Source: Deltaproteobacteria bacterium (GTDB lineage: Bacteria; Desulfobacterota; Desulfuromonadia; Desulfuromonadales; Geopsychrobacteraceae). Taken from it: DNA of 64,000 nt. The DNA lies in NCBI GenBank assembly GCA_024280335.1, contig JAJRQI010000008.1, forward strand, positions 1-64,000, in the 5' to 3' direction. Position 1 is the stretch's first letter; every line of letters starts with the position of its first letter. Under the pieces are notes generated by a model. It was not told where the DNA came from. It did no database searches and worked only from the letters and a program-made list of their open reading frames with translations. The position numbers and the translations under genes were made by a program. This document shows, one piece after another, positions 1 to 64,000 of this stretch.

Positions 1-1
1 A

Positions 2-124
2 ACCATACGAACCGAAGTCGCTGTATGGGAGAAACACCGGAATAGCCGCACTCGGAAAATTGATTGGCAGTTCACAACGACGGACGCCAGAATCAAGTTG
101 ACGAGCCTTTATCCGAAATTATAG
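2..124 (+). mobile_element. IS630-family transposase, C-terminal end (cut by window edge)
   Basis: The frame from base 2 to the TAG at 122-124 reads as the last ~40 residues of an IS630/Tc1-mariner-type DDE transposase. It shows the typical tail with W-E-x-x-R-N followed by D-W-Q-F-T-T-x-D-A-R-I-K and L-Y-P-K. The rest of the element lies left of the window, so whether it is intact is unknown. IS630 elements insert at TA; a TA falls at 122-123, right where the hicA reading frame becomes recognisable, so the right end is probably within a few bases of the stop codon. Family call is from motif recognition, not a search. Confidence 0.75.
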
Positions 125-125
125 A

Positions 126-368
126 CGTTACAAGGTACTAGATGCTATTTTTTCAGATCCGCTAAATGGAAATTTAGATTGGTCTAAAATTGAGGCGCTC
201 TTAAGGGCGGTTGGCTGTCAGGTGATCGAGGGCGCTGGCTCAAGTGTTATATTTGAAAAAGATGAAATCCGGGGTTATTTTCACCGGCCCCACCCCAACA
301 AAGAAGCACTCAGGTATCGAGTAAAGAACGCCCGGTTGTTTCTCAAGAAGATAGGAATTATACCATGA
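126..368 (+). pseudogene. hicA: HicA-type toxin, start codon lost next to the IS630 end
   Basis: This frame reads as a HicA mRNA-interferase-like toxin: L-D-A-I-F near the N-terminus, the W-x-x-I-E-A-L-L segment, a G-x-G-S turn, the catalytic-type F-H-R-P-H-P motif and a C-terminal V-x-x-A-R-x-F-L helix. It is open back to a stop at 99-101, but no ATG, GTG or TTG occurs in frame before about base 220, well inside the domain. The IS630 transposase ends at 124, so the simplest reading is that insertion removed the first few codons and the RBS. The TGA at 366-368 overlaps the hicB ATG by four bases, the usual coupled hicAB arrangement. The toxin is probably not made. Confidence 0.7.
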
Positions 369-694
369 GATATAGGGGTTACTTGGCAAGGGTTGAATTT
401 GACGAGGAAGATAATATTCTGGTCGGTCACATTATCGGCATTCGTGACATTATCTGCTTTCACGGCGAATCCGTTAAAGAGCTTGAAACTGCCTTCCATG
501 AATCAATAGATGATTACCTAGCTGCATGTGAAGAGCTTGGACAAGAACCAAATAAGCCCTATTCGGGAAAACTCATGTTGCGCCTTCCAATAGAGACTCA
601 CGCCGCCGCTGCTGCGGCGGCTGAAGCTAGTGGCAAAAGTCTCAATCAGTGGGCCGCTAAAGTTTTTGAAGAGAAAACCGGGCTGGCTTGCTGA
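365..694 (+). CDS. hicB: HicB-family antitoxin
   Basis: This 109-residue protein has the HicB layout. The N-terminal half is a degraded RNase-H-like fold (Y-R-G-Y-L-A-R-V-E-F-D, G-H-I-I-G-I-R-D, F-H-G-E-S-V-K-E-L). The C-terminal half, from about residue 68, is a ribbon-helix-helix DNA-binding segment (L-M-L-R-L-P strand, then two helices with A-S-G-K-S-L-N-Q-W). HicB neutralises HicA and represses the operon. The ATG overlaps the hicA stop (ATGA). The antitoxin frame is intact while its partner toxin lacks a start codon, so it may now be an orphan, transcribed if at all from the neighbouring IS. Confidence 0.85.
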   Translation: MRYRGYLARVEFDEEDNILVGHIIGIRDIICFHGESVKELETAFHESIDDYLAACEELGQEPNKPYSGKLMLRLPIETHAAAAAAAEASGKSLNQWAAKVFEEKTGLAC

Positions 695-729
695 TCGAGG
701 CGAATCAACCCAAAAAAAAATCGGTCTCT

Positions 730-981
730 TCAGCGGAATCTGTGGGCAACCTTCGGCTCCGGAAGGTTGTCAAGTGCATGATATAACGAAACTTCTATGA
801 CGTCGAAGCTGCGATATCCGTAAGCTTTGCTGCAGGTCACTTTCGCTTTGTTGTTCAGACCCTCAACGGGCCCCAGTGCAACCTGCTCTTTGACACGAAA
901 CCAATTGAGAAGTTTTTCAAAACCAGTAAGTTCTGAGCAGAAAATCGAAGAATTGAGTTTAACTAGATCTGGCAATGCCTG
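730..981 (-). pseudogene. ISL3-family transposase remnant (C-terminal ~80 residues)
   Basis: The minus-strand frame matches the conserved C-terminus of ISL3-type (IS204/IS1001/IS1096/IS1165) transposases: L-L-N-W-F-R, the V-E-G-L-N-N-K-A-K block carrying the last acidic catalytic residue, K-A-Y-G-Y-R-S, and the closing L-P-E-P-K-V-A-H-R-F. An upstream in-frame stop (982-984) leaves only this tail, and the only possible start is a TTG with no clear RBS, so it is a decayed fragment. With the IS630 end and hicAB it marks the first kilobase as a site of repeated insertion beside the conserved dnaB region. Confidence 0.65.
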
Positions 982-993
982 TCAGATCTAGTT
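961..993. repeat. Perfect 11-bp inverted repeat
   Basis: AACTAGATCTG at 961-971 and its exact complement at 983-993 enclose an 11-base loop. It sits at the broken 5' edge of the ISL3-type remnant. It has no T-run, so it is not a convincing terminator. It may be an operator, a small hairpin or a scar of element decay. Confidence 0.5.
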
Positions 994-1015
994 TGAGCTA
1001 CTACAAAGTCAAGCT

Positions 1016-1036
1016 CCGCAAACATCGTTTTTGCGG
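1016..1036 (-). terminator. Possible weak terminator downstream of dnaB
   Basis: CCGCAAA at 1016-1022 pairs with TTTGCGG at 1030-1036 around a 7-base loop, 34 bases beyond the dnaB stop codon. On the minus strand the stem is followed by mixed sequence rather than a clean U-run, so efficiency is doubtful. Confidence 0.35.
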
Positions 1037-1069
1037 GGTTTACTTTATCCTTGGACCTTTGCCCTACCG

Positions 1070-2443
1070 TCAATACCCGGATCCCTCGCGTCTCGCCTGA
1101 TTCTCAAAACGGGTAAACTGGCCACGAAAGGTCAGGTTGACGGTTCCGATCGGTCCGTTCCGCTGCTTGCCGATAATGATTTCAGCGTCTTTATCATGTC
1201 CTTTTTCACAGGTTTTTTCTCGGTTTTTGCAGTCCTCGCAATAGACCGCCTCCCGATAGACAAACATGATCACGTCGGCATCCTGCTCGATGGCGCCAGA
1301 TTCACGCAGGTCGGACATCATCGGGCGTCGATCGGTTCGACTTTCCAGCGAACGGTTGAGCTGCGACAGGGCAACGACCGGCAATGACAGCTCTTTGGCC
1401 AAGGCCTTTAGCGAACGAGAGATTTCCGAAATCTCCTGCTGCCGACTTTCGGTGTTGCTGCCGCGCATCAACTGCAGGTAATCGACCACGATCAGCCCAA
1501 GCCCGTGTTCGGCCTTGAGACGACGGGCCTTGGAGCGCAATTCCAGTACCGAAATCGCTGGAGTATCATCAATAAAGAGCGGCGCCTCGCTCAACTGACC
1601 GGCTCCCATGGTCAACTTCGGCCAATCCGACTCGCCAAGGTGCCCGGTGCGCAGGCGACCGGCGTCCACCCTGGCCACCGAACAGAGCATCCGCTGGACC
1701 AAAGATTCCTTGCTCATCTCCAGCGAAAAGACCACCGTCGGCACCTTGGTCTCCGCGTGGGTCGTCGCATACTCCGCTACATTCAAAGCGAAGGCGGTCT
1801 TTCCCATCGACGGGCGTCCGGCGATAATCACCAGGTCACCTGCCTGCATGCCGGCGGTCATCTTGTCCAGATCTTGATAACCGGTCGGCACTCCGGTGAC
1901 CAACTCCTTGCGATCGAATAATTTCTCAATCGTCTTGAAGGTATCCTTGAGAATTTCGCGAACCGGGAAAAACGAAGGTCGGATACGGTTTTCGGCAATT
2001 TCGAAAATTGATTTTTCCGCATAATCAAGAATCTCCTCCATATCGCCCCCCTCATACCCTTTAGTGGCAATTTCCGTAGACGCCTCGATCAGCTTACGGG
2101 CAACCGACTTTTCTTTGACCAGCTTGCAATAGTAGCTGATGTTGGCGGCAGTCGGCACGTAATCGACCAGCGTTGCCAAATAGCTGCCACCACCGACATC
2201 TTCAAAATCACCGTGCACCTTTAACTCGGCAGTCAATGTGACTAGGTCGGCCGGCTCATTTCGCTCTGAAAGGCGTAGCAGTGCTTTGAAGATTTTCTGA
2301 TGGCTACCGCGATAGAAGTCATCGGTGTTCAGATGCTCAAGCGCCCGATTGAGGGCTTCATTTTCCAGCATGACACCACCTAAAACCGACATTTCGGCTT
2401 CCAGATTCTGCGGCGGCAAACGATGACTGTGGCTTTCTTGCAT
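1070..2443 (-). CDS. dnaB: Replicative DNA helicase DnaB
   Basis: Hexameric 5'-3' helicase that unwinds DNA at the replication fork and loads primase. The N-terminal primase-interacting domain (L-P-P-Q-N-L-E-A-E near residue 10) is followed by a RecA-type ATPase core with Walker A G-R-P-S-M-G-K-T near residue 210, Walker B L-I-V-V-D-Y-L-Q-L and the conserved R-E-S-G-A-I-E-Q-D-A-D-V motif. Length (457 aa) is normal. An upstream ATG at 2479 is in frame, but the ATG at 2441-2443 has AGGAG five to six bases before it and gives the usual N-terminus. It lies downstream of rplI, separated by a terminator and a structured repeat. Confidence 0.93.
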   Translation of the reverse strand: MQESHSHRLPPQNLEAEMSVLGGVMLENEALNRALEHLNTDDFYRGSHQKIFKALLRLSERNEPADLVTLTAELKVHGDFEDVGGGSYLATLVDYVPTAANISYYCKLVKEKSVARKLIEASTEIATKGYEGGDMEEILDYAEKSIFEIAENRIRPSFFPVREILKDTFKTIEKLFDRKELVTGVPTGYQDLDKMTAGMQAGDLVIIAGRPSMGKTAFALNVAEYATTHAETKVPTVVFSLEMSKESLVQRMLCSVARVDAGRLRTGHLGESDWPKLTMGAGQLSEAPLFIDDTPAISVLELRSKARRLKAEHGLGLIVVDYLQLMRGSNTESRQQEISEISRSLKALAKELSLPVVALSQLNRSLESRTDRRPMMSDLRESGAIEQDADVIMFVYREAVYCEDCKNREKTCEKGHDKDAEIIIGKQRNGPIGTVNLTFRGQFTRFENQARREGSGY

Positions 2444-2489
2444 AAATGACTCCTGAAAAGAATCAGGTTCGGTAACCATTCAGCCGGAT

Positions 2490-2590
2490 GGCCTCGGGGT
2501 GCCCAATCCAAGGGTGTCTGACGCCAGGGATGGCGTCAGCAAGCCCCAGGGATGGGTTCATGCGGCCCTTGGAGTGGGCAGCGCGAGGCC
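2490..2590. repeat. Structured fold-back element between rplI and dnaB
   Basis: About 100 bases fold on themselves. GGCCTCG (2490-2496) pairs with CGAGGCC (2584-2590), TGCCCA (2500-2505) with TGGGCA (2575-2580), and CCAAGGG (2508-2514) with CCCTTGG (2566-2572). Inside are two small hairpins built on the same core, CCAGGGATGG: one flanked by TGACG/CGTCA (2519-2538) and one flanked by AGCC/GGTT. The nested design resembles REP/BIME-type or MITE-like intergenic elements. It lies after the rplI terminator, in the dnaB upstream region. No coding potential is apparent. Confidence 0.6.
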
Positions 2591-2654
2591 ATACCGAGGT
2601 GCTGAATAAGTTGCCAGGCTCAAAGGATAACAAAGTGTCGGTTCTTCGGGAACG

Positions 2655-2689
2655 AAAAAAGGGCGGCAGGCCTATTCAGCCCACCGCCC
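2655..2689 (-). terminator. Rho-independent terminator of the rpsF-rpsR-DUF2232-rplI operon
   Basis: On the minus strand GGGCGG (2684-2689) and CCGCCC (2661-2666) form a GC stem followed by six U residues (2655-2660), 30 bases past the rplI stop. Confidence 0.8.
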
Positions 2690-2718
2690 CGGAACGATCT
2701 TTTTTCACTGCAATCAGG

Positions 2719-3174
2719 CTAAACTTCTTCAGCCGCAACCACAACCTTGAGCTCGGCGACCACGCCGACATCAAGCTTGACATTGACAAGATGCTCACCG
2801 AGCGACTTGATCGGCTCAGCCAGTTGAATTTTCTTACGATCGATTTCGAGACCAGCGGCTTGCAGTTTGGCTTCCAGATCCATCGAAGTCACCGAACCGA
2901 ACAGTTTGCCCTCTTCGCTGGCACGCTGGGTGAATTCGCAAACCACCTTTTCGACACGGGCTTTGATCGCCTCAGCATCCTTGGTCGCTTTTTCCAGTTT
3001 GCGCGTCAGCTGACGCTTCTGGTGCTCCATCTCCTTGACGTTGCGTTCGTTGGTAACAATTGCCAGCCCTTTGGGCACCAGGAAGTTGCGTGCATAACCC
3101 GGCTTGACGGTGATCTGGTCACCGATCACGCCGAGACCATCGACGTTTTCCTGCAAGATAATATTGACACTCAT
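2719..3174 (-). CDS. rplI: 50S ribosomal protein L9 (bL9)
   Basis: Two-domain ribosomal protein that binds 23S rRNA through its N-terminal domain and helps maintain reading frame. The signature is visible: I-I-L-Q-E-N-V-D-G-L-G at the start, then V-K-P-G-Y-A-R-N-F-L-V-P-K-G, a long charged connecting helix (about residues 41-75) and a compact C-terminal domain. Length 151 aa is standard. Last gene of the rpsF operon; the terminator at 2655-2689 follows. Confidence 0.95.
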   Translation of the reverse strand: MSVNIILQENVDGLGVIGDQITVKPGYARNFLVPKGLAIVTNERNVKEMEHQKRQLTRKLEKATKDAEAIKARVEKVVCEFTQRASEEGKLFGSVTSMDLEAKLQAAGLEIDRKKIQLAEPIKSLGEHLVNVKLDVGVVAELKVVVAAEEV

Positions 3175-3200
3175 GGGTATCCTCCGTAACAGAACTAAGT

Positions 3201-4133
3201 TTACTTAACTTTTTTTTTCCGGGGCCGGCGAAAATCGATCCAGAGATCGAAGACACCGACACCGGTAATAATCAAAGGTAGCGGATTCAGGATGAAAACC
3301 ATCAGGTAGATCATCCCTTTCAGTACCGGCGGATAGGTCTTGCGCTTTAAAAAACTGCTGACCACCGACAGCCCCTGCAAAAAGTAGAGCGGCAGCAGCA
3401 CTGCCAGCAGGTTTCGTCCGAGCAACATGATCTGCTGTTGCGGAACCAGCACAGCAAAACCGGCAACGATCAACACCCAGACCAGAGCCACCGGCAACCG
3501 CCAGCGGTCGAAGGCAATTCCTTCGATCCGGTAATCGGTTTTCTTCAATCGCTGCAGCAGCGCCAGACAGAGCAATTGAATCGCCAGCACACCCGCCAGA
3601 TACAAACCGTAAAAGGTCTGACGGATAAAATCGGCGATCCCGACGACAATCTCCTGCATCTGCTGCAGTTGTGATTCGTCAAAACCTGAATCACGGTAAA
3701 TCTGGATTGCCTGTTCAACTTCTGACTGTAGCAATTGACCGATCAACAGGTCAAAATTGATCCCATCGGCCAGCATTGTCGCTACAGCCATCACCAGAGT
3801 AACCAGTGCTGAACCGCCGGCGGTAAATAACACCGCACGATCCCAGGAGACACCTTGTCGGAGTAACCAGGGCAGCAACAGTGAACCGACGGCAAACAGG
3901 CCTATATAAGCGGCCAGAATCGACAGCGGCGCCAGTTGCAGAACCAGCAGACTGACGACGGCGACGACCACCACCCCGGACTGCAGGCCGAAGCGCATAC
4001 TTAGGTAAGCAGCCGCAATCGGCGTCAGCAGATTCAGCATTGCTCCAAGCGGCCCGAGCCAGGCAGCCGCCAGCAAACAGAGCAGGGTCATGCCGATGGC
4101 TACTGCGGTCAGCAGTACTGGTTGCCCTTTCAT
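3201..4133 (-). CDS. DUF2232 (YybS-like) integral membrane protein
   Basis: A 310-residue polytopic membrane protein with about eight hydrophobic segments, a cytoplasmic-looking lysine/arginine-rich C-terminal end (R-R-P-R-K-K-K) and no catalytic motif I recognise. It matches the DUF2232/YybS family by overall pattern and by position, since such genes are commonly found between rpsR and rplI in Desulfuromonadales and Firmicutes. Function is unknown. Its place in a ribosomal-protein operon suggests co-expression with translation rather than a ribosomal role. Confidence 0.75.
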   Translation of the reverse strand: MKGQPVLLTAVAIGMTLLCLLAAAWLGPLGAMLNLLTPIAAAYLSMRFGLQSGVVVVAVVSLLVLQLAPLSILAAYIGLFAVGSLLLPWLLRQGVSWDRAVLFTAGGSALVTLVMAVATMLADGINFDLLIGQLLQSEVEQAIQIYRDSGFDESQLQQMQEIVVGIADFIRQTFYGLYLAGVLAIQLLCLALLQRLKKTDYRIEGIAFDRWRLPVALVWVLIVAGFAVLVPQQQIMLLGRNLLAVLLPLYFLQGLSVVSSFLKRKTYPPVLKGMIYLMVFILNPLPLIITGVGVFDLWIDFRRPRKKKVK

Positions 4134-4155
4134 ACGCGCCCGGTCAATCCGTTTT

Positions 4156-4428
4156 TCAGCTGACAGCGTGCGACTTGGTATAAGGAATCAACGCAATCTG
4201 CCGGGCGTTTTTGATCGCTTCAGCCAATCCGCGCTGGTGCGCGGCGCAGGTGCCGGAAATCCGCCGCGGAACAATTTTGCCCCGCTCCGATACGTAGTAA
4301 CGCAGTGCATTGATATCTTTATAATCGATCTTCTGGCTCTTATCGGCGCAGAAACGACAGATTTTACGACGACCGAAACGACGACGCGGAGCGGCAGAGG
4401 ATGGCCGGCTTGGTTTTTCGTATGCCAT
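4156..4428 (-). CDS. rpsR: 30S ribosomal protein S18 (bS18)
   Basis: Small-subunit protein that pairs with S6 on the platform of the 30S subunit. The 90-residue sequence has a basic N-terminal tail, a C-R-F-C pair near residue 24 (zinc-ribbon-like, C+ form), the [16 protein letters not shown] core and C-A-x-H-Q-R. It lies 30 bases downstream of rpsF. Confidence 0.95.
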
Positions 4429-4458
4429 GAACTTATCTCCTTGATTGCTAGCTAGTGG

Positions 4459-4845
4459 TTACTTTGCTTCTTCAGCCGAAACTTCTTTTGCAACTTCAGC
4501 CGGAACCTCTTCCTTGACTTCGGTCTCTTCGGTCGCTGCTACCTCAATCGGAGCAAACTCACCATCATGACGAACCGTCAGGAAGCGCAGCACCTTTTCG
4601 TCCAGACGCATACGCCGCTCTAGTTCAGCAATCACCGGCGGCTCGGCACGAAACAAGGTCTGCACATAGCAACCGCGTTCAACTTTTTTGATCTGGTACG
4701 CCAACTTACGGACGCCCCAGTTGTCCAGCTTATGGATCTCAGCCCCTTGATCGGTGAGCACCCCCTGGAATTTTTCCACCATCGCGGTCAGGTCGTCTCC
4801 GACCACTTCCGGATGGATAATGTAGAGTGATTCGTAGTTTCTCAT
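4459..4845 (-). CDS. rpsF: 30S ribosomal protein S6 (bS6)
   Basis: First gene of the ribosomal operon. The N-terminus M-R-N-Y-E-S-L-Y-I-I and the internal L-D-N-W-G-V-R-K-L-A-Y motif are diagnostic of bS6, which forms the S6:S18 heterodimer in the 30S platform. A C-terminal extension rich in Glu, Val and Ala (about residues 108-128) is acidic and low-complexity; such tails occur in the family. GAGGAG precedes the ATG. Confidence 0.95.
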   Translation of the reverse strand: MRNYESLYIIHPEVVGDDLTAMVEKFQGVLTDQGAEIHKLDNWGVRKLAYQIKKVERGCYVQTLFRAEPPVIAELERRMRLDEKVLRFLTVRHDGEFAPIEVAATEETEVKEEVPAEVAKEVSAEEAK

Positions 4846-4934
4846 CAGTGTTTCTCCTCTCGGATTATGCAGCCCCGGACACTACCCCGGAGCAAGGAAT
4901 TCGCGAAACCCCCATGGCCTCGACGAAACATTAG

Positions 4935-4963
4935 CTTGTAGCATAATCACTCGGGTGGTTCAA
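4935..4963 (-). promoter_or_regulatory. Candidate sigma-70-type promoter of the rpsF operon
   Basis: On the minus strand TTGAAC (4958-4963) is separated by 17 bases from TACAAG (4935-4940), about 90 bases before the rpsF ATG. The leader that follows has two CCGGGG blocks and could carry the S6:S18-binding mRNA motif that autoregulates this operon in other bacteria. That last point is inference. Confidence 0.4.
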
Positions 4964-5055
4964 GTTCTTTTTCTGCAAAAAAATACGTTTTTCAGGCAGG
5001 TTAGGCTATCTCCAGCAAGAACTGCCGGGCGTCAGACAAACCGCGTAAACGGGAA

Positions 5056-6882
5056 TCAATCCTCATGCTCGTGGCTATGCTCCTGCTCTTCATGGTCAGG
5101 ATGGGGATGCTCATGAAAACGACCGCGGGGCGAATGGCAGTGTTCAGTGCTGTCTGCAACGTGGCTGTGGGTAAAGACATGTTCATGCTCATGTTCGTGC
5201 TGGTGCGGATGGCTGTGAACCAGTTCACCGTGCCGGTGGAGATGCTCATGAAAGTGCTCATGTTGATGAATGTGCTCATGCCGATGCTGCAGTTCGAGGA
5301 TCTCCCGCGAACAGTCGCTTTTATAGCTGAGCGCCAACAAATTGAGCGATTGCTGGTTTTGATCGGCCAAGAATTCAGCGGTTGAATAACTCTGCAACAC
5401 CTTGCCGCGGTGCAGCACCAAGGTTCGCTGTGTCAACTCGGCCACCAGAAAAGGATCGTGGGTCACCAGAATACGGGTCTGCGGCAACTGCCGAAGAATC
5501 TCCAGCAGCAGCTCTTCCCCTTGTGGATCAAGCCCGGCAGTCGGCTCGTCGAGTATCAGTAACTCCGGATCCATACTCAAGACGGTGGCGATCGCCAGCC
5601 GCTTGCGCTCGCCGCCGGAGAGGTGTAAAGGCACCCGATCCTGATAGCCGCCCAACCGAACCCGCTCGAGAGCCGCATCAACCCGCCGGATCACTTCGTC
5701 CTTCGGCAATCCCAGTTGCCGTGGGCCGAAAGCGACCTCTTCGGCACAGCTGGCGCAAAACAGCTGATCGGCTGGATCCTGAAAAACCATCCCGACTTTT
5801 CGCCAGAGCAAGCGGCGTTGCTGTTTTCCCAACAAATGGCCGGCAAACAGATGCGTTCCGACACCACTGTAGATCCCCATCAGGCAGTTGAGCAGGGTGG
5901 TTTTTCCAGCACCGTTTTCTCCGACAATGGCGACAGATTCACCAGCCCGCAACGCAAAGGTGATCCCGTTTAATGCCTGTGTTCCGTCAGCGTATCGATA
6001 GGAATAATCGGCCAGCTCAACCACGGCAGTTGTCTCTGCCGCGGCAACCGCATCGACAAGCTGAGCTTCCGGTGCGGCAACCGCTGCCTGTTGCGGAGGC
6101 AGTTTATGGTTCGCCAAGCCAGCGAGACGAAAGGAAAAATCGAGACCATGTTCACGCATTGACGGTGGATCGGCGACCAGTTCGGCCATACTGTAATCAT
6201 GGTGAACCTGGCCCTGGTCCAGCACCACCGCACGCTGGCACAACTCATAGGCAAACAGCAGGTCGTGGGTGATGCAGATCAGGGTCCCGGTATAGTTCCG
6301 CAGCAGTTCAACCAGGATATTCTCCTGCCCCGGATCAAGATTGGCGGTCGGCTCATCAAGAATCAACACTTGCGGCTTCATGGCCAGCAGGCAGGCCAGT
6401 GCAGCACGTTTTTTCTGGCCAAAACTCAAATGGTGGGAAGCTTTGTAGAGCAACTCTTCCAGTCCGACCGCGGCCAGCGCCTGACGCACCAGCGGCTCCA
6501 TCCCGGCGAGAGAGACCCCCTGATTGAGCGGCCCGAAGGAGACGTCGTCATACAAGGTCGAACAGAACAGTTGATCATCCGGGTCCTGAAACAACAAGCC
6601 GATCTCCAGTCGCGCCCGCTGCAGAGGTTCGCCGACCAGCGGTTGTCCCTGATAGAGCAACGCCCCCTGCTGCACCGGCAACAGGCCGTTGAGATGTTTC
6701 ACCAACGTCGACTTGCCGGAACCGTTCTGGCCGAGCAGAGCAATCCGGTCACCGGCAGCGACACTCAGATCGACTCCGCGCAGCGCCTGTTGGCCGTTCG
6801 GATAACGGTATTGCAGGTTGCGGATCTCGAACTGTGCCGGGCCATCGAAGTCGATCGGCGCAAGGCGTTGCAGATCGTGCAT
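5056..6882 (-). CDS. cbiO: Fused double ATPase of a nickel/cobalt ECF-type transporter, histidine-rich tail
   Basis: Cytoplasmic energy-coupling subunit with two complete ABC ATPase domains in one 608-residue chain. The first has Walker A G-Q-N-G-S-G-K-S-T near residue 51 and signature L-S-F-G-Q. The second has Walker A G-E-N-G-A-G-K-T-T near residue 317 and signature L-S-G-G-E. CbiO/NikO is usually a single-domain protein used as a dimer, so this is a tandem fusion. From about residue 530 the protein ends in a tail with roughly 28 histidines in 76 residues (H-x-H-x-H patterns), a likely Ni/Co-binding or storage segment. The ATG overlaps the cbiQ stop by one base; a TTG one codon upstream is an alternative. 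Confidence 0.88.
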   Translation of the reverse strand: MHDLQRLAPIDFDGPAQFEIRNLQYRYPNGQQALRGVDLSVAAGDRIALLGQNGSGKSTLVKHLNGLLPVQQGALLYQGQPLVGEPLQRARLEIGLLFQDPDDQLFCSTLYDDVSFGPLNQGVSLAGMEPLVRQALAAVGLEELLYKASHHLSFGQKKRAALACLLAMKPQVLILDEPTANLDPGQENILVELLRNYTGTLICITHDLLFAYELCQRAVVLDQGQVHHDYSMAELVADPPSMREHGLDFSFRLAGLANHKLPPQQAAVAAPEAQLVDAVAAAETTAVVELADYSYRYADGTQALNGITFALRAGESVAIVGENGAGKTTLLNCLMGIYSGVGTHLFAGHLLGKQQRRLLWRKVGMVFQDPADQLFCASCAEEVAFGPRQLGLPKDEVIRRVDAALERVRLGGYQDRVPLHLSGGERKRLAIATVLSMDPELLILDEPTAGLDPQGEELLLEILRQLPQTRILVTHDPFLVAELTQRTLVLHRGKVLQSYSTAEFLADQNQQSLNLLALSYKSDCSREILELQHRHEHIHQHEHFHEHLHRHGELVHSHPHQHEHEHEHVFTHSHVADSTEHCHSPRGRFHEHPHPDHEEQEHSHEHED

Positions 6883-7808
6883 CAAGCCGCTCCCAAACGG
6901 TCAAAAACCAGCAGACCGATACCAAGCAGCAACCAGACGCCGGCATGCAACCAGTCACCGGCGGTCACCTTAAAATAGAAAGGTGCCGGAAATCGCCCCC
7001 GGTAACCGCGCGACTGCATGGCGGCGTAGACCCGGTGGGTGCGCTCAAAGCTGCGGACGAACAGCATGCCGAGAAAATTTCCCATCACCTGCAGGGTTTC
7101 CGTGCTGGTTCGCGGCTTAAAACCACGCACCTGCATGCCGGTTTTCATCCGGCGGGCCTCTTCAAGAAAAACAAAAATATATCGGTGAGCAAGCAGGATC
7201 ATCTGTGCGACCTTCTCCGGCACCCCAAGTCGGGTCAATCCTTCGACGGTTCGCGCAAGCGAGGCGGTGGCCAGCAGCGGTTCCATCAACAGAGCAACGG
7301 CACAAGCCTTGCCGACAATCGCCAGCGCCAGTTGCAGTCCGCGCAGATTGAATGGCAGGAATTCAAGACCGGAGAAAACCAGCAGAATATCTTCAGGGTG
7401 GGTGACGACCGTGAGCGGCATAACCAGCAGAAACATCCCCAGAAAACCGCTCATCGCCAACAACCGTTTCAGCGAACGGTACACCGGCTGCTGCGCCACC
7501 AGCACTGTAGAAAAAGAGAGCAACAGCGCAATCATTGCCGCCTCGGGAGAACGGGTCGCAACCACCAGAAAAGCAAAGCCGAGCAGCGCCACCAGTTTGA
7601 AGCGCACATCCCAACGATGAAACAGGGACGTCCCTTCAGCATCTGCGTCGACGACCGGGACCGACCAGTCTGGCTCTTTTTGTGCGGTTTGTTTGCCGAC
7701 GAAGGCCGACTTGAGAACCTTCACCGCCAGCAACGATAGCAGGGCCAGCAACAACAATGCGGCCAGTAATAGCACCAGCGGCAACTGGATAATCTGCCCC
7801 TCAACCAC
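6882..7808 (-). CDS. cbiQ: CbiQ/NikQ transmembrane coupling subunit of the Ni/Co transporter
   Basis: ECF-type T component that links the ATPases to the substrate-binding membrane subunit. It has several hydrophobic segments and the family's two Ala-Arg-Gly-like coupling motifs, recognisable as M-Q-V-R-G-F and M-Q-S-R-G-Y in the C-terminal third. An extra N-terminal segment (residues 1-55: one membrane helix then a polar linker) precedes the usual CbiQ start and could be a fused CbiN-like helix; that is inference. Start is GTG, 3 bases after the cbiM stop. Confidence 0.87.
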   Translation of the reverse strand: MVEGQIIQLPLVLLLAALLLLALLSLLAVKVLKSAFVGKQTAQKEPDWSVPVVDADAEGTSLFHRWDVRFKLVALLGFAFLVVATRSPEAAMIALLLSFSTVLVAQQPVYRSLKRLLAMSGFLGMFLLVMPLTVVTHPEDILLVFSGLEFLPFNLRGLQLALAIVGKACAVALLMEPLLATASLARTVEGLTRLGVPEKVAQMILLAHRYIFVFLEEARRMKTGMQVRGFKPRTSTETLQVMGNFLGMLFVRSFERTHRVYAAMQSRGYRGRFPAPFYFKVTAGDWLHAGVWLLLGIGLLVFDRLGAA

Positions 7809-7811
7809 CGG

Positions 7812-8432
7812 TCAGCCTTGCTGCAGCGCACTGAACCGCTGATTCAGCAGTTCCGGCTTGACGCGATAAAGAAATGAAATGGTAAAGGCACTGATCAAAC
7901 CTTCGATCAGAAACACCGGCAGGTGAGCCACCAACGCCAACTTGGCAACGCCGAGAAAATCCTCCCCGCCACTGAACAGCAACAGGGCCAGCAGGGCCGC
8001 AGAAAGCAGGGTACCGCCACCACCGACGAGACCGCCGACAATAACATGCTGCTTCTGCGTCGAGCCACGCAGCTTGTTAAACAGTAATCCGCAGAGCAGC
8101 GCCGGAACTCCCATCATCAGGGCATTGGCACCCAGCGCGGTCAAACCGCCGAACTGGAACAGTAAACTCTGCAACAACAGGCCGAGAAGGATGGCAAGAA
8201 AGGATGAGGGTCCGAGCAGTATGCCGACCAAACCGGGAATCAGCAGATGGACACTGGTCGGGCCGAGGGGCACATGAATCAGGGAGGTGACAAAGAACGA
8301 GGCAGTTACCACGGCGACCTTCGGCAGGTCTTCGCTGTCGGTCCGGCGAACGCTCCAGGCGGCTAACGCCAAACTGGCGATACCGCTGCCGATGACCACG
8401 CCGATCGGCAGAACACCGTCGGAAATATGCAT
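7812..8432 (-). CDS. cbiM: CbiM/NikM substrate-specific membrane component
   Basis: S component that recognises Ni2+ or Co2+. The N-terminus is Met-His-Ile-Ser-Asp-Gly-Val-Leu; His2 with the free amino terminus is the established metal ligand of this family. The 206-residue chain is hydrophobic throughout, and AGGAGG lies eight bases before the ATG. With NikK and NikL homologues next door rather than a classic CbiN, the system is more likely a nickel transporter than a cobalt one; the sequence alone does not prove the substrate. Confidence 0.88.
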   Translation of the reverse strand: MHISDGVLPIGVVIGSGIASLALAAWSVRRTDSEDLPKVAVVTASFFVTSLIHVPLGPTSVHLLIPGLVGILLGPSSFLAILLGLLLQSLLFQFGGLTALGANALMMGVPALLCGLLFNKLRGSTQKQHVIVGGLVGGGGTLLSAALLALLLFSGGEDFLGVAKLALVAHLPVFLIEGLISAFTISFLYRVKPELLNQRFSALQQG

Positions 8433-8435
8433 AGG

Positions 8436-8741
8436 CTAATCCTCCTGGCGTAGCTTTTTGCGCGCAGACAACCAACCGGCAATCCCGAAGACTCCGACGA
8501 TATAACCGATTCCGCCGACGATCTGAGTTGAATCAGGGGCATTCAATTCATCCCGCAATGCGGTAACCTGATGTTCCAGACGCCGCAGCTTACGCTTCAG
8601 ATCAGCATTCTCTTGTGCCGGCGGCACCGACAATGCTGCCGGAACCGCGTCGGACGCCACAGCATCAATTGCTGCAGTCAAAAGCAGACAGAGCAGCAAC
8701 TGGCAAAAAATACGGCAACTGGACTGACGGAAACTGGTCAT
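8436..8741 (-). CDS. NikL C-terminal half as a separate small membrane protein
   Basis: A 101-residue protein with a signal-like N-terminus (about residues 10-30), a charged coiled-coil segment (L-K-R-K-L-R-R-L-E-H-Q-V) and a C-terminal membrane helix, I-V-G-G-I-G-Y-I-V-G, followed by basic residues. In NikL proteins this coiled coil and G-G-I-G-Y-I-x-G helix normally follow the carboxypeptidase-like domain in one chain. Here they form their own gene, directly after the gene for that domain, with their own signal sequence and RBS (GAGGA). It looks like a stable gene split rather than a recent frameshift. Confidence 0.65.
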   Translation of the reverse strand: MTSFRQSSCRIFCQLLLCLLLTAAIDAVASDAVPAALSVPPAQENADLKRKLRRLEHQVTALRDELNAPDSTQIVGGIGYIVGVFGIAGWLSARKKLRQED

Positions 8742-8742
8742 C

Positions 8743-9084
8743 TCATTCCTCGTTAAAGGCGGATCTTTTCAGCAGAAAGTGATTTTTGTGGCCCATACTG
8801 GCGGTAATCACCAGGGTCAGATCTGCAACCTTCGGCACCTTGAACTGAAACAATCCGGCTGCATCGGTGACACCTTCCAGCAGCAGTTGCTGCTGATCGT
8901 CGAAAACCTGAATCTTCCCCTTGGCAACCGGTCGACCGTCAGGAAAATAACTCTCCGCGTAAACGATCCCGGCCTCGACGTATGCGAAGACATTCACTTT
9001 GTGTGCCAGAGCCGAAGCGGGAAACAGCAACCCGACCGACAAGAGGCAGAGCAGTCCGGTTAAACGTATTTTCTGCAGCATCAT
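8743..9084 (-). CDS. NikL N-terminal half: periplasmic carboxypeptidase-regulatory-like domain protein
   Basis: A secreted 113-residue protein. The signal peptide (about residues 1-27, ending A-L-A-H-K) is followed by a small beta-sandwich of the kind annotated as CbiL/NikL or carboxypeptidase-regulatory-like: V-N-V-F-A-Y-V-E-A-G, a D-A-A-G-L-F-x-F turn and T-A-S-M-G-H-K near the end. These histidine-starting domains are proposed to help deliver nickel to NikM. The next gene supplies the part of NikL missing here. AGGAG lies six bases upstream of the first of two ATG codons. Confidence 0.7.
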   Translation of the reverse strand: MMLQKIRLTGLLCLLSVGLLFPASALAHKVNVFAYVEAGIVYAESYFPDGRPVAKGKIQVFDDQQQLLLEGVTDAAGLFQFKVPKVADLTLVITASMGHKNHFLLKRSAFNEE

Positions 9085-9093
9085 CGTCGTCTC

Positions 9094-9885
9094 CTAACGC
9101 ATGTCGCGGGTGTGGACCCAGTAAACGGCTCCGATCTCGACATTTTTTTCTTCCCCCTCATGCTTAAGGGTCCAGTCTGCTTCCGAAAGCGCAGAAAAAC
9201 CCCACCAGCCCGACTTCGGCATGGCATAACTGAAGACACCGTTGCTATCGGCCTTGACCACCTGAGTGACAAAGGGATCGGAGGGCGGATGAATGATGCT
9301 GATATTGTCCGCAGATTCATTCAGGTATTCGATTTCAACCTCGGCGAAGGGAACCGGTTGACCCTTGAGCAACACCTGCCCAGTAAACAGATTCCCAGTC
9401 CAGAGCCCATAGGGACGGGTCATCGGAATAATTTCCGTTTCCAGGCCGACCGGCTGATCCCAGCCCGTTTCGAGCCCCAGGGCGTTGACGCAAACCTTGG
9501 CATAATGGACGATAAACAGATCCTCGGCAGGCTCCCAATAGGGCGTCGGCGCAACAAAAAATGTGTAATCTCCCGGCCGACGGATTTTGTAATCGGTGAT
9601 CCAGAAAGTAAACGTCTCTAACTGATCCGGACTACTTCCCTTGCTCGCTTGCAGCGTTTCCAGCAGATCCGTCTTTCGACCGGAATGCAGGGCACCAAAC
9701 TGCTGCGGCTTGGCCATCTCCATGTAATGGCGCTCCATCGGATGAATGAACTTCACCTGAAGAGTGAGTGTTTTGCCATCATCCTGAGTAACAATATCGT
9801 CCGAGGGGATAATGGTGCCAAAATGAGCATCGACAGCAGGGGCCAGGAACAGCAGCAGGCCCAGACAGAGCACAATGAAACGCAT
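9094..9885 (-). CDS. nikK: NikK-like periplasmic nickel-uptake protein (DUF4198)
   Basis: A 263-residue secreted protein with an N-terminal signal peptide ending near A-V-D-A-H-F-G, which would leave a histidine at the mature N-terminus as in NikK. The rest matches the DUF4198/NikK pattern: long beta-rich domain, P-T-P-Y-W-E-P-A-E-D, and a carboxypeptidase-like second half with G-V-F-S-Y-A-M-P. It is the promoter-proximal gene of the transporter operon. The ATG at 9885 has AGGA eight bases upstream; an in-frame GTG two codons earlier sits too close to the RBS. Confidence 0.75.
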   Translation of the reverse strand: MRFIVLCLGLLLFLAPAVDAHFGTIIPSDDIVTQDDGKTLTLQVKFIHPMERHYMEMAKPQQFGALHSGRKTDLLETLQASKGSSPDQLETFTFWITDYKIRRPGDYTFFVAPTPYWEPAEDLFIVHYAKVCVNALGLETGWDQPVGLETEIIPMTRPYGLWTGNLFTGQVLLKGQPVPFAEVEIEYLNESADNISIIHPPSDPFVTQVVKADSNGVFSYAMPKSGWWGFSALSEADWTLKHEGEEKNVEIGAVYWVHTRDMR

Positions 9886-9991
9886 AACCACAATCCTTTC
9901 TCGACTGACAATAAGAGCCTCGCGACATCGGCCCCAATGGCGGATGCCACGAATTTGACTTTTGTAGCACGCGCAATCTAGCCAACATCGG

Positions 9992-10040
9992 GAACCGTGT
10001 CAAGCGGTTCGTGTCATGAATATAGTTTTCGTAGCACGAA
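9992..10040 (-). promoter_or_regulatory. Inverted repeats upstream of nikK, candidate metal-response site
   Basis: TTCGTG (10008-10013) and CACGAA (10035-10040) form an inverted repeat spaced by 21 bases, and GAACCG/CGGTTC (9992-9997, 10005-10010) form a short hairpin beside it. The word GTAGCACG occurs both here and near 9964. Widely spaced half-sites of this sort are typical of NikR operators, but the match is not to a known consensus, so the regulator is a guess. Confidence 0.35.
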
Positions 10041-10052
10041 CTCGAGACACAG

Positions 10053-10089
10053 AAAAGCCCCCTGTCGAAAGAGGGAACCGACAGGGGGC
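10053..10089 (-). terminator. Rho-independent terminator of ychF
   Basis: An 11-bp perfect stem (10057-10067 with 10079-10089) and an 11-base loop are followed on the minus strand by a U-run, 28 bases past the ychF stop. It isolates ychF from the nickel operon. Confidence 0.85.
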
Positions 10090-10117
10090 TGAGCCGACTC
10101 AGAGACCTCTGCTTGCA

Positions 10118-11212
10118 TCAGACATTAAACCGGAAGTGCATCACGTCCCCGTCGAGAACGCGATACTCTTTCCCTTCCAGGCGCAGCAGGCCTTTTTCCT
10201 TGGCTCCTGCTTCGCCGCCGGAATTGACAAAATCCTCAAAAGCGGTCACTTCGGCGCGGATAAAACCTTTTTCAAAATCAGTGTGGATCACTCCGGCGGC
10301 CTGTGGGGCCAGTGAACCGTCAGGGATCGTCCAGGCCCGCACCTCTTTAACCCCGGCAGTAAAATAGGTAATCAGACCGAGCAATCGGTACCCGGCATGA
10401 ATCATCCGATCCAGCCCTGCTTCGTCAAGCCCCATCTCCTGCAGGAACTCAAGTTTCTCCCCGGCATCCAGTTCAGCGATCTCTGCTTCAATCTTGCCGC
10501 AAATGGTCACCACTTCAGCCCCTTCTGCAGCAGCATGCTCGCGCACCTTCTGCACAAAGGGGTGGCTCCCCTCCAGATCATCCTCGGTGACATTGGCCAC
10601 ATAGAGGACCGGCTTGATGGTGATCAGACAGAGTTCTGCAATGGTTTTCAGTTCCTCTTGATCGAGGGACACTGAAGATGCCGGTTGTCCCTCATTCAAG
10701 GCATCGCGCACCTTCAGCAGGGTTGCCAGCTCAGCTTGCAACTTTTTATCACCACTTCTAGCCTGTTTCTGACTGCGCTGAATCCGCTTTTCAACGGTAT
10801 CCAGATCCGCCAGGTTCAACTCGGTCTGGATAACCTCGATATCGCGCAGCGGATCGACGCTGCCATCGACATGCACAACGTTTTCGTCCTCGAAACAGCG
10901 CACGATATGGGCGATCGCATCAACCTGACGGATATGCCCGAGAAACTTGTTCCCGAGCCCCTCCCCCCGACTGGCACCGCTAACCAGCCCGGCAATATCG
11001 ACAAACTCCATGCTGGTCGGCAAAATCGCCTGTGGTTTGACGATCTCAGCCAGTTGATCAAGACGCTTGTCCGCCATCGCCACCACACCGATATTCGGTT
11101 CGATGGTACAGAAAGGATAGTTGGCAGACTCGGCTCCGGCCGAGGTGATCGCATTGAAGATGGTCGACTTGCCGACGTTCGGCAAACCAACGATTCCGCA
11201 TTTAAAACCCAT
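10118..11212 (-). CDS. ychF: Ribosome-binding ATPase YchF (OLA1 family)
   Basis: Obg-related P-loop protein that binds ribosomes and prefers ATP to GTP. The 364-residue sequence starts [17 protein letters not shown] (G1 motif at residues 9-17), has the D-I-A-G-L-V-x-G-A-S-x-G-x-G-L-G-N-x-F switch region, a coiled-coil insert and the C-terminal TGS domain ending in D-V-M-H-F-R-F-N-V. The frame is open further upstream, but the family N-terminus fixes the start at 11212. Confidence 0.95.
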
Positions 11213-11222
11213 GGTAAATTCC

Positions 11223-11290
11223 GTAACGAGTGACGAGTAACGGGTAACAAGTTTAAGCACGGACCCTACCCGTCACTCTTCACTTGTCAC
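11223..11290. repeat. Heptamer-repeat fold-back element (GTRACGR units)
   Basis: Between ychF and hppA, four heptamers of the form GTAACGA/GTGACGA lie in tandem (11223-11250), and three related ones lie in the opposite orientation (11270-11290). The two 24-base arms (11223-11246 and 11267-11290) are complementary at about 20 of 24 positions around a 20-base loop, so the unit can form one long hairpin. No coding sense is visible. It resembles dispersed short-period intergenic repeats rather than a gene. Confidence 0.6.
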
Positions 11291-11304
11291 GCTTTACTGC
11301 TGGT

Positions 11305-11342
11305 AAAAAAGACGATAGCCGGGACCAAGGCCCCGGCTATCG
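11305..11342 (-). terminator. Rho-independent terminator of hppA
   Basis: CGATAGCCGGG (11313-11323) and its complement CCCGGCTATCG (11332-11342) form an 11-bp stem with an 8-base loop, followed on the minus strand by TC and six U residues. It lies 29 bases past the hppA stop. Confidence 0.88.
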
Positions 11343-11370
11343 GATTAAGCAATGATTGCCCGAATATTCC

Positions 11371-13386
11371 CTATACGAGCAGCGGTGCGATGACCAGTGA
11401 GACAACACTCATCAGCTTGATGAGGATGTTCATGGACGGACCGGAGGTGTCTTTAAACGGATCGCCGACGGTGTCGCCGATAACCGCTGCAGCGTGAGCA
11501 TCGCCACCCTTGCCTTCACCTTCAAGCTGACCACTTTCGATGTACTTTTTGGCGTTATCCCAGGCACCGCCACCGTTCGACATCATCAGGGCGAGCAACA
11601 CTCCGGTCACGGTCGCACCGGCGAGCATGCCGCCGAGAGCTTCTTTTCCGAGAACAAAACCGATCAAAACCGGAGCAACAACCGCGACCACGCCCGGCAG
11701 AACCATTTCTTTCAGCGCAGCCTTAGCGGAGATGTCGATACATTTCTGCGAGTCCGGCTTAACCCCTTCTTTACCTTCGAGCAGGCCCGGAATCTCACGG
11801 AACTGGCGACGAATTTCTTCCACCATCATCCCCGCGGCACGACCGACCGACGTCATGGTCAGAGCACCGATGAAGAACGGCAAAGCACCGCCGAGCAGCA
11901 TGCCGATAATTACCATCGGGTTGATCAGGTTGATTGTTTCAAGCTTTACGGTGGTCGCATAAGCGGAGAACAGCGCCAGGGCGGTCAAGGCTGCGGAACC
12001 GATAGCAAAGCCCTTACCGATAGCAGCAGTGGTGTTGCCGATGGCGTCGAGGCCGTCGGTGATCTTCCGCACGTCGGGACCAAGACCGGCCATCTCAGAG
12101 ATACCGCCGGCATTATCGGCGATCGGGCCGTAAGCATCAACCGTCATAGTGACGCCGACAGTGGCCAGCATACCGACAGCGGCAATGCCGATACCGTAGA
12201 GACCGGCAAAATGGTTGGAAACAAAGATGCAGGCGCAGATGATCAGGATCGGTACGGCACAGGACTCCAGACCGACTGCCAGGCCATGGATAATATTGGT
12301 CGCCGGACCGGTTTTGGAGGCTTCGGCAATCCGAGCCACCGGAGCATGAGCGGTGTAGTATTCAGTGACCTGTCCGATAGCAATGCCAGCAATGGTTCCA
12401 GCCAGAACCGCCCAGAAAACGCCAGTGGAAATTCCCAGGAACTGGATCACAAAAAATGCTGCCACCAGAAAACCGCCGGCAGCGACAAAAGTGGTGTAGT
12501 GCAGCGCCTTGGCCGGGTCAATCCCTTTGAGCAACTTCATCGAGAAGATGCCAATCACCGAAAAGATCAGGCCGACCATGGCCATCACCAACGGCAGGAT
12601 CATGACATTCTCCTGGATACTCGCACCGCCACCTAACTTGATCAGCAGTTCCGGACCAGCGGCAGCAGCAATTGCCATCGTCGCGATGATCGAACCGACA
12701 TAAGATTCGAAGATATCTGCACCCATCCCGGCTGTATCGCCGACACAATCACCGACATTATCTGCGATAACTCCCGGGTTACGCGGATCATCTTCCGGTA
12801 TACCTGCTTCAATCTTACCAACCAGGTCAGCACCGACGTCAGCCGCTTTGGTGTAGATACCACCACCAACCCGGGCGAACAGGGCAATGGAGGAAGCCCC
12901 CATGGCGAAACCATTGATATACCTAGCCGTTTCTGGATTTCCACCAAAGTAGATGTAAGCAACACCGAGGCCGATCAGGCCGAGAGAGGCAACCGCCAGT
13001 CCCATAACGGCACCGCCGTTGTAGGAAACTTCCAGAGCCTTGGCCTGACCGTCAGCACGAGCGGCTTCACAGGTCCGCACGTTGGCCCGAGTCGCAGCTT
13101 TCATGCCGATAAAACCGCAGGTCATGGAACAGACAGCACCACCGAGAAATGCCAGAGCGGTCTGATAATTCATCCCGGCAGCAATCAGAGCAAAAACGAC
13201 CACAATGAAAATCGCCAGCACCCGGTACTCACGATTAAGAAAAGCCATTGCGCCAGCATGAATATCTTCAGATATTTCACGCATTCTTTCATTGCCGACA
13301 GGTGCTGCCTTAACGATGTTGTACATTACAATCGCGATGACAAACCCGATCGCTCCCAGAATAGGAGCCCACATTTGCAGTTCCAT
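11371..13386 (-). CDS. hppA: K+-dependent membrane-bound pyrophosphatase (ion pump)
   Basis: Integral inner-membrane pump that couples hydrolysis of pyrophosphate to export of H+ or Na+. The 671-residue chain has about 16 hydrophobic segments, the substrate-binding D-V-G-A-D-L-V-G-K motif, the D-N-V-G-D-C-V-G-D acidic cluster and a second acidic motif near the C-terminus ([10 protein letters not shown]). At the position that separates subfamilies it reads [10 protein letters not shown]; alanine there, instead of lysine, marks the K+-dependent class. Which ion is pumped cannot be read safely from sequence. It lies 28 bases after pth. Confidence 0.93.
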
Positions 13387-13414
13387 CTGTTCCTTGCCTC
13401 TCTTTTAAGTGTGT

Positions 13415-13993
13415 TTAAAGTGAATCCAGCAGGTTACAATTATTGAAACGATTCATTGCCGCAAGCGTTCCGTCTTTCAGAATCGCTTCGGCAGCATCAG
13501 CGGCTAAATCCAGTAACTGTGGCAGTAGTTTCCGTTCGTCGGCTGAGTAACGACCTAACACGTGGCTGGTCACATCACCCCGCTCAGGCCGACCGATACC
13601 CACCTTGAGACGGACAAAATCTCTGCAGCCCAGCAGCTCGACGATGTCACGCATGCCATTGTGGCCACCGTGGCCGCCATCCGGCCTGATCCGTAATCGC
13701 CCAAAAGGCAGATCGAGATCATCGAAGATGACAATCAAATCCCCCGGAGTGATGCCGAGGGATTTATAAGCGGCAGTGACGCTGGCTCCGCTGCGGTTCA
13801 TGAAGATCTGCGGCAGCAGGATGATGATCTCTTCGCCAGCCGCTCGGCCGACTCCGTAAATCCCCTGGTAGCCTTTTCTCTTCAGTGCTATCCGGTGTCG
13901 TTCGGCAACCAGCTCAGCCACCTGAAATCCAGCATTGTGGCGGGTTCCGGTATATTTATCGCCCGGATTCCCCAACCCAACCATTAATTTCAC
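13415..13993 (-). CDS. pth: Peptidyl-tRNA hydrolase
   Basis: Recycles peptidyl-tRNA released by stalled ribosomes. The 192-residue protein begins with the diagnostic M-V-G-L-G-N-P-G and has R-H-N-A-G-F (catalytic His near residue 21), the F-M-N-x-S-G substrate-binding motif, D-D-L-D-L-P and the G-G-H-G-G-H-N-G-M-R block. It is 29 bases downstream of rplY, the common rplY-pth pairing. Confidence 0.94.
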   Translation of the reverse strand: MKLMVGLGNPGDKYTGTRHNAGFQVAELVAERHRIALKRKGYQGIYGVGRAAGEEIIILLPQIFMNRSGASVTAAYKSLGITPGDLIVIFDDLDLPFGRLRIRPDGGHGGHNGMRDIVELLGCRDFVRLKVGIGRPERGDVTSHVLGRYSADERKLLPQLLDLAADAAEAILKDGTLAAMNRFNNCNLLDSL

Positions 13994-14022
13994 AGTCGCC
14001 TCGCCGACAAAGTAGAGAAGGG

Positions 14023-14652
14023 TTATTCTGCAGCGGCGACAGCTTCAACGCCTTCAGCTGCCTCTTCACCCTCTTCAGTTTCCTCTACCTCTTCTTTGTG
14101 CCCCTTAACGGTGATCACAGTGAAGTTCACATCGTGGAGAATCTCAACGCCCTCAGGGACGACAACTTCGTTGACGTGGACAACATCACCGATAGTCAGT
14201 GCCGCGACTTCAATTTCGATAGACTGAGGAATGGCTGTCGGCAAGCAGACAACTTCAAGTTCGTGACGGATCAGTTGCAGAGTCCCGCCCTCTTTCTCGC
14301 CGATAGACGTACCTACAGTATGGACGGGAACCATAAAGTTAACTTTTTTCTGCAGATCGATAGCATGGAAATCGGCGCAAACCATAGTCCGGCGGATAGC
14401 GTGCAAGTCCAGGTCCTTAAGAACGACAACTTTGCCTTCTACTGCAGGGGCACCTTTCAGGGTCAGCAGCGTGTTCCAGCCTGCATCACTGGCAATTGCT
14501 TGCTCAAGAGCCTTCGGCTCTACAGTAATCGCTGTCGGCTCCATATCCTTGCCATAAACAACTGCCGGAACCAAACCGGCAGCACGCAATTGGCGAGCAG
14601 CGCCCTTACCGGTATTTTCACGAATTTCTACATTCAGTTCTGCTTGTGCCAT
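14023..14652 (-). CDS. rplY: 50S ribosomal protein L25/general stress protein Ctc (bL25)
   Basis: 5S rRNA-binding protein of the long Ctc (TL5) type: an N-terminal L25 domain (R-x-N-T-G-K-G-A-A-R-Q-L-R, then P-A-V-V-Y-G-K) followed by a C-terminal beta domain (V-E-V-V-C-L-P, I-G-D-V-V-H-V-N-E-V), 209 residues in all. The C-terminal ~30 residues are Glu/Ala-rich and low-complexity. It lies 55 bases after prs and is probably transcribed with it and pth. Confidence 0.93.
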   Translation of the reverse strand: MAQAELNVEIRENTGKGAARQLRAAGLVPAVVYGKDMEPTAITVEPKALEQAIASDAGWNTLLTLKGAPAVEGKVVVLKDLDLHAIRRTMVCADFHAIDLQKKVNFMVPVHTVGTSIGEKEGGTLQLIRHELEVVCLPTAIPQSIEIEVAALTIGDVVHVNEVVVPEGVEILHDVNFTVITVKGHKEEVEETEEGEEAAEGVEAVAAAE

Positions 14653-14707
14653 CTATTTATCCTCCATCTAATTGGGAAACTGGCTTTTTATACAACGGGT
14701 CGCTCTG

Positions 14708-15646
14708 CTAGACAAACAGCGAACTGACCGATTCATCATTGTGGATACGTCGGATTGCTTCCGAGAGCAGACGACTGACCGAGATACCGGTCAATTTGCT
14801 GCATTGCTCTATTTTGTCACTGGTTGGAATTGTGTTGCAGACAACCACCTGCTGCAGCGGGCTGCTTTCGATCCGCTCCAACGCCGGGCCGGACAGAACT
14901 CCGTGGGTTGCGCAGGCGAACACCTCGCTTGCCCCTTCAGCCTGCAACGCCTGAGCGGCTGCACAGAGGGTCCCGGCGGTATCGATCATATCGTCGATAA
15001 TCACACAGATTTTTCCCTTGACGTCACCGATAATATGCATCACCTCGGACACGTTCGGCCCGCTGCGGCGCTTATCGATAATTGCCAACCCGGCATTTAA
15101 ACGCTTACCGAATGCGCGAGCGCGCTCGGTGCCGCCGGCATCCGGGGAGACCACCACCAGATTTTCGGAGCTCGGCACAAGTTTGCGGATCTCTTCGAGC
15201 ATGACCGGTGCAGCGTATAGATGGTCGACCGGAATATCAAAAAACCCCTGAATCTGGCCCGCATGTAAATCCATGGTCAACAGACGATCGATTCCGGCGA
15301 CCGACATCAGGTCCGCGACCAATTTGGCAGTAATCGGTGCCCGCGGTGTGACCTTGCGATCCTGGCGAGCATAACCGAAGTAAGGAACCACGGCGTTAAT
15401 CCGGGCAGCAGAAGATCGTTTCAGAGCATCAACCATCACCAACAGTTCCATCAGATGGTGATTGGCCGGGGCGCAGGTCGATTGGATGACGTAGACATCG
15501 CGACCACGCACGTTTTCACCGATCTCTACCATGACCTCGCCATCGGAGAAGGTCCGCACTTTGGCATCACCTAACTTCACCGACAAATGGCCACAGATTT
15601 CCTGCGCAAGAGGCTCGTTGGAATTACCAGTAAAAATCTTGATCAT
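14708..15646 (-). CDS. prs: Ribose-phosphate pyrophosphokinase (PRPP synthetase)
   Basis: Makes PRPP from ribose 5-phosphate and ATP for nucleotide, His and Trp synthesis. Class I features are present: F-S-D-G-E near residue 37, R-G-x-D-V-Y-V-I-Q-S-T, the flexible-loop segment Y-A-R-Q-D-R-K, and the PRPP loop D-D-M-I-D-T-A-G-T. The ATG at 15646 gives the family N-terminus (I-K-I-F-T-G-N-S-N). However, AAAGG lies about 15 bases upstream of it and at a better distance from a GTG two codons earlier (15652), so the true start may be that GTG. Confidence 0.94.
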
Positions 15647-15762
15647 ACCCACAGGCACACACCTTTTCGCTGAAAAACGCAAAAACGCTTAGGCCATAGC
15701 AGCACCATGAACTAAGCAAAACTTTTATATTATCAGACACCTGCATCAGTGCTGAGAGTTGA

Positions 15763-15837
15763 TGGCTGGGGCGCCAGGAATCGAACCTGGGAATGCCGGA
15801 ATCAAAATCCGGTGCCTTACCGCTTGGCGACGCCCCA
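15763..15837 (-). tRNA. tRNA-Gln (anticodon TTG)
   Basis: Reading the minus strand from 15837, a 7-bp acceptor stem (T-GGGGCG with CGCCCC-A), a D arm, an anticodon loop with TTG flanked by T and A, the T-psi-C arm with GGTTCGAATCC and an encoded 3' GCCA form a standard cloverleaf. Anticodon TTG decodes CAA/CAG. It lies between ispE and prs with its own likely promoter at 15875-15903. Confidence 0.95.
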
Positions 15838-15874
15838 ATAAATATACAATACAACCTGTTTCCAGAACCGGCCG

Positions 15875-15903
15875 TTTCTACCCGGAACCGGCGCAACTGT
15901 CAA
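15875..15903 (-). promoter_or_regulatory. Candidate promoter for tRNA-Gln (and prs)
   Basis: On the minus strand a consensus TTGACA (15898-15903) is followed after 17 bases by TAGAAA (15875-15880), about 38 bases before the tRNA 5' end and just beyond the ispE stop codon. Confidence 0.5.
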
Positions 15904-15924
15904 CCGAAATCCGGCACCCAAGGT

Positions 15925-16770
15925 TCAGAGGGGTCGAACCGGCGAGATCAACCAGTCATTTCCCCTGGCCAGCTCTACACCCGCATGACTGGCCTCGGCA
16001 AAATCTCTGAAAACGCCGAATACCGTTGCGCCGCTCCCCGACATCAACGCTCCGAGGGCACCTTGCGCCAACAGCAGTTGCTTGATTTCAACCAGCAGCG
16101 GATAGCGCTCGAGGGTGACCTGTTCCAGATCGTTGTGCAAGGCTGCGCAAAGTTCGGACTTTGTCGCAACAGAAAACCACGGAAGGTTAGCCAGTTCACC
16201 CCCTTTTGTCAACCGTAAACTTTGGTAAACCCAGGCGGTAGAAACGGCAATTCCTGGGTTGATCAACAGATAAGCAACACTGGGCAGATTCGGGAGTTTT
16301 TCCAGTTGAGTTCCGACTCCGGTCGCCCAGGCAGGTGCAGCAAAAACAAAGAAGGGCACATCCGCACCAAGCTGCCCTCCAAGCGCCATCAACCGCTCCT
16401 TCCCCAGCTGCAAATCGAGCAATTCATCCAACGCCATCAAGACCGTTGCTGCGTTCGATGAGCCCCCTCCCAAACCGGCCGCAACCGGTATCTGTTTCTC
16501 GACCTCTATTTCAACCCCCACAACCGATTCTGCCTCGCATAAAATCAGTCGCGCGGCCTTTGCTACAATATTTTCCTCACCAGCGGCAAGCGCTACTGCA
16601 GCACAGGCAACCCTGATTCCAGCAGCCCCGCCAAGGCGGATTCGAATATGATCGCAGAGATCAACTCGCTGCATCGCCATCGCCAGTTCATGATAGCCAT
16701 CTTCACGCCGACCGAGGACGTGCAGACATAAATTGATTTTTGCCGGAGACAGAAAGGTCCGCCCAGTCAT
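15925..16770 (-). CDS. ispE: 4-diphosphocytidyl-2-C-methyl-D-erythritol kinase
   Basis: GHMP-family kinase of the non-mevalonate (MEP) isoprenoid pathway; phosphorylates CDP-methylerythritol. The 281-residue sequence has P-A-K-I-N-L-C-L-H-V-L-G-R-R-E-D-G-Y-H near the N-terminus, the ATP-binding P-V-A-A-G-L-G-G-G-S-S-N-A-A loop, G-A-D-V-P-F-F and the C-terminal M-S-G-S-G-A-T-V-F-G motif. GGAGG lies seven bases before the ATG. The order ispE, tRNA-Gln, prs, rplY, pth is common across bacteria. Confidence 0.95.
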   Translation of the reverse strand: MTGRTFLSPAKINLCLHVLGRREDGYHELAMAMQRVDLCDHIRIRLGGAAGIRVACAAVALAAGEENIVAKAARLILCEAESVVGVEIEVEKQIPVAAGLGGGSSNAATVLMALDELLDLQLGKERLMALGGQLGADVPFFVFAAPAWATGVGTQLEKLPNLPSVAYLLINPGIAVSTAWVYQSLRLTKGGELANLPWFSVATKSELCAALHNDLEQVTLERYPLLVEIKQLLLAQGALGALMSGSGATVFGVFRDFAEASHAGVELARGNDWLISPVRPL

Positions 16771-16809
16771 CTTGATTCCTCCAATTTATCAATAGTCCAA
16801 AGGGAGGGC

Positions 16810-16838
16810 ATTCTCCCCAGCCCAAACACCTCTGTCAA
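16810..16838 (-). promoter_or_regulatory. Candidate promoter of ispE
   Basis: TTGACA (16833-16838, minus strand) is spaced by 17 bases from GAGAAT (16810-16815), 40 bases before the ispE start codon. Confidence 0.5.
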
Positions 16839-17077
16839 GGCGTTTAACGGAGCACTAATCCACCCGCAAAACACTACACTGATTAAAAAATCCCCGCAAT
16901 TGACAGAACCAGGTTTTAAAACAACGGCTGGAACAAGTCACGGAAGTGGCCAATTTTCGCCGTCGGCGGCCGGCAGTGGCCATCACTTACCATTCAATCG
17001 GCGCCAGAAACGACACCCACATCCTGTAACCTGCTGTTTTCATGATACTGCAAAAAACAAGAACAGCATTTTAAAAA
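16839..17077. other. Intergenic region between ispE and the TRAP operon
   Basis: Divergent spacer with no credible gene. TGCTGTT (17032-17038) and AACAGCA (17062-17068) form a perfect 7-bp inverted repeat ending 10 bases before the sigma-54-type promoter, a possible repressor or activator site. The word AGTGGCCA occurs twice (near 16945 and 16974). Nothing else stands out. Confidence 0.4.
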
Positions 17078-17093
17078 TGGCATTATCCTTGCC
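17078..17093 (+). promoter_or_regulatory. Sigma-54 (RpoN) -24/-12 promoter of the TRAP transporter operon
   Basis: TGGCAT-TATCC-TTGCC fits the sigma-54 consensus (TGGCAC-N5-TTGCW): GG at 17079-17080 and GC at 17091-17092 with exactly 10 bases between. It lies about 80 bases before the first TRAP gene. Sigma-54 control through an enhancer-binding protein such as DctD is well known for dicarboxylate transport, and rpoN itself is in this window (39256-40713). Confidence 0.65.
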
Positions 17094-17173
17094 TTTACAT
17101 ACTTACCCATGTTGCAAAACAGGACGATAAAAACGGGGCAGCAGGGTCATTAATTTCGAAAGCAATTGCACAT

Positions 17174-18136
17174 ATGCACAAATATCTCATCGGTTTAGCT
17201 GTCCTGCTGGTGCTGTTGAGTGCACCGGTGCCGGCAGAATCGATCAGCGTAACGATCAGCCAGACAAGTGAATCCAGCAAACCCCAAAGACTGGCAAGCG
17301 ATTATTTTAAGAAGCTGCTTGAGGAACGCTCACGGAACCGGATGCAGGTGACCCTGGAGTTGGCCGGCAGTGGGGCTTCTGACGGTCTGTTGCAGTCACT
17401 GGCTCAACACCGATCGCAACTGGTACTGGTGGACCTGGCGGAAAACACTCGCTGGCTGCCGCAGCTGAAGGTTTTGCAACTGCCCTTCTTGTTTCGTAAT
17501 CGGCAGCACCTGTATCAGGTTCTCGACAACGAGGTCGGCCAACAGATATTTCTAGCGGACAAGCCGCCTGAGCATATTCCGCTTGCGGTATGGGATCTTG
17601 GTTTTCGCCAACTAGCAACGAGCGCCCCGCTGTTACTCCCCGAACAACTGCTGGAGACGAACATCGCTACGTCGCAAGGCAATGCGGGTTTCAGCTTCAA
17701 GCTAGCAAATGATGCGAGGGAACAAGCGACAAGACCGGATCTACAGTATACTGTTGCATTCGGCTACGACATGCTGCTCGCAGAGCTTACCGAGAAACCG
17801 CCGCAGCAGATCAACCATTTGACGTTGAGCAACCACATCCTGAGCGGCAGAATCCTGGTTGTCAGTCGCAGCTTCTGGGATAGCTTGCCGGAGGATTTAA
17901 AGGTCATCGTCAAGGGCGCAGTCAAGGATGCCACCCTGTATTTTCGCGAACTAGCGCAGCAGCAGGAACGACAGTCTTTAAGAAAACTGAAAAACGGGTT
18001 CCTGAAAATCCACCGCCTGACTCCCGCGCAACGTAGGGACTGGCAGACCGAAATGCAGAGTGTTTATCCGCAGCTAATGGGCAATACAGATTTGCAGATC
18101 GTCGAATCAATTCTGAACCTGGATTCAGTAAAATAA
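17174..18136 (+). CDS. Divergent DctP-like periplasmic protein
   Basis: A 320-residue secreted protein (signal peptide about residues 1-21, cleaved near P-A-E-S) with the general plan of TRAP solute-binding proteins: the G-A-S-D-G-L-L-Q-S-L-A segment, Q-L-P-F-L-F-R-N, and the C-terminal helix with S-R-S-F-W-D-S-L-P-E-D-L-K. The central binding region is altered. The stretch that in the next gene reads K-F-R-I and later D-G-Q-E-N has no counterpart here, so the conserved carboxylate-binding arginine appears lost. It may act as an accessory or sensory periplasmic protein rather than a transporter receptor. First gene behind the sigma-54 promoter. Confidence 0.7.
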   Translation: MHKYLIGLAVLLVLLSAPVPAESISVTISQTSESSKPQRLASDYFKKLLEERSRNRMQVTLELAGSGASDGLLQSLAQHRSQLVLVDLAENTRWLPQLKVLQLPFLFRNRQHLYQVLDNEVGQQIFLADKPPEHIPLAVWDLGFRQLATSAPLLLPEQLLETNIATSQGNAGFSFKLANDAREQATRPDLQYTVAFGYDMLLAELTEKPPQQINHLTLSNHILSGRILVVSRSFWDSLPEDLKVIVKGAVKDATLYFRELAQQQERQSLRKLKNGFLKIHRLTPAQRRDWQTEMQSVYPQLMGNTDLQIVESILNLDSVK

Positions 18137-18195
18137 TTTCCTGATGTCGCCAAGGTGGCGTCATCCTATGTGCTAACCGTTATAGGGAGAGTAAG

Positions 18196-19188
18196 ATGAC
18201 TAAGAACAAACTCGTACTGGTAAGTCTGATGGTCGCAGTCGCATTTGTTGCGTCGGCAACGGTTTCGATGGCCAAACCCATCAAAATCAAGTTTTCGCAC
18301 GTTGTTGCTGAAAACACCCCGAAAGGCCAGATGGCCAACAAGTTTAAGGAACTGATTGACCAGCGTCTGAGCGGCAAGGTTGTGGTAGAAGTTTTCCCGA
18401 ACTCGCAGCTGTTCGGCGACAACAAGGTGCTCGAAGCAATGCTGCTGGGCGACGTCCAGCTGGCCGCTCCGTCCCTGTCCAAGTTCAAAAAATACACCAA
18501 ATCCCTGCAGATCTACGACCTGCCCTTCCTCTTCTCGAACATGGCAGCAGTTGAAAAATTTCAGCAAGGGCCTGAAGGCCAGAAACTGCTGATGTCGATC
18601 AAAAGCAAAGGGTTGATCGGCCTCGGTTACCTGCACAACGGCCTCAAGCAGCTTTCCGCCAGCAGCCCGCTGCGGGTTCCGGCCGATGCCAAGAACAAGA
18701 AATTTCGCATCATGAGCTCCGACGTTCTGGCGGCCCAATTTGAAGCAGTCGGCGCCATGCCGCTGAAGAAGCCGTTCTCCGAGGTTTTCACCCTGCTGCA
18801 GACCAAAGCGATCGACGGTCAGGAGAATACCTGGTCGAACATCTACTCGAAGAAATTCTTTGAAGTTCAGCCGTTCATCACCGAGTCTAACCATGGCGTC
18901 CTCGATTACCTGGTCATCACCTCAACCGAGTTCTGGATGGGCCTGCCTGACGATCTGCGCAGCGAAATCAAGAAAGCTCTGGATGAAGCCATTGCTTTCG
19001 GCAATACAGTTGCAGCCCAAAAGGCCATTGATGACCGTCAGAAGATCATCGATTCCAAACGTTCCAAGGTGCTGGAGTTGACCGACGCCGAGCGCCAGCA
19101 GTGGGTTAACGCTATGAAACCAGTCTGGAAGCAGTTCGAAGATCAGATTGGCAAAAACTACATCGACGCTGCTATCAAGTCGAACTAA
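18196..19188 (+). CDS. dctP: TRAP transporter solute-binding protein DctP
   Basis: Periplasmic receptor for a C4-dicarboxylate or similar organic acid. A signal peptide (about residues 1-26) precedes a 300-residue DctP domain with F-S-H-V-V-A-E-N-T-P-K-G, F-P-N-S-Q-L-F-G-D, Y-D-L-P-F-L-F, the K-K-F-R-I motif carrying the ligand arginine, P-F-S-E-V-F-T-L-L-Q and D-G-Q-E-N-T. GGGAG precedes the ATG. It is separated from the preceding paralogue by 59 bases holding a small hairpin (18144-18166), and from dctQ by a hairpin that may raise receptor level relative to the membrane subunits. Confidence 0.93.
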   Translation: MTKNKLVLVSLMVAVAFVASATVSMAKPIKIKFSHVVAENTPKGQMANKFKELIDQRLSGKVVVEVFPNSQLFGDNKVLEAMLLGDVQLAAPSLSKFKKYTKSLQIYDLPFLFSNMAAVEKFQQGPEGQKLLMSIKSKGLIGLGYLHNGLKQLSASSPLRVPADAKNKKFRIMSSDVLAAQFEAVGAMPLKKPFSEVFTLLQTKAIDGQENTWSNIYSKKFFEVQPFITESNHGVLDYLVITSTEFWMGLPDDLRSEIKKALDEAIAFGNTVAAQKAIDDRQKIIDSKRSKVLELTDAERQQWVNAMKPVWKQFEDQIGKNYIDAAIKSN

Positions 19189-19206
19189 AGTAAACTGAAC
19201 CACCTT

Positions 19207-19243
19207 AAGTCGCGGGTCTCAAAATTGAGGCTCGCGACTTTTC
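19207..19243 (+). terminator. Hairpin between dctP and dctQ (partial terminator or mRNA stabiliser)
   Basis: AAGTCGCG (19207-19214) pairs with CGCGACTT (19233-19240), with an inner CTCAA/TTGAG stem, followed by TTTTC. Such a structure after a binding-protein gene often sets an excess of receptor over permease. Confidence 0.6.
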
Positions 19244-19307
19244 AAGCCTGAATCCGCTCTAAACTCTCTGAGTTCAGAATAAAGGCTAATTTTCATAAGG
19301 ACCGAAT

Positions 19308-19868
19308 ATGCTAAACCGGATAATTAACAGCCTGGAGGAAGCAATTATTTCCCTCCTGCTGGCGTCAATGACCTTACTGGTCTTCGTTGAGGTGGTCCTG
19401 CGCTTCGGCTTTGGAATCGGGATGATGTGGTCCCAGGAGCTGACCCTACTTCTTTCGGCCTGGATGGTTCTTTTCGGCGTCTCTTACGGACTTAAGGTTG
19501 GTTCCCACATTGGCGTAGATGCCCTGGTGAAAGTCATGCCGCCGAAAACCCGCAGACTCATCAGCATGGTGGCGGTCGTTGCCTGTCTGGGCTACTGCGG
19601 TCTCTTTCTTCAGGGATCCTGGGTCTATCTGGAAAAAATGCACATGATCGGCATTGAACTTGAGGATATGCCAATCCCCAAATGGCTTGGACACAGTATT
19701 CTGCTGATCGGCATGGTACTGATTGCGATACGACTGCTGCAACTACTCTGGGCAATCTATACTGGCAAAACTGACGGTTTCAAACTTGCGGACGAAGCCA
19801 AAGAAAGTTTACAACTGGCTGAGGAGACTAAAGCGCAAGCAACCGGCCCGGGAGGCAAATCAGCATGA
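19308..19868 (+). CDS. dctQ: TRAP transporter small membrane subunit DctQ
   Basis: Four-helix inner-membrane subunit that joins DctP to DctM. The sequence has an early hydrophobic helix (S-L-L-L-A-S-M-T-L-L-V-F), the family motif W-S-Q-E-L-T-L-L-L-S-A-W-M-V-L-F-G and V-G-S-H-I-G-V-D-A-L, and ends in a charged cytoplasmic tail. Length 186 aa is typical. AAGGA lies upstream of the ATG; the stop overlaps dctM by four bases. Confidence 0.92.
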   Translation: MLNRIINSLEEAIISLLLASMTLLVFVEVVLRFGFGIGMMWSQELTLLLSAWMVLFGVSYGLKVGSHIGVDALVKVMPPKTRRLISMVAVVACLGYCGLFLQGSWVYLEKMHMIGIELEDMPIPKWLGHSILLIGMVLIAIRLLQLLWAIYTGKTDGFKLADEAKESLQLAEETKAQATGPGGKSA

Positions 19869-21262
19869 CCACTGCAGCACTCTTTTTTATTCTGCTTATC
19901 TGCCTGCTGACCGGCATGCCGATCGCTTTTGCCCTGGGCCTTTCTAGTATCGGGACAATCCTGCTGTTCTCGGACGACTCGCTGGCTTCGATTGCACTTA
20001 AACTGTTCGAATCCCTGTCGGAGCATTATACCCTGCTGGCAATCCCGTTCTTCATCCTGTCATCGGCATTTCTTTCAACCGGTGGAGTTGCCCTACGGAT
20101 CATCAATTTCGCCATCGATTGTGTCGGCTGGATTCGCGGCGGACTGGCGATGGCCTCAGTTTTAGCCTGTATGATTTTTGCGGCAGTATCCGGTTCTTCA
20201 CCCGCAACGGTTGCCGCTATCGGTTCGATCGTTATTGCCGGCATGGTCAAGGCGGGATACCCCAAAAGCATGGCAGCCGGGGTGATCACCAATGCCGGCA
20301 CCCTCGGCATCCTGATTCCGCCTTCAATCGTTATGCTGGTCTACGCAGCGGCGACCGAAGTTTCTGCTGCGCGACTCTTTATGGCCGGTCTGCTGCCCGG
20401 TCTGATGATGGGCAGCATTCTGATGATCGCTATCTATATCGTGGCCCGGGTCAAAGGACTGCCTGCCCAACCCTGGGTCGGTTTCAAAACCCTCGCAAGA
20501 TCCGGCTTCGTCGCCAGTTGGGGGCTGATGCTGATCGTCATCGTCCTCGGTTCGATCTATGGCGGCATCTGCAGCCCGACCGAGGCCGCTGCTATTTCTG
20601 CAGTCTACGCCTTTCTTATCGCCCTCTTTATCTACCGCGATATGGGACCGCTTAAAAATGAAGCCTGGAGAAAAGGGGGAGATTCAATCCCCAAAACCAT
20701 TATCCGCAATCTGTTGCTGACGCTGAAAGCCGCGCCGCTCTCGTTTCTCCACAAGGACACCCGCAAGGTGATGATGGACGCCTCCAAGGTTTCCATTATG
20801 CTGTTGTTCATCATCGCCAATGCGATGCTGTTTGCCCATGTGCTGACCACCGAGCGGATTCCGCATCACATTGCCGAGATCATCATCGGCTGGGGATTGC
20901 CGGCTTGGGGTTTTCTGATCGTAGTCAACATCCTGCTGCTGGTCGCCGGCAACTTCATGGAACCTTCAGCGATCCTGCTGATTATGGCACCGATCCTCTT
21001 CCCCCTTGCCGTCAAACTGGGGATCGACCCGGTCCACCTTGGGATCATTATGGTCGTCAATATGGAGATCGGCATGATAACGCCGCCGGTCGGCCTCAAC
21101 CTGTTTGTTACCTCCGGGATAACAGGAGAAAGCCTAACCTGGGTGCTGCGCGCAGCGTTGCCCTGGCTGATGCTGCTGCTGTTCTTCCTGATACTGATCA
21201 CCTATATCCCGCAGATTTCACTCTTCCTGCCGGAGTATATCGACAAGCTCAAGGGGTACTGA
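19865..21262 (+). CDS. dctM: TRAP transporter large permease subunit DctM
   Basis: Main transmembrane channel (465 aa, about 12 helices), energised by a Na+ or proton gradient. Conserved blocks include G-M-P-I-A-F-A-L-G, A-A-V-S-G-S-S-P-A-T-V-A-A-I-G, G-T-L-G-I-L-I-P-P-S, and N-M-E-I-G-M-I-T-P-P-V-G-L-N-L-F near the C-terminus. A longer hydrophilic loop (about residues 260-310) lies between the two halves. With dctP and dctQ it forms a complete uptake system; a strong hairpin follows at 21280-21317. Confidence 0.94.
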   Translation: MTTAALFFILLICLLTGMPIAFALGLSSIGTILLFSDDSLASIALKLFESLSEHYTLLAIPFFILSSAFLSTGGVALRIINFAIDCVGWIRGGLAMASVLACMIFAAVSGSSPATVAAIGSIVIAGMVKAGYPKSMAAGVITNAGTLGILIPPSIVMLVYAAATEVSAARLFMAGLLPGLMMGSILMIAIYIVARVKGLPAQPWVGFKTLARSGFVASWGLMLIVIVLGSIYGGICSPTEAAAISAVYAFLIALFIYRDMGPLKNEAWRKGGDSIPKTIIRNLLLTLKAAPLSFLHKDTRKVMMDASKVSIMLLFIIANAMLFAHVLTTERIPHHIAEIIIGWGLPAWGFLIVVNILLLVAGNFMEPSAILLIMAPILFPLAVKLGIDPVHLGIIMVVNMEIGMITPPVGLNLFVTSGITGESLTWVLRAALPWLMLLLFFLILITYIPQISLFLPEYIDKLKGY

Positions 21263-21279
21263 TTCCCTGCTGAGCAGAT

Positions 21280-21317
21280 CGCAAACAGGCCGTACTGAAA
21301 AGTGCGGCCTGTTTGCG
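21280..21317 (+). terminator. Terminator of the TRAP operon
   Basis: CGCAAACAGGCCG (21280-21292) pairs perfectly with CGGCCTGTTTGCG (21305-21317) around a 12-base loop, 17 bases past dctM. The U-run that follows is short, so read-through into the next gene is possible. Confidence 0.7.
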
Positions 21318-21406
21318 TTTGCGTCGGCTTTAAATTCCATGGTACTCAAGCATTTCGTGGAATTCCGACGAATTCTCACACCACCCCAAAAAAGAGTGAG
21401 GTCTTT

Positions 21407-21859
21407 GTGAAAAAGTTCTTTTTGTTTTTCGGTTTTATTGTGCTGGTTGTTCTTCTTATATTCGGTGGGATAAAAATCTCGACGCAACGCGAAGCAGCAG
21501 CTTACGAACCGACGGCCGTGCCCTATCTGAAAATGGTGATCCCGGAATTATCTAAATGGGACCCGCAAACAATAAAAAGTTACATGGCCCCGGAATCGAT
21601 GAGAAATACTCCAGAAGAGAACATCATTAAGATTGTCGAGCACCTTTCAAAGCTGGGCGCTCTTAAAGAGCTGGCGGAACCCGATTTTTCAAAACTGTTT
21701 ACCAGTGCCGCGGTCGACGGCAACAGGGAAAAAATCGTCACCTACAGCATCGATGCAGTGTATGAAAATGGTGCCGCTGAAATCACCATGAGCCTGCTCG
21801 TTACGGGTGATTCTTTTCAGATCTATAAGTTCAATTTTAACTCGTCGGCACTTCAGTAG
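21407..21859 (+). CDS. Membrane-anchored protein of unknown function
   Basis: A 150-residue protein with an N-terminal membrane helix (F-L-F-F-G-F-I-V-L-V-V-L-L-I-F-G) and a periplasmic domain that begins after about residue 30 and is soluble, mixed alpha/beta and without a motif I recognise. The start is a GTG at 21407 with GTGAGG five bases upstream; the longer open frame (from 21302) would run through the TRAP terminator and is unlikely. It converges on the GGDEF gene with 11 bases between stops. Confidence 0.65.
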   Translation: MKKFFLFFGFIVLVVLLIFGGIKISTQREAAAYEPTAVPYLKMVIPELSKWDPQTIKSYMAPESMRNTPEENIIKIVEHLSKLGALKELAEPDFSKLFTSAAVDGNREKIVTYSIDAVYENGAAEITMSLLVTGDSFQIYKFNFNSSALQ

Positions 21860-21870
21860 ATCGTACTAAG

Positions 21871-23721
21871 CTAGTCGACGTCTTCGCTACTCTGTGCAAA
21901 TACATAGCGATTTTTCCCCGACCTTTTCGCTGCATACATCGCCATATCAGCAAGCCGGATCAGATCACTGCCGGTTATTTCCTGACCGGTATAGAGTACG
22001 GCGCCGATACTGCCGCCGATCTGGGCTCGGATCTCCTGCAGAACAAACGTGCGGTTGAGGGCCTTGAGGATATTTACGCAGGCGCTGGTAATGGTGTTTT
22101 TATCAACAACATTGGTCAACAACATGGCAAACTCGTCACCGCCGACCCGGGCGACGGTATCCGATTCGCGCAGCGTTTCGAGCAAACGCTCAGCAACCTG
22201 CTGCAGCAGTTGGTCACCGACATCATGACCGTGGCTGTCGTTGACCGGCTTGAACTCGTCAAGATCGAGAAACAGCAGAGCAAATTGTCCCCCCTGCCGA
22301 CGAACCTGAGCCATCGCCACGGTCAAACGGTCCATCAACAGACTGCGGTTCGGCAAGCGGGTCAGATTGTCATGACTGGCCAGTCGGCGGATCCGTTCTT
22401 CCAACGCTTTGCGTTCAGTCACATCGCGGACAATCAGCGTGTAAAACAGCTTGCCGCCGGTGGTACCCGCCGAAACAGAGAGTTCGGTCGGAAAGGTCCA
22501 GCGATTACTGCGTATGCCCTGAACTTCAAAGGTTCCATCCGCTGGTTGTGCGGCACCCTGCTGAGCCAGCTCGACAAGGGTCTGCTGCAAGCCCTGCTCG
22601 CCGGGAAAATGCAGATATTTCGACAGCAGTTCCCCCTGCGCAGCAGAGCCGGCAATCTCAAAGATGCGCTCAGCCCCACGGCTCCAGAACTGAACCCGCT
22701 GCTCGTGGGTAACCGAGATCACCGCATCAACCGTTGAATTGGCCACAGCCCGAAAATGGCTCTCACGTTCGAGCAATTTTTCCTCGGCCTGTTCGATATT
22801 TGACAACGCCCGAACCAGCAGAAAGGTCGCCAGCAGGATGGCAAAACTGACGACCAGCAGGATGATCAGAACGTCTTTCAAGCGGTGCTGCCAATCGCTG
22901 AACACCCGCTCAGTCGAAACACCGGCGATTACCAGCAGCGGCAACCCGGCGAGCTTCCGATAGGCAACGATTCGCTTGACACCATCGGCCGATGCGGTGA
23001 GTTGCACCGTACCGCCTTGCCCTTGTTTCAGGGCACTTACAAAGGTTGTATCCGCAGCATACAAGCCACCGGCAAACGTCTTCGCCGTGGGTACGCGCGC
23101 CAGAACCACCCCGGATTCATACAGAATCGCAACCGCACTCTGGTTGTACAGTTCCAGCGAACGATTAAAATCGCTCAGGCCGCGAGTTCGCAACAGAGCA
23201 ACCACGAAAAACCGACGTTTGTCGATTCTGAGCCGGCGCCAGATGGCAATCTGATTGTCACCGTTCTGATCCCGATAGGGTTTTTCTGCGATCTGCAGAG
23301 GAGAGAACGAACCTTCGAACGCATCTACTGCTTGATAGTTGATATCGTCCGGCCAAAATGCAGGACCATCGGTAACCTCAAACAGGATTTCGGCAGTCTC
23401 CGCATCGATAATCCGCAGGGCTCCAAGCAGCGGAAGCCGATTCTGCCAATTATCCAGCATACCCTGCAGTTGTTCCAGCGGTTCCGCGGCGAGAAGATGA
23501 TTGCGGATATCGAGCAGAACCATATCGTGCGTCTGAAAAAGTCGCTGTGTGTACTCTTCCAGACCCAGCGCGACAACCCGGACGTGCTGGCCGGCATGCG
23601 CTTCTATCACCTGATAGTCCCGCTTGAAGCTGATAGCAAAATAGCCCCAGGACAGGACCAGCAGCAACAATGACAGAGCGCAGACACTCAAGCGAACACG
23701 GGAGAATGGTTTGATCGACAT
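21871..23721 (-). CDS. Membrane sensor diguanylate cyclase (PDC-PAS-GGDEF)
   Basis: Makes the second messenger c-di-GMP. Two membrane helices (about residues 8-28 and 285-305) flank a periplasmic double-PDC/Cache-like sensor domain. A PAS domain (about 325-440, ending D-V-T-E-R-K-A-L-E-E) is followed by a GGDEF domain with an intact V-G-G-D-E-F active site and a product-inhibition I-site R-E-S-D five residues upstream, so the cyclase is probably active and feedback-regulated. GGAG lies five bases before the ATG at 23721; an upstream ATG at 23745 has poorer spacing. Confidence 0.9.
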   Translation of the reverse strand: MSIKPFSRVRLSVCALSLLLLVLSWGYFAISFKRDYQVIEAHAGQHVRVVALGLEEYTQRLFQTHDMVLLDIRNHLLAAEPLEQLQGMLDNWQNRLPLLGALRIIDAETAEILFEVTDGPAFWPDDINYQAVDAFEGSFSPLQIAEKPYRDQNGDNQIAIWRRLRIDKRRFFVVALLRTRGLSDFNRSLELYNQSAVAILYESGVVLARVPTAKTFAGGLYAADTTFVSALKQGQGGTVQLTASADGVKRIVAYRKLAGLPLLVIAGVSTERVFSDWQHRLKDVLIILLVVSFAILLATFLLVRALSNIEQAEEKLLERESHFRAVANSTVDAVISVTHEQRVQFWSRGAERIFEIAGSAAQGELLSKYLHFPGEQGLQQTLVELAQQGAAQPADGTFEVQGIRSNRWTFPTELSVSAGTTGGKLFYTLIVRDVTERKALEERIRRLASHDNLTRLPNRSLLMDRLTVAMAQVRRQGGQFALLFLDLDEFKPVNDSHGHDVGDQLLQQVAERLLETLRESDTVARVGGDEFAMLLTNVVDKNTITSACVNILKALNRTFVLQEIRAQIGGSIGAVLYTGQEITGSDLIRLADMAMYAAKRSGKNRYVFAQSSEDVD

Positions 23722-24092
23722 AAAAACTCCGCCAGCGAACACCATTTACCTGATTAACAGAGTATCATAGGCTGAGCGCCTTTTCTTGCCGACAACCCGC
23801 AATCCCCGAGTCCCGGGCCCTTTTCAGCCGCTACGCTATCAATTCGTCGACGGGTGATCAACACCTGCGTCTTAACCTGATCATGCAAAAATATTAGAGA
23901 ATCCTCGATATTAGCTTTGACTAACCGCCGACCGGCAGGCATAATGTCTGATCTCTGCATAGTCTCGGTTCGAATTTTCAGTCCGCTTCCAGCAGATCTG
24001 ATTATTCATGTTAGACTCTTTTAAGTGTTTTTTGCCGAGATCCAGAGCAACCATCTCACGGTAAAACGAACGTAAAGGCACAGGATTAGCGC
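23722..24092. other. Divergent intergenic region
   Basis: About 370 bases between the diguanylate cyclase and the REC-GGDEF-EAL gene. A 68-codon minus-strand frame (23754-23960) has no recognisable domain or RBS and I do not regard it as a gene. I see no clear consensus promoter, riboswitch fold or repeat here. Confidence 0.4.
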
Positions 24093-26276
24093 ATGGAGCA
24101 AAGAAAAAATCCCGTTATCCTGACAATTGACGATGAAGAGAATATCCGTGACAGCTTCCGGATGTTTCTGGAGGATTTCGATTATCATGTCGTCGAAGCC
24201 TGCAATGGCCGTGAGGGGCTGATCGCCTTTGAGCGGGAAAAACCCGACCTGGTTCTCTGTGACCTGCGCATGCCGGAAGTGGACGGGCTGGAAGTTCTGG
24301 AAGAGATCAAACAGCGCTCGCCCAACACGCCGATTATTGTCGTTTCAGGAACCGGGGTCATCGGTGATGCCATCGAGGCAATCCGCCGAGGAGCCTGGAA
24401 CTACCTGCTGAAACCGATTCAGGACATGTCGGTACTGCTGCATGCCATCAGCCAGGCGATGGAACGTGCGCGACTGATTGTAGAAAATCACGCATACCAG
24501 GAACACCTGGAAGAAGAAGTCACCAAGCGGACCGAGGCGTTGCAAAAAGCGATCATCGACCTCAATCAATCCCACCTGAAAGTGAAAGAGAACGAGGAAA
24601 AATACCGCTCGATCTTCGAAAATCTGCAGGATGTCTATTTTGAGATGCAACTGGACGGGACGGTGACCGAAGTCAGCCCGTCGATTTCCCATTTCTCTCT
24701 GTACCGCCGGACAGACATCATTGACAACCATTTCGGAAAAATCTTTACCAACGGCAAAAACCGTGACCGCTTAATCTCCCGCCTGAAAACCGAAGGCAAC
24801 GTCACTGACTACGAAATCTACCTGCAAGACAAAGACGGCACCCAGATCCCCTGTTCACTCAACGCCCGCTACCAGGATCAGCAGAAGAGCGGACAAGCGA
24901 AAATTTGCGGGACCTTGCGAGACATTACCGAACGGAAACAGGCGGAGGCCCGCATCGAGTATCTGGCGTACTTTGACGCACTGACCGAGTTGCCCAATCG
25001 CCGCCTGCTGCTTGACCGGCTGGAACAGAACATCTCCCGGGCCCGACGCTACGGGCACTATGGCGCAATGCTGTTTCTTGATCTGGATCGCTTTAAAAAC
25101 ATCAACGACTCACTTGGCCACCCGACCGGTGATGCCCTGCTCAAAGAAGTCTCCAAACGATTGACGATCGATTTACGCGCCGAGGATACGGTTTCCCGGC
25201 TGGGCGGTGACGAGTTTGTCATGCTGCTCACCGATTTGGGAGATGATCCGATCAATGGTGCCGCCAGCGCCCAACTGAAGGCCGAGCAGATCAAAACCAG
25301 ACTGGCTGAAAAATACCACATCATGGGCCACGAACTGCATGTCACCCCCAGTATCGGTGTGGCCATGTTTCCCACTGACGATGGACATGAAACCGGCAAT
25401 GACATCCTCCGTTATGCCGATACTGCCATGTACCGGGCCAAGGATGACGGCCGTGACACCATCCGCTTTTTTCTGCCCAGCATGCAAGCGGCTGCCGATT
25501 CGCGACTGGCGATCGAAAAAGAGTTGCGTTACGCCCTGGAAAAGAACGAGATGTCTCTCAACTTTCAACCCCAGGTCAACGGCAATGGCCAGATCATGGG
25601 CGCCGAAACACTGGCCCGCTGGAACCACTCGGAAAAGGGTTTCATCTCCCCGGCCACCTTTATCCCGGTAGCTGAGGCCACCGGTTTGATCCTGCCGATC
25701 GGTGCATGGGTTCTGCGTAAATCCTGTGAACACCTGAAACAGTGGACTGACATGGGCCTGGATGTGCACCATCTTGCGGTCAATGTCAGCCCACGTCAGT
25801 TTCGTCAGCCCAACTTTATCCAGCAGGTCAGCACCATCCTAGAAGAGACCGGTGCCGATCCGAGCAAGCTCGGCCTGGAGTTGACCGAAGGGATCGTGAT
25901 CGACAATATCGTCGACACCATTGAAAAGATGCAAGCGCTGAAACGACTCGGCATCGAACTGTCGATCGACGACTTCGGTACCGGCTATTCTTCGCTTGCC
26001 TACCTGAAACAGATGCCGCTCGACATCCTGAAAATAGACCAGTCTTTTGTCCGCGACATCGAGACCGATTCCAACGATGCGGCAATTGTCGACACGATCA
26101 TCTCAATGGCAAATCACCTGAACTTGAAGGTTATTGCTGAAGGGGTGGAGACCGAGTTCGAACTGGCATTTCTGGAGGAGAAAGGCTGCAAACTCTACCA
26201 AGGGTACCATTTCAGTCGCCCGCTCCCTGCCGATCAATTCACCGAAATTCTTGCAGCAGGGACAGTTTCCCCGTAA
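24093..26276 (+). CDS. Response regulator with PAS, GGDEF and EAL domains
   Basis: Cytoplasmic c-di-GMP control protein (727 aa) without membrane segments. A receiver domain (residues 8-125; D-D-E-E, phospho-Asp in C-D-L-R-M-P, conserved Lys in L-L-K-P) leads through a coiled coil into PAS (about 165-290), GGDEF (about 290-455; L-G-G-D-E-F with I-site R-A-E-D) and EAL (about 470-720). The EAL signature reads E-T-L, but the catalytic Glu and the N-V-S-P-R-Q-F, I-D-D-F-G-T-G-Y and A-E-G-V-E-T motifs remain, so both activities are plausible. AGGA lies seven bases before the ATG. No cognate kinase is adjacent. Confidence 0.92.
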   Translation: MEQRKNPVILTIDDEENIRDSFRMFLEDFDYHVVEACNGREGLIAFEREKPDLVLCDLRMPEVDGLEVLEEIKQRSPNTPIIVVSGTGVIGDAIEAIRRGAWNYLLKPIQDMSVLLHAISQAMERARLIVENHAYQEHLEEEVTKRTEALQKAIIDLNQSHLKVKENEEKYRSIFENLQDVYFEMQLDGTVTEVSPSISHFSLYRRTDIIDNHFGKIFTNGKNRDRLISRLKTEGNVTDYEIYLQDKDGTQIPCSLNARYQDQQKSGQAKICGTLRDITERKQAEARIEYLAYFDALTELPNRRLLLDRLEQNISRARRYGHYGAMLFLDLDRFKNINDSLGHPTGDALLKEVSKRLTIDLRAEDTVSRLGGDEFVMLLTDLGDDPINGAASAQLKAEQIKTRLAEKYHIMGHELHVTPSIGVAMFPTDDGHETGNDILRYADTAMYRAKDDGRDTIRFFLPSMQAAADSRLAIEKELRYALEKNEMSLNFQPQVNGNGQIMGAETLARWNHSEKGFISPATFIPVAEATGLILPIGAWVLRKSCEHLKQWTDMGLDVHHLAVNVSPRQFRQPNFIQQVSTILEETGADPSKLGLELTEGIVIDNIVDTIEKMQALKRLGIELSIDDFGTGYSSLAYLKQMPLDILKIDQSFVRDIETDSNDAAIVDTIISMANHLNLKVIAEGVETEFELAFLEEKGCKLYQGYHFSRPLPADQFTEILAAGTVSP

Positions 26277-26454
26277 AGGTCCCATGCTCTCACTTGAGTT
26301 GAGTCACAAGCAGTGCCGCAACTGCGCACCTTCAGCGTCAGGCAAAGAGAGCGGGTCTTTCCGGCGGACCCCTAAATCCATTTTTTTCTGTCATAATCCA
26401 AGAAAAACCGTTAACATTTGCGGTCAGGTTAAACTTCCACTGAGGCTGTAAGCG

Positions 26455-26829
26455 ATGACGCAAAGACGTATTCTAATCGTTGACGACGAATTATCGATCC
26501 GGGAGAGTCTGGCTGAATTTTTACGCGACTTCGGCATGACGGTAGCCGCTTCGGGTGAGGCCGAAGAAGCGCTGAAGCTCTTGACGAAAAATCGGTTTGA
26601 CGTTCTGATTGCCGATCTTCGTCTGCCGGGAATAACCGGTGACGCGATGATTCCGAAAGCGCATGCATTACAGCCCGATTTACGCTTTTTGATTCACACC
26701 GGATCGATCGACTACCGCCTGACAGAAGAGCTGCTTGCCCTTGGCTTGACGCACAAGCACATCATCTTCAAACCTCTCTCGGACCTGACCTCACTGATTG
26801 ATAAAATCGAAGAACTCTTTGCTGGTTAA
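26455..26829 (+). CDS. Single-domain response regulator (CheY-like)
   Basis: A stand-alone receiver of 124 residues: acidic pocket V-D-D-E near residue 9, phospho-acceptor Asp in I-A-D-L-R-L-P-G near residue 54, Ser/Thr switch in H-T-G-S and conserved Lys in I-F-K-P. It has no output domain, so it must act by protein contact. It follows the REC-PAS-GGDEF-EAL gene on the same strand after a 178-base gap in which no feature was found; the two could belong to one phosphorelay. Confidence 0.85.
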   Translation: MTQRRILIVDDELSIRESLAEFLRDFGMTVAASGEAEEALKLLTKNRFDVLIADLRLPGITGDAMIPKAHALQPDLRFLIHTGSIDYRLTEELLALGLTHKHIIFKPLSDLTSLIDKIEELFAG

Positions 26830-26871
26830 TTGACAGCAATTGACGTTACGCCACAACAAAAGGAGAACAGA

Positions 26872-27381
26872 ATGAGCGCAGCAGCGATGGTCCGCATGCA
26901 GACCAGCATGGGACCAATCACCATTGAACTGGACGGAGAAAAAGCTCCGATCAGTACCGAAAACTTTCTCGCTTACGTTCGCAGCGGTCTTTACGACCAG
27001 ACAATTTTCCACCGGGTCATTCCGGGGTTCATGGTCCAGGGCGGCGGGTTCACGGTAGATATGGCGCAAAAGAAAACTGAAACGCCGATCAAGAACGAGG
27101 CGGATAACGGCCTGAAGAACCTGCGCGGAACTTTGGCGATGGCTCGCACCCAGGTGGTCGACAGCGCCACAAATCAGTTTTTTATCAACCTGGCCGATAA
27201 CGATTTCCTGAACCATCAAGGGACCAGTCCCAATGCCTACGGTTATGCTGTTTTTGCGCGAGTGACTGAGGGGATGGAAGTTATCGAAGAAATCGCCAAG
27301 GTAGCAACCGGCAACCACGGACAGCATCAGGATGTGCCGAAGCAAGCTGTGATTATCGAAAGTGCAACGATCGAAGAATAA
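26872..27381 (+). CDS. Peptidyl-prolyl cis-trans isomerase, cyclophilin type
   Basis: Speeds isomerisation of Xaa-Pro bonds during folding. The 169-residue protein has no signal peptide, so it is the cytoplasmic PpiB type. Motifs: M-G-x-I-T-I-E-L-D, [22 protein letters not shown] (catalytic Arg), A-M-A-R and Q-F-F-I-N-L. The start at 26872 has AGGAG five bases upstream; the frame extends further back but without an RBS. Confidence 0.93.
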
Positions 27382-27390
27382 GTCTGAGCC

Positions 27391-27418
27391 GGGTCGCCAG
27401 CGTGGCGGCCCTGCTTTT
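27391..27418 (+). terminator. Terminator after the cyclophilin gene
   Basis: GGGTCGCC (27391-27398) pairs with GGCGGCCC (27404-27411) with one G-U pair and a 5-base loop, followed by TGCTTTTC. Confidence 0.6.
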
Positions 27419-27480
27419 CAAGCCATTTTTTACCCCGCAGGGTTCGAAAATTCCCGCCTGGTCAACCCGTTTCCCGACAG

Positions 27481-28053
27481 ATGTCTATGGATTTTCTGAC
27501 CCTATTCGGAATCGCACTGGCGTTGGCGATGGATGCTTTTGCCGTTGCCCTCAGTGCCGGGCTGATGCTGCCAAAGCTGACCGGACGACACCTGTTCCGT
27601 TTCGGTTTTCATTTCGGCCTGTTTCAGGCGCTGATGCCGGTGATCGGCTGGCTGGCCGGGATCAGCGTCCGGGATCAGATCGAATCTTTCGATCATTGGT
27701 TGGCATTCGGGCTGCTGAGCCTGGTCGGTGGAAAAATGCTTTGGGAAGCCTGGCAGGGTGACGAAGACACGCCGCGCGCAGGAGATCCGACCCGCGGGAT
27801 GTCGCTGGTGCTGCTCTCCATCGCTACCAGCATCGACGCCCTGGCCGTCGGCCTCAGCCTGGCGGTGCTGGGGGTCACGATCTGGACCCCGGCGCTGGTG
27901 ATCGGCATGATCGCTGGAATTCTAACCGTCTGCGGTATGCTGCTCGGCCGCCGCCTGGGCCGTGCCTGGGGCAGCAGAGTCGAGATTTTCGGTGGACTGG
28001 TTCTGATCGCTATCGGGGTTAAAATCCTGCTGGAACATATTCTGTTTCATTAA
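27481..28053 (+). CDS. mntP: Manganese exporter MntP
   Basis: Six-helix inner-membrane Mn2+ efflux pump (190 aa) that protects against manganese overload. The two repeated halves each carry an acidic motif in a helix: A-M-D-A-F-A-V near residue 17 and S-I-D-A-L-A-V-G-L-S near residue 117, as in MntP/YebN. The 5' region lacks the conserved core of the yybP-ykoY manganese riboswitch that often precedes this gene. The RBS is weak, and a second ATG two codons on is possible. Confidence 0.92.
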   Translation: MSMDFLTLFGIALALAMDAFAVALSAGLMLPKLTGRHLFRFGFHFGLFQALMPVIGWLAGISVRDQIESFDHWLAFGLLSLVGGKMLWEAWQGDEDTPRAGDPTRGMSLVLLSIATSIDALAVGLSLAVLGVTIWTPALVIGMIAGILTVCGMLLGRRLGRAWGSRVEIFGGLVLIAIGVKILLEHILFH

Positions 28054-28067
28054 TGTTAGAGAACGAG

Positions 28068-29111
28068 ATGAACAACCGGCCCGACAAGAAAAACCGACTG
28101 CCTGCAGAGTGGGAACCGCAAGCTGAGGTCCTGCTTGCCTGGCCGCATGCCGAGTCCGACTGGCAGCCGATCCTTCCGCAGATCATCCCGACATTTCTGG
28201 AGATAACCCGCCAGATCAGCCGCTTCGAACAGGTACTGATCGCCACTCCGGAACCGGACCTGGTCGCAGGCCAACTGAAAGCAGCAGGGATCGACCGGAC
28301 GCAGATCAGGATCTACCCGGTCCCAAGCAATGACACCTGGAGCCGAGATTTTGGACCGATCACCGTTATCCGCGATCAGCAGCCATTGTTGCTCGATTTC
28401 GGTTTCAATGGCTGGGGACTTAAATTTGCCGCGAATCACGACAATCAGATCACCCGCCGACTGCACGAGGCGGGAGCCTTCGGCCTGACCAAAAGGGAGA
28501 GTTGCGGACTGATCCTGGAAGGGGGGAGTATCGAAAGTGACGGCTGCGGAACCCTACTGACCACCGCTGAGTGCCTGCTCAATCCAAACCGCAACCCGCA
28601 CTTGAATAAGGCGCAACTTGAGGCCGCCCTGAAACATCATCTAGGTGCAGAGCGGCTTCTCTGGCTGGAAAATGGCTATCTGGCCGGCGACGACACCGAT
28701 TCACATATCGACACCCTGGCCCGTCTCGGCCCGGCACAAACCCTTCTCTATGTCCGCTGCGACGATCCGCAGGATGAACATTTCTCCGCACTGCAACAGA
28801 TGGAAGCAGAGCTGCAATCCTTCCGCACCAGCACAGGAGCTCGGTTTCGCCTGCTCTCACTCCCTTGTCCGCAGGCCTGTTATGATGATGAGGGAATGCG
28901 ACTTCCGGCCAGTTACGCCAACTATTTGGTGATTAACCAAGCGGTTCTGGTGCCGAGCTATGCCGATCCGGCTGACGCGATAGCCCGGACGACCATTGCT
29001 GCAGCCTTTCCCGGCCGTGAAATCATCCCCATCGATTGCCGGACGCTGATCCGCCAACATGGATCACTGCACTGCGTGACCATGCAGATCCCGCAAGGAG
29101 TCCTGCCATGA
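28068..29111 (+). CDS. aguA: Agmatine deiminase
   Basis: Converts agmatine to N-carbamoylputrescine and ammonia. Guanidino-modifying enzyme fold with W-P-H near the N-terminus, N-D-T-W-S-R-D-F-G-P, the E-G-G-S-I-E motif, D-S-H-I-D-T-L-A (catalytic His) and the catalytic Cys in G-S-L-H-C-V-T. The ATG at 28068 has GAG upstream; an in-frame ATG at 28053, overlapping the mntP stop, is the alternative. It overlaps aguB by four bases; together they form the two-step agmatine route to putrescine. Confidence 0.93.
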   Translation: MNNRPDKKNRLPAEWEPQAEVLLAWPHAESDWQPILPQIIPTFLEITRQISRFEQVLIATPEPDLVAGQLKAAGIDRTQIRIYPVPSNDTWSRDFGPITVIRDQQPLLLDFGFNGWGLKFAANHDNQITRRLHEAGAFGLTKRESCGLILEGGSIESDGCGTLLTTAECLLNPNRNPHLNKAQLEAALKHHLGAERLLWLENGYLAGDDTDSHIDTLARLGPAQTLLYVRCDDPQDEHFSALQQMEAELQSFRTSTGARFRLLSLPCPQACYDDEGMRLPASYANYLVINQAVLVPSYADPADAIARTTIAAAFPGREIIPIDCRTLIRQHGSLHCVTMQIPQGVLP

Positions 29112-29992
29112 AAAGGCTGAAAATCGGCCTGGTGCAACAAAGCTGCGTGGCCAAGCGCAAAGAAAACCTGAAAAAAAGTTGCGTCGGAATCCGCCGGGCC
29201 GCTAAGCAGGGGGCACAACTGGTGATTCTGCAGGAACTGCACAGCAGCGCCTACTTTTGCCAGGTTGAAACTACCGGCAACTTTGACTTGGCCGAAACCA
29301 TTCCTGGGCCGGCAACGGCCGAGTTCGGCCGTATCGCCAAAGAGTTGGGAATCGTGCTGGTCATCTCGCTGTTCGAAAAGCGTGCCCCCGGCCTCTACCA
29401 CAACACTGCGGTGGTCCTGGAGAGTGACGGCTCGATTGCCGGTTGCTACCGTAAAATGCATATCCCCGACGATCCCGGCTATTACGAAAAGTTCTATTTC
29501 ACCCCGGGGGATCTGGGCTTCACGCCGATCGAAACTTCGCTCGGCAAGCTGGGGATACTGATCTGCTGGGATCAATGGTACCCGGAAGCAGCCCGACTGA
29601 TGGCCTTGGCTGGCGCCGAACTGTTGATCTATCCGACCGCCATCGGCTTTGATCCACTCGACAGCTCCGAAGAACAACAGCGGCAACGTGACGCCTGGGT
29701 GACCGTCCAGCGCGGCCACGCCATCGCCAACGGCACACCGTTACTCGCGGTCAACCGGGTCGGTTTTGAACCCGATCCGAGCGGAGCAGGCAATGGGATT
29801 CAATTTTGGGGGAGCAGTTTCGCCGCCGGTTGTCAGGGAGAGTTGCTCGCCCAGGCGTGTGAAACCGAGGAGCAGGTGCTGCTGGTAGAAATCGACCGGC
29901 AACGCAGTGAACAGGTGCGCCGGGTCTGGCCTTTTTTACGCGACCGACGGATCGACAGTTATCAGGATCTGCTGCGGCGTTATCGCGATTAA
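29108..29992 (+). CDS. aguB: N-carbamoylputrescine amidase
   Basis: Nitrilase-superfamily enzyme that hydrolyses N-carbamoylputrescine to putrescine, CO2 and ammonia, the step after AguA. The Glu-Lys-Cys triad is visible: L-Q-E-L-H near residue 40, R-K-M-H-I-P near 115 and I-C-W-D-Q-W-Y-P-E near 150. The 294-residue length and F-W-G-S-S-F-A near the C-terminus fit the AguB subgroup. The ATG overlaps the aguA stop (ATGA). Confidence 0.94.
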   Translation: MKRLKIGLVQQSCVAKRKENLKKSCVGIRRAAKQGAQLVILQELHSSAYFCQVETTGNFDLAETIPGPATAEFGRIAKELGIVLVISLFEKRAPGLYHNTAVVLESDGSIAGCYRKMHIPDDPGYYEKFYFTPGDLGFTPIETSLGKLGILICWDQWYPEAARLMALAGAELLIYPTAIGFDPLDSSEEQQRQRDAWVTVQRGHAIANGTPLLAVNRVGFEPDPSGAGNGIQFWGSSFAAGCQGELLAQACETEEQVLLVEIDRQRSEQVRRVWPFLRDRRIDSYQDLLRRYRD

Positions 29993-30006
29993 GGTCGCAA
30001 GCCCCG

Positions 30007-30082
30007 AATCCCCCCTGCCCCCCTTTGTCAAAGGCGGAGACTACTTGCTTCCCCCTTTAATAAAGGGGGATTGAGGGGGATT
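30007..30082. repeat. Nested C/G-rich palindromic element between converging aguB and metK
   Basis: The element contains CCCCCTTT and AAGGGGG around an AATA loop (about 30050-30070), a second imperfect copy of the same arm pair (CCCCCCTTT, loop, AAAGGCGG, about 30016-30037), and an outer AATCCCCCC arm (30007-30016) facing GAGGGGGATT (30073-30082). It can fold on either strand and probably acts as a two-way terminator for aguB and metK. The motif family (AATCCCCCT...AAGGGGGATT) is one I recognise as dispersed in many bacterial genomes, so it is best seen as a repeat. Confidence 0.65.
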
Positions 30083-30090
30083 TGATGAAC

Positions 30091-31260
30091 CTACAGTCCG
30101 GAACGCGACTTGAGAGCATTGATCCGATCGGTACGCTCCCAGTTAAAACCGGGCAGTTCGCGCCCGAAGTGCCCGTAAGCAGCGGTCTGACGGTAGATCG
30201 GCTGCAACAAGTCGAGCTGCTCGATAATCGCCGCCGGGCGCATGTCAAATTCGGCCTGGACGATTTCAGCAATCTGCTGAGAGGACAGTTTTCCGGTGCC
30301 GAAGGTATTGATCATTACTGAAACCGGTTCGGCAACGCCGATGGCATAGGCCAGTTGAACTTCACACTTACGAGCCAGCCCGGCGGCCACAACGTTCTTG
30401 GCAACGTAACGCGCCATGTAGGAAGCACTGCGATCGACCTTGGAGGGGTCTTTGCCACTGAAGGCACCGCCGCCGTGAGACCCTTGACCGCCGTAGGTAT
30501 CAACGATGATCTTCCGGCCGGTCAAGCCACAGTCGCCCATCGGCCCGCCGACCACAAAACGGCCGGTCGGGTTGATCAGATAGCGGGTTTTGTCGTCCAG
30601 CAGGTGCACCGGCAAAATCGGCTTGATGACCTCTTCAATGACGGCCTCTTTGAGATCCTCATACTTGACATCGGGGGTATGTTGCGAAGAGATGACCACG
30701 GTGTCGATACGGGTCGGCTTATCATCAATGTACTGGATCGAGACCTGAGACTTGCTGTCCGGGCGTAAAAAAGCAACCTGACCGCTCTTGCGGATTTCGG
30801 CGAGTTTCTGCACCAGTTTATGGGCAAAAGTGATCGACATCGGCATCAGTTCGGGGGTTTCGTCACAGGCAAAACCGAACATCAAGCCCTGGTCACCGGC
30901 ACCCTGCTCCTTGTACAGTCCCTCTCCGGCAGTGACACCCTGCGAGATATCAGGAGACTGCTGATCGATGGACGTCAGTACCGCGCAAGTCTCGTAATCG
31001 AACCCCATCGCCGAATCGTTGTAACCGATCTCCTTGATGGTCTGACGGACAATCGCCGGAAAATCAGCGTAGGCACTGGTGGTAATCTCACCGGCAATCA
31101 TCGCCATCCCGGTCGTGACTAAAGTTTCACAGGCAACACGGGCAGCTTTGTCCTGGCTGAGAATTGCATCAAGAATGGCGTCTGAAATCTGATCGGCAAC
31201 CTTGTCAGGATGCCCTTCACCGACAGATTCGGACGTGAAGAGAAAATCGGTCATCGGCAT
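30091..31260 (-). CDS. metK: S-adenosylmethionine synthetase
   Basis: Makes SAM from methionine and ATP. The 389-residue protein has the N-terminal [11 protein letters not shown] motif, [13 protein letters not shown][10 protein letters not shown] and the P-loop-like G-G-G-A-F-S-G-K-D. The start at 31260 has GGAGG ten bases upstream; the frame is open further but without an RBS. No SAM riboswitch is seen in the 82-base leader. It is the last gene of the PTS block on this strand. Confidence 0.95.
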
Positions 31261-31342
31261 TTGCAGTATTCCTCCATCTATTGGTTTATTAAGAGAACAG
31301 AATATTTTATTTAAAGTGGGTATTTGAGTCAATCAGAATCGT

Positions 31343-33124
31343 TCAGATCAGCGCATCACCAAAGATATCAGGCAACCGGCCGCGCATCTCTTTGTCGAGG
31401 CACAGTGCAACCTCTTTGCCGGTCGGCAGGGTAAAAAGCTTTTCCACAAGTTTCTCGCCGTCGCGCCGGGACAACTGCCGCAAAACCCGCTTCACCCGTG
31501 GCACGCAGGCCGGGTTCATCGATAACTCAGTCAGCCCCAGACCGAGAAGTACCAGAGCATAGAGAGGCTCTCCCGCCATCTCTCCACACATGCCAACCCC
31601 GATCCCCGCCTTTTTGCCCGCATCGCAAACCGCTTTAATCGCCCGCAAGATCGCCGGGTGCAGCGGATCATAGAGATAGGCAATATGTTCGTTTCCCCGG
31701 TCGACCGCCAGGCAGTACTGAATTAAATCGTTGGTACCGATGGAAAAAAAATCGACCTCTTCGGCCAGAAACGGGGCGACAAAAACCGCCGATGGGGTTT
31801 CTACCATGATACCGATTTCAACCTCAGAATCAAAGGGAACCGCTTCATCAATCAGTTGCTGTTGAACGTCACGCAAGATTCTTTTACAGGTCCGGATTTC
31901 TGCAACCCCGCTGATCATCGGGAACATGATCCGCACCTTGCCGAAGGCCGAGGCGCGCAGAATCGCGCGCAACTGGAGCTTGAACAAGGTCACTTCACGT
32001 AATGAAAAACGAATTGCCCGCAGGCCCAGTGCCGGATTTGCCTCATCGGACAGGTTCAGATCAGGAACAAATTTGTCACCACCAATGTCAAGGGTGCGAA
32101 TCGTGACCGGATGCGGCCGCATCTCTTCAAGAATCTGTCGATATGCGCTGAGTTGCTCCTCCTCATCCGGCGGTTCAGAACGGCCGAGATAGAGAAACTC
32201 GGTCCGATACAGACCAACCCCTTCAGTACCATGTTTTTTTGCCAGCGGAAACTCACTGGCCAACTCCAGATTGCCGCGCAAGGCAATCCGTTCTTGATCC
32301 TTGGTCACCGCCGGCAGATCACGATAACAGATCAGTTCTTTTTCCAGGTATTCAAACGATTGCTTGCGCTGCAGATATTCCTTGAAGGTCTCCTCGGAGG
32401 GATTCAGAATCACGACCCCGGTGGTGCCGTCGATAATTGCCGGCAGCTGATCGTAAACCAGCGAGGTAATGGTCTCCAGGCCGACAACTGCCGGAATTTC
32501 CAGAGAACGTGCCAGGATCGCCGTATGCGAGGTGCGCCCTCCCCGGTCAGTGATAAAACCGAGGATTTTTTCACGGTCCATCTGCATGGTGTCGGCAGGA
32601 GACAAGTCATGGGTGACAATCAGCGACTTGTGTCCGATCTCGCTGAGGGTACGCTCATGTTCACCGGTCAAAATCCGCATCAGGCGTTCGCCGACGGCAT
32701 CGACATCGGAGCGTCGTTCACGCAGATATTCATCCTCTATATTATCGAAGAGTTTGCGCAGTTGGCTGAGAACCCGCTTCAGGGCCCCTTCAGCATTCAG
32801 CTGCTCACGGATCGCCGTTTCGGTCCCCTGAACCAGCATGGCATCATCGAGAATCAGGATATGGGTATCGAGAATGTAGAGGTGTTCGCGCAGGTGCTGC
32901 TGACTGGAAACGCTATCTTTAACCTCACGCAGCTGGATGCGCGCCTGTTCGACAGCCCAGTGAAAACGCGCAACCTCGCTCTCTACCTCAACGGAATCGA
33001 TGGAACATTCCTCTGCTGTAGCGCGACGGTTGATCAGACTGATCTCACCGATACTGATCCCCGGCGAGACGCCGATGCCGACCAGGTAGGTATCTTTTGC
33101 CACCTCAATCTTCGCCAAAACCAT
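31343..33124 (-). CDS. ptsI: PTS enzyme I (phosphoenolpyruvate-protein phosphotransferase)
   Basis: Cytoplasmic enzyme that takes phosphate from PEP and passes it to HPr. In 593 residues it has the HPr-binding helical domain, the phospho-His motif G-G-R-T-S-H-T-A-I-L near residue 200 and the PEP-binding barrel with F-R-T-E-F-L-like (Y-R-T-E-F-L), G-T-N-D-L-I-Q-Y and the catalytic Cys in G-M-C-G-E. Its start overlaps the 3' end of ptsH by 20 bases. Downstream partners here are the mannose-family EIIA/B/C/D; the nitrogen-type EI GAF domain is absent. Confidence 0.95.
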   Translation of the reverse strand: MVLAKIEVAKDTYLVGIGVSPGISIGEISLINRRATAEECSIDSVEVESEVARFHWAVEQARIQLREVKDSVSSQQHLREHLYILDTHILILDDAMLVQGTETAIREQLNAEGALKRVLSQLRKLFDNIEDEYLRERRSDVDAVGERLMRILTGEHERTLSEIGHKSLIVTHDLSPADTMQMDREKILGFITDRGGRTSHTAILARSLEIPAVVGLETITSLVYDQLPAIIDGTTGVVILNPSEETFKEYLQRKQSFEYLEKELICYRDLPAVTKDQERIALRGNLELASEFPLAKKHGTEGVGLYRTEFLYLGRSEPPDEEEQLSAYRQILEEMRPHPVTIRTLDIGGDKFVPDLNLSDEANPALGLRAIRFSLREVTLFKLQLRAILRASAFGKVRIMFPMISGVAEIRTCKRILRDVQQQLIDEAVPFDSEVEIGIMVETPSAVFVAPFLAEEVDFFSIGTNDLIQYCLAVDRGNEHIAYLYDPLHPAILRAIKAVCDAGKKAGIGVGMCGEMAGEPLYALVLLGLGLTELSMNPACVPRVKRVLRQLSRRDGEKLVEKLFTLPTGKEVALCLDKEMRGRLPDIFGDALI

Positions 33125-33371
33125 CCTCTATCAACTCAGCAAGCAACTGCATACCCTCTATTTCGTCATCACCATCAACCCGAACGGTGATTTCAGTTTC
33201 CTTCGGTGCCGCAAGTAACAGGATCCCCATAATGCTCTTGCCGTTCACCTCAAGGTCTTCCTTGATCAAAGTAACTTCCGCCGCAAACTTGTTTGCGGTC
33301 TGAACCAGTTGAGCTGCAGCCCTGGCATGCAGGCCGAGTCGATTTTTAATAATAAATTGTCTACTTTGCAT
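33105..33371 (-). CDS. ptsH: Phosphocarrier protein HPr
   Basis: Small PTS carrier (88 aa) that relays phosphate from EI to EIIA. The active-site His is in G-L-H-A-R-A-A near residue 15, and the regulatory Ser is in N-G-K-S-I-M-G-I near residue 46. That Ser is the target of HPr kinase, whose gene (hprK) lies in the same block, so both modes of HPr phosphorylation are likely. Confidence 0.95.
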   Translation of the reverse strand: MQSRQFIIKNRLGLHARAAAQLVQTANKFAAEVTLIKEDLEVNGKSIMGILLLAAPKETEITVRVDGDDEIEGMQLLAELIEDGFGED

Positions 33372-33382
33372 TTACGTTTCCC

Positions 33383-34153
33383 TCACAGTGCAACCCAACT
33401 CGTCAGATCAGCCCAGAACAGACCGGCCAGAACAATAATAATCGCAGTCAAAAGTGTCAGCATCAGGGTCGACACCCCTTTGCGCGCAATCAGGCCGAGC
33501 ATAATCATCGGCAGCAGAGTAAATAATCCGAGCCAGCTGGGGAGAGCCTGTTGCTGTAGCTGCTGAAACACCAGGAAGGCACTGAACCCGCCCAGCACAA
33601 CGATAGCGGCTTCCTTGGTGTGGATCGCCCAATCCGGCAAACGATGCCGCTGCAGAAACTCCACCGACTGCACCCCCAGTCGATAACCGCGCACAAAACC
33701 TGCAACCCGGAACCAGATCGGCACAGCATTATAGAGCAGCAAAAAAACCACCGGCGCCCACAAGATCCCTTTGGCGGCAAAAAACAACGCGATACCGGCT
33801 GCTAGCGGTCTCAAACCACCCCAGAACAGGGCATCGCCGATCGCAGCATAGGGGGCGGCGACCATCTCCTTGAAGTCACTTATCGCGACCGGCAACTCTT
33901 CTTTTGCGGCACGCTGCTCCTCTAGCTTCAAAACTGCCGCAGCGACCGCAGGCGCAAGATAGGGGTGGGTATTAAAGTAGCTCAGATGTTCTTTACCTAC
34001 CTTGAGCAGTTCTTCGCGCCGATAGATTTTCTTCAGCGCCGGCAACAGCGCATATAAAAAACCGAGTCCCTGCAGCCGCTCGAAATTCCAGCTCCCCTGC
34101 AACAGCAGCATCCTGAACCAGACATGAATGCGGGTGACTCGCGAAAGCGACAT
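33383..34153 (-). CDS. PTS mannose/fructose/sorbose-family IID component
   Basis: Membrane subunit that, with IIC, carries the sugar across the inner membrane. Family hallmarks are R-M-L-L-L-Q-G-S-W-N-F-E-R-L-Q-G near residue 14, then G-F-L-Y-A-L-L-P-A-L-K-K-I-Y and the F-N-T-H-P-Y-L motif; C-terminal membrane helices follow. The open frame runs 57 codons further upstream, inside the IIC gene, but the ATG at 34153, two bases after the IIC stop, gives a normal 256-residue protein. Confidence 0.9.
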   Translation of the reverse strand: MSLSRVTRIHVWFRMLLLQGSWNFERLQGLGFLYALLPALKKIYRREELLKVGKEHLSYFNTHPYLAPAVAAAVLKLEEQRAAKEELPVAISDFKEMVAAPYAAIGDALFWGGLRPLAAGIALFFAAKGILWAPVVFLLLYNAVPIWFRVAGFVRGYRLGVQSVEFLQRHRLPDWAIHTKEAAIVVLGGFSAFLVFQQLQQQALPSWLGLFTLLPMIMLGLIARKGVSTLMLTLLTAIIIVLAGLFWADLTSWVAL

Positions 34154-34155
34154 CG

Positions 34156-34848
34156 TTACACCAACCACATCAACAAAAAAGCCGTACCGAATGTGGCACA
34201 AAACAGGGTCAATGCCCGACTGACATTGATTGTCCCTAAAATTACCGCAACACCGACCAACGGCAACGCCAACTGCAACCAGCTGGACGAATGTTCCAGA
34301 GGATGCTGAACCAGTGACCAGCAAAGCGGAATCAACAACAAGCCACTCACCACGATAAATGAATAGGTTCCGATTGCAGCCAGGGAAAAACTCAAAATTC
34401 CGCGTAGATGCTGAAATTCCACCGCAAACAGATTGCCGTTGGCCAACGCAGTTTCCGCCCGGTTCAACAGGCGAACATTGTACTGGCGGGCAGCATGATC
34501 AAAAAACTGTCCGACCTTGCCCAACGGGATCGCCACCAATAAACAGAGCAGCAACAGCTCAAGACTGTCGGCATGTAATGCCTTACCGAGGGAGATCGCC
34601 AGGACAGTACCGGCAATCGACACCTGAGTATCGTCCGGCGGGATGGCGGCACCGACCGGCAGTCGCGCAAGCCAAAGCAGTTCAACCATCACCCCGACCT
34701 GCAAGCCGACCAGCGGCTCACCCAGCAGCCATGCCACCAGCGGAGCGGCCACCAGCGGCCGCGAGATCATGACCTGCAACAGTGCGGTACGATCAAGGCC
34801 ACAGAGCAGAGAAACCAAAGCACCGAAAAGCAGATCGACAGCGATCAA
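34156..34848 (-). CDS. PTS mannose/fructose/sorbose-family IIC component
   Basis: Polytopic permease subunit with R-P-L-V-A-A-P-L-V-A-W-L-L-G-E-P, G-V-M-V-E-L-L-W-L and several later helices. No ATG is available near the 5' end. A TTG at 34848 overlaps the IIB stop by four bases (TTGA), behind a G-rich stretch, and gives a sensible N-terminus just before the first helix. A TTG at 34884 would make it 12 residues longer and overlap IIB by 40 bases. I prefer the coupled TTG, with moderate certainty. Substrate is not predictable. Confidence 0.82.
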   Translation of the reverse strand: MIAVDLLFGALVSLLCGLDRTALLQVMISRPLVAAPLVAWLLGEPLVGLQVGVMVELLWLARLPVGAAIPPDDTQVSIAGTVLAISLGKALHADSLELLLLCLLVAIPLGKVGQFFDHAARQYNVRLLNRAETALANGNLFAVEFQHLRGILSFSLAAIGTYSFIVVSGLLLIPLCWSLVQHPLEHSSSWLQLALPLVGVAVILGTINVSRALTLFCATFGTAFLLMWLV

Positions 34849-35339
34849 CCCTTGCCCCCCCTGTTCGGTATCAGTTTCCGCCAACTTCGTTCAATGTCGG
34901 CAGGAATACAACGGGCGGTGATTTTCACCCCGGCCAGCTCTAGCTGTTCCAGATCTTCCAACCCGTCCCGATCAATAAAAATCGTACAACTGAGCCGCGC
35001 CTTACCCTCCCCGGCATGCAGATTGCCGAGATTCAGCTGCTGGTAGATCAGACCGAGACGATAGGCGCGTAACGCGTCTATTGTTGAACCGAACAGCAGT
35101 AACGCTTTGCAATGATCCAGTTTTTTTGAAGCGAAGAGTGCAACCGTATCCTCAATGCTACCGATCTCGACCCGCATCCGGCTTGGCACCGAAGCTTCCA
35201 TCATCATCCGCTTCAGTGGTGTAGCAGCCATCTCGTCATTGGCGACGACAATACAGTCCGCATGGATATAGGGCACCCAGGACTCTAGAACCTGACCGTG
35301 AATCAAGCGATTATCTATGCGTGTCAGAACAATACTCAT
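34845..35339 (-). CDS. PTS mannose/fructose/sorbose-family IIB component
   Basis: Cytoplasmic phosphocarrier domain that phosphorylates the incoming sugar. The motif R-I-D-N-R-L-I-H-G-Q-V at residues 7-17 holds the phospho-His (residue 14), and the domain continues with I-V-V-A-N-D-E and the conserved central region to 164 residues. GGGAG lies five to six bases before the ATG at 35339. It lies 31 bases downstream of the IIA gene. Confidence 0.92.
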   Translation of the reverse strand: MSIVLTRIDNRLIHGQVLESWVPYIHADCIVVANDEMAATPLKRMMMEASVPSRMRVEIGSIEDTVALFASKKLDHCKALLLFGSTIDALRAYRLGLIYQQLNLGNLHAGEGKARLSCTIFIDRDGLEDLEQLELAGVKITARCIPADIERSWRKLIPNRGGKG

Positions 35340-35370
35340 CAAATCTCCCAATCGGTTACCCGTAAAATCA

Positions 35371-35769
35371 TCAACCGAGCAGTTCGGATGGACGCATTAC
35401 CGCATTTCGCGCATAATCCTTAAGCATTCCGGTCAACTCATCAACCTGCATCCCCCTCCTGGCACTGATACATTTCAACAGCATCGGCAGATTGACTCCG
35501 GTAAGAATCTCCACCTGTTTAACGGCTAAAAACTCAGCACTGATATTGGTCGGCGTGCCGCCGAAGATGTCGGTCAGAATAATCACTCCGTCACCGTCTT
35601 CGCTGACCCGATCAAAGCTCTGTTGCAGCTGTTGTTTGGCCGTATCAACCGAAACTTCCCGATCGATGCTGACCGGCTCAACCAGAGCAAAGGGACCGAT
35701 TATCATCTCAGCGGTCTGCAACAGTTCATGTGCAAGTCGGGAATGGGTCGCAACAATGATACCGATCAT
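35371..35769 (-). CDS. PTS mannose-family IIA component
   Basis: Soluble 132-residue IIA of the mannose type. The phospho-His is in A-T-H-S-R-L-A near residue 9, and the L-T-D-I-F-G-G-T-P-T-N motif near residue 67 is diagnostic. It receives phosphate from HPr and passes it to IIB. It is the first gene of the IIA-IIB-IIC-IID-ptsH-ptsI-metK run and follows a hairpin that separates it from rapZ. Confidence 0.93.
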   Translation of the reverse strand: MIGIIVATHSRLAHELLQTAEMIIGPFALVEPVSIDREVSVDTAKQQLQQSFDRVSEDGDGVIILTDIFGGTPTNISAEFLAVKQVEILTGVNLPMLLKCISARRGMQVDELTGMLKDYARNAVMRPSELLG

Positions 35770-35864
35770 CCGTTACACTTTCTCTTAACTAAATCCTGAA
35801 TCCGTGAGTACCCGCTGGCAAATAGCACAAGGCATTGAATTGTCTAAGCTTCCCAAAAATCACC

Positions 35865-35895
35865 GCTTAACCTTCGGGTGAAGCTAAGCATTTTT
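35865..35895. terminator. Hairpin between rapZ and the PTS operon
   Basis: GCTTA (35865-35869) and TAAGC (35885-35889) with an inner CTT/AAG pair form a stem flanked by T-runs on both strands (ATTTTTG on the plus, GATTTTTG on the minus), consistent with termination after rapZ before the IIA gene. The rest of the 198-base gap shows nothing clear. Confidence 0.45.
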
Positions 35896-35967
35896 GAAAC
35901 ACTTATTCAATCCAAGCACTTGCACTCTTTATTCACCGTTTACTCACGGATCCAGATAAATGAATAG

Positions 35968-36828
35968 CTACGCCTTTTCAACATCACGGTGGTTCTTGCG
36001 CAAGCTGACTTCTGTATCGGGAAAGCTGGCATACAGGTCTTCTACAATCGACACACTACGATGTCTCCCCCCGGTACAGCCGATAGCAATGGTCAGGTAA
36101 CTCTTCCCTTCATCACGATAATGCGGCATGAGGAAACCGAGCAACTGGTCAAGATGACGGCGAAAATCCCGACAAGCTTGCTGGCCGAGAACATAATCAC
36201 GCAAGGTCTCATCCAAGCCGGTTAGCGGCCGTAATATATCGATATAATGAGGATTCGGCAAAAATCGAACATCAAATACCAGATCTGCAGCAGGCGGCAG
36301 GCCGTAACGGTAACCGAATGATTCAAGGTTGACGATCAGCAGCGATGCCCCTTTTTCGCCGAGATAGGTCAGCATCAGTTCACGTAATTGCCAGGTATTC
36401 AGGTTGCTGCTGTCGACGATCCGGGTGGCCTGATCGCGGAACAAGCGCATCTGCTTGCGCTCAAGTTCAATCCCGGCCTGAACTGTCACTCCCGCTGCTA
36501 ATGGATGGGAGCGACGCGTTTCAGAGTAACGCCGCTGCAGCACATCATCAGAAGCTTCAAAAAAGAGAATTTCCAGCTGACAACCAGTCTGTTGCAGCTC
36601 TTGCTGAGTGACCGAGTAATCCGCCAGAAAACCGCGATTGCGCACATCGATAACCACGGCAACATCGGTGGAATCCTCCAGCCCTTCCTGGGCCCGTTCC
36701 ATAAACGCCGGCAACATCACCAACGGCAGGTTATCGACAACAAAAAATCCCTGATCTTCCAAAACCCTGGCAGCAGTACTTTTACCCGAGCCGGACAGCC
36801 CGGAGATAATCAACAAACGTCTGCTCAT
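35968..36828 (-). CDS. rapZ: RNase adapter protein RapZ (YvcJ family)
   Basis: Nucleotide-binding protein that in enterics senses glucosamine-6-phosphate and recruits RNase E to small RNAs; in other phyla its target is unclear. The 286-residue sequence has Walker A S-G-L-S-G-S-G-K-S-T near residue 9, V-D-N-L-P near residue 32 and the C-terminal domain with G-C-T-G-G-R-H-R-S-V near residue 243. It overlaps hprK by four bases, the usual hprK-rapZ pair. Confidence 0.94.
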   Translation of the reverse strand: MSRRLLIISGLSGSGKSTAARVLEDQGFFVVDNLPLVMLPAFMERAQEGLEDSTDVAVVIDVRNRGFLADYSVTQQELQQTGCQLEILFFEASDDVLQRRYSETRRSHPLAAGVTVQAGIELERKQMRLFRDQATRIVDSSNLNTWQLRELMLTYLGEKGASLLIVNLESFGYRYGLPPAADLVFDVRFLPNPHYIDILRPLTGLDETLRDYVLGQQACRDFRRHLDQLLGFLMPHYRDEGKSYLTIAIGCTGGRHRSVSIVEDLYASFPDTEVSLRKNHRDVEKA

Positions 36829-37799
36829 TCCAGGTCATCTCCAAAAATGGTGTGAGCATGCAAGCGGGCGACTTCCGCCATCCGTTTTTCGAGTATATCC
36901 TGAAACTCTCTGGCGCTGTGATAGCCCATCTCTTTCAGTAGCTGGTTGCGTGCCGCAACCTCGACAATCGAACTGACATTTCGTCCCGGAGCGACCGGTA
37001 TGCGTAAATATGGCAGACCAACACCGTGAATATTGAAGGTTTGCTCTTCCAGTCCCAGACGATCGTACTCTTTGCCATCTTCCCACTTCACCAACTCGAT
37101 GACCATATCGACCTTTTTCCGCTCACGAATGGCCGCTACCCCGAACAGGTGTTTGACATTGAGGATTCCCAGACCGCGAATTTCCATATGGTACTGAAGC
37201 AGGTCCATCCCCTCGCCAAAAACAACCGCGGGCAACTTCAAGCGCACCTTGATCACATCATCGGCAACCAGTCGATAGCCGCGCAAAATCAACTCCAAAG
37301 CACACTCACTTTTGCCGACACCGCTCTTGCCCTGCAAAAGAACACCAATGCCGAGGATATCGACCAAAACCCCGTGCAGGGTCGAGCTCGGCAACAGGCG
37401 CTCTTCAAGAAATCGGGTAATCAAGGCAATGAAATCAGAACTGAGATGACTGGTACGGAGCAACGGGACATTAGCGGTATCTGCTGCTGCAAGCAGGTAT
37501 TTCGGGACTTCCTGTTGTTTGGTGACAATCAGACAGGAGATGTTACTGCTGCAAAGTTGACGGATCTGCTCTACCGCTTTCTCGCGCGGCATCGAGCCGA
37601 GAAAACTAAGTTCCGTCGAACCCAGAATTTGGACGCGATCAGGGTGCAGGCTGGTATGATAGCCCGCCAGTGCCAGACCAAGCTTCTGGATTCGCGGCAC
37701 GCTGACCAGATTGGTCAAACCACCCGCCCCGGCCAACAACTCCAGGGCCAGGCCGGCTTCCTTTTCATCAAGAATTTCCTGAATGCTTAACTCAGCCAT
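36825..37799 (-). CDS. hprK: HPr kinase/phosphorylase
   Basis: Bifunctional enzyme that phosphorylates and dephosphorylates HPr on its regulatory serine according to the energy state. The N-terminal domain (about residues 1-125) precedes a kinase domain with Walker A G-K-S-G-V-G-K-S-E near residue 158, Y-R-L-V-A-D-D and the C-terminal family signature E-I-R-G-L-G-I-L-N-V. Its substrate site is present in the ptsH of this window. A dispersed repeat (37847-37982) lies between it and ptsN. Confidence 0.94.
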   Translation of the reverse strand: MAELSIQEILDEKEAGLALELLAGAGGLTNLVSVPRIQKLGLALAGYHTSLHPDRVQILGSTELSFLGSMPREKAVEQIRQLCSSNISCLIVTKQQEVPKYLLAAADTANVPLLRTSHLSSDFIALITRFLEERLLPSSTLHGVLVDILGIGVLLQGKSGVGKSECALELILRGYRLVADDVIKVRLKLPAVVFGEGMDLLQYHMEIRGLGILNVKHLFGVAAIRERKKVDMVIELVKWEDGKEYDRLGLEEQTFNIHGVGLPYLRIPVAPGRNVSSIVEVAARNQLLKEMGYHSAREFQDILEKRMAEVARLHAHTIFGDDLE

Positions 37800-37846
37800 A
37801 GCTCCAAGTCGGATTGTCTATCCGGGCAAAGCCAGATAAAAAGCGT

Positions 37847-37982
37847 AATTATTCAACACATCCCGCCTTCGGCACTCTAGCGGCGTTGCTGTGCTGCTCA
37901 AATGCTCATATACCCAAGTATGCACCACTTTTGTGCTGCTCGCGCCTTACCAGAGCACCGAATTCAGGCGTGCTGAATAATT
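37847..37982. repeat. Fold-back intergenic repeat, copy A (136 bp)
   Basis: The element is bounded by AATTATTCA (37847-37855) and TGAATAATT (37974-37982) as terminal inverted repeats. Its interior is the reverse complement, with scattered changes, of the element at 59178-59315. Shared internal words include GCGCCTTAC/GCAAGGCGC, GAGCAGCAC, GAGCATTTGAG and the CGCCTTCGGCAC/GTGCCGAAGGCG end. The arms can pair along most of their length, giving a long imperfect hairpin. No open frame. It fits a MITE or a structured intergenic repeat, here between hprK and ptsN. Confidence 0.75.
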
Positions 37983-38058
37983 ACTAAAAAACATAAGTGG
38001 TCGCCGCCGAACAATCCGAACCAGACAGCATGAGCCGGTTATTCTCTATCCGGCAGAA

Positions 38059-38520
38059 TCAGTCCTCTGCATCAAGAATAACTTGATAGATGGCTTTCTG
38101 ATCCGCTGCGTCAAGCAATTTCTGCCGGACGGAAGAGTCCTTAAGCAGCTTGGAAATACGTGCCAGAGTCTTCAGATGAACGCCGACCGATTCTTCCGGC
38201 GCTATCAGCAGAAAAAACAGATGGGCCGGTTGCCCGTCCATCGATTCAAAATTGACCCCTTGACGGCTTCGCCCGAAAGCCAGCATCAATTCAGGGATTC
38301 CACCCAGCTTGCCATGGGGAATCGCAACACCTTCACCGATACCGGTACTGCCCAGTTTTTCACGCTCCAGCAGCACCTCGATCACATCATTGCGGTTTAG
38401 CGACGGTTCACAGGCGATCAGCGCATCTGTCAGCTCAGCAAGGGCTTGATTTTTATCCTTGGCCTGCAGATCTACAACAATTGCCTGGGGATTTAGCAGC
38501 TCTGAAATCTTCATACTCAT
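38059..38520 (-). CDS. ptsN: PTS IIA-like nitrogen-regulatory protein PtsN (EIIA-Ntr)
   Basis: Regulatory phosphoprotein of about 153 residues with no transport partner. The phospho-His is in G-V-A-I-P-H-G-K near residue 72, preceded by R-E-K-L-G-S-T-G-I-G-E-G; the fold continues with H-L-F-F-L-L-I-A-P. The start is taken as ATG 38520 (M-S-M-K-I-S); the longer open frame runs back into the hpf terminator. Position beside hpf and rpoN is the classical one. Confidence 0.92.
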   Translation of the reverse strand: MSMKISELLNPQAIVVDLQAKDKNQALAELTDALIACEPSLNRNDVIEVLLEREKLGSTGIGEGVAIPHGKLGGIPELMLAFGRSRQGVNFESMDGQPAHLFFLLIAPEESVGVHLKTLARISKLLKDSSVRQKLLDAADQKAIYQVILDAED

Positions 38521-38535
38521 TTTCTTATTATCGGC

Positions 38536-38579
38536 AAAAATAAAAGGACGGGTACTCCCTGCCAAAGGGGGCACCCGTC
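38536..38579 (-). terminator. Rho-independent terminator after hpf
   Basis: GACGGGT (38547-38553) pairs with ACCCGTC (38573-38579) with further inner pairing, followed on the minus strand by CCTTTTATTTTT. It separates hpf from ptsN. Confidence 0.75.
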
Positions 38580-38588
38580 AACTGTCTG

Positions 38589-39140
38589 TCAGCGTCCTTG
38601 CGGAACAATCAACCCGTAGTTACCATCTTTACGACGATAAACAACATTCATCGTCTCGGAGCGATCATCGGTAAAGACCAGAAAATCCTTCTGCAAAAGA
38701 TCCATCTGCATCACCGCCTCTTCAACCGACATCGGCTTGACGAAGAAGGAATGACTGCGGATAATTTCCGGACCGCTATCGCCCTCATCGACGCTCGAAG
38801 CGGCGATAACCGTTTTCTCCACCCGGCGCTGGGTTCCGCTGTTGCCGCCTTTATGGCGCTTGAGTTTTTCTTTGTAACGCTTCAGTTGCCGCTCAATTTT
38901 ATCGACCATCAGATCGACAGCAGCGTACATATCATCCTTCTCTTCGGTACTTTTCATGGTCAGCCCCTTGGCGACCATAGTGACCTCGGCACGATGATAA
39001 ATTTTCTTCTGAACCGACAGCACCACCTGGGCATCGATCGGCTCCTCAATGTACTTCTTGACCCGAGCCAGTTTCTCTTCCACATAGTTACGAACGGCTG
39101 CACTGCTTTCCATGTGTCGGAAGGTAACGGCAATTTGCAT
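38589..39140 (-). CDS. hpf: Ribosome hibernation promoting factor, long form
   Basis: Binds the 30S decoding region and drives 100S ribosome dimers in stationary phase. The N-terminal domain (about 1-100; F-R-H-M-E-S-S and the I-D-A-Q-V-V-L-S-V-Q-K core) is joined by a linker to a C-terminal dimerisation domain (about 130-183; F-x-V-K-P-M-S-V-E-E-A-V-M-Q-M), so it is the long type. AAGGAGG lies eight bases before the ATG at 39140. It follows rpoN. Confidence 0.94.
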   Translation of the reverse strand: MQIAVTFRHMESSAAVRNYVEEKLARVKKYIEEPIDAQVVLSVQKKIYHRAEVTMVAKGLTMKSTEEKDDMYAAVDLMVDKIERQLKRYKEKLKRHKGGNSGTQRRVEKTVIAASSVDEGDSGPEIIRSHSFFVKPMSVEEAVMQMDLLQKDFLVFTDDRSETMNVVYRRKDGNYGLIVPQGR

Positions 39141-39163
39141 ATAATAAACCTCCTTCGATAAAC

Positions 39164-39179
39164 GACCCCGAGCGGGGTC
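39164..39179. promoter_or_regulatory. Short perfect hairpin in the hpf leader
   Basis: GACCCC (39164-39169) and GGGGTC (39174-39179) around a 4-base loop, 24 bases before the hpf start and just upstream of its RBS. It may modulate hpf translation or weakly terminate rpoN transcripts (GTTTAT follows on the minus strand). A TATACT box upstream (near 39195) could be an hpf -10 element. Confidence 0.4.
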
Positions 39180-39255
39180 CGGTTTCGTCAAGTATAACGT
39201 AGAATATGCCCGGAAACACAAGTTTCCGCCAGCAAGAGATAAAACGAAAGCATGA

Positions 39256-40713
39256 TTAAAACAATCTTTTGCGCGCAGTCGAGGACCCGATACCGAGCAT
39301 CTCGCGGTATTTCGTCACTGTCCGGCGGGCAATATTAATATCCTGTCCTTCCAATATGGCGACAATTTTCTGGTCTGAAAACGGTTTTTTCGGATTTTCC
39401 GCTGCGACGATCTCCTTGATCCGGCTTTTTACGCTCTCAGAAGCAACAGAGTCGCCATCAGCAGTATTGATCCCACTATTGAAAAAATATTTCAATTCAA
39501 ACAATCCTTGCGGCGTCTGAACATATTTATTGGTCGTCACCCGACTGACCGTCGATTCATGCATCTCAATATCGTCTGCGACATCCCGCAGCACCAGGGG
39601 TTTGAGATAATCGATGCCATGCTCAAAGAACATCCGTTGATGCTTGACGATACTCTTGGTGACCTTATAGATCGTCCGCTGGCGTTGATGAATGCTCTTG
39701 ATCAACCAGACCGCACTGCGCATCTTGTCCTGAATATATTCGCTGGCCTTTTTATCCACCGATGATGAATTGGTCAAAGCGTTACGATAAAAAGAATTGA
39801 TCCGCAGGGCCGGCAGGCCATCATCATTTTGGGTAACCACATACTCATCGCCGATCTTATGGACATAAATATCGGGCGAGATATAATGCACGTCCTCTTC
39901 ATTGTAGGCTCGACCGGGGCGCGGATCGAGCTCCGAAATCAGTTTGGCGGCAGCCAGCACCTCATCCATCGATACTTTCAATGCCTTGGTGATCGCTGGA
40001 TATTTTCGCCCTTCCAATTCGCTGATAAAATCACGCAGGATCGTCGCCGCCAGAGTGTCGCCCAAGTCGAGTCGATCGAGTTGCAACAACAGGCACTCCT
40101 GCAGATTACAGCAGGCGACTCCCGCCGGATCGAACAACTGGACCCGCTGCAGCGCCCGCTCGATCAACTCGATGGAAAACCCGGAGGATTCCGCCAACTC
40201 TTCCAGACTGGCATGCAGATAACCGATGTCATCCAGGTTACCGATAATTTCAGCAGCGGCAAGTCGCTCATCATCGGTAACCGATGAAAGGCCCAATTGC
40301 CATAACAAGTGATCCGCCAAGCTGCTCTTTTTGGTCAATAAACTTTCGTAAGATGGGCGTTCTTCGGAATCTTCATAGGCATCTCGGGAATCTTTGCTGC
40401 TAAGGCTGTAACCTTCCAGGTAAGTCTGCCAATCGATATCGTTCGTGCCCTCAGATTCACCCTTGATCTCCTCCTCGGGGGGAACCTCAGCGGCAACAGC
40501 AACCTCTTCTTCACCCGTTTTCGCTTGCTCCTCACGCTCTTCCTTAGGATCCTCGCCACCCTCTTCGAGCAGCGGATTGTCGGCAAGCTCTTCAGTCACC
40601 ACATCGACCAGTTCCATCCGCGACAGTTGCAACAATTTGATTGCTTGCTGCAACTGCGGGGTCATCACCAGCTGTTGACTCAGTTTTACCTGTAAACGAA
40701 GTTCAAGTGCCAT
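39256..40713 (-). CDS. rpoN: RNA polymerase sigma-54 factor
   Basis: Alternative sigma factor that recognises -24/-12 promoters and needs AAA+ activators. The 485-residue protein has the Gln/Leu-rich region I (Q-L-V-M-T-P-Q-L-Q-Q-A-I-K-L-L-Q-L), an acidic low-complexity region II (about residues 50-110), the core-binding domain, and the RpoN box A-R-R-T-V-T-K-Y-R-E near the C-terminus. A candidate target promoter lies at 17078-17093. It follows lptB, a conserved order. Confidence 0.95.
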   Translation of the reverse strand: MALELRLQVKLSQQLVMTPQLQQAIKLLQLSRMELVDVVTEELADNPLLEEGGEDPKEEREEQAKTGEEEVAVAAEVPPEEEIKGESEGTNDIDWQTYLEGYSLSSKDSRDAYEDSEERPSYESLLTKKSSLADHLLWQLGLSSVTDDERLAAAEIIGNLDDIGYLHASLEELAESSGFSIELIERALQRVQLFDPAGVACCNLQECLLLQLDRLDLGDTLAATILRDFISELEGRKYPAITKALKVSMDEVLAAAKLISELDPRPGRAYNEEDVHYISPDIYVHKIGDEYVVTQNDDGLPALRINSFYRNALTNSSSVDKKASEYIQDKMRSAVWLIKSIHQRQRTIYKVTKSIVKHQRMFFEHGIDYLKPLVLRDVADDIEMHESTVSRVTTNKYVQTPQGLFELKYFFNSGINTADGDSVASESVKSRIKEIVAAENPKKPFSDQKIVAILEGQDINIARRTVTKYREMLGIGSSTARKRLF

Positions 40714-40791
40714 AGTGTCTCAGTTCAAAGTCCCTGTAATTATTAGTCGGATATTAGCATTTTCGCAGAAAAATGTCTTGCTTGATGAAAA

Positions 40792-41517
40792 TTACAACCT
40801 GAATTTATCGCCCAGATAAATTTCCCGGGCGATACTGCTGGCAGCAATTTGTTCCGGCGTACCGAATTCAAGCAGCTTCCCTTGGTTGAGGATGTAGGCC
40901 TGGTCACAAACACCCAGAGTTTCTCGGACGTTGTGATCTGAAATCAGCACACCGATGCCCCGTTCTCTGAGTTTGGAGATGATCCCCTGGATATCGATAA
41001 CCGCAATCGGGTCGATTCCGGCAAACGGCTCGTCCAGCAACAAAAAGGCCGGTTCCAGCACCAACGAACGAGCAATTTCCACCCGCCGCCGCTCCCCGCC
41101 TGAAAGGGCAAAACCTTTCGAGTTGCGGATATGAGCAATATTCAGATCCTCAAGCAATTCCTCCAACCGAAGCTGTTGTTGCGTTGCAGACAGATCAAGC
41201 GTTTCCAGGATCGCCAACAGGTTTTCCGCAACGGTCAACTTACGAAAAACCGAAGCCTCCTGCGGCAGGTAAGAAATCCCCGCCAGTGCTCGGCGATACA
41301 TCGGCAGATCAGTAATCGGCTGGTCATCAAGATAGACTGTCCCTCGATCCGGCGTTGCCAGGCCGACCACCATGTAAAAGCTGGTGGTCTTGCCCGCCCC
41401 GTTCGGGCCGAGCAGGCCGATTACCTGACCGGAATGTACCTCCAGATCGACCCCGGAGACCACTTCACGACCGGCGTAGGACTTGTACAGCCCGCTGGCT
41501 TTCAGGCTGCGGATCAC
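40792..41517 (-). CDS. lptB: LPS export ABC transporter ATPase LptB
   Basis: Cytoplasmic ATPase that, with LptFG (not in the window), powers extraction of lipopolysaccharide from the inner membrane. The 241 residues have Walker [10 protein letters not shown] near residue 38, Q-loop [10 protein letters not shown] (typical of LptB), signature L-S-G-G-E-R-R-R and Walker [13 protein letters not shown]. It overlaps lptA by four bases. Confidence 0.95.
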
Positions 41518-42008
41518 TGCTGAGCCTTTTTCTTTTCGGGATACAGAATCGCCCTGACCCGCCCAGTCTGGTTGCTTTTGACCACACTGCGATCTTCCTG
41601 CAGATAAATGGTTATTTCGTCACCGGTCACCAGGTTCTGTCCCTGATGAACCTTGGCGTTGCCGATCAGCACCAGCGTCCCCGCCTGCTGGTGGTAGATT
41701 GCCCGATCTGCGGTAGCAGTCCGGTCCAACTGGACGACCCGGACGTTGCCGAGCGCTTCCATCCGTTCAATCTGATCCTCATCCGGCAGGGAAAAAACCG
41801 TCAATTTATCACAGTAGAGGGTCATCCCCCCCTGTTTGGCGACCACCTCGCCGGTAAAAACCGCCTGGCGTTGTTGCTGTTGAAGCTCCAGATTTTGGGC
41901 GGTCACCTCAACCGGCAGATTCGCCGGCTGCGGCAGCTGTTCACCGGCAGCGAAACTCGGCACAGCAAACCAGCAGATAGCGATGATCAACAGAACCAAC
42001 CTACTCAC
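41514..42008 (-). CDS. lptA: LPS transport periplasmic protein LptA (OstA family)
   Basis: Periplasmic bridge protein that carries LPS between the membranes. A signal peptide (about residues 1-22) is followed by the OstA beta-jellyroll with [18 protein letters not shown] and a second repeat. The start is a GTG at 42008 with AGGA nine bases upstream, overlapping the lptC stop by eight bases; the longer open frame has a non-signal-like Cys-rich N-terminus. Confidence 0.88.
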
Positions 42009-42576
42009 GACGTTTCTTCCTTTCGGCAGGCAACAGCAGCATCCAGACATCATCCTTAACCTCTAAATGACCGCTATCCAGATCAACCTGCAGACCGGTC
42101 CCGGTCAGTTCCAGCTGCGGAGCAAGTATCCGGACCGGCTCATCTGTCGTCAGCTGCCGCCGCTGATCATCATACTGCAGACGTTCAGTGAACAGCTGTT
42201 CGCCCCGCGCAGTTTTGACCACAACCCGGCCCCACACTTCAATTTGGCGGGTTTCCTGATGCAGCGTTCCATGCTCCGCTTCAAGCTGGATGTTGCCCGC
42301 CTCGCCGGTCTGATAAAACTGTAGCCGCACCTTATCGAGGAGCGCCTGATTCTCATCACGTTGGTATTCAGCCTTATCGGCATCGAGGGTCCAGCTTCGC
42401 TGACCATTTTCGTTCTGCGTATAGTGCAGTTGTTCCAGCGACAGGTCGATCTGCTTCGGTAGCGCAGCCAGGATCTCTTCCGGCCTCTGCTGCTGAAACG
42501 CCTGTCGGACAACCACCGCCAGGGCAATGACGGAAATAAAAATCAGCAGTGCTAACCAGCGGCGCAAACTAAGCAT
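42001..42576 (-). CDS. lptC: LPS export protein LptC
   Basis: Inner-membrane-anchored component of the Lpt bridge (191 aa). An N-terminal membrane helix (W-L-A-L-L-I-F-I-S-V-I-A-L-A-V-V-V) precedes a periplasmic OstA-like beta domain in which repeats of the D-x-A-x-Y and V-x-G-R-V-V type are visible. It forms lptC-lptA-lptB with overlapping genes. Confidence 0.88.
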   Translation of the reverse strand: MLSLRRWLALLIFISVIALAVVVRQAFQQQRPEEILAALPKQIDLSLEQLHYTQNENGQRSWTLDADKAEYQRDENQALLDKVRLQFYQTGEAGNIQLEAEHGTLHQETRQIEVWGRVVVKTARGEQLFTERLQYDDQRRQLTTDEPVRILAPQLELTGTGLQVDLDSGHLEVKDDVWMLLLPAERKKRRE

Positions 42577-42645
42577 CGGCGTTTCTGTTCCCGTTCACTT
42601 CTTTTGGCCCTGACAAAACTTGACGATAAAGTTTCACAAACTTTT

Positions 42646-43164
42646 TCAGCTACGGAAATAGCGTTGGGTCAACTCTTCCCAACGACCGCTCGCCTTGATC
42701 AGCATATCGCAGATCTCGCGCACAGCGCCACGCCCACCCGGCTTGCCGGCGACGTAATCGACCAGCGGCAGAACCTCGGGAACCGCATCGGCAACCGTGG
42801 CGCTGAATCCAACCCGCCGCAGAATCGGCAGATCGACAACGTCATCGCCGACATAGGCAACCTGCTCGTCCGACCAGCCGTGCCGGGCCAGAATCTCCTG
42901 ATAGGGTTGCAGTTTGTTTAAAGCCCCCTGATAAAGAATCTCAATCCCCAGCTCGGCGGCACGCTTAACCACCACCTGCGATTTACGGCCGGTGATGATG
43001 CCGACAGCGACGCCGGCCCGCTGCAGCATTTTCAGTCCATGACCATCCTTGACATCAAACGCCTTCAGTTCATTGCCCTGATTATCGTAGATAATCCGCC
43101 CGTCGGTGAGCACCCCGTCGACATCGAGCAACAGTAACTTTATTTTCGCCAGCTGCGCTTCCAT
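42646..43164 (-). CDS. kdsC: 3-deoxy-D-manno-octulosonate 8-phosphate phosphatase
   Basis: HAD-superfamily phosphatase that frees KDO from KDO-8-phosphate. Motif I reads L-L-L-D-V-D-G-V-L-T-D-G near residue 13, motif II I-I-T-G-R-K and motif III Y-V-G-D-D-V-V-D-L; the 172-residue cap-less form is typical. The ATG shares its first base with the kdsD stop (TGATG); a TTG one codon upstream is also possible. Confidence 0.93.
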   Translation of the reverse strand: MEAQLAKIKLLLLDVDGVLTDGRIIYDNQGNELKAFDVKDGHGLKMLQRAGVAVGIITGRKSQVVVKRAAELGIEILYQGALNKLQPYQEILARHGWSDEQVAYVGDDVVDLPILRRVGFSATVADAVPEVLPLVDYVAGKPGGRGAVREICDMLIKASGRWEELTQRYFRS

Positions 43165-44126
43165 CAAACCACTCCCGACTTGAGCAGATCATGCAGATGG
43201 ACAATCCCGACCGGAACCTCACCCGCTTCGTCATCAAAGACAAATAACGAGGTAATCGAATGTGACTCCATGATCTGCAATGCTTTAGCGGCCAGATTAC
43301 GCCGCAGGATCCGTTTTGGTGTAGTCGTCATGACGGCACAGATCGGCCGCTGCAGACTCTCCAGCCCCTCACCCATGATCCGCCGTAAATCACCGTCGGT
43401 AAAAACACCGATCAGTTTCCCGGCGGTATCAGCAATACCGGTGACGCCTAACTTCTTGCTGGTAATTTCAAACAGGGCCTCCCGCAGCAACAGCTCCGGG
43501 GCAACCAAGGGGATTTCTGCTCCAGAGTGCATCAGATCCTCAACCCGCAACAGCAGTTTTTTGCCCAAGGCACCGCCGGGGTGGATCATGGCGAAGTCCT
43601 CTTCCTTGAAACCGCGCGCCTCCAGCAGGGCCACGGCCAGGGCATCGCCCATCGCCAGAGTGGCAGTGGTGCTGGCGGTCGGTGCCAGGCCGAGCGGACA
43701 AGCCTCTTCGGCAACACTGATATCCAGATGAACATCACCGGCAATGGCCAGAGTGCTTTGCGGATTTCCGGAGATCGCCACCAACGGCAAGCCCATCCGC
43801 TTGATGACCGGCAGAATTCGGCAGACCTCTTCCGTTTCGCCCGAGTTGGAGACGGCGATCACCACATCCCCCTTGGCAAGCATACCGAGGTCACCATGAA
43901 AACCCTCGGCTGGATGCAGAAAAAAGGTCGGCGTGCCGGTCGAAGCCATGGTTGCGGCAACCTTCTGACAGATCAGTCCCGACTTGCCCATGCCGGTGAT
44001 CACCACCTTCCCCTGACAGGCCAGTATCATCTCGACCGCCTTGGAAAAATTACCGTCGATTCGCGATTGCAGGGCCAGAACGGCCGCAGCCTCGATCCGC
44101 AGCACCCGTTTTGCGGTTTCAATCAT
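43164..44126 (-). CDS. kdsD: Arabinose-5-phosphate isomerase
   Basis: Converts ribulose 5-phosphate to arabinose 5-phosphate, the first committed sugar for KDO. A SIS domain (about residues 30-165; V-I-T-G-M-G-K-S-G, S-N-S-G-E-T-E-E and L-A-P-T-A-S-T-T) is followed by a CBS pair (about 200-320; H-P-G-G-A-L-G-K, T-D-G-D-L-R-R). Length 320 aa is standard. The start is coupled to the kdsA stop as TGATG. Confidence 0.94.
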   Translation of the reverse strand: MIETAKRVLRIEAAAVLALQSRIDGNFSKAVEMILACQGKVVITGMGKSGLICQKVAATMASTGTPTFFLHPAEGFHGDLGMLAKGDVVIAVSNSGETEEVCRILPVIKRMGLPLVAISGNPQSTLAIAGDVHLDISVAEEACPLGLAPTASTTATLAMGDALAVALLEARGFKEEDFAMIHPGGALGKKLLLRVEDLMHSGAEIPLVAPELLLREALFEITSKKLGVTGIADTAGKLIGVFTDGDLRRIMGEGLESLQRPICAVMTTTPKRILRRNLAAKALQIMESHSITSLFVFDDEAGEVPVGIVHLHDLLKSGVV

Positions 44127-44965
44127 CAACAGTCTGCTCCCGTACGGTTTCCCTTAAAAATAGTATCGATCGCCAACACCTGCTGTAACATCGGCTTGAC
44201 CTGATCGAGCGGCAAGGAATTCGGTCCGTCACAGAGCGCCTGATCCGGATTCTCGTGAACCTCCCAGAACAGCCCGTCGATTCCGGTCGCCGCTGCTGCG
44301 CGCGAAAGGGCGCCGACATACTGGCGCTGCCCCGAAGACGCGCCACCGGCGCCGCCCGGCAACTGCACCGCGTGGGTTGCATCGAAAATCACCGGATAGC
44401 CGAGCTCACGCATGATCACCAGCGAGCGCATATCGACAACCAGGTTATTGTAACCGAACGAAGCGCCCCGCTCGGTCAACAGAATCTGCTGGTTGCCGGT
44501 CGAAGCAATTTTTTTGCAGCCGTGCTCAACATCCCAGGGCGCCAGGAACTGCCCCTTCTTCAGATTGACCGGCTTGCCGCTGTTGCCGACGGCAACCAGC
44601 AGGTCGGTCTGACGGCTCAAAAAAGCCGGGACCTGTAAAATATCCAGTACGTCTGCCGCAGCAGAAATCTGACTGACATCATGCACGTCGGAGAGCACCG
44701 GCAGTTCAAATTGACTGCGCACCTTTTCCAGAATCCGCAACCCCTCTTCCATGCCGGGGCCGCGATAAGAAGTTACCGAGGTGCGGTTCGCTTTATCGTA
44801 AGACGCCTTGAAGATCAGTCCGCAGCCCAGTTCAAGGGTGATCGCCTTGAGGCGCTCGGCAATCCGCAGCGTCATCTCCTCGCTCTCGATGGCACAGGGG
44901 CCGGCAATCAGAACCAGTTGCTGCTGGCCGCCGAAGCTGACCGGGCCGACTTGCACTCGTTTCAT
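44126..44965 (-). CDS. kdsA: KDO-8-phosphate synthase, metal-dependent type
   Basis: Condenses arabinose 5-phosphate with PEP. The 279-residue barrel has A-G-P-C-A-I-E-S near residue 21; cysteine at this spot (instead of asparagine) marks the metal-dependent class found in Aquifex and relatives. Other motifs are F-K-A-S-Y-D-K-A-N-R-T-S, L-S-D-V-H and F-D-A-T-H-A-V-Q-L-P-G-G. It lies four bases after pyrG, another conserved pairing. Confidence 0.95.
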   Translation of the reverse strand: MKRVQVGPVSFGGQQQLVLIAGPCAIESEEMTLRIAERLKAITLELGCGLIFKASYDKANRTSVTSYRGPGMEEGLRILEKVRSQFELPVLSDVHDVSQISAAADVLDILQVPAFLSRQTDLLVAVGNSGKPVNLKKGQFLAPWDVEHGCKKIASTGNQQILLTERGASFGYNNLVVDMRSLVIMRELGYPVIFDATHAVQLPGGAGGASSGQRQYVGALSRAAAATGIDGLFWEVHENPDQALCDGPNSLPLDQVKPMLQQVLAIDTIFKGNRTGADC

Positions 44966-44969
44966 GGAT

Positions 44970-46751
<1,782 letters not shown>

Positions 46752-47513
46752 TTAGATTTTCTCTGCCGCCATCAACTGCGAAACCCGTTCAAGATCTTCC
46801 GGGGTATCGACTCCGTGGCAGACAAATTCGGTTTCGGCGACATGCAACGGTACGCCCTGCTCCAGAGCCCGTAACTGCTCCAGATTCTCCAGCGATTCCA
46901 GTGGCGTTTTCGGCAACTGCGGATACTGCAGCAGAAAATCCCGGCGATAAACATAGAGACCGATATGTCGATAGAGGGCAACCTCGGCCAAGGATTCGGT
47001 CAGCTGTTCACGGCTGAGATCACGCGGCCAGGGGATCGGTGCCCGGGAAAAATAGAGCGCCAGCCCCTGATTATCCTTGACCACCTTGACCACATTGGGG
47101 TTATAAAAATCCTCGATAGTATCGATCCGAGCGGCCAGGGTTCCCATCTGCAGCGCTGGGTCAGCCAACAATGGCGCCACCGCCTGATCAACCATCTGCG
47201 GGTTGATCAACGGCTCATCCCCCTGGACATTGACGATCAGTTCGGCAGTCAGCTGCTGCGCAACTTCGGCCAGCCGATCGGTGCCGGTCGGATGGTCAGC
47301 GCGGGTCATGACCACCTCGCCGCCGAACGCCTTGACCGCCTGTTCAATCCGCAGATCGTCGGTCGCGACAATCACCCGCGCGACGGTTTCGGCCTGCGCG
47401 ACCCGTTGACAGACATGTTGAATCATCGGCAATCCCTGGATCAGCGCCAAGGGTTTGCCGGGAAAGCGGGTCGACGCATATCGGGCGGGAATGACGGCGG
47501 TTACTTTCTTCAT
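46752..47513 (-). CDS. kdsB: CMP-KDO synthetase
   Basis: Activates KDO with CTP for transfer onto lipid A. The nucleotidyltransferase motif V-I-P-A-R-Y-A-S-T-R-F-P-G-K-P-L near residue 7, M-T-R-A-D-H-P-T-G-T-D-R, V-N-V-Q-G-D-E-P-L and the H-I-G-L-Y-V-Y-R segment are all present in 253 residues. Together with kdsD, kdsA and kdsC the whole KDO pathway is in this window. Confidence 0.95.
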   Translation of the reverse strand: MKKVTAVIPARYASTRFPGKPLALIQGLPMIQHVCQRVAQAETVARVIVATDDLRIEQAVKAFGGEVVMTRADHPTGTDRLAEVAQQLTAELIVNVQGDEPLINPQMVDQAVAPLLADPALQMGTLAARIDTIEDFYNPNVVKVVKDNQGLALYFSRAPIPWPRDLSREQLTESLAEVALYRHIGLYVYRRDFLLQYPQLPKTPLESLENLEQLRALEQGVPLHVAETEFVCHGVDTPEDLERVSQLMAAEKI

Positions 47514-47602
47514 TGCGGATCCTCACACACGGAAATACTGTCCTGTAAAGCAGTGGATACTGGCGCGAAACCTAGACGCTGTCAACGACAATTCGCAGAG
47601 GT

Positions 47603-49378
47603 TCAAACCACTTTCGGCACGTAGAGACGGGCGATCCGTTTGCATAGCGAATAGATCCGCTTCAACTTATCGGTCACCTCAAATTCGATCTGCAGGGTTT
47701 CGAGCCGCTCAGCGCCACTGACCGCCAAGCTTGCCGACTTCCGGCGGAAAGCCGCCTCAACCCCCTGATTGACCGCACTGCGCAAGGCAAGCACTTCCTG
47801 GGCGGCACGTTGATCGGTGGCGACGATCGCCTGAACGGCTGATTCCAAGGCAAGATAGACCTCTTCGTGCAGAGTCTGCAGAATCATCAAGGTTGCCTCG
47901 CTCGGTTGCAGGTTCTTTTCAATCATCTTCAGCCCAAGTTCGCACAGATCGGTTTCCAGCACATCGCCGATACTCTCCAAGGTATCGGCGGCCTGGCTGA
48001 GCTGATAATATTCCTGCGCTTCGGCATTCGTCAGCTGGCGTTTTCCGACCTTGCTCAGATAGTTGACGATTTCGGCATGCAGAATATCTGCGGCATCATC
48101 GGCCTTTTCCATCTCGCGGAACAGTGCCATATCGCGACTCTCCAAGGCCTGCCGCGCCATGGCCATCATCAACAAAACCCGTTCACCAAGATGCCCCAAC
48201 TCCAGACGCACCAGACCTAATGCGGCAGAAGGCGTATTGAGCAGTTGTTCTTCGAGATATTTTGGGGTGACGATCGGTTGCACCGTCAGCGGTTTTTTAT
48301 CGGCCACCAACCAGGTCACCAGTTTCGCCAATTGCGGCGTAAAGCCGATAAACAGCAGCGTGTTGATGACCTTGAACAGGCTATTGGCATTGGCAATCTG
48401 CCGGGGCGTCTCCGCGGCCATCCGGGCGACACCGCTCAGCCCGCCCTGATCGGGGGAGATCAGCTGCGCCAACTGCACCAACTGATCGACAAAACCGACC
48501 CAGAGCAACACCCCGACAACATTGAAAATAACGTGGAAAGCCGCCGCCCGGATCGCAACTCGCGGCTTTCCCAGAGACGCGAGCAGTGCGGTCACACAGG
48601 TACCGACATCCGCTCCCAGCGCCAGGGCGATCCCGGCCGGCAAGGACACAAACCCCTGGCTGGCCATGACGATGACAATCCCGATCGATGCCGATGATGA
48701 CTGAATCAGGGCGGTGAAGATGGCTCCGACAACGATTCCGAGCAGCGGGCTCTCCATCCGCTGCATCAGCTCAAGAAAAGGCGGATAGCTGCGCAATGGT
48801 TGCATCGCTTCGCCCATCACGTTCATGCCGAAAAAAACCAGCCCCAGGCCGAGCAGGATACCGCCGTAATGCTTCAGTTTCTCCTGACGGGCAACAAAGA
48901 CCATGGCAAAGCCGACCGCAACGAACGCCAGCGCCAACTTGGTCACCTTGAAAGCAACAATCTGGCCGGTGATGGTGGTGCCGATATTGGCTCCCATGAT
49001 GACGCCGATCGACTGGCCGAGGGTCATCAGACCGGCGCTGACAAAACCGACCACCAGCACGGTTGTCACCGAGGAGGACTGAATTACGGCCGTCACCAGG
49101 GCACCGACGGTCACACCGCTGAAACGGTTGGAGGTCAACTTGCCGAGGATCTTCTGCATCTTGGCCCCGGCAGCGGCCTTAAGACCGTCCGACATCTGCT
49201 CCATGCCGAGCAGAAACAACGCCAGGCCACCGAACAGCCCCATCGACATCCCGCCCCACGCCATGCTTACGGCTGGAGTCTCAGCAGCCATAACGATAAA
49301 TGGGGGCAAAATGACAAGAAAAACAGCGGCGAGCGGCAGTAACCGTTTTTTGATTTTCCAGTACGAAAGGTCAGGCAT
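47603..49378 (-). CDS. Na+/phosphate cotransporter (NptA/YjbB type) with PhoU-like domain
   Basis: Inner-membrane transporter (591 aa) in which two inverted repeats each hold a Q-S-S-S motif (V-I-Q-S-S-S-V-T-T and L-I-Q-S-S-S-A-S-I), the family signature, and G-A-N-I-G-T-T. From about residue 385 a soluble helical PhoU-like region follows (S-R-D-M-A-L-F, D-D-A-A-D-I-L-H). In bacteria such fused proteins more often adjust or export phosphate than take it up. A TATAAT box lies 36 bases before the ATG (49414-49419) without a clear -35. Confidence 0.9.
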   Translation of the reverse strand: MPDLSYWKIKKRLLPLAAVFLVILPPFIVMAAETPAVSMAWGGMSMGLFGGLALFLLGMEQMSDGLKAAAGAKMQKILGKLTSNRFSGVTVGALVTAVIQSSSVTTVLVVGFVSAGLMTLGQSIGVIMGANIGTTITGQIVAFKVTKLALAFVAVGFAMVFVARQEKLKHYGGILLGLGLVFFGMNVMGEAMQPLRSYPPFLELMQRMESPLLGIVVGAIFTALIQSSSASIGIVIVMASQGFVSLPAGIALALGADVGTCVTALLASLGKPRVAIRAAAFHVIFNVVGVLLWVGFVDQLVQLAQLISPDQGGLSGVARMAAETPRQIANANSLFKVINTLLFIGFTPQLAKLVTWLVADKKPLTVQPIVTPKYLEEQLLNTPSAALGLVRLELGHLGERVLLMMAMARQALESRDMALFREMEKADDAADILHAEIVNYLSKVGKRQLTNAEAQEYYQLSQAADTLESIGDVLETDLCELGLKMIEKNLQPSEATLMILQTLHEEVYLALESAVQAIVATDQRAAQEVLALRSAVNQGVEAAFRRKSASLAVSGAERLETLQIEFEVTDKLKRIYSLCKRIARLYVPKVV

Positions 49379-49467
49379 TCGGTAACTCCAGGCAAATCGG
49401 TCTGCACCCGATAATTATAGCGGATCAGGACCGAGAGATAAGGAGGAACCAACAGGAAGGGGGGATT

Positions 49468-49486
49468 TAAAATCGGATCGATTTTA
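49468..49486 (-). terminator. Small AT-rich hairpin after lnt
   Basis: TAAAATCG (49468-49475) and CGATTTTA (49479-49486) form an 8-bp stem with a 3-base loop just past the lnt stop. AT-rich and without a U-run, so only a weak terminator candidate. Confidence 0.35.
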
Positions 49487-49493
49487 ACAGTGC

Positions 49494-51005
49494 TCAGTGC
49501 TGCCGCCGGAAAACCAGATAAGCCCGCAGCAATAGCGCGGCGCTGAGCAGCAGACAGGCGTAGGCAAACAGGTCACCGAAACGGGTGTAAAAGGTGGCTC
49601 CACTGCCCAGTCCGACCGACCCGGAAAGGTTGGCCGCTTCGAACAGCGGGCCGGACAGAACCAGCTTGCCCGAGGGGGCAATCAGCGCCGAAATTCCGGT
49701 ATTGGCCACCCGGACCAGCCAGATACGGTTTTCGATCGCCCGGAAGCGGGTCATCGCCAGATGCTGATAGGGCGCCGAAGAGTTACCGAACCAGGCATCG
49801 TTGGTCAGGTTGACCAACAGGTCACTCCCCTGCCGGACATAATCGCGGGCCAAGTCGGGAAAAATTGCTTCGTAGCAGATCAACACCCCCAAACTGTGGC
49901 CGTTGAGCGGCAGCGGCTTCACAGTTCCGGGAGAGAAATCACCGACCCCGGCGACCAGTTTATTGACAAAGGTCAGCAGACTGCCGAACGGCACATATTC
50001 CCCGAAGGGCACCAGGTGGATTTTGTCCGAACGCCCCAGCACCTCCCCCTGCGGTGAGAACAGGAAGGCGCTGTTGTAACTACGATAACTCTGGTCGGGC
50101 AGCCGCTGGTACGCAGGGCTGCCGACCAGCAGATAGCTGTCGGTCTGTCGCGGCAACTGCCCCACCTGCATGGAAAGCTCGGAGGGATCCTGCAGATAGA
50201 AGGGGGTCGCCGCCTCTGGCCAGATGATCAACTCCGGTTTTACTGAACCGTTCTGTGTCGACAGCTGCAGATATTTGTCGATCGTCGCCTGCCGATGATC
50301 GGGATTCCACTTGACCGCCTGCTCGATGTTCCCCTGCACCAGGGCCACCTGCAGCTGCGTCTGCCGCTGATCGAGCGGCTGTGCCTGCCGCCAGGCACCG
50401 TAACCGAAATGGCTGAGCGACAGCAGCAGAACCCCGGCCGCACCCAACCAGGCCGACCGGCGGCGCGGCTCACGCAGCAGCCAGGCGAGCGCGCAGTTCA
50501 CCGCCACCAGCAACAGACTGATCCCATAAACGCCGGTCACATCGGCGCTCTGAATTGCCAGTGAAAAGTTCTGCTGGGAATAACCGAGCAGCGCCCAGGG
50601 AAAACCGGTCAACAGGATGCCGCGCAGATACTCCAAGGCGACCCAGAGGAGCGGCAAACTCAGCAGGCAAGGCAACTTCAACAGGGTTTCAAGCCGACAG
50701 GCAGCCCAGCTGGCAACGGCAAAATAACCGGCCAGATAGAGCAACAGAAACAGGTAGGCGAGCAGAGAAAAGAGCGGGCTGAGTCCACCGTAGGTGGTCA
50801 TGACGATGTTCAGCCAGTAAAGCACCACGGCAAAAAAAGTCAGCCCGGCAACCAATCCAGAGGCAAAGGGTCGCCGCCGCATCACCATAAACAGCGGCGT
50901 CAGGGCAATCCAGGCGAGTGGATAAAGATCGGGACGGGGAAAGGCTGCAGAGAGCAGCAGGCCGGAACCGGCTGCGACCAACAGGGTACGATCAACACGG
51001 AGCAT
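49494..51005 (-). CDS. lnt: Apolipoprotein N-acyltransferase
   Basis: Inner-membrane enzyme that adds the third acyl chain to lipoproteins. The 503-residue chain has about six N-terminal membrane helices, a periplasmic nitrilase-like domain and a final helix. The Glu-Lys-Cys triad is visible: I-I-W-P-E-A-A near residue 260, K-I-H-L-V-P-F-G-E-Y near 330 and L-I-C-Y-E-A near 380. Start ATG 51005 (a TTG precedes it), six bases after corC, the usual ybeY-corC-lnt order. Confidence 0.94.
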   Translation of the reverse strand: MLRVDRTLLVAAGSGLLLSAAFPRPDLYPLAWIALTPLFMVMRRRPFASGLVAGLTFFAVVLYWLNIVMTTYGGLSPLFSLLAYLFLLLYLAGYFAVASWAACRLETLLKLPCLLSLPLLWVALEYLRGILLTGFPWALLGYSQQNFSLAIQSADVTGVYGISLLLVAVNCALAWLLREPRRRSAWLGAAGVLLLSLSHFGYGAWRQAQPLDQRQTQLQVALVQGNIEQAVKWNPDHRQATIDKYLQLSTQNGSVKPELIIWPEAATPFYLQDPSELSMQVGQLPRQTDSYLLVGSPAYQRLPDQSYRSYNSAFLFSPQGEVLGRSDKIHLVPFGEYVPFGSLLTFVNKLVAGVGDFSPGTVKPLPLNGHSLGVLICYEAIFPDLARDYVRQGSDLLVNLTNDAWFGNSSAPYQHLAMTRFRAIENRIWLVRVANTGISALIAPSGKLVLSGPLFEAANLSGSVGLGSGATFYTRFGDLFAYACLLLSAALLLRAYLVFRRQH

Positions 51006-51011
51006 CAAAGA

Positions 51012-51869
51012 TCAACCCGCATCAGCATCAGACGGCTGGGTTGCCGGGAAAATGCGCAATTGCCGGATAGCCCGCTGGTCGCCGACGACAACCAGCATCT
51101 CCAGTCCGTCAACCTTGATCCGCTCCCCGGCGGTCGGCACCCGGCCGAGGTATTCAACCACATAGCCGCCGACCGTATCGAACATCTCCCGCTCAACCTC
51201 GATGTCAAAGTACTCTTCGAATTCCTCAATATTCAGGCGGCCGTCAACCGTTACCGTGCCGTTCGGTTCGGCAACCAGCCAATCATCCTCTAGGTCGTAC
51301 TCATCCTGAATATCACCGACGATCTCCTCGATCAGATCCTCAATCGTCACCAGCCCGGAGGTGCCGCCGTATTCATCGATAAGGATGGCGATATGCACCC
51401 GGCTCTGACGAAATTCTTGCAGCAGGTCGCTGACCAACTTCGATTCGGGGACCAGGCAAGGGGGACGCAACACGTCTTCAAGGGGAACCTGATCAAGCGG
51501 CTGCCCCCAGAAGCGGAGCAGATCCTTGGCGTAGACCAGACCGATGATATTGTCGTTATTCTCCCGATAAACCGGAATGCGCGAATGACCCGAGCGGAGG
51601 ATTTCCGCAAGGATGTCGCTCATCGGCGCTTCGGCATCGACACAGACCATATCGGTGCGCGGCACCATCACTTCGCGAACGATCGTCTCATCCAGCTCCA
51701 GAATCGACTGGAGCATCTCCCCCTCGCCCTCATCGATAATCCCCTTTTGCTCCGAAGCATCGATCAGGGCCTGCAACTCCTCTTCGGAACTGGCTTCCGG
51801 TCGGCTGCGCAACAGTTGCAGCACGCGCTTCAACCAGCTGACTGGCTGCTGTGAATTTCCCCTGTCCAC
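51012..51869 (-). CDS. corC: CBS-domain protein of the CorC/HlyC family
   Basis: Soluble 285-residue protein: an N-terminal helical segment, a CBS pair (about 65-190; V-M-V-P-R-T-D-M, G-H-S-R-I-P-V-Y, D-E-Y-G-G-T-S-G-L-V-T-I-E-D) and a C-terminal CorC/HlyC transporter-associated domain (about 200-280). It has no membrane helices, so it is the short CorC type linked to Mg/Co efflux rather than the membrane-bound CNNM type. The biochemical role is unsettled. Confidence 0.9.
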   Translation of the reverse strand: MDRGNSQQPVSWLKRVLQLLRSRPEASSEEELQALIDASEQKGIIDEGEGEMLQSILELDETIVREVMVPRTDMVCVDAEAPMSDILAEILRSGHSRIPVYRENNDNIIGLVYAKDLLRFWGQPLDQVPLEDVLRPPCLVPESKLVSDLLQEFRQSRVHIAILIDEYGGTSGLVTIEDLIEEIVGDIQDEYDLEDDWLVAEPNGTVTVDGRLNIEEFEEYFDIEVEREMFDTVGGYVVEYLGRVPTAGERIKVDGLEMLVVVGDQRAIRQLRIFPATQPSDADAG

Positions 51870-51882
51870 CTAGCTTCCCTCT

Positions 51883-52353
51883 TTAAACAGCATAGCCGCT
51901 GTTGATCAAAAACCCCTGTTTCAGCAGGGAGAATATTTCCTCTTCACGCACCTCCATCTGCCGCGCCTGCGTTTCGCTGCTCCGTTCATGATCGTAACCG
52001 AGCAGATGCAAGATCCCGTGCAACAACAGAAAAACCAGTTCGTGCTCAAAGGGAATTCCGGCCTCGGCGGCATCCTCGGCCGCGCGCTGTGCCGAAATCA
52101 CCACGTCGCCAAGCAGCAGCGGCGTCAAGCCCCGCCCTTCTCCCTCCTGCATGGCAAAAGAGATGACATTGGTCGGCCGGTCGCGCTGCAAATAATCACG
52201 ATTGATCTCCTGAATCCCGGCATTGTCGAGAATCAGGATCGACAGTTCCGCCTCAGGAAATCCCGAGACGCTTAAGATCTTCCGGGCTATCTTCCGCAGC
52301 GGGCGCTTCAGGATCCTTTGTTTCCGCTGGCGATTCTCGATCTGGATTCTCAC
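51883..52353 (-). CDS. ybeY: Endoribonuclease YbeY
   Basis: Metal-dependent RNase for 16S rRNA maturation and ribosome quality control. The zinc motif H-G-I-L-H-L-L-G-Y-D-H is near residue 115, with R-P-T-N-V-I-S-F earlier. The GTG start at 52353 has AAGGA five bases upstream and gives the family N-terminus (V-R-I-Q-I-E-N-R-Q), length 156. This start lies inside the pgpH gene: the two overlap by 101 bases in different frames, unusually long for a bacterial gene pair. Confidence 0.92.
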   Translation of the reverse strand: MRIQIENRQRKQRILKRPLRKIARKILSVSGFPEAELSILILDNAGIQEINRDYLQRDRPTNVISFAMQEGEGRGLTPLLLGDVVISAQRAAEDAAEAGIPFEHELVFLLLHGILHLLGYDHERSSETQARQMEVREEEIFSLLKQGFLINSGYAV

Positions 52354-54655
52354 TCTCGTCCTTTGTTTTTCCCGTAACGGGAGTCTTGTCGGTCTTCTCC
52401 CGAACAATATGTACCGGTTCCGGATAATCGACCCGATGATGGAAAGATCCGGCCAGAATTCGATTGAAGCTTTTGGCGATCAGATGCAGATCCTTCAGCG
52501 TCAGTTCACATTCATCGAGCTGACCATCGATGAAGACATTATTGATCAGCTTCTGCACCATCCCCTGAATCCGCGCCGGGGTTGGGTCGCTCAAGGTCCG
52601 GCTGGCCGCCTCGATCGCATCTGCCAACATGATCAGCGCCGCTTCTCGGGTCTGCGGCTTGGGTCCGTGGTAACGATAATCCCGTTCGTGCGGCTGCGGC
52701 ATGTCCGCGTCAGTCTGACTTTTGGCCCGATCGTAAAAAAACTTGATCAGAGCGGTCCCATGGTGCTGCTGAATGATGTCGATCAACTCCGCACCGAGTT
52801 TATGTTCACGCGCCAGCTCGACACCATCCTTGACATGTGAGGTCAGAATCAATGCACTCATCGAGGGTGCCAGCTTATCGTGTTTGTTGCGCTGGCCGCC
52901 GGAATTTTCGATAAAGTAGAGCGGTTTCCTGATCTTGCCGATATCGTGATAGTAAGCCGACACCCGGGCCAGCAGCGGGTTGGCATTGATCGCTTCGGCG
53001 GCCGACTCGACCAGGTTGCCGACCAGGATCGAATGGTGGTAGGTCCCCGGAGCTTCGACCATCAACTGGCGTAAGATCGGCGAGTTCATATTCGCCAGTT
53101 CCAACAGTTTAATGTCGGTTGTATATTTGAATACCCCCTCGACCAGCGGAATCGTACCGTTGACGAAGATCGCACTGAAGAAACCGCCGCAGAGGCCGAA
53201 ACCGACCTTCCAGAGCAACTCCAGCTCCAGGGATCGACCGGCCATAAAATGCATGCCGATCAACAGCGCGGCGTTGGTCAGACCGACCCACATTCCCGCC
53301 CGGTAGAGGCTGGAACGTTCCTGGCAGAAGTGCACGCCGTGCGCACCGACCAGACAGCTGGTCAAAGCGAACAGCGCCATAAACAGACTGTTGCCGAACA
53401 ACACCCCGACCAGAATCGAGCAGCAGACCGCAAACAGCAGCGCCGTTTCCGAGTTCAGCACGATCCGCACCAGCATCGCCCCCAGCGCGAAGGGGATCGC
53501 ATAGAAATAGGTCGAGGAGTCGATATAGGCAAAGGTATTACCGAGGCCGGTAGCAATAAATATCGCCAGCTTGATCAGGACAAACAGGATCAGAAAGGTC
53601 GTGGTGAGAAACAGCAGGTCACGTGAATCGGGTTGAAACTTACGGATATTCTCCTGGGCAAAAAAGAAACCGATGTAGATCAGCAAGGAGATACAGATCA
53701 TCAACCCCAGCGCCGTCTGAAAACTGCGATTATCTCGCCCAGACTCGCGGATGGCACGCAGTTTGAGAATCTGGTCGGCGGTGATCCTCGCCCCCTCGCG
53801 AACAACCATTTCACCCTTTTTCACTTGAAACAGCACCGGCTTGACTTCGTCGCGCGCCAGTCGCCGTTGCTGCTCGGTCTCTTCCTGATTGTAGGACAAG
53901 CTCGGCCGCAACTGCTGTTGCACCAGTTTCAGCAATGTCTGGTGCTGAACTGCGGAGAGTCCGGAAATCTGACCGAGCAAGCTCTTCGCCTGCTCCAAGG
54001 CCTCGTTCAACCCGAAAGTTCTTTCCAAAACACCGACCGGAAGATCAGCGCCGCTGCTCTGGTCACGAACCAGAATCCGCTTTTCCCGATCGGCATTGAA
54101 AACCTGCAGATTGGCAACAATCGGCCGCTCAAAAACCTGGGTCAGCGCTGCTCCGGTCAATTCAGGAATCTGCTGATCAAGCGGCAGATGGATCAGCGCC
54201 TGATATTCGACCAGGGTTAAGGGGACACCGAAATCAGCTTCCAGCAACGGCAAAAGCTCATCCCGTTTGGGATCATCTGCGGCATTCTGCTGTTCAAGCA
54301 ACTGGGTCAAGCCGCGGCGAATTCGCTCGACCGCCTCTTTTCCCGCAGTGGTCTGGTAATCATAAATCGGTGGTACGGCAGCCCAAGCTTCGTCACGCTT
54401 CGCCTGGGTCAGCGGGATATCCTCTACCAGCAATTCGCGCGGTGATTTGATATCCCGCGAAGCGATATCCCCCGGTGCATGATAGTCGGGGATGAGCCCG
54501 CCCTTGGGGACGATGATCAGCGTCAGCAACAGCGCCACAGCAAACAGCAGCCAGCCTCCCAGCTGGGGTTTGCTGCGATTGCGCAACCCCTGGACACCGT
54601 CACCGAAAAAGGCCGAACGACCTTCGCGGGCTTTTCTTTGTTCTTCTTTGGTCAT
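52253..54655 (-). CDS. pgpH: 7TM-HD family c-di-AMP phosphodiesterase (PgpH/YqfF-like)
   Basis: Membrane hydrolase of about 800 residues: an N-terminal helix, a large extracytoplasmic 7TM-HD_extracellular domain (about 60-310), seven membrane helices (about 320-530) and a cytoplasmic HD domain with Y-H-D-I-G-K and H-H-G-T, as in PgpH, which splits c-di-AMP. The C-terminal ~40 residues are charged and low-complexity (rich in Glu, Asp, Lys and Pro), and their DNA also encodes the start of ybeY in another frame. The start at 54655 lies 10 bases after phoH; the longer frame overlaps phoH and is unlikely. Confidence 0.9.
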   Translation of the reverse strand: MTKEEQRKAREGRSAFFGDGVQGLRNRSKPQLGGWLLFAVALLLTLIIVPKGGLIPDYHAPGDIASRDIKSPRELLVEDIPLTQAKRDEAWAAVPPIYDYQTTAGKEAVERIRRGLTQLLEQQNAADDPKRDELLPLLEADFGVPLTLVEYQALIHLPLDQQIPELTGAALTQVFERPIVANLQVFNADREKRILVRDQSSGADLPVGVLERTFGLNEALEQAKSLLGQISGLSAVQHQTLLKLVQQQLRPSLSYNQEETEQQRRLARDEVKPVLFQVKKGEMVVREGARITADQILKLRAIRESGRDNRSFQTALGLMICISLLIYIGFFFAQENIRKFQPDSRDLLFLTTTFLILFVLIKLAIFIATGLGNTFAYIDSSTYFYAIPFALGAMLVRIVLNSETALLFAVCCSILVGVLFGNSLFMALFALTSCLVGAHGVHFCQERSSLYRAGMWVGLTNAALLIGMHFMAGRSLELELLWKVGFGLCGGFFSAIFVNGTIPLVEGVFKYTTDIKLLELANMNSPILRQLMVEAPGTYHHSILVGNLVESAAEAINANPLLARVSAYYHDIGKIRKPLYFIENSGGQRNKHDKLAPSMSALILTSHVKDGVELAREHKLGAELIDIIQQHHGTALIKFFYDRAKSQTDADMPQPHERDYRYHGPKPQTREAALIMLADAIEAASRTLSDPTPARIQGMVQKLINNVFIDGQLDECELTLKDLHLIAKSFNRILAGSFHHRVDYPEPVHIVREKTDKTPVTGKTKDESENPDRESPAETKDPEAPAAEDSPEDLKRLGIS

Positions 54656-54665
54656 AGAACCTGAA

Positions 54666-55658
54666 TCATCCTTGCAAACGGTGCTTCGACGTCGGTCCCC
54701 GCCGCTCGGCAGCCTGGTAGGCCTGTACGATCGATTGGACAATCGGATGTCGAACGACATCGACATCGGTGAAATGATTGAAGGCGATCCCCGGCACCCC
54801 TTCGAGCACATCCATCACATGCAACAGACCGGAATAACTGCCGCGCGGCAGATCGACCTGGGTTACATCGCCGGTAATCACCGCCCGGCTGCCGAAACCG
54901 AGTCGGGTCAGAAACATCTTCATCTGCTCGGCGGTGGTATTCTGCGCCTCATCCAGAATCACAAAGGCATCATTCAGGGTCCGGCCGCGCATAAAGGCCA
55001 GCGGCGCGACCTCAACCACCCCGGTTTCGACCATTTCCTGCCCTCTTTCCAGATCGATCATGTCGTAAAGCGCATCGTAGAGCGGCCGCAGGTAAGGGTT
55101 GACCTTTTCGGCCAGATCCCCGGGCAGAAATCCAAGTTTCTCCCCCGCCTCGACCGCCGGGCGCACCAGCATGATCCGGCTGACCTCCTTACGCATCAGC
55201 GCCGCAACAGCCATCGCCATCGCCAGATAGGTCTTGCCGGTCCCGGCCGGGCCGATGCCGAAAACCACATGATTCTGCCGGATATTATCGATATATTCTT
55301 TTTGCGCGACACTTTTTGGTGCGATAATTTTTTTGCGCGCCGAAACAAAGACCGTGTCTAAAAAAATCTCTTTGAGATGGATGGAGGAATCGGCGGAAAG
55401 AATCCGGATCGCGTAATCGACGTCGGTCGGATAGAGCGGCATCCCGTCACGCAATAAAGCCGACAACTCCTCCAGCAGCCGATGGCCGACCTGAACCTGT
55501 GCCTGTTCGCCGGAAAGGGTAACAAGCGCCCCTTTGCTGGCAAGGCGGATGCCGAGCTTCTTCTCAATCAGCTTGAGATGCTGATTCTGCTGGCCGAACA
55601 GTTGCGCGGCCAGTGCAGCATCCCCCACATCAAAATGGTCGCGGGGACTCATAGGCAA
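54666..55658 (-). CDS. phoH: PhoH-family ATPase
   Basis: P-loop ATPase linked to RNA metabolism; commonly next to ybeY. The N-terminal KH-like region (about 20-110) precedes the PhoH domain with Walker A G-P-A-G-T-G-K-T-Y near residue 140, V-R-P-A-V-E-A-G-E-x-L-G-F-L-P-G and F-V-I-L-D-E-A-Q-N-T-T (Walker B). AAGG lies seven bases before a TTG at 55658 and 13 before the ATG at 55652, so the TTG start is preferred though not certain. First gene of the phoH-pgpH-ybeY-corC-lnt operon. Confidence 0.93.
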   Translation of the reverse strand: MPMSPRDHFDVGDAALAAQLFGQQNQHLKLIEKKLGIRLASKGALVTLSGEQAQVQVGHRLLEELSALLRDGMPLYPTDVDYAIRILSADSSIHLKEIFLDTVFVSARKKIIAPKSVAQKEYIDNIRQNHVVFGIGPAGTGKTYLAMAMAVAALMRKEVSRIMLVRPAVEAGEKLGFLPGDLAEKVNPYLRPLYDALYDMIDLERGQEMVETGVVEVAPLAFMRGRTLNDAFVILDEAQNTTAEQMKMFLTRLGFGSRAVITGDVTQVDLPRGSYSGLLHVMDVLEGVPGIAFNHFTDVDVVRHPIVQSIVQAYQAAERRGPTSKHRLQG

Positions 55659-55788
55659 TTATCGACCTTATTTCTGTAGATTTTCACCGCAAAAACCTAA
55701 CATCAACGCCTTTCGATTGCAAGATAATGAAATTCTCCCGGCCGTGGAAAACACACCTTTAAACCATCTCCCGGTGGCGCTAATCTGT

Positions 55789-55794
55789 TATAAT
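55789..55794 (+). promoter_or_regulatory. Candidate -10 box for the first HEAT/HD-GYP cassette
   Basis: A perfect TATAAT lies 44 bases before the TTG start at 55838; the -35 region is poor. It overlaps the in-frame ATG at 55793, which argues against that ATG being the true start. Confidence 0.4.
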
Positions 55795-55837
55795 GAAAAG
55801 CCAACCCAAATATTTAAGTGCGCAAAAAGAGGACTCC

Positions 55838-58021
55838 TTGAACCCGAATCACAACCAAAAACCGCACCCGACTGCGGAGCTGCAGCCACTGGCCGATTTC
55901 ATCAACGAGCTGAATATCGCCCGGCGCAGCTTTTCACTCTACCCCCTGGAACACCCGCAGGTTGCCAGCAGTAACTCCAAAGCACTGCAAACGCTGCTGA
56001 AGCTGCACGAGCTGCGTGAGGAGCTGACACTCGGTGTCTCGCCGGAGACACTCTTTGTCGACCAGCAGTGGCTTGATAAAAATAATCGGGTTTACAACGA
56101 GTTCGCCCGCTTCCTCTTCGATCTCGGCGTCGCCTCGATCAGTTTCAAACGGGGGTTGGTCTTCACCGAGCTGCTGCGCTTCAACCAGCTGCTGCGAGGC
56201 GACCGGGACAGCATTGAAGATGCGGGCGGGTTTCCCGCACTGCTGCAGATGGCGCAGATCAACCATATCAAGATCACTCCCATCGACTACAGCGCCTTCA
56301 GAGCCAGAACCGGAGCAGGGGCTGACAGTGCCGGCCAGAAACCGCTCTGGGAAGGATTCCTGCAGGGATTGCTCAGCGACAGTCTGGATGCTCGCGGCGA
56401 CAGCGGTGACTGGCCCGGCCACCTCGATCCCTCGATCGTCGCCGAAGCGCTCAACCAGCGGCTGGCTGATGAAATCGCCGGAAGCGATGGCTACCAGCGG
56501 GTGGTCTCAACCCTGGTTGCCAAGCTGATTGAAACCGATCCGGAGCAGGATGAACTTCCCGGCCGAAAACTGGGCAGCCTGCTGGAGCAACTTGAGCCGA
56601 AGCTACGTGACAGCTTTTTGTCCAGCACCCTGGAAACTCTCGATCAGGTCCCGGCCGCAGCCGAGCAGGTCCTGGAAAACTTCCCGCAGGAACTGCTGAC
56701 AAAAACCCTAAACCTGCAGCAAAGCCGACAGCTGCACATCTCGAATCGACTGATCAACCTGGTCGGCAAACTCTCGACAACCCCGGCTCCGACTGCCGGT
56801 TACACGCAAAAACCGGATCCGGAATCGCTGGATGAAGAGGTCGTACTCGCCCGGTTGAACATCCTCTTCAACGAAGAGAACCAGGATCTCTACATGCCGG
56901 GAAGCTACCAGCATGCGCTGCGGGAGATCCTCGATAAGGATCAGCTCAACAACCTGCCCGAGGCAGAAAAGCTGGCACTCAAAGAAACCCTGGAGCAGCA
57001 ATCGATTGAACGACAGTGCTGCGCCATCATCTTTGAGCTGATCGACGGTCATCTCTCGGCAGAAAGTGAAATCGCCCTGCAGCAGAATCTGCTGGAACTC
57101 TCCCGCTTTTTTCTCGATACCGGCGACTTTACCGCCCTGCGGGAAATCTACCACCGCTGGTCAGGCTACCTGAACAGCAACCGGGCCCACGCCACAGTCT
57201 TTGATGAAACCCTGCTGACCAACCATACCCGCCTGGCCTTCATGGTCGAAGTCCTGGATGGAGTCGAGCTTTGGGGCAAGGAAAAGGTCGCGGAAATTTC
57301 TGCCTATATCGCAGCGGTCGGCGATGCCTACAGTGAACCGCTGATCGAACGTCTGGGGCTGGAGCAACAGCTGTCGCTGCGGCGGATCTGGATGAAACTG
57401 CTCGAAGGGATCGGCATCTCCGCACACCAGGCAATCATCCCGGGACTCAAAGACAAACGCTGGTATCTGGTGCGCAACCTGCTGATCATCCTCGGCCAGC
57501 AACCGGAACTCTCCTCAATGAAGGCGATCCAGCACCTGACCAACCATCCGCACCCCAAGGTGCGCCAGGAAGTCCTGCGAATTCTCTTTCGCCTGAACCC
57601 CGCCACCGCCAACCGCTTGTTGAAAAAAGAGCTCAGCAGCCATGATCCGGGTGCCCGACTGGCAGCTGTACAGCTGGCCGATTTAAGCCGCGATCCGGAT
57701 GTTCTGAGCAACCTTTTACAACTGCTGCAAGCCAAGCTGGACAGCGATTCAGACCTGGAATTAAAGAAACAGCTCTTAAGGACACTGGCCAGAATCGGCA
57801 ACCCGGACAGCTTGCCGACACTAAAACAGCTGCTGCAGAAAAAGGGCCTGCTCGTCTCGCGCCGGCAGAAACAGTTTCAACGGGAGATCATCGCCAGTCT
57901 TGCTGAATATCCACAGCAACGCGCCGAACCTCTGCTCAAGGAGTTGACCCGCAGTGGCAATCGGCAGCAGGCCAAACAGGCAACCGAGATGCTGCAACCA
58001 TCGGCAGGAGCGAGCCTATGA
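55838..58021 (+). CDS. HEAT-repeat protein, first copy of the HEAT/HD-GYP cassette
   Basis: A soluble 727-residue protein with no signal or membrane segment. Residues 1-160 form a domain starting F-I-N-E-L-N-I-A-R-R with L-Y-P-L-E-H-P-Q-V, also seen at the N-terminus of the HD-GYP partner downstream. A long helical middle is followed by HEAT-like repeats from about residue 540 (D-K-R-W-Y-L-V-R-N, N-H-P-H-P-K-V-R-Q-E-V-L, then two or three more). The TTG start has AGAGGA upstream and makes the N-terminus align residue for residue with the second copy (59430-61616); a longer ATG start is possible. It overlaps the HD-GYP gene by four bases. Probable scaffold or regulatory partner; function unknown. 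Confidence 0.8.
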   Translation: MNPNHNQKPHPTAELQPLADFINELNIARRSFSLYPLEHPQVASSNSKALQTLLKLHELREELTLGVSPETLFVDQQWLDKNNRVYNEFARFLFDLGVASISFKRGLVFTELLRFNQLLRGDRDSIEDAGGFPALLQMAQINHIKITPIDYSAFRARTGAGADSAGQKPLWEGFLQGLLSDSLDARGDSGDWPGHLDPSIVAEALNQRLADEIAGSDGYQRVVSTLVAKLIETDPEQDELPGRKLGSLLEQLEPKLRDSFLSSTLETLDQVPAAAEQVLENFPQELLTKTLNLQQSRQLHISNRLINLVGKLSTTPAPTAGYTQKPDPESLDEEVVLARLNILFNEENQDLYMPGSYQHALREILDKDQLNNLPEAEKLALKETLEQQSIERQCCAIIFELIDGHLSAESEIALQQNLLELSRFFLDTGDFTALREIYHRWSGYLNSNRAHATVFDETLLTNHTRLAFMVEVLDGVELWGKEKVAEISAYIAAVGDAYSEPLIERLGLEQQLSLRRIWMKLLEGIGISAHQAIIPGLKDKRWYLVRNLLIILGQQPELSSMKAIQHLTNHPHPKVRQEVLRILFRLNPATANRLLKKELSSHDPGARLAAVQLADLSRDPDVLSNLLQLLQAKLDSDSDLELKKQLLRTLARIGNPDSLPTLKQLLQKKGLLVSRRQKQFQREIIASLAEYPQQRAEPLLKELTRSGNRQQAKQATEMLQPSAGASL

Positions 58022-59163
58022 GTATCAATGATCAGGAACATCTGCAGCTGTTTATTCGCCACCTGACGACCGCCGCGACCAACGCCGCGCTTTATCACCT
58101 GGAGCACCTGCAGGTATTGCGCCTCTGCCGCAAGGCGCTGGAGCAGGTCAAAATCCTGCACACCAGCCACAACAGTCTGGTATTGAAAATTATCGAAGGG
58201 CGATTGATCTTTGCCAACAAACCGGCATCCCACAGTCTGGCCACCGAGCGACTGCATGAAGCGCTGCAGCTCCACAACATTTCTCATCTGCGCATCGAAC
58301 CGGGGGTTTACAGCGAAGAGCTGCTCGCGCTGGTCAGTATCATCAGCAAGCGACCCGACCAGAAAGCTGAGCTGATCGACAGCGAACATATCCATTTCGG
58401 CCAGGTCGAAGTGCGCTTCAGAAAAAAAAACCAGGTTTCCCAAGCGGCCCTGTTGGGGTTAGCAGAAATCGCCGCAACAGAGAAGGACCAGATTCTGGAG
58501 ATCTATGACGGTGTCCGTGACAAACAGCAACTCAAGGTCAGCGGCATCAACGATATTGTCAACGGCTTCATCAGCGCCTTCGGTAGCCACAGTGACTCTT
58601 TTCTGGCGATCGCCCCGTTGCGCTCGATGGATGAATACACTTACACCCATTCGACCAATATCTGCCTGCTCAATCTGGCCCAGGCCCGGCAGCTCGGCAT
58701 CGAAGGTCCGCTGCTGAATGAGATCGGCATCGCCGCCATGCTGCATGACGTCGGTAAAATGTTCATCGACCCGAAAATTCTCGGCAAAAGCGACAAGCTG
58801 AGCGAAGAAGAATGGCGGATCATGCAGCAGCATCCGCGAACGGGCGCAGAGTACCTGCTCAACACCCCCGGAGTTCCACGTCTGGCGGTCGTCACCGCCT
58901 TTGAACATCACATGCGCTATGACGGGACCGGCTACCCGAAAACCTCGCGCCCCTGGCCGCAGAATCTCAGTTCCTACATGACCGCCATTTCCGACACCTA
59001 CGATGCCATGCGCACCCATCGCAGCTACGAGGAATCGCTTGAGCCGGAGCAGATCAGCGAGATCATGCTGGGTCTTGCCGGCAGCAAACTCCACCCGCAA
59101 CTTACCGGCAGTTTTCTACAGGTTCTCAACAATCTGGACAGGGGTGCGCAGCAGTCGGTCTGA
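58018..59163 (+). CDS. HD-GYP domain phosphodiesterase, first copy
   Basis: A 381-residue cytoplasmic protein. The N-terminal half (about 1-130) repeats the partner's domain (F-I-R-H-L, L-Y-H-L-E-H-L-Q-V, E-H-I-H-F-G). The C-terminal half is an HD-GYP domain: H-S-T-N, M-L-H-D-V-G-K near residue 243, Q-H-P-R-T-G-A-E-Y-L, E-H-H-M-R-Y-D-G-T-G-Y-P and D-T-Y-D-A-M. All metal ligands and the GYP signature are present, so c-di-GMP hydrolysis to GMP is expected. The ATG overlaps the HEAT gene stop (ATGA), implying coupled translation and joint function. Confidence 0.88.
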   Translation: MSINDQEHLQLFIRHLTTAATNAALYHLEHLQVLRLCRKALEQVKILHTSHNSLVLKIIEGRLIFANKPASHSLATERLHEALQLHNISHLRIEPGVYSEELLALVSIISKRPDQKAELIDSEHIHFGQVEVRFRKKNQVSQAALLGLAEIAATEKDQILEIYDGVRDKQQLKVSGINDIVNGFISAFGSHSDSFLAIAPLRSMDEYTYTHSTNICLLNLAQARQLGIEGPLLNEIGIAAMLHDVGKMFIDPKILGKSDKLSEEEWRIMQQHPRTGAEYLLNTPGVPRLAVVTAFEHHMRYDGTGYPKTSRPWPQNLSSYMTAISDTYDAMRTHRSYEESLEPEQISEIMLGLAGSKLHPQLTGSFLQVLNNLDRGAQQSV

Positions 59164-59177
59164 TCTTTCCTGCGAAG

Positions 59178-59315
59178 TTGCTATTCAGCACGCCCGAATT
59201 TGGTGCTCTGGCAAGGCGCGAGCAGCGCAGAAGCGGAGCATACATGGCTATGTGAGCATTTGAGCAGCACAGCAACGCCGCCAGAGTGCCGAAGGCGGGA
59301 TGTGCTGAATAGCAA
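59178..59315. repeat. Fold-back intergenic repeat, copy B (138 bp), between the two cassettes
   Basis: Terminal inverted repeats TTGCTATTCAGCAC (59178-59191) and GTGCTGAATAGCAA (59302-59315) match perfectly over 14 bp. Inside, GGTGCTCTGGC pairs with GCCAGAGTGCC using G-U pairs, and GGCG with CGCC. The unit is the reverse complement of copy A (37847-37982) with scattered changes. It begins 14 bases after the first HD-GYP stop. No coding potential. Confidence 0.78.
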
Positions 59316-59346
59316 CCCTGCGAACAGGTTTGCCTGTAACCTTAAC

Positions 59347-59376
59347 TTGTTGCCGAAGGATGACGAATGGTATAAA
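59347..59376 (+). promoter_or_regulatory. Candidate promoter of the second HEAT/HD-GYP cassette
   Basis: TTGTTG (59347-59352) and TATAAA (59371-59376) with an 18-base spacer, 53 bases before the TTG start. A small ACAGG-TTTG-CCTGT inverted repeat (59324-59337) lies just upstream and could be an operator. Confidence 0.4.
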
Positions 59377-59429
59377 TAGACCTGCTCGTTATCGGCTGAA
59401 AATATCTGTTCATCCACAATGGGGGAAGC

Positions 59430-61616
59430 TTGACTCAACAGGACAAACCGAACGTAGAGGGCGACTTGGACACACAGGTCCTGGCCAATTTCATCTACGA
59501 ACTGAATATTTCACGTCGCCACCTTTCGACCTACCCGCCCGGTCATCCGATGATTGCCAGCGCCACCGAAAAGGTTCTGGCCCTGCTCGACCAGCTCTTC
59601 GAGTTCCGGGAAACGCTCACCCTCGGCATTGCCAAAAATGCCCTGCTGTTCGAGCAGCGCTGGCTCGATAAAAACAACCCGGTCTATCGTGATTTTGCCG
59701 CCGCCCTGTCCAAGGCCGGGATTGCCGCGATCCATTTTCACCGGCAACCGACCGGGGCTGAACTGAACAGTGTCAACCAGCTGCTGCGCTCGGACCGACA
59801 GACGATTGCCGCCGGCGGCGGCTACCCAACCCTGCTGCAGCAGTTGCGGGTCAGCCATATCGAGATCACCCCGGTCGATTACAACGCCCTTCATACCACC
59901 GATGAAGACCGGCTGGAGGTCGGCAGCAAGCCACTGCCGCTCTGGCATGATTTCCTTGACGGTCTGCTCGACGATTCCCTCGATTCAACCGGCGGGTCGG
60001 GACAGAGAGATCAAAAGTTCGATCCGAAGATCGTCGCCGAAATTCTCAACCACCGGTTTACCGACGGCGGGGAGGGAGAGCAGCAGAACTACGACCAGGC
60101 AATCTCCTCCTTTCTCGGCAAGTTGCAGAGTTTTGATCAGCAGGACCAGCTCAGCAACCAGTTCGGAACCCTGATCAACCAGTTGAATCCGGAGCTGAAA
60201 CGGCAATTTTTAAACAGCACCTTTCGCAATCTGGACAATCAACAGGAATCAGGAAAAGAACTGCTGGAAAACTTCCCCACCGAACTGGTGCTCGCTTCGC
60301 TGGAAGAAGCCAACCAGAAGCGGCTCAACATCTCCGGAACCATGATCAACCTGCTCGGCAAACTCTCGGAACATCACCAGAAAGAGAGTCGTCAATCGCT
60401 GACCAGCGGCAAGGTTCGACCGGCGGAAGATGCTGCACAGCAACAGCATCTCCGCACCATCTTCCGGGAGGAAGAAACCGAAAAATTCACCCCCGAATCC
60501 TACCAGCAAACCCTCAATACGATCGTCTCTTTCGACTCGGAGCTGCAGCTTCCGGAGGCCGAAGCACAAGCGCTGCGGCAAAGCATGACAGAGCAGTCGA
60601 TTGAACAGCACTGCTCATCGATCATTTTCCAATTGATGGAGGATGAACTGACTGATGAGCAGTACCACGGCCTGCAGCGCAACCTGATCGACCTGGCCGA
60701 ATATTTTCTTGAGGTTGGTGATTTTACCGGGTTACGCCAACTGCATTGCAGCCTGCTGGACTACTGCCGGCGTAATCCGCAGAAAAACCCGGAACATACC
60801 GCCAAACTACTGGAAACACTTCAGAGTTCGGATTTTCAACAAGAGGTACTGGATAACCTGCAACGCTGGGGACAGGAGAAACAGCAGCAGATCCATGACT
60901 ACCTGCAGGCGACCGGTGAAGCCTTTGCCGAAACCCTGGTAACGCGGCTGGCCGATGAACCGAGTCAAACGTTACGGCGCTTCTATCTCAATGTTCTGGT
61001 CACTATGGGCAGTTCCGCTCACCCGGCCATTTATGCCGCCCTGCAGGATAAACGCTGGTATCTGCTGCGCGACCTGCTTGCCGTGCTGCGGATGCAGAAA
61101 GTGCCGATCGAGCTGGCAAAAATTCTCCCCCTGGAAAACCATCCGCACCGGCGCGTCAGTCAGGAAGTCCTGAAGCTGCTGTTTCAAAAAGACCCCGGCC
61201 GCGCCGACAGCCTGCTGCTCAAGCAACTCAACGGCAGTGATACCGAACTGCGTCTACACGCGATACAACTGGCCGAGTTGAGTAAAGACCCGGCGATTAT
61301 TCAACGGCTGATCGACTTGCTGAGCAGCGAGAAGCTGACCGAGGAGAGTCTGCCGCTGAAAATTCAGATCCTTAAAACCCTTGGAATTACCGGCCGGGAA
61401 GAGGTACTGCCGACGCTCGAAAAACTGCTCTTTTCCGGCAAGTATTTCGGCTCTTCGCGCCTGCAGCAGTTGCAAAAGGAGATCCTCGGCCAGCTCGACA
61501 ACTATCCCTATCAGGCGATCAAACCGCTGCTGCAGAAGCTGGTGTTGGCGCGCCGCGGCGAACTGTCGAAGCTCGCCACGGAAAAATTACGTCAACTGGC
61601 CAGGAGCTCGCCGTGA
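59430..61616 (+). CDS. HEAT-repeat protein, second copy of the cassette
   Basis: A soluble 728-residue paralogue of the protein at 55838-58021, similar from end to end: F-I-Y-E-L-N-I-S-R-R at the start, W-L-D-K-N-N-x-V-Y, E-N-F-P-x-E-L in the middle, E-Q-S-I-E and I-I-F-Q-L-M-E, then HEAT-like repeats from about residue 540 (D-K-R-W-Y-L-L-R-D, N-H-P-H-R-R-V-S-Q-E-V-L). Divergence is spread evenly rather than confined, which points to an old duplication. The start is TTG behind GGGGGA. It overlaps its HD-GYP partner by four bases (GTGA). Function unknown. Confidence 0.8.
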   Translation: MTQQDKPNVEGDLDTQVLANFIYELNISRRHLSTYPPGHPMIASATEKVLALLDQLFEFRETLTLGIAKNALLFEQRWLDKNNPVYRDFAAALSKAGIAAIHFHRQPTGAELNSVNQLLRSDRQTIAAGGGYPTLLQQLRVSHIEITPVDYNALHTTDEDRLEVGSKPLPLWHDFLDGLLDDSLDSTGGSGQRDQKFDPKIVAEILNHRFTDGGEGEQQNYDQAISSFLGKLQSFDQQDQLSNQFGTLINQLNPELKRQFLNSTFRNLDNQQESGKELLENFPTELVLASLEEANQKRLNISGTMINLLGKLSEHHQKESRQSLTSGKVRPAEDAAQQQHLRTIFREEETEKFTPESYQQTLNTIVSFDSELQLPEAEAQALRQSMTEQSIEQHCSSIIFQLMEDELTDEQYHGLQRNLIDLAEYFLEVGDFTGLRQLHCSLLDYCRRNPQKNPEHTAKLLETLQSSDFQQEVLDNLQRWGQEKQQQIHDYLQATGEAFAETLVTRLADEPSQTLRRFYLNVLVTMGSSAHPAIYAALQDKRWYLLRDLLAVLRMQKVPIELAKILPLENHPHRRVSQEVLKLLFQKDPGRADSLLLKQLNGSDTELRLHAIQLAELSKDPAIIQRLIDLLSSEKLTEESLPLKIQILKTLGITGREEVLPTLEKLLFSGKYFGSSRLQQLQKEILGQLDNYPYQAIKPLLQKLVLARRGELSKLATEKLRQLARSSP

Positions 61617-62779
61617 ACAATGACCGAACCCAGGAGATCCTCTCCTTTATCCGGCGCTTGACCACCGCTGTCGCTACCGCCACGCTGTACGATCAGCAAC
61701 ATCAACAGGTCAACTATCTCTGCCGGCTGGCGCTGCAACATCTGCAGCAGATCTTTACCGATCAGGAAGAGGTTTCACTGCTGCTGGTCGAAGGCGAACT
61801 GATCTTCGACAACGCTCCGCTGGAGACCGACCTGGCGGTCGGCAAGTTGATTAGCGCCCTGCAGCAGCGCGGCATCGGCCACCTGAAATTCCGCAGCGGC
61901 CTACCGCAAGCGGAGTTGCTCGAACTGATCGTCATCCTGCTGCCGAAAGGGTTGCAGGCAAAGGAGATCAGCTCCAGCGAACATATCCGTTTCGGCCGGG
62001 TCGAAGTCCACAGCCGGAGTGTGGAGCAGGGCGACAGCATCGGTGAGCTGTTTCAACAGTTCCCGGAACTGGCTGAGGTTGAGAGTCTGGAGCTGAGCAA
62101 GTTCATGGACCTCTACCAGAGCGTCCGCGCCGGCCGCCGACTGAACGTCCGCGGACTGAGCGAAATTGTCGGCAGCTTCGTCAACGCCTTCTCCGAGCAG
62201 GGCAACCCGCTGATCGCTTTGGCGCCGCTACGCAATATGGACGAGTACACCTACACCCACTCGACCAACGTCTGCATTCTCAACATCGCCCAGGCACGGA
62301 TGCTCGGCATCGAAGGACAAGCGTTGCATGACATCGGCATTGCCGCCATGCTGCACGACATCGGCAAGCTGTTCGTGCCGCAGGAGATCCTGCAGAAACC
62401 GGGCAAGCTGGATGACAAAGAATGGGAGTTGATACGGGATCATCCACGGCTCGGTGCCGAATATCTGGTCAATACCCCTGGCATCCCGCGGTTGGCGGTG
62501 ATTACTGCCTATGAACACCATCTGCGCTACGATCAGAGCGGCTATCCTAAAGTGCCGAAAAACTGGCGGCAGCATCCGACCAGCCAGATGACGACAATCT
62601 CCGATTTCTTTGATGCCCTGCGCACCCACCGTTCCTACCGGCTCGGCATGGATCTGGACAAAATATCCGCGATCATGCTCGAAGAAGCAGGGACCGCCCT
62701 CCACCCGCTGCTGACCCGCAACCTGCTCAAAACGGTACAGAAGCTCGACCAGCAGGGCCAGCTCAATCTGCGCCACTAG
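61613..62779 (+). CDS. HD-GYP domain phosphodiesterase, second copy
   Basis: A 388-residue paralogue of the protein at 58018-59163. The N-terminal domain has F-I-R-R-L-T-T-A, Q-H-Q-Q-V and E-H-I-R-F-G. The HD-GYP half has H-S-T-N, M-L-H-D-I-G-K near residue 245, H-P-R-L-G-A-E-Y-L and E-H-H-L-R-Y-D-Q-S-G-Y-P; the metal site and GYP are retained, although D-G-T-G-Y-P has become D-Q-S-G-Y-P. The two copies differ most in their N-terminal domain and linker, so they may answer to different inputs. The start is a GTG overlapping the HEAT gene stop. Confidence 0.88.
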   Translation: MNNDRTQEILSFIRRLTTAVATATLYDQQHQQVNYLCRLALQHLQQIFTDQEEVSLLLVEGELIFDNAPLETDLAVGKLISALQQRGIGHLKFRSGLPQAELLELIVILLPKGLQAKEISSSEHIRFGRVEVHSRSVEQGDSIGELFQQFPELAEVESLELSKFMDLYQSVRAGRRLNVRGLSEIVGSFVNAFSEQGNPLIALAPLRNMDEYTYTHSTNVCILNIAQARMLGIEGQALHDIGIAAMLHDIGKLFVPQEILQKPGKLDDKEWELIRDHPRLGAEYLVNTPGIPRLAVITAYEHHLRYDQSGYPKVPKNWRQHPTSQMTTISDFFDALRTHRSYRLGMDLDKISAIMLEEAGTALHPLLTRNLLKTVQKLDQQGQLNLRH

Positions 62780-62826
62780 CCTTTCTGCCAACCCGCGACC
62801 AACAGTTAGAAGCTGCCGTTGTTGCA

Positions 62827-62855
62827 CTTGCCGCTGCCGCCGCAATCATGTATAA
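62827..62855 (+). promoter_or_regulatory. Candidate promoter of the ABC-F gene
   Basis: TTGCCG (62827-62832) and TATAAG (62850-62855) with a 17-base spacer, about 110 bases before the start codon at 62966. Confidence 0.45.
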
Positions 62856-62965
62856 GGCCTGAAAGCCAACCTTGATAGCGGCCATCTGATTCTTTTTGAG
62901 AGTGCTTCAACCTTCGGGATACAGAAGCCTACGACTTTCCCCGTTTTTTCCAAGGACAATCAACC

Positions 62966-64000
62966 ATGAGTGAAGACAGCAAAAAAATCATCTATTCGAT
63001 GATGCGAGTCAGTAAACACTACAACAAACAGCCGATCATCAAGGACATCTCCCTCTCCTACTTCTACGGTGCCAAAATCGGCGTGCTCGGCTTGAACGGT
63101 TCGGGTAAATCGACCCTGCTGAAAATCATGGCCGGGGTCGACAAGGAGTTCAACGGCGAGGCGGTACTCTCCGAAGGCTACAGCGTCGGTTATCTGGAGC
63201 AGGAACCGCAGCTGGATGAACAGAAGACCGTCCGTGAAGTGGTGCAGGAAGGAGTGCAGGAGATCGTCGACCTGCTGGGGGAATTCGAGGAGATCAACAA
63301 CGCCTTCGCCGATCCTGATGCCGACATGGATAAACTGCTGGCCCGACAAGCGCTGGTGCAGGACCGGCTGGACGCGGCCGATGCCTGGGATCTCGACTCA
63401 CGCCTGGAGCTGGCCGAAGAGGCGTTACGCTGCCCGGCTCCCGACACCTCGATCAAGGTGCTTTCCGGCGGCGAGAAACGTCGCGTTGCGCTCTGCCGTC
63501 TGTTGCTGCAAAAACCGGATATTCTGCTGCTCGATGAGCCGACCAACCACCTGGACGCCGAGACCGTCGCCTGGCTGGAGCAGCATCTGCAGCGCTACCC
63601 CGGCACGGTGATCGCCGTCACCCATGATCGTTACTTCCTCGACAATGTCGCCGGCTGGATTTTAGAGCTGGATCGCGGCCAGGGAATTCCCTGGAAGGGC
63701 AACTATTCGAGCTGGTTGGAGCAGAAACAGGAGCGGCTGCGCAAGGAAGAGAAGTCGGAAAGCAAGCGACAGCAAACCTTGCAACGCGAGCTGGAGTGGA
63801 TCCGCATGTCGCCGAAGGGACGGCACGCCAAGGCTCAGGCACGGATCAACTCCTACGAGGAGCTGCTCGGCAACGAAGCCGCAGCAAAAGAACAGCAGAT
63901 GGAGATCTACATTCCACCGGGGCCACGTTTGGGCGGTGTCGTAGTGGAAGCCAAAGAGGTCAGCAAGGCGTTCGGTGAGCGATTGTTGATCGACAATTTC
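62966..64000 (+). CDS. ettA: Energy-dependent translational throttle protein EttA (ABC-F), 3' end outside window
   Basis: Ribosome-associated ABC-F ATPase that gates the first elongation step according to ATP level. The first 345 codons are present. The first ABC domain has Walker A G-L-N-G-S-G-K-S-T near residue 37, signature L-S-G-G-E-K-R-R and Walker B L-L-L-D-E-P-T-N-H-L-D-A-E. The interdomain linker (W-I-R-M-S-P-K-G-R-H-A-K-A-Q-A-R) is of the EttA type, and the second ATPase domain is just starting at the window edge. AAGGA lies nine bases before the ATG. Confidence 0.92.
   Translation, partial: MSEDSKKIIYSMMRVSKHYNKQPIIKDISLSYFYGAKIGVLGLNGSGKSTLLKIMAGVDKEFNGEAVLSEGYSVGYLEQEPQLDEQKTVREVVQEGVQEIVDLLGEFEEINNAFADPDADMDKLLARQALVQDRLDAADAWDLDSRLELAEEALRCPAPDTSIKVLSGGEKRRVALCRLLLQKPDILLLDEPTNHLDAETVAWLEQHLQRYPGTVIAVTHDRYFLDNVAGWILELDRGQGIPWKGNYSSWLEQKQERLRKEEKSESKRQQTLQRELEWIRMSPKGRHAKAQARINSYEELLGNEAAAKEQQMEIYIPPGPRLGGVVVEAKEVSKAFGERLLIDNF

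Follow-up and report, generated by a model that had tools for sequence, protein, structure and literature searches.

A 140-bp MITE-like repeat with IS66-type ends and a core homologous to the groES-groEL spacer hairpin in a Geopsychrobacteraceae genome

Bacterial MITEs such as RUP, Correia/NEMIS and Chunjie of Geobacter are, in the parts of PMC2229807 and PMC10969869 devoted to them, short multicopy elements with terminal inverted repeats (TIRs) and target duplications, located mostly between genes; the repeat described here is similar in all these respects. The word IS66 does not occur in the MITE review PMC10969869. The ISBst12 group of insertion sequences includes ISDge4, which has been seen to transpose and which, according to the section of PMC12898284 concerning it, has the ends GTGACTACTCAGCA and GTAACTGCTCAGCA, one ORF of 449 aa and an 8-bp repeat. 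The present study deals with two copies, A and B, of a fold-back repeat from a Deltaproteobacteria bacterium (assembly GCA_024280335.1). Both lie in a 64,000-nucleotide stretch of contig JAJRQI010000008.1, referred to below as the window. Very probably they are 140-bp non-autonomous MITE copies with TIRs of the ISBst12 group (IS66 family). A transposase with matching ends would have inserted them, their hairpin core would have been captured, and their ends may have been modified by template switching between the hairpin arms.

Limits, copy number and transposase partner

Copy A occupies positions 37845..37984 on the plus strand, and copy B, positions 59177..59316 on the minus strand. Both are complete and equally long (140 bp), their limits being fixed by flanking 8-bp target duplications. 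A is enclosed by TAAAAAGC (37837..37844) and TAAAAAAC (37985..37992), identical in 7 of 8 positions, whereas the two copies of CCTGCGAA around B (59169..59176 and 59317..59324) agree in 8 of 8. The ends themselves are divergent, GTAATTATTCA..TGAATAATTAC in A and GTTGCTATTCAGCAC..GTGCTGAATAGCAAC in B. An earlier, sequence-only reading had recognized A and B as inverted copies, and they are indeed 91% identical over the aligned part. Its limits (37847-37982 and 59178-59315) placed the copies correctly but fell a few bases short of the ends set by the duplications.

A is situated between a ptsN-like gene for a PTS EIIA protein and the HPr kinase gene hprK, in the minus-strand row rpoN-hpf-ptsN-hprK-rapZ (we assigned the names ptsN, hpf, hprK and rapZ from Pfam matches). 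B is located 13 nt 3' of the stop codon of an HD-domain gene and is followed by a HEAT-repeat gene, both on the plus strand. Each copy thus lies between co-directional genes; a vertically inherited operon element is ruled out at either site by the 8-bp duplications.

BLAST produced 29 matches in the genome of origin (3.585 Mb, 72 contigs), interpreted as 23 near-full copies and four partial or internally deleted ones. Since four near-full copies stand at contig ends (C34, C56, C64 and C16), the physical copies are perhaps a few fewer than 23. The draft genome therefore holds many copies beyond the two noticed at first, and they occur in both orientations. The consensus of their ends is GTAACTATTCAGC and GCTGAATAGTTAC, and in several copies one of the two ends contains a gap of 2 bp. 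Among core-family copies with two ungapped ends, the duplication is 8/8 in 9 of 11 and 7/8 in 2 of 11. Pairing of ends across 43 sources (42 loci plus the window) yielded 28 candidate elements with any interior; among these it is 8/8 in 11, at least 7/8 in 16 and at least 6/8 in 17, while shuffled flanks reached 6/8 in 3.6%. An A/T run of at least 4 is present in 9 of the 17 targets, compared with 5% of 8-mers in the window. TIR-bearing copies are found in other genomes as well, two of them (L078 and L091) with exact duplications; of eight copies examined from other genomes, seven have an end pair, and just three of these a duplication of at least 7/8. The repeat is multicopy and short, contains no transposase ORF and has both TIRs and a target duplication, in agreement with membership in the MITEs.

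The 12-mer end GTAACTATTCAG, with at most one mismatch, is found at 98 genomic sites, compared with 4 when the reversed control is used. Two exact copies of it bound a 1723-bp element (G000:C38:21818-23540, L054) encoding an intact single transposase of 472 aa, which matches the IS66 model NF033517 at 287.7 bits and also PF03050; the duplication of this element is just 6/8. It is an ISBst12-like member of the IS66 family and the likely partner of the MITEs. The reading of A and B as MITEs follows from the match of their ends to those of this element, which has an intact transposase in the same genome. The 8-bp duplication, the GTAACTnnTCAGC-like ends and the single-ORF IS66 transposase of the partner are all features of the ISBst12 group. 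A second IS66-type transposase gene of the same genome is located on contig C50. The transposase was detected in one of 44 family genomes (E ≤ 1e-20), and MITE copies are present in a few others; the partners in those genomes may have been lost or be absent from the drafts. A MITE mobilized by a transposase encoded elsewhere had been one of the candidates proposed from the sequence. It is well supported by the copy number, by the 8-bp duplications and by a candidate autonomous partner that shares these ends. The transposase of the C38 element or of a close relative would bind the ends of A and B in trans, and insertion, frequently into a run of A or T, would generate the 8-bp duplication.

The same ends also enclose other interiors, namely a long-palindrome family with GGCCTCG/TGCCCAC (L057, L059, L067) and a CCCCGAATGATTC palindrome family (CCCCGAATG type in L058 and L060). 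A duplication of at least 6/8 flanks six other-interior elements, the five just listed and L071. Six more (L055, L056, L061-L064) have ends of the same type and no clear duplication; L062 and L063 among them are 194- and 253-bp forms. Altogether, the loci L055-L073 of this genome represent further MITE families with IS66-type ends and unrelated palindromic interiors. From the presence of at least two unrelated hairpin interiors within the same ends we infer that IS66-type ends captured intergenic hairpins already resident. The body of A and B is a hairpin homologous to that between groES and groEL, and not the remainder of a deleted transposase gene.

Changes in the terminal stems

Both ends of A contain GTAAT and both ends of B contain GTTGC, the consensus being GTAAC. 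The earlier statement that the ends of the two copies differ and yet stay self-complementary thus refers to real symmetric changes, although their excess over shuffling is biased by the choice of A and B. Changes were counted in 17 elements of the genome with duplications of at least 6/8, A and B included. They are few: 18 changed positions are asymmetric and four symmetric, where 0.53 would be expected from shuffling (P = 0.003). One symmetric position belongs to A, two to B and one to L027, and the P value is optimistic because three of the four come from copies picked for that very trait.

The internal arms had also been said to keep pairing. This fails in A, where one pair is broken by the CTCTAG arm (A-C) and another by CTTACC (C-A); the hairpin of A is decaying. 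In view of these broken inner pairs we reject selection as the source of the end changes of A. Of the two causes suggested earlier in place of drift, selection on a hairpin or its copying, the latter is plausible for the end stems, but the former is unsupported at A and B, the inner pairs of A having been lost. Hairpin-templated copying fits the terminal stems of A and B better than selection on an RNA.

Within the MITE reading we lean, by a little, towards template switching between hairpin arms, and not selection for pairing, as the origin of the symmetric changes. Template switching is reported to create and maintain hairpins (PMC8794818). The excess of symmetric changes over shuffling argues for this mechanism, and so do the asymmetric positions, from which it follows that pairing is not required at the ends. 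On the other hand, most of the symmetric positions lie in the two copies chosen for them, a coincidence of independent transitions (C to T in A) is conceivable, and B could derive from a lineage with GTTGC ends. If template switching is the cause, the matched changes in A and B would most likely have arisen in DNA, by occasional arm-to-arm correction in some copies, with decay proceeding alongside.

The hairpin core in relatives and the groES-groEL spacer

The hairpin cores of A (37876..37956, plus strand) and B (59205..59285, minus strand) are homologous to a hairpin that relatives have in their groES-groEL spacer. They score 75.5 and 95.8 bits, respectively, with the covariance model R1, whose rows include A and B themselves; for the core of B, the homology is also supported by independent BLAST matches. 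Matches to B were found in 15 of 41 genomes (40 relatives and the genome of origin). In most relatives they cover the core only and occur once per genome, and in nine loci the match lies directly 3' of groES. A scan of named genomes retrieved 17 stretches. By record title all of them belong to Desulfuromonadales or Deltaproteobacteria, and in ten groES lies directly upstream. Searching with a covariance model of the core, a check suggested with the sequence-only reading, gave matches in 19 of 44 family genomes: 25 in the genome of origin and 1 or 2 in each of the others. L135 (G043) and L143 (G020), from two species, each contain a core-like hairpin as well. It follows the gene for one and the same protein in both, apparently at a shared locus; possibly this is another conserved single-copy site.

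Covariation was assessed with shuffles that ignore kinship and a structure derived from the same sequences. In 11 groESL sequences with 41 pairs, 97.3% of cells are paired (94.2 after shuffling), there are 16 double-change cells (4.7 after shuffling; 0/500 shuffles), and the covariation score is 0.151 (0.097 after shuffling). Slid controls are also far lower, with at most 43% of cells paired. One measure is contrary, further pair types numbering 13 compared with 15.5 in shuffles. When groESL sequences are combined with MITEs (24 sequences, 22 pairs), the double-change cells number 27 versus 11.2. Compensatory changes above chance are clear in the groES-groEL hairpin of relatives. Selection on a hairpin, which had been proposed for A and B, thus finds its support in this homologous single-copy hairpin.

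Spacers were collected from the 44 family genomes, of which 32 yielded a complete spacer and one (G049) a cut one; in the others groES was not found or the locus was unparsed. The core hairpin is present in 13 spacers and a remnant or diverged core in four (the genome of origin, G016, G017 and G045). Two spacers contain a "type 2" hairpin, which has also been added in the genome of origin and begins in the cut spacer of G049. One (G001) contains an IS66-type MITE, two contain other inserts, and the remaining ten are 35-85 nt long without a hairpin. Type 2 is a second abundant repeat, about 148 bp long with GATGGCGTCGCAAAAA ends (L092:1868-2015). It occurs in 33 of the 44 family genomes, many of which hold it at 19 or more places. 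The MITE of G001 (L094) has another interior and lies at the groES stop codon, which is included in its exact 8-bp duplication GAATAATT. In L160 (G057) and L109 (G018), long, structured and unrelated inserts occupy the groES-groEL spacer. On a tree of 38 GroES and partial GroEL rows, in which G006 and G013 of the spacer set are missing, the five spacer states, as assigned by us, require at least 15 state changes. The groES-groEL hairpin has thus disappeared or been replaced on several occasions, on one of which a newly inserted IS66-type MITE took its place. In other families, a script parsed 10 of 14 loci, with spacers 35-71 nt long; of the other four, L164 has a short spacer as judged by eye and three were unparsed. 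As a control, 17 DnaJ loci were considered, with a dnaK-like gene upstream in 16; in L254 the upstream ORF is not dnaK-like, and this locus was excluded. The spacers here are 66-235 nt long and, by eye, mostly contain compact GC hairpins, none with the core motifs.

It is doubtful, in our estimation, that the groES-groEL hairpin derived from an ancient insertion of the A/B-type MITE instead of having been captured by the MITE. An insertion origin would agree with the extension of the homology to the outer stem, with TGCTGAATA in one groESL copy (gro_G019), which resembles the MITE end, with the absence of the hairpin from the spacers of other families, and with the recent insertion in G001. 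However, on a short, unrooted tree the groESL cores form one clade (98/97) separate from the MITEs and the other copies, a topology that speaks against their having arisen by repeated insertion of MITEs. Moreover, the groESL copies have neither full ends nor recognizable duplications, and TIR-less relatives of the hairpin exist elsewhere (L036, L135, L145).

Considerably less probable is a structured RNA or mRNA element kept at A and B by selection for its fold. It could be expected from the covariation of the groES-groEL homolog, where six pairs show double changes, from the strong folding of B as DNA (z = -5.4) and from the position of both copies between co-directional genes. Yet A folds weakly (z = -2.8) and has lost inner pairs, the copies stand in either orientation within 8-bp duplications, and the genome of origin alone is strongly multicopy. 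No Rfam family was matched at the gathering score, and a known Rfam RNA is thereby ruled out. Intrinsic terminators or terminator-like elements, also suggested from the sequence, are very improbable. In their favour, the targets are often A/T runs, so that copies adjoin T-tracts, and L018 lies within a terminator-like T run; but the hairpins are long and imperfect, and a compact GC stem with a T run was looked for at A and B and is absent from both.

A wider hairpin set and comparison with known repeats

The pattern TGCGTTG-N40-70-CGCCTTG has 250 matches in 118 genomes, compared with 35 for the reversed control, although some matches are not hairpins and several of those listed resemble coding sequence. 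At least four matches are present in 19 genomes, and in 0 with the control. In 16 genomes, the mean energies of own versus swapped arms are -18.0 and -10.7 kcal/mol for the inner stem, and -14.2 and -7.5 kcal/mol for the outer one; own arms ranked first in 8/16 and 5/16 genomes, respectively. From the matches we selected 40 elements by hand (L191-L230), most of them because a hairpin was visible. In 19 of these, an ORF of at least 150 aa on the same strand ends no more than 300 nt away. This end lies 23-31 nt before TGCGTTG in 16 of the 19, versus 0 of 17 in that range on the opposite side. The distance from the stop codon to the motif is 24-27 nt in all 14 groESL spacers tested, 25 nt in L145 and 29 nt in L036. 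A and B retain GCGTTG and CGCCTTG, their position being set by transposition and not by a stop codon. The groESL hairpin and the MITE core look like members of a wider set of Desulfobacterota hairpins, often starting at a stop codon.

The groESL hairpin may function in the mRNA between the two cistrons, where a terminating ribosome perhaps opens it. Delihas, in the relevant part of PMC2229807, summarizes a case of this kind for ERIC in Yersinia. Adjacency to the stop codon would let the ribosome open the base of the hairpin, which could then switch mRNA processing between cistrons. Tentatively, and as a plausible rather than a probable picture, we propose a large undescribed Desulfobacterota class of long imperfect hairpins with conserved TGCGTTG/CGCCTTG arms and an outer stem at the upstream stop codon, serving as a ribosome-opened mRNA-processing switch. 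The groESL hairpin would be one member, adopted in one family and replaced by other hairpins when lost, and IS66-type ends would have wrapped members of this class and of other hairpin classes into MITEs, A and B among them.

These findings connect a mobile repeat with a hairpin that covaries and lies within the chaperonin operon, which is nearly universal. The groES-groEL spacer of this operon has been refilled by unrelated hairpins, once through the recent insertion of a MITE at the groES stop codon. This suggests that bacterial MITEs can be a source of preformed mRNA hairpins. In the symmetric end changes, nature provides an example on which template switching and selection can be compared. 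Open-access titles and abstracts found for the groES-groEL hairpin, IS66 MITEs, palindromes of Geobacter or Deltaproteobacteria and both motif strings do not describe the element.

ERIC/IRU sequences of enterobacteria, about 127 bp long, resemble A and B as imperfect intergenic palindromes. In one E. coli ERIC copy (L262) inspected by eye, CTGCGTT and CCGCCTT stand on opposite arms around the apical stem, a resemblance to the Desulfobacterota hairpins that could be chance; the ends of ERIC differ from those of A and B, being 7 bp with TA according to the table in PMC2229807. REP/REPIN are intergenic palindromes too, of 20-40 bp in the passages of PMC3733652 describing them, versus more than 100 bp here. 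With the ISBst12 group, as far as ISDge4 is characterized in the section cited above, A and B share ends near GTAACTnnTCAGCA and the 8-bp duplication, and their partner shares the single transposase ORF. Unlike these insertion sequences, A and B are 140 bp long, have no transposase and contain an interior unrelated to the IS. From the MITEs named at the outset, as covered in the parts of the reviews devoted to them, the family of A and B differs in its IS66-type ends, in having several unrelated interiors per end type and in the homology of its interior with a hairpin conserved in the groESL spacer.

Follow-up and report, generated by a model that had tools for sequence, protein, structure and literature searches.

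Most HD-GYP proteins are known as single chains with a fused input domain. RpfG of Xanthomonas combines a receiver domain with a histidine-kinase partner. Among the described systems closest to the locus analyzed here, PmGH of Persephonella marina (PDB 4MCW) provides the reference residues for the metal ligands as well as for R314 and K317 (PMC4159591), two positions of the RXXK motif by which HD-GYP domains recognize the base (PMC12072042; PMC4159591). In Bd1817 of Bdellovibrio (PDB 3TM8) both a metal ligand and the GYP motif are degraded, and the protein is inactive on c-di-GMP (PMC8177086). PmxA, a cGAMP phosphodiesterase of Myxococcus xanthus, is a membrane protein of Cache-HAMP-HD-GYP architecture (PMC4877007) from a relative that uses 3',3'-cGAMP (PMC8844925), and the PmxA type is marked by a specificity-determining glutamine close to the active site. 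HD-GYP enzymes and HEAT scaffolds are each already known; what has no description, as far as could be checked, is the fixed pairing of the two around an unnamed shared domain. Among 5.39 million open-access papers, the three that mention both HEAT repeats and HD-GYP do not, from their titles and abstracts, deal with such a pair, nor is it named in the phosphodiesterase passages of papers on Geobacter cGAMP signalling.

The window analyzed, a stretch of 64,000 nucleotides, is taken from contig 13 of a 3.58 Mb genome that is 99.5% complete, and contains two such pairs in tandem on the forward strand. The first cassette opens with HEAT1 (727 amino acids; 55838-58021), which is composed of an N-terminal domain (hereafter N-domain), a helical middle and C-terminal HEAT repeats; its TTG start codon has AGAGGA on its 5' side, and an alternative in-frame ATG is located at 55793. 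HD1 (381 amino acids; 58018-59163), an N-domain followed by a predicted HD-GYP phosphodiesterase, begins before HEAT1 ends, such that the four nucleotides ATGA (58018-58021) hold both the HEAT1 stop and the HD1 start. Similarly, in the second cassette HEAT2 (728 amino acids; 59430-61616), which has the same three parts and also starts with TTG, overlaps by GTGA (61613-61616) with HD2 (388 amino acids; GTG start; 61613-62779), again an N-domain followed by a predicted HD-GYP phosphodiesterase. The two overlapping gene pairs reported in a preliminary description of this DNA are therefore present as described. Between the cassettes lies an element of approximately 140 bp with palindromic ends (59177-59316, no strand assigned), which is a genome-wide repeat and is located outside the HEAT/HD-GYP module. 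The module is flanked by a divergent phoH-like gene (54666-55658, reverse strand), a conserved neighbour behind which a pgpH-like gene encoding a 7TM-HD protein is found (52253-54811), and by a conserved downstream gene encoding an ABC-F type ATPase (62966-64000, forward strand), which continues past the window end. When riboswitches and other RNA control elements were sought in the window a tRNA was the only match, and promoter and terminator scans of the window returned signals at the level of shuffled sequence.

Comparison of the four proteins by BLASTP demonstrates that HEAT1 and HEAT2 are alike from end to end (41% identity over 730 amino acids, E 3e-165), as are HD1 and HD2 (48% identity over 375 amino acids, E 4e-123), in keeping with the preliminary description. 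With regard to domain content, the Pfam model HD_5 scores 53.9 bits in HD1 and 67.6 bits in HD2 (cut-off 27.2), and HEAT_2 scores 57.3 and 36.4 bits in HEAT1 and HEAT2, respectively (cut-off 27.7). The earlier label of HEAT-repeat protein needs one small correction: the repeats proper are confined to approximately the last 215 residues, as in the C-terminal solenoid of HEAT2 (approximately residues 513-726; 60966-61607), which is supported by a HEAT_2 match at residues 595-667 and by helices in the AlphaFold2 model. The middle of each protein is also helical but of another kind, and its linkers are of low confidence. Assignment to a bilin-lyase or other named HEAT family was rejected, the NCBIfam models for NblB and CpcE scoring 16 and 10.2 bits against cut-offs of 300 and 330; a Foldseek search with the full HEAT model returned generic solenoids only. 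Used as a single query against a collection of genome contigs, HEAT1 gave no match.

The N-terminal 130-150 or so residues of the HEAT and HD proteins are homologous. Profiles of the two N-domains, built from 63 HEAT/HD pairs, match with 99.3% probability and an E-value of 1.8e-20 over 126 columns (hhalign profile-profile comparison), as compared with E-values of 0.013-0.4 in control comparisons of the N-domain with the middle and C-terminal regions of the HEAT proteins or with the HD catalytic domain. These controls rule out a chance likeness and bear out the relationship between partners first noticed in the preliminary description. The homology is recovered in long types alone and in short types alone (E 1e-10 to 1e-17), in reciprocal matches between the HEAT-type and HD-type HMMs in class-level loci, and even in single sequences, where BLASTP aligns HEAT1 with the N-terminal parts of HD1 (E 4e-4) and HD2 (E 2e-4). 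By profile matches, supplemented by AlphaFold2 models for the second cassette, the N-domains map to 55877-56338 in HEAT1 (limits approximate), 58027-58437 in HD1, 59463-59924 in HEAT2 and 61622-62032 in HD2. The element order a-a-b-b-a-b-a-b (helices a, strands b) is predicted in both types (AlphaFold2; mean pLDDT of the models 86.7 and 81.5), the HEAT type having two additional short helices ahead of the last strand. All 31 HD-type N-domains compared carry a Leu-Tyr-x3-His motif (LYxxxH), the Tyr of which is near-invariant in HEAT N-domains (Y35). A Pfam scan of the N-termini of the four window proteins found no domain; in a Pfam-A scan of 31 N-domain members no model matched more than one member and none reached an E-value below 0.03. 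Membership of a known PDB family was also rejected, as the only hits were chance matches to designed repeat proteins. As far as these libraries go, the N-domain is therefore unnamed.

Within its own genome the N-domain occurs in exactly five proteins, namely HEAT1, HD1, HEAT2, HD2 and one orphan, a short HEAT protein encoded on another contig with no HD gene adjoining, which indicates that the partnership is not obligatory. The pairing of the two genes, their order and their overlap are conserved, and the pairing holds far beyond the order. Both comparisons by which the preliminary description could have been refuted, that of the N-domain profiles and that of pairing across genomes, thus speak for it. 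In 60 genomes of the order, relatives of HEAT and HD are found nearly everywhere and their matches adjoin; 68 HEAT and 65 HD genes taken from genomic neighbourhoods form 63 pairs, 43 of which have a gap of exactly -4, that is, a 4-nt overlap. Across 194 genomes of the class, the HD gene lies directly downstream on the same strand for 115 of 123 full-length HEAT matches, and neither the reverse nor any other arrangement was seen. Of the eight matches outside this count, two do have an HD gene that the cut of the hit list left out (G120, G154), in two the reading frame of HD or HEAT is broken (G097, G095) and four are located at contig ends (G010, G188, G165, G117). With 15 of the 194 genomes lacking any HEAT match, the module is common in the class without being universal. 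That the unit is kept together across the class and beyond suggests that the HEAT scaffold is likely a dedicated partner of the enzyme.

Additional evidence of joint inheritance is found in the history of the duplication. The cassettes at this locus are divided by the HEAT tree and the HD tree into the same three paralogue groups: alpha comprises window copy 1 and its relatives through the family, beta comprises the copy 2 found in this genus, and gamma is the second copy of other genera. Seven genomes have two readable cassettes, and in every one of them the first cassette consists of two alpha genes and the second of two genes that are either beta or gamma. The one exception to the agreement of the trees is a clade of five single-cassette genomes, which joins beta in the HD tree (91/51, weak support) and for which the HEAT tree gives a position outside beta (97/91). 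Every alpha, beta or gamma cassette whose neighbours are visible lies beside the divergent phoH-pgpH genes and/or the ABC-F gene, the family locus consisting of one or two cassettes between them, and more distant long-type and short-type pairs are found at other loci. The duplication proposed in the preliminary description is real and old: a recent event is rejected because identity between the copies is no more than 41-48% and each copy is closer to proteins of other genera than to its sister copy, and by sequence the duplication is ancient, family-wide and located at one locus. In a tree of 88 N-domains, the HEAT-type and HD-type sequences cluster apart with two to three label changes, as compared to 28 in shuffles, and the N-domains of GGDEF proteins and PilZ proteins also form their own clusters. 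These separate clusters suggest an early split between the two N-domains, which most likely have been passed on together since then; the branches of this 154-column tree have modest support.

The N-domain is not restricted to the class. It is present in 112 of 297 genomes sampled across the phylum, class included, and in 81 loci from this survey it starts 58 HD-GYP proteins and 54 HEAT proteins, most of them encoded side by side as pairs. Fusions to other second-messenger domains are also found: seven proteins have the architecture GGDEF-AAA-N-HEAT, several with two N-domains, and two are N-HEAT-cNMP-PilZ proteins. Two further proteins are N-domain histidine kinases without HEAT repeats, and three are of an N-GGDEF type that is a weak class, since one of the three is above the Pfam cut-off and the search model was trained on them. 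In other phyla, HEAT/HD pairs occur in metagenome-assembled genomes that bear the labels Nitrospirae (two back-to-back cassettes), Armatimonadetes (two tandem cassettes), Clostridia, Phycisphaerales and Gemmatimonadetes, with the reservation that labels may err and single contigs may be misbinned.

The catalytic residues of the HD proteins are intact. In a 63-row alignment that includes both window proteins, no row departs from the two-metal ligands (H...HD...H...HH...D), the catalytic Lys or GYP, and the equivalent of Arg314 is conserved; among 75 more distant members HD..GK is present in all and the GYP pattern in 73. The position of PmGH E185, the Glu of the third metal, is Tyr in 63 of 63, which places these proteins outside the PmGH trinuclear subgroup and identifies them as HD-GYP proteins of the two-metal kind. 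The K317 position varies with paralogue group: all 19 alpha enzymes have an acidic residue (Glu or Asp) there, all nine beta enzymes Arg (the five-genome clade counted as beta), all five gamma enzymes Lys and eight of nine short-type modules Gln, neither window copy having Gln. In HD1 this residue is Glu338 (59029-59031), and in HD2, in which the HD-GYP catalytic domain spans 62165-62752 with GYP at 62540-62548, it is Arg343 (62639-62641). Of the more distant members, 15 of the 75 being unreadable by pattern, two are acidic here and both are alpha-type. In PmGH, K317 contacts guanine O6; an acidic side chain could not donate to O6 but could serve as acceptor for the adenine amino group, and we infer that this residue would shift the base specificity of copy 1. 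As the copies differ in a residue predicted to recognize the base, they may have diverged in substrate, in addition to the divergence of input that the preliminary description considers possible. The substrate is assumed to be c-di-GMP; given Tyr at the E185 position and Glu at the K317 position of copy 1, however, c-di-GMP activity is not to be taken for granted. The cell plausibly has cyclic-dinucleotide substrates, as its genome contains a diadenylate cyclase domain, the pgpH-like gene and four GEMM-I riboswitches. Two of the riboswitches (L309, L310) have A instead of G at one position, a change that presumably marks cGAMP-binding members.

Taken together, these data make it probable that each pair is a co-translated, two-subunit cyclic-dinucleotide phosphodiesterase module. 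In such a module the HD-GYP subunit would linearize a cyclic dinucleotide at its two-metal site, and the HEAT subunit would be a dedicated partner matched in level through translational coupling. The N-domains of the subunits, presumably derived from one ancestral domain and separated early, would most likely pair or jointly sense one signal, after which the HEAT solenoid could tether the enzyme to a target or regulate it; binding of HEAT to HD by way of these domains, also proposed in the preliminary description, is what we infer from their homology and fixed pairing. The whole pair would then have duplicated long ago at one locus, with the cassettes retained as separate cognate sets whose enzymes differ at one residue of base recognition. 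In the main rival to this two-subunit module, the N-domain would be a sensor on its own (or a homodimerization domain) by which HEAT and HD read the same signal separately, without mutual binding, and the HEAT protein would act on a different target within that response. The occurrence of the N-domain in single-chain proteins makes a sensor in place of a pairing domain possible: much as input domains do, it stands at the start of histidine kinases and of GGDEF proteins whose chain contains no N-HEAT partner, and the invariance of LYxxxH is expected of a putative binding site. HEAT-type and HD-type N-domains nevertheless constitute two lineages in fixed pairs, to which complementary surfaces are better suited than a shared sensor, and we consider separate sensing rather unlikely.

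It is more improbable still that the HD proteins act mainly as cyclic-dinucleotide receptors or switches with little catalysis and the HEAT protein as their output. Support for such a role can be found in the loss of the trinuclear-site Glu, in the change of RXXK to RXXE/D in copy 1 and in the presence of the inactive Bd1817 among the best structural matches (PMC8177086); Bd1817, however, has lost such residues as are invariant in all 63 proteins, and binuclear HD-GYP enzymes are described as carrying out one-step hydrolysis (review PMC8177086). That the two genes are functionally unlinked housekeeping neighbours, merely co-transcribed at a phoH/pgpH locus that is conserved in the family, can be given hardly any weight, because the pair is kept at other loci without phoH or pgpH in the same order, class and phylum and in other phyla, and because both genes carry the N-domain. 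Going beyond the two-subunit module, a joint reading may be entertained, doubtful as a whole, in which the N-domain would be an undescribed signalling domain that, mostly together with HEAT repeats, wires cyclic-dinucleotide enzymes and receptors (HD-GYP, GGDEF, PilZ), as well as some histidine kinases, into complexes in many phyla, and in which the substrates would be split, copy 1, with an acidic residue favouring adenine, removing cGAMP or c-di-AMP and copy 2 removing c-di-GMP.

The dedicated HEAT and HD-GYP module with a shared domain, as envisaged in the preliminary description, is upheld by profile homology and conserved pairing, and defines a widespread HD-GYP branch in which a homologous N-domain sits on a second, HEAT-repeat subunit and the genes are kept together. 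For many orphan HD-GYP enzymes the HEAT partner thus becomes a candidate regulator, which N-domain fusions tie to proteins with GGDEF and PilZ domains. Furthermore, the tandem cassettes provide a natural test both of insulation between cognate signalling pairs and of whether one charged residue alters base preference.

Comparison with known systems places the module among several partial likenesses. The PP2A A subunit and the bilin lyases CpcE and NblB have a HEAT solenoid and offer, through a generic fold match, an analogy of scaffold and hydrolase; they show no family relation, and the N-domain is absent from them. RpfG differs from HD1 and HD2 in its receiver domain and histidine-kinase partner, and to our knowledge RpfG-type complexes include neither a HEAT protein nor an N-domain. 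The RpfG type is similar in that its HD-GYP protein is thought to act in complexes with c-di-GMP proteins (PMC8177086). PmxA resembles HD1 and HD2 as an HD-GYP enzyme of a relative; unlike them it has neither N-domain nor HEAT partner, and its architecture rules it out as a characterized member of this module. Bd1817 likewise joins an HD-GYP domain to an N-terminal domain and aligns over approximately 340 columns (TM 0.49/0.60, Foldseek), no sequence relation being found between its N-domain and that of the HD proteins, which differ from it in their intact motifs. The best match in both sequence and fold is PmGH, with which HD1 and HD2 share the HD-GYP domain, the two-metal ligands, the catalytic Lys, the GYP Tyr and the Arg314 equivalent, and from which they differ in being binuclear by sequence, in the Arg (copy 2) or Glu (copy 1) that replaces K317, in an N-domain of another family and in the presence of a HEAT partner.

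The N-domain, the homologous N-terminal region of the HEAT and HD-GYP proteins, also occurs with HEAT repeats in fusions to GGDEF and PilZ domains. Specifically, GGDEF-AAA-N-N-HEAT proteins of ~1,400-1,460 aa, in which AAA denotes a STAND-like ATPase, are encoded at L249, L250, L251, L260, and L306, with a tandem pair at one of these loci. In architecture they resemble diguanylate cyclases that carry an ATPase switch, a combination for which there is no obvious earlier description. Additionally, N-HEAT-cNMP binding-PilZ proteins of 1680 aa (L256:4014-9056) and 918 aa (L259:3920-6676) are possible receptors combining cyclic mononucleotide and c-di-GMP inputs. The genome containing the window carries four GEMM-I riboswitches (L307-L310, contigs 42 and 35), two of which, in tandem, have the GGGC form while the two others have the GAGC form; the presence of both forms suggests that this organism uses both c-di-GMP and cGAMP signalling.

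The same genome encodes an orphan short HEAT protein with an N-domain (L096:6054-7601, contig 36), the adjoining gene being unrelated and on the opposite strand, whereas in relatives of this orphan an HD-GYP gene adjoins the short-type HEAT gene. Cassette doubling in two MAGs, divergent in Nitrospirae and tandem in Armatimonadetes (L144, L162), is independent. Among relatives of the window genome, the second cassette of G003, close to a contig end, is fragmented and interrupted by stop codons (L070:11297-12000 region), and in G006 the HEAT gene of the alpha group, that of window copy 1, is split into two frames (L107:4860-6948). These loci represent decay of one cassette; the split in G006 could be an assembly error.

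Between the two window cassettes lies a palindrome-ended repeat element of ~132-140 bp (59177-59316; another copy at 37850-37979), whose termini form a perfect 15-nt inverted repeat, GTTGCTATTCAGCAC. With more than 20 near-full-length copies in the genome at 88-98% identity, it resembles a miniature inverted-repeat element.
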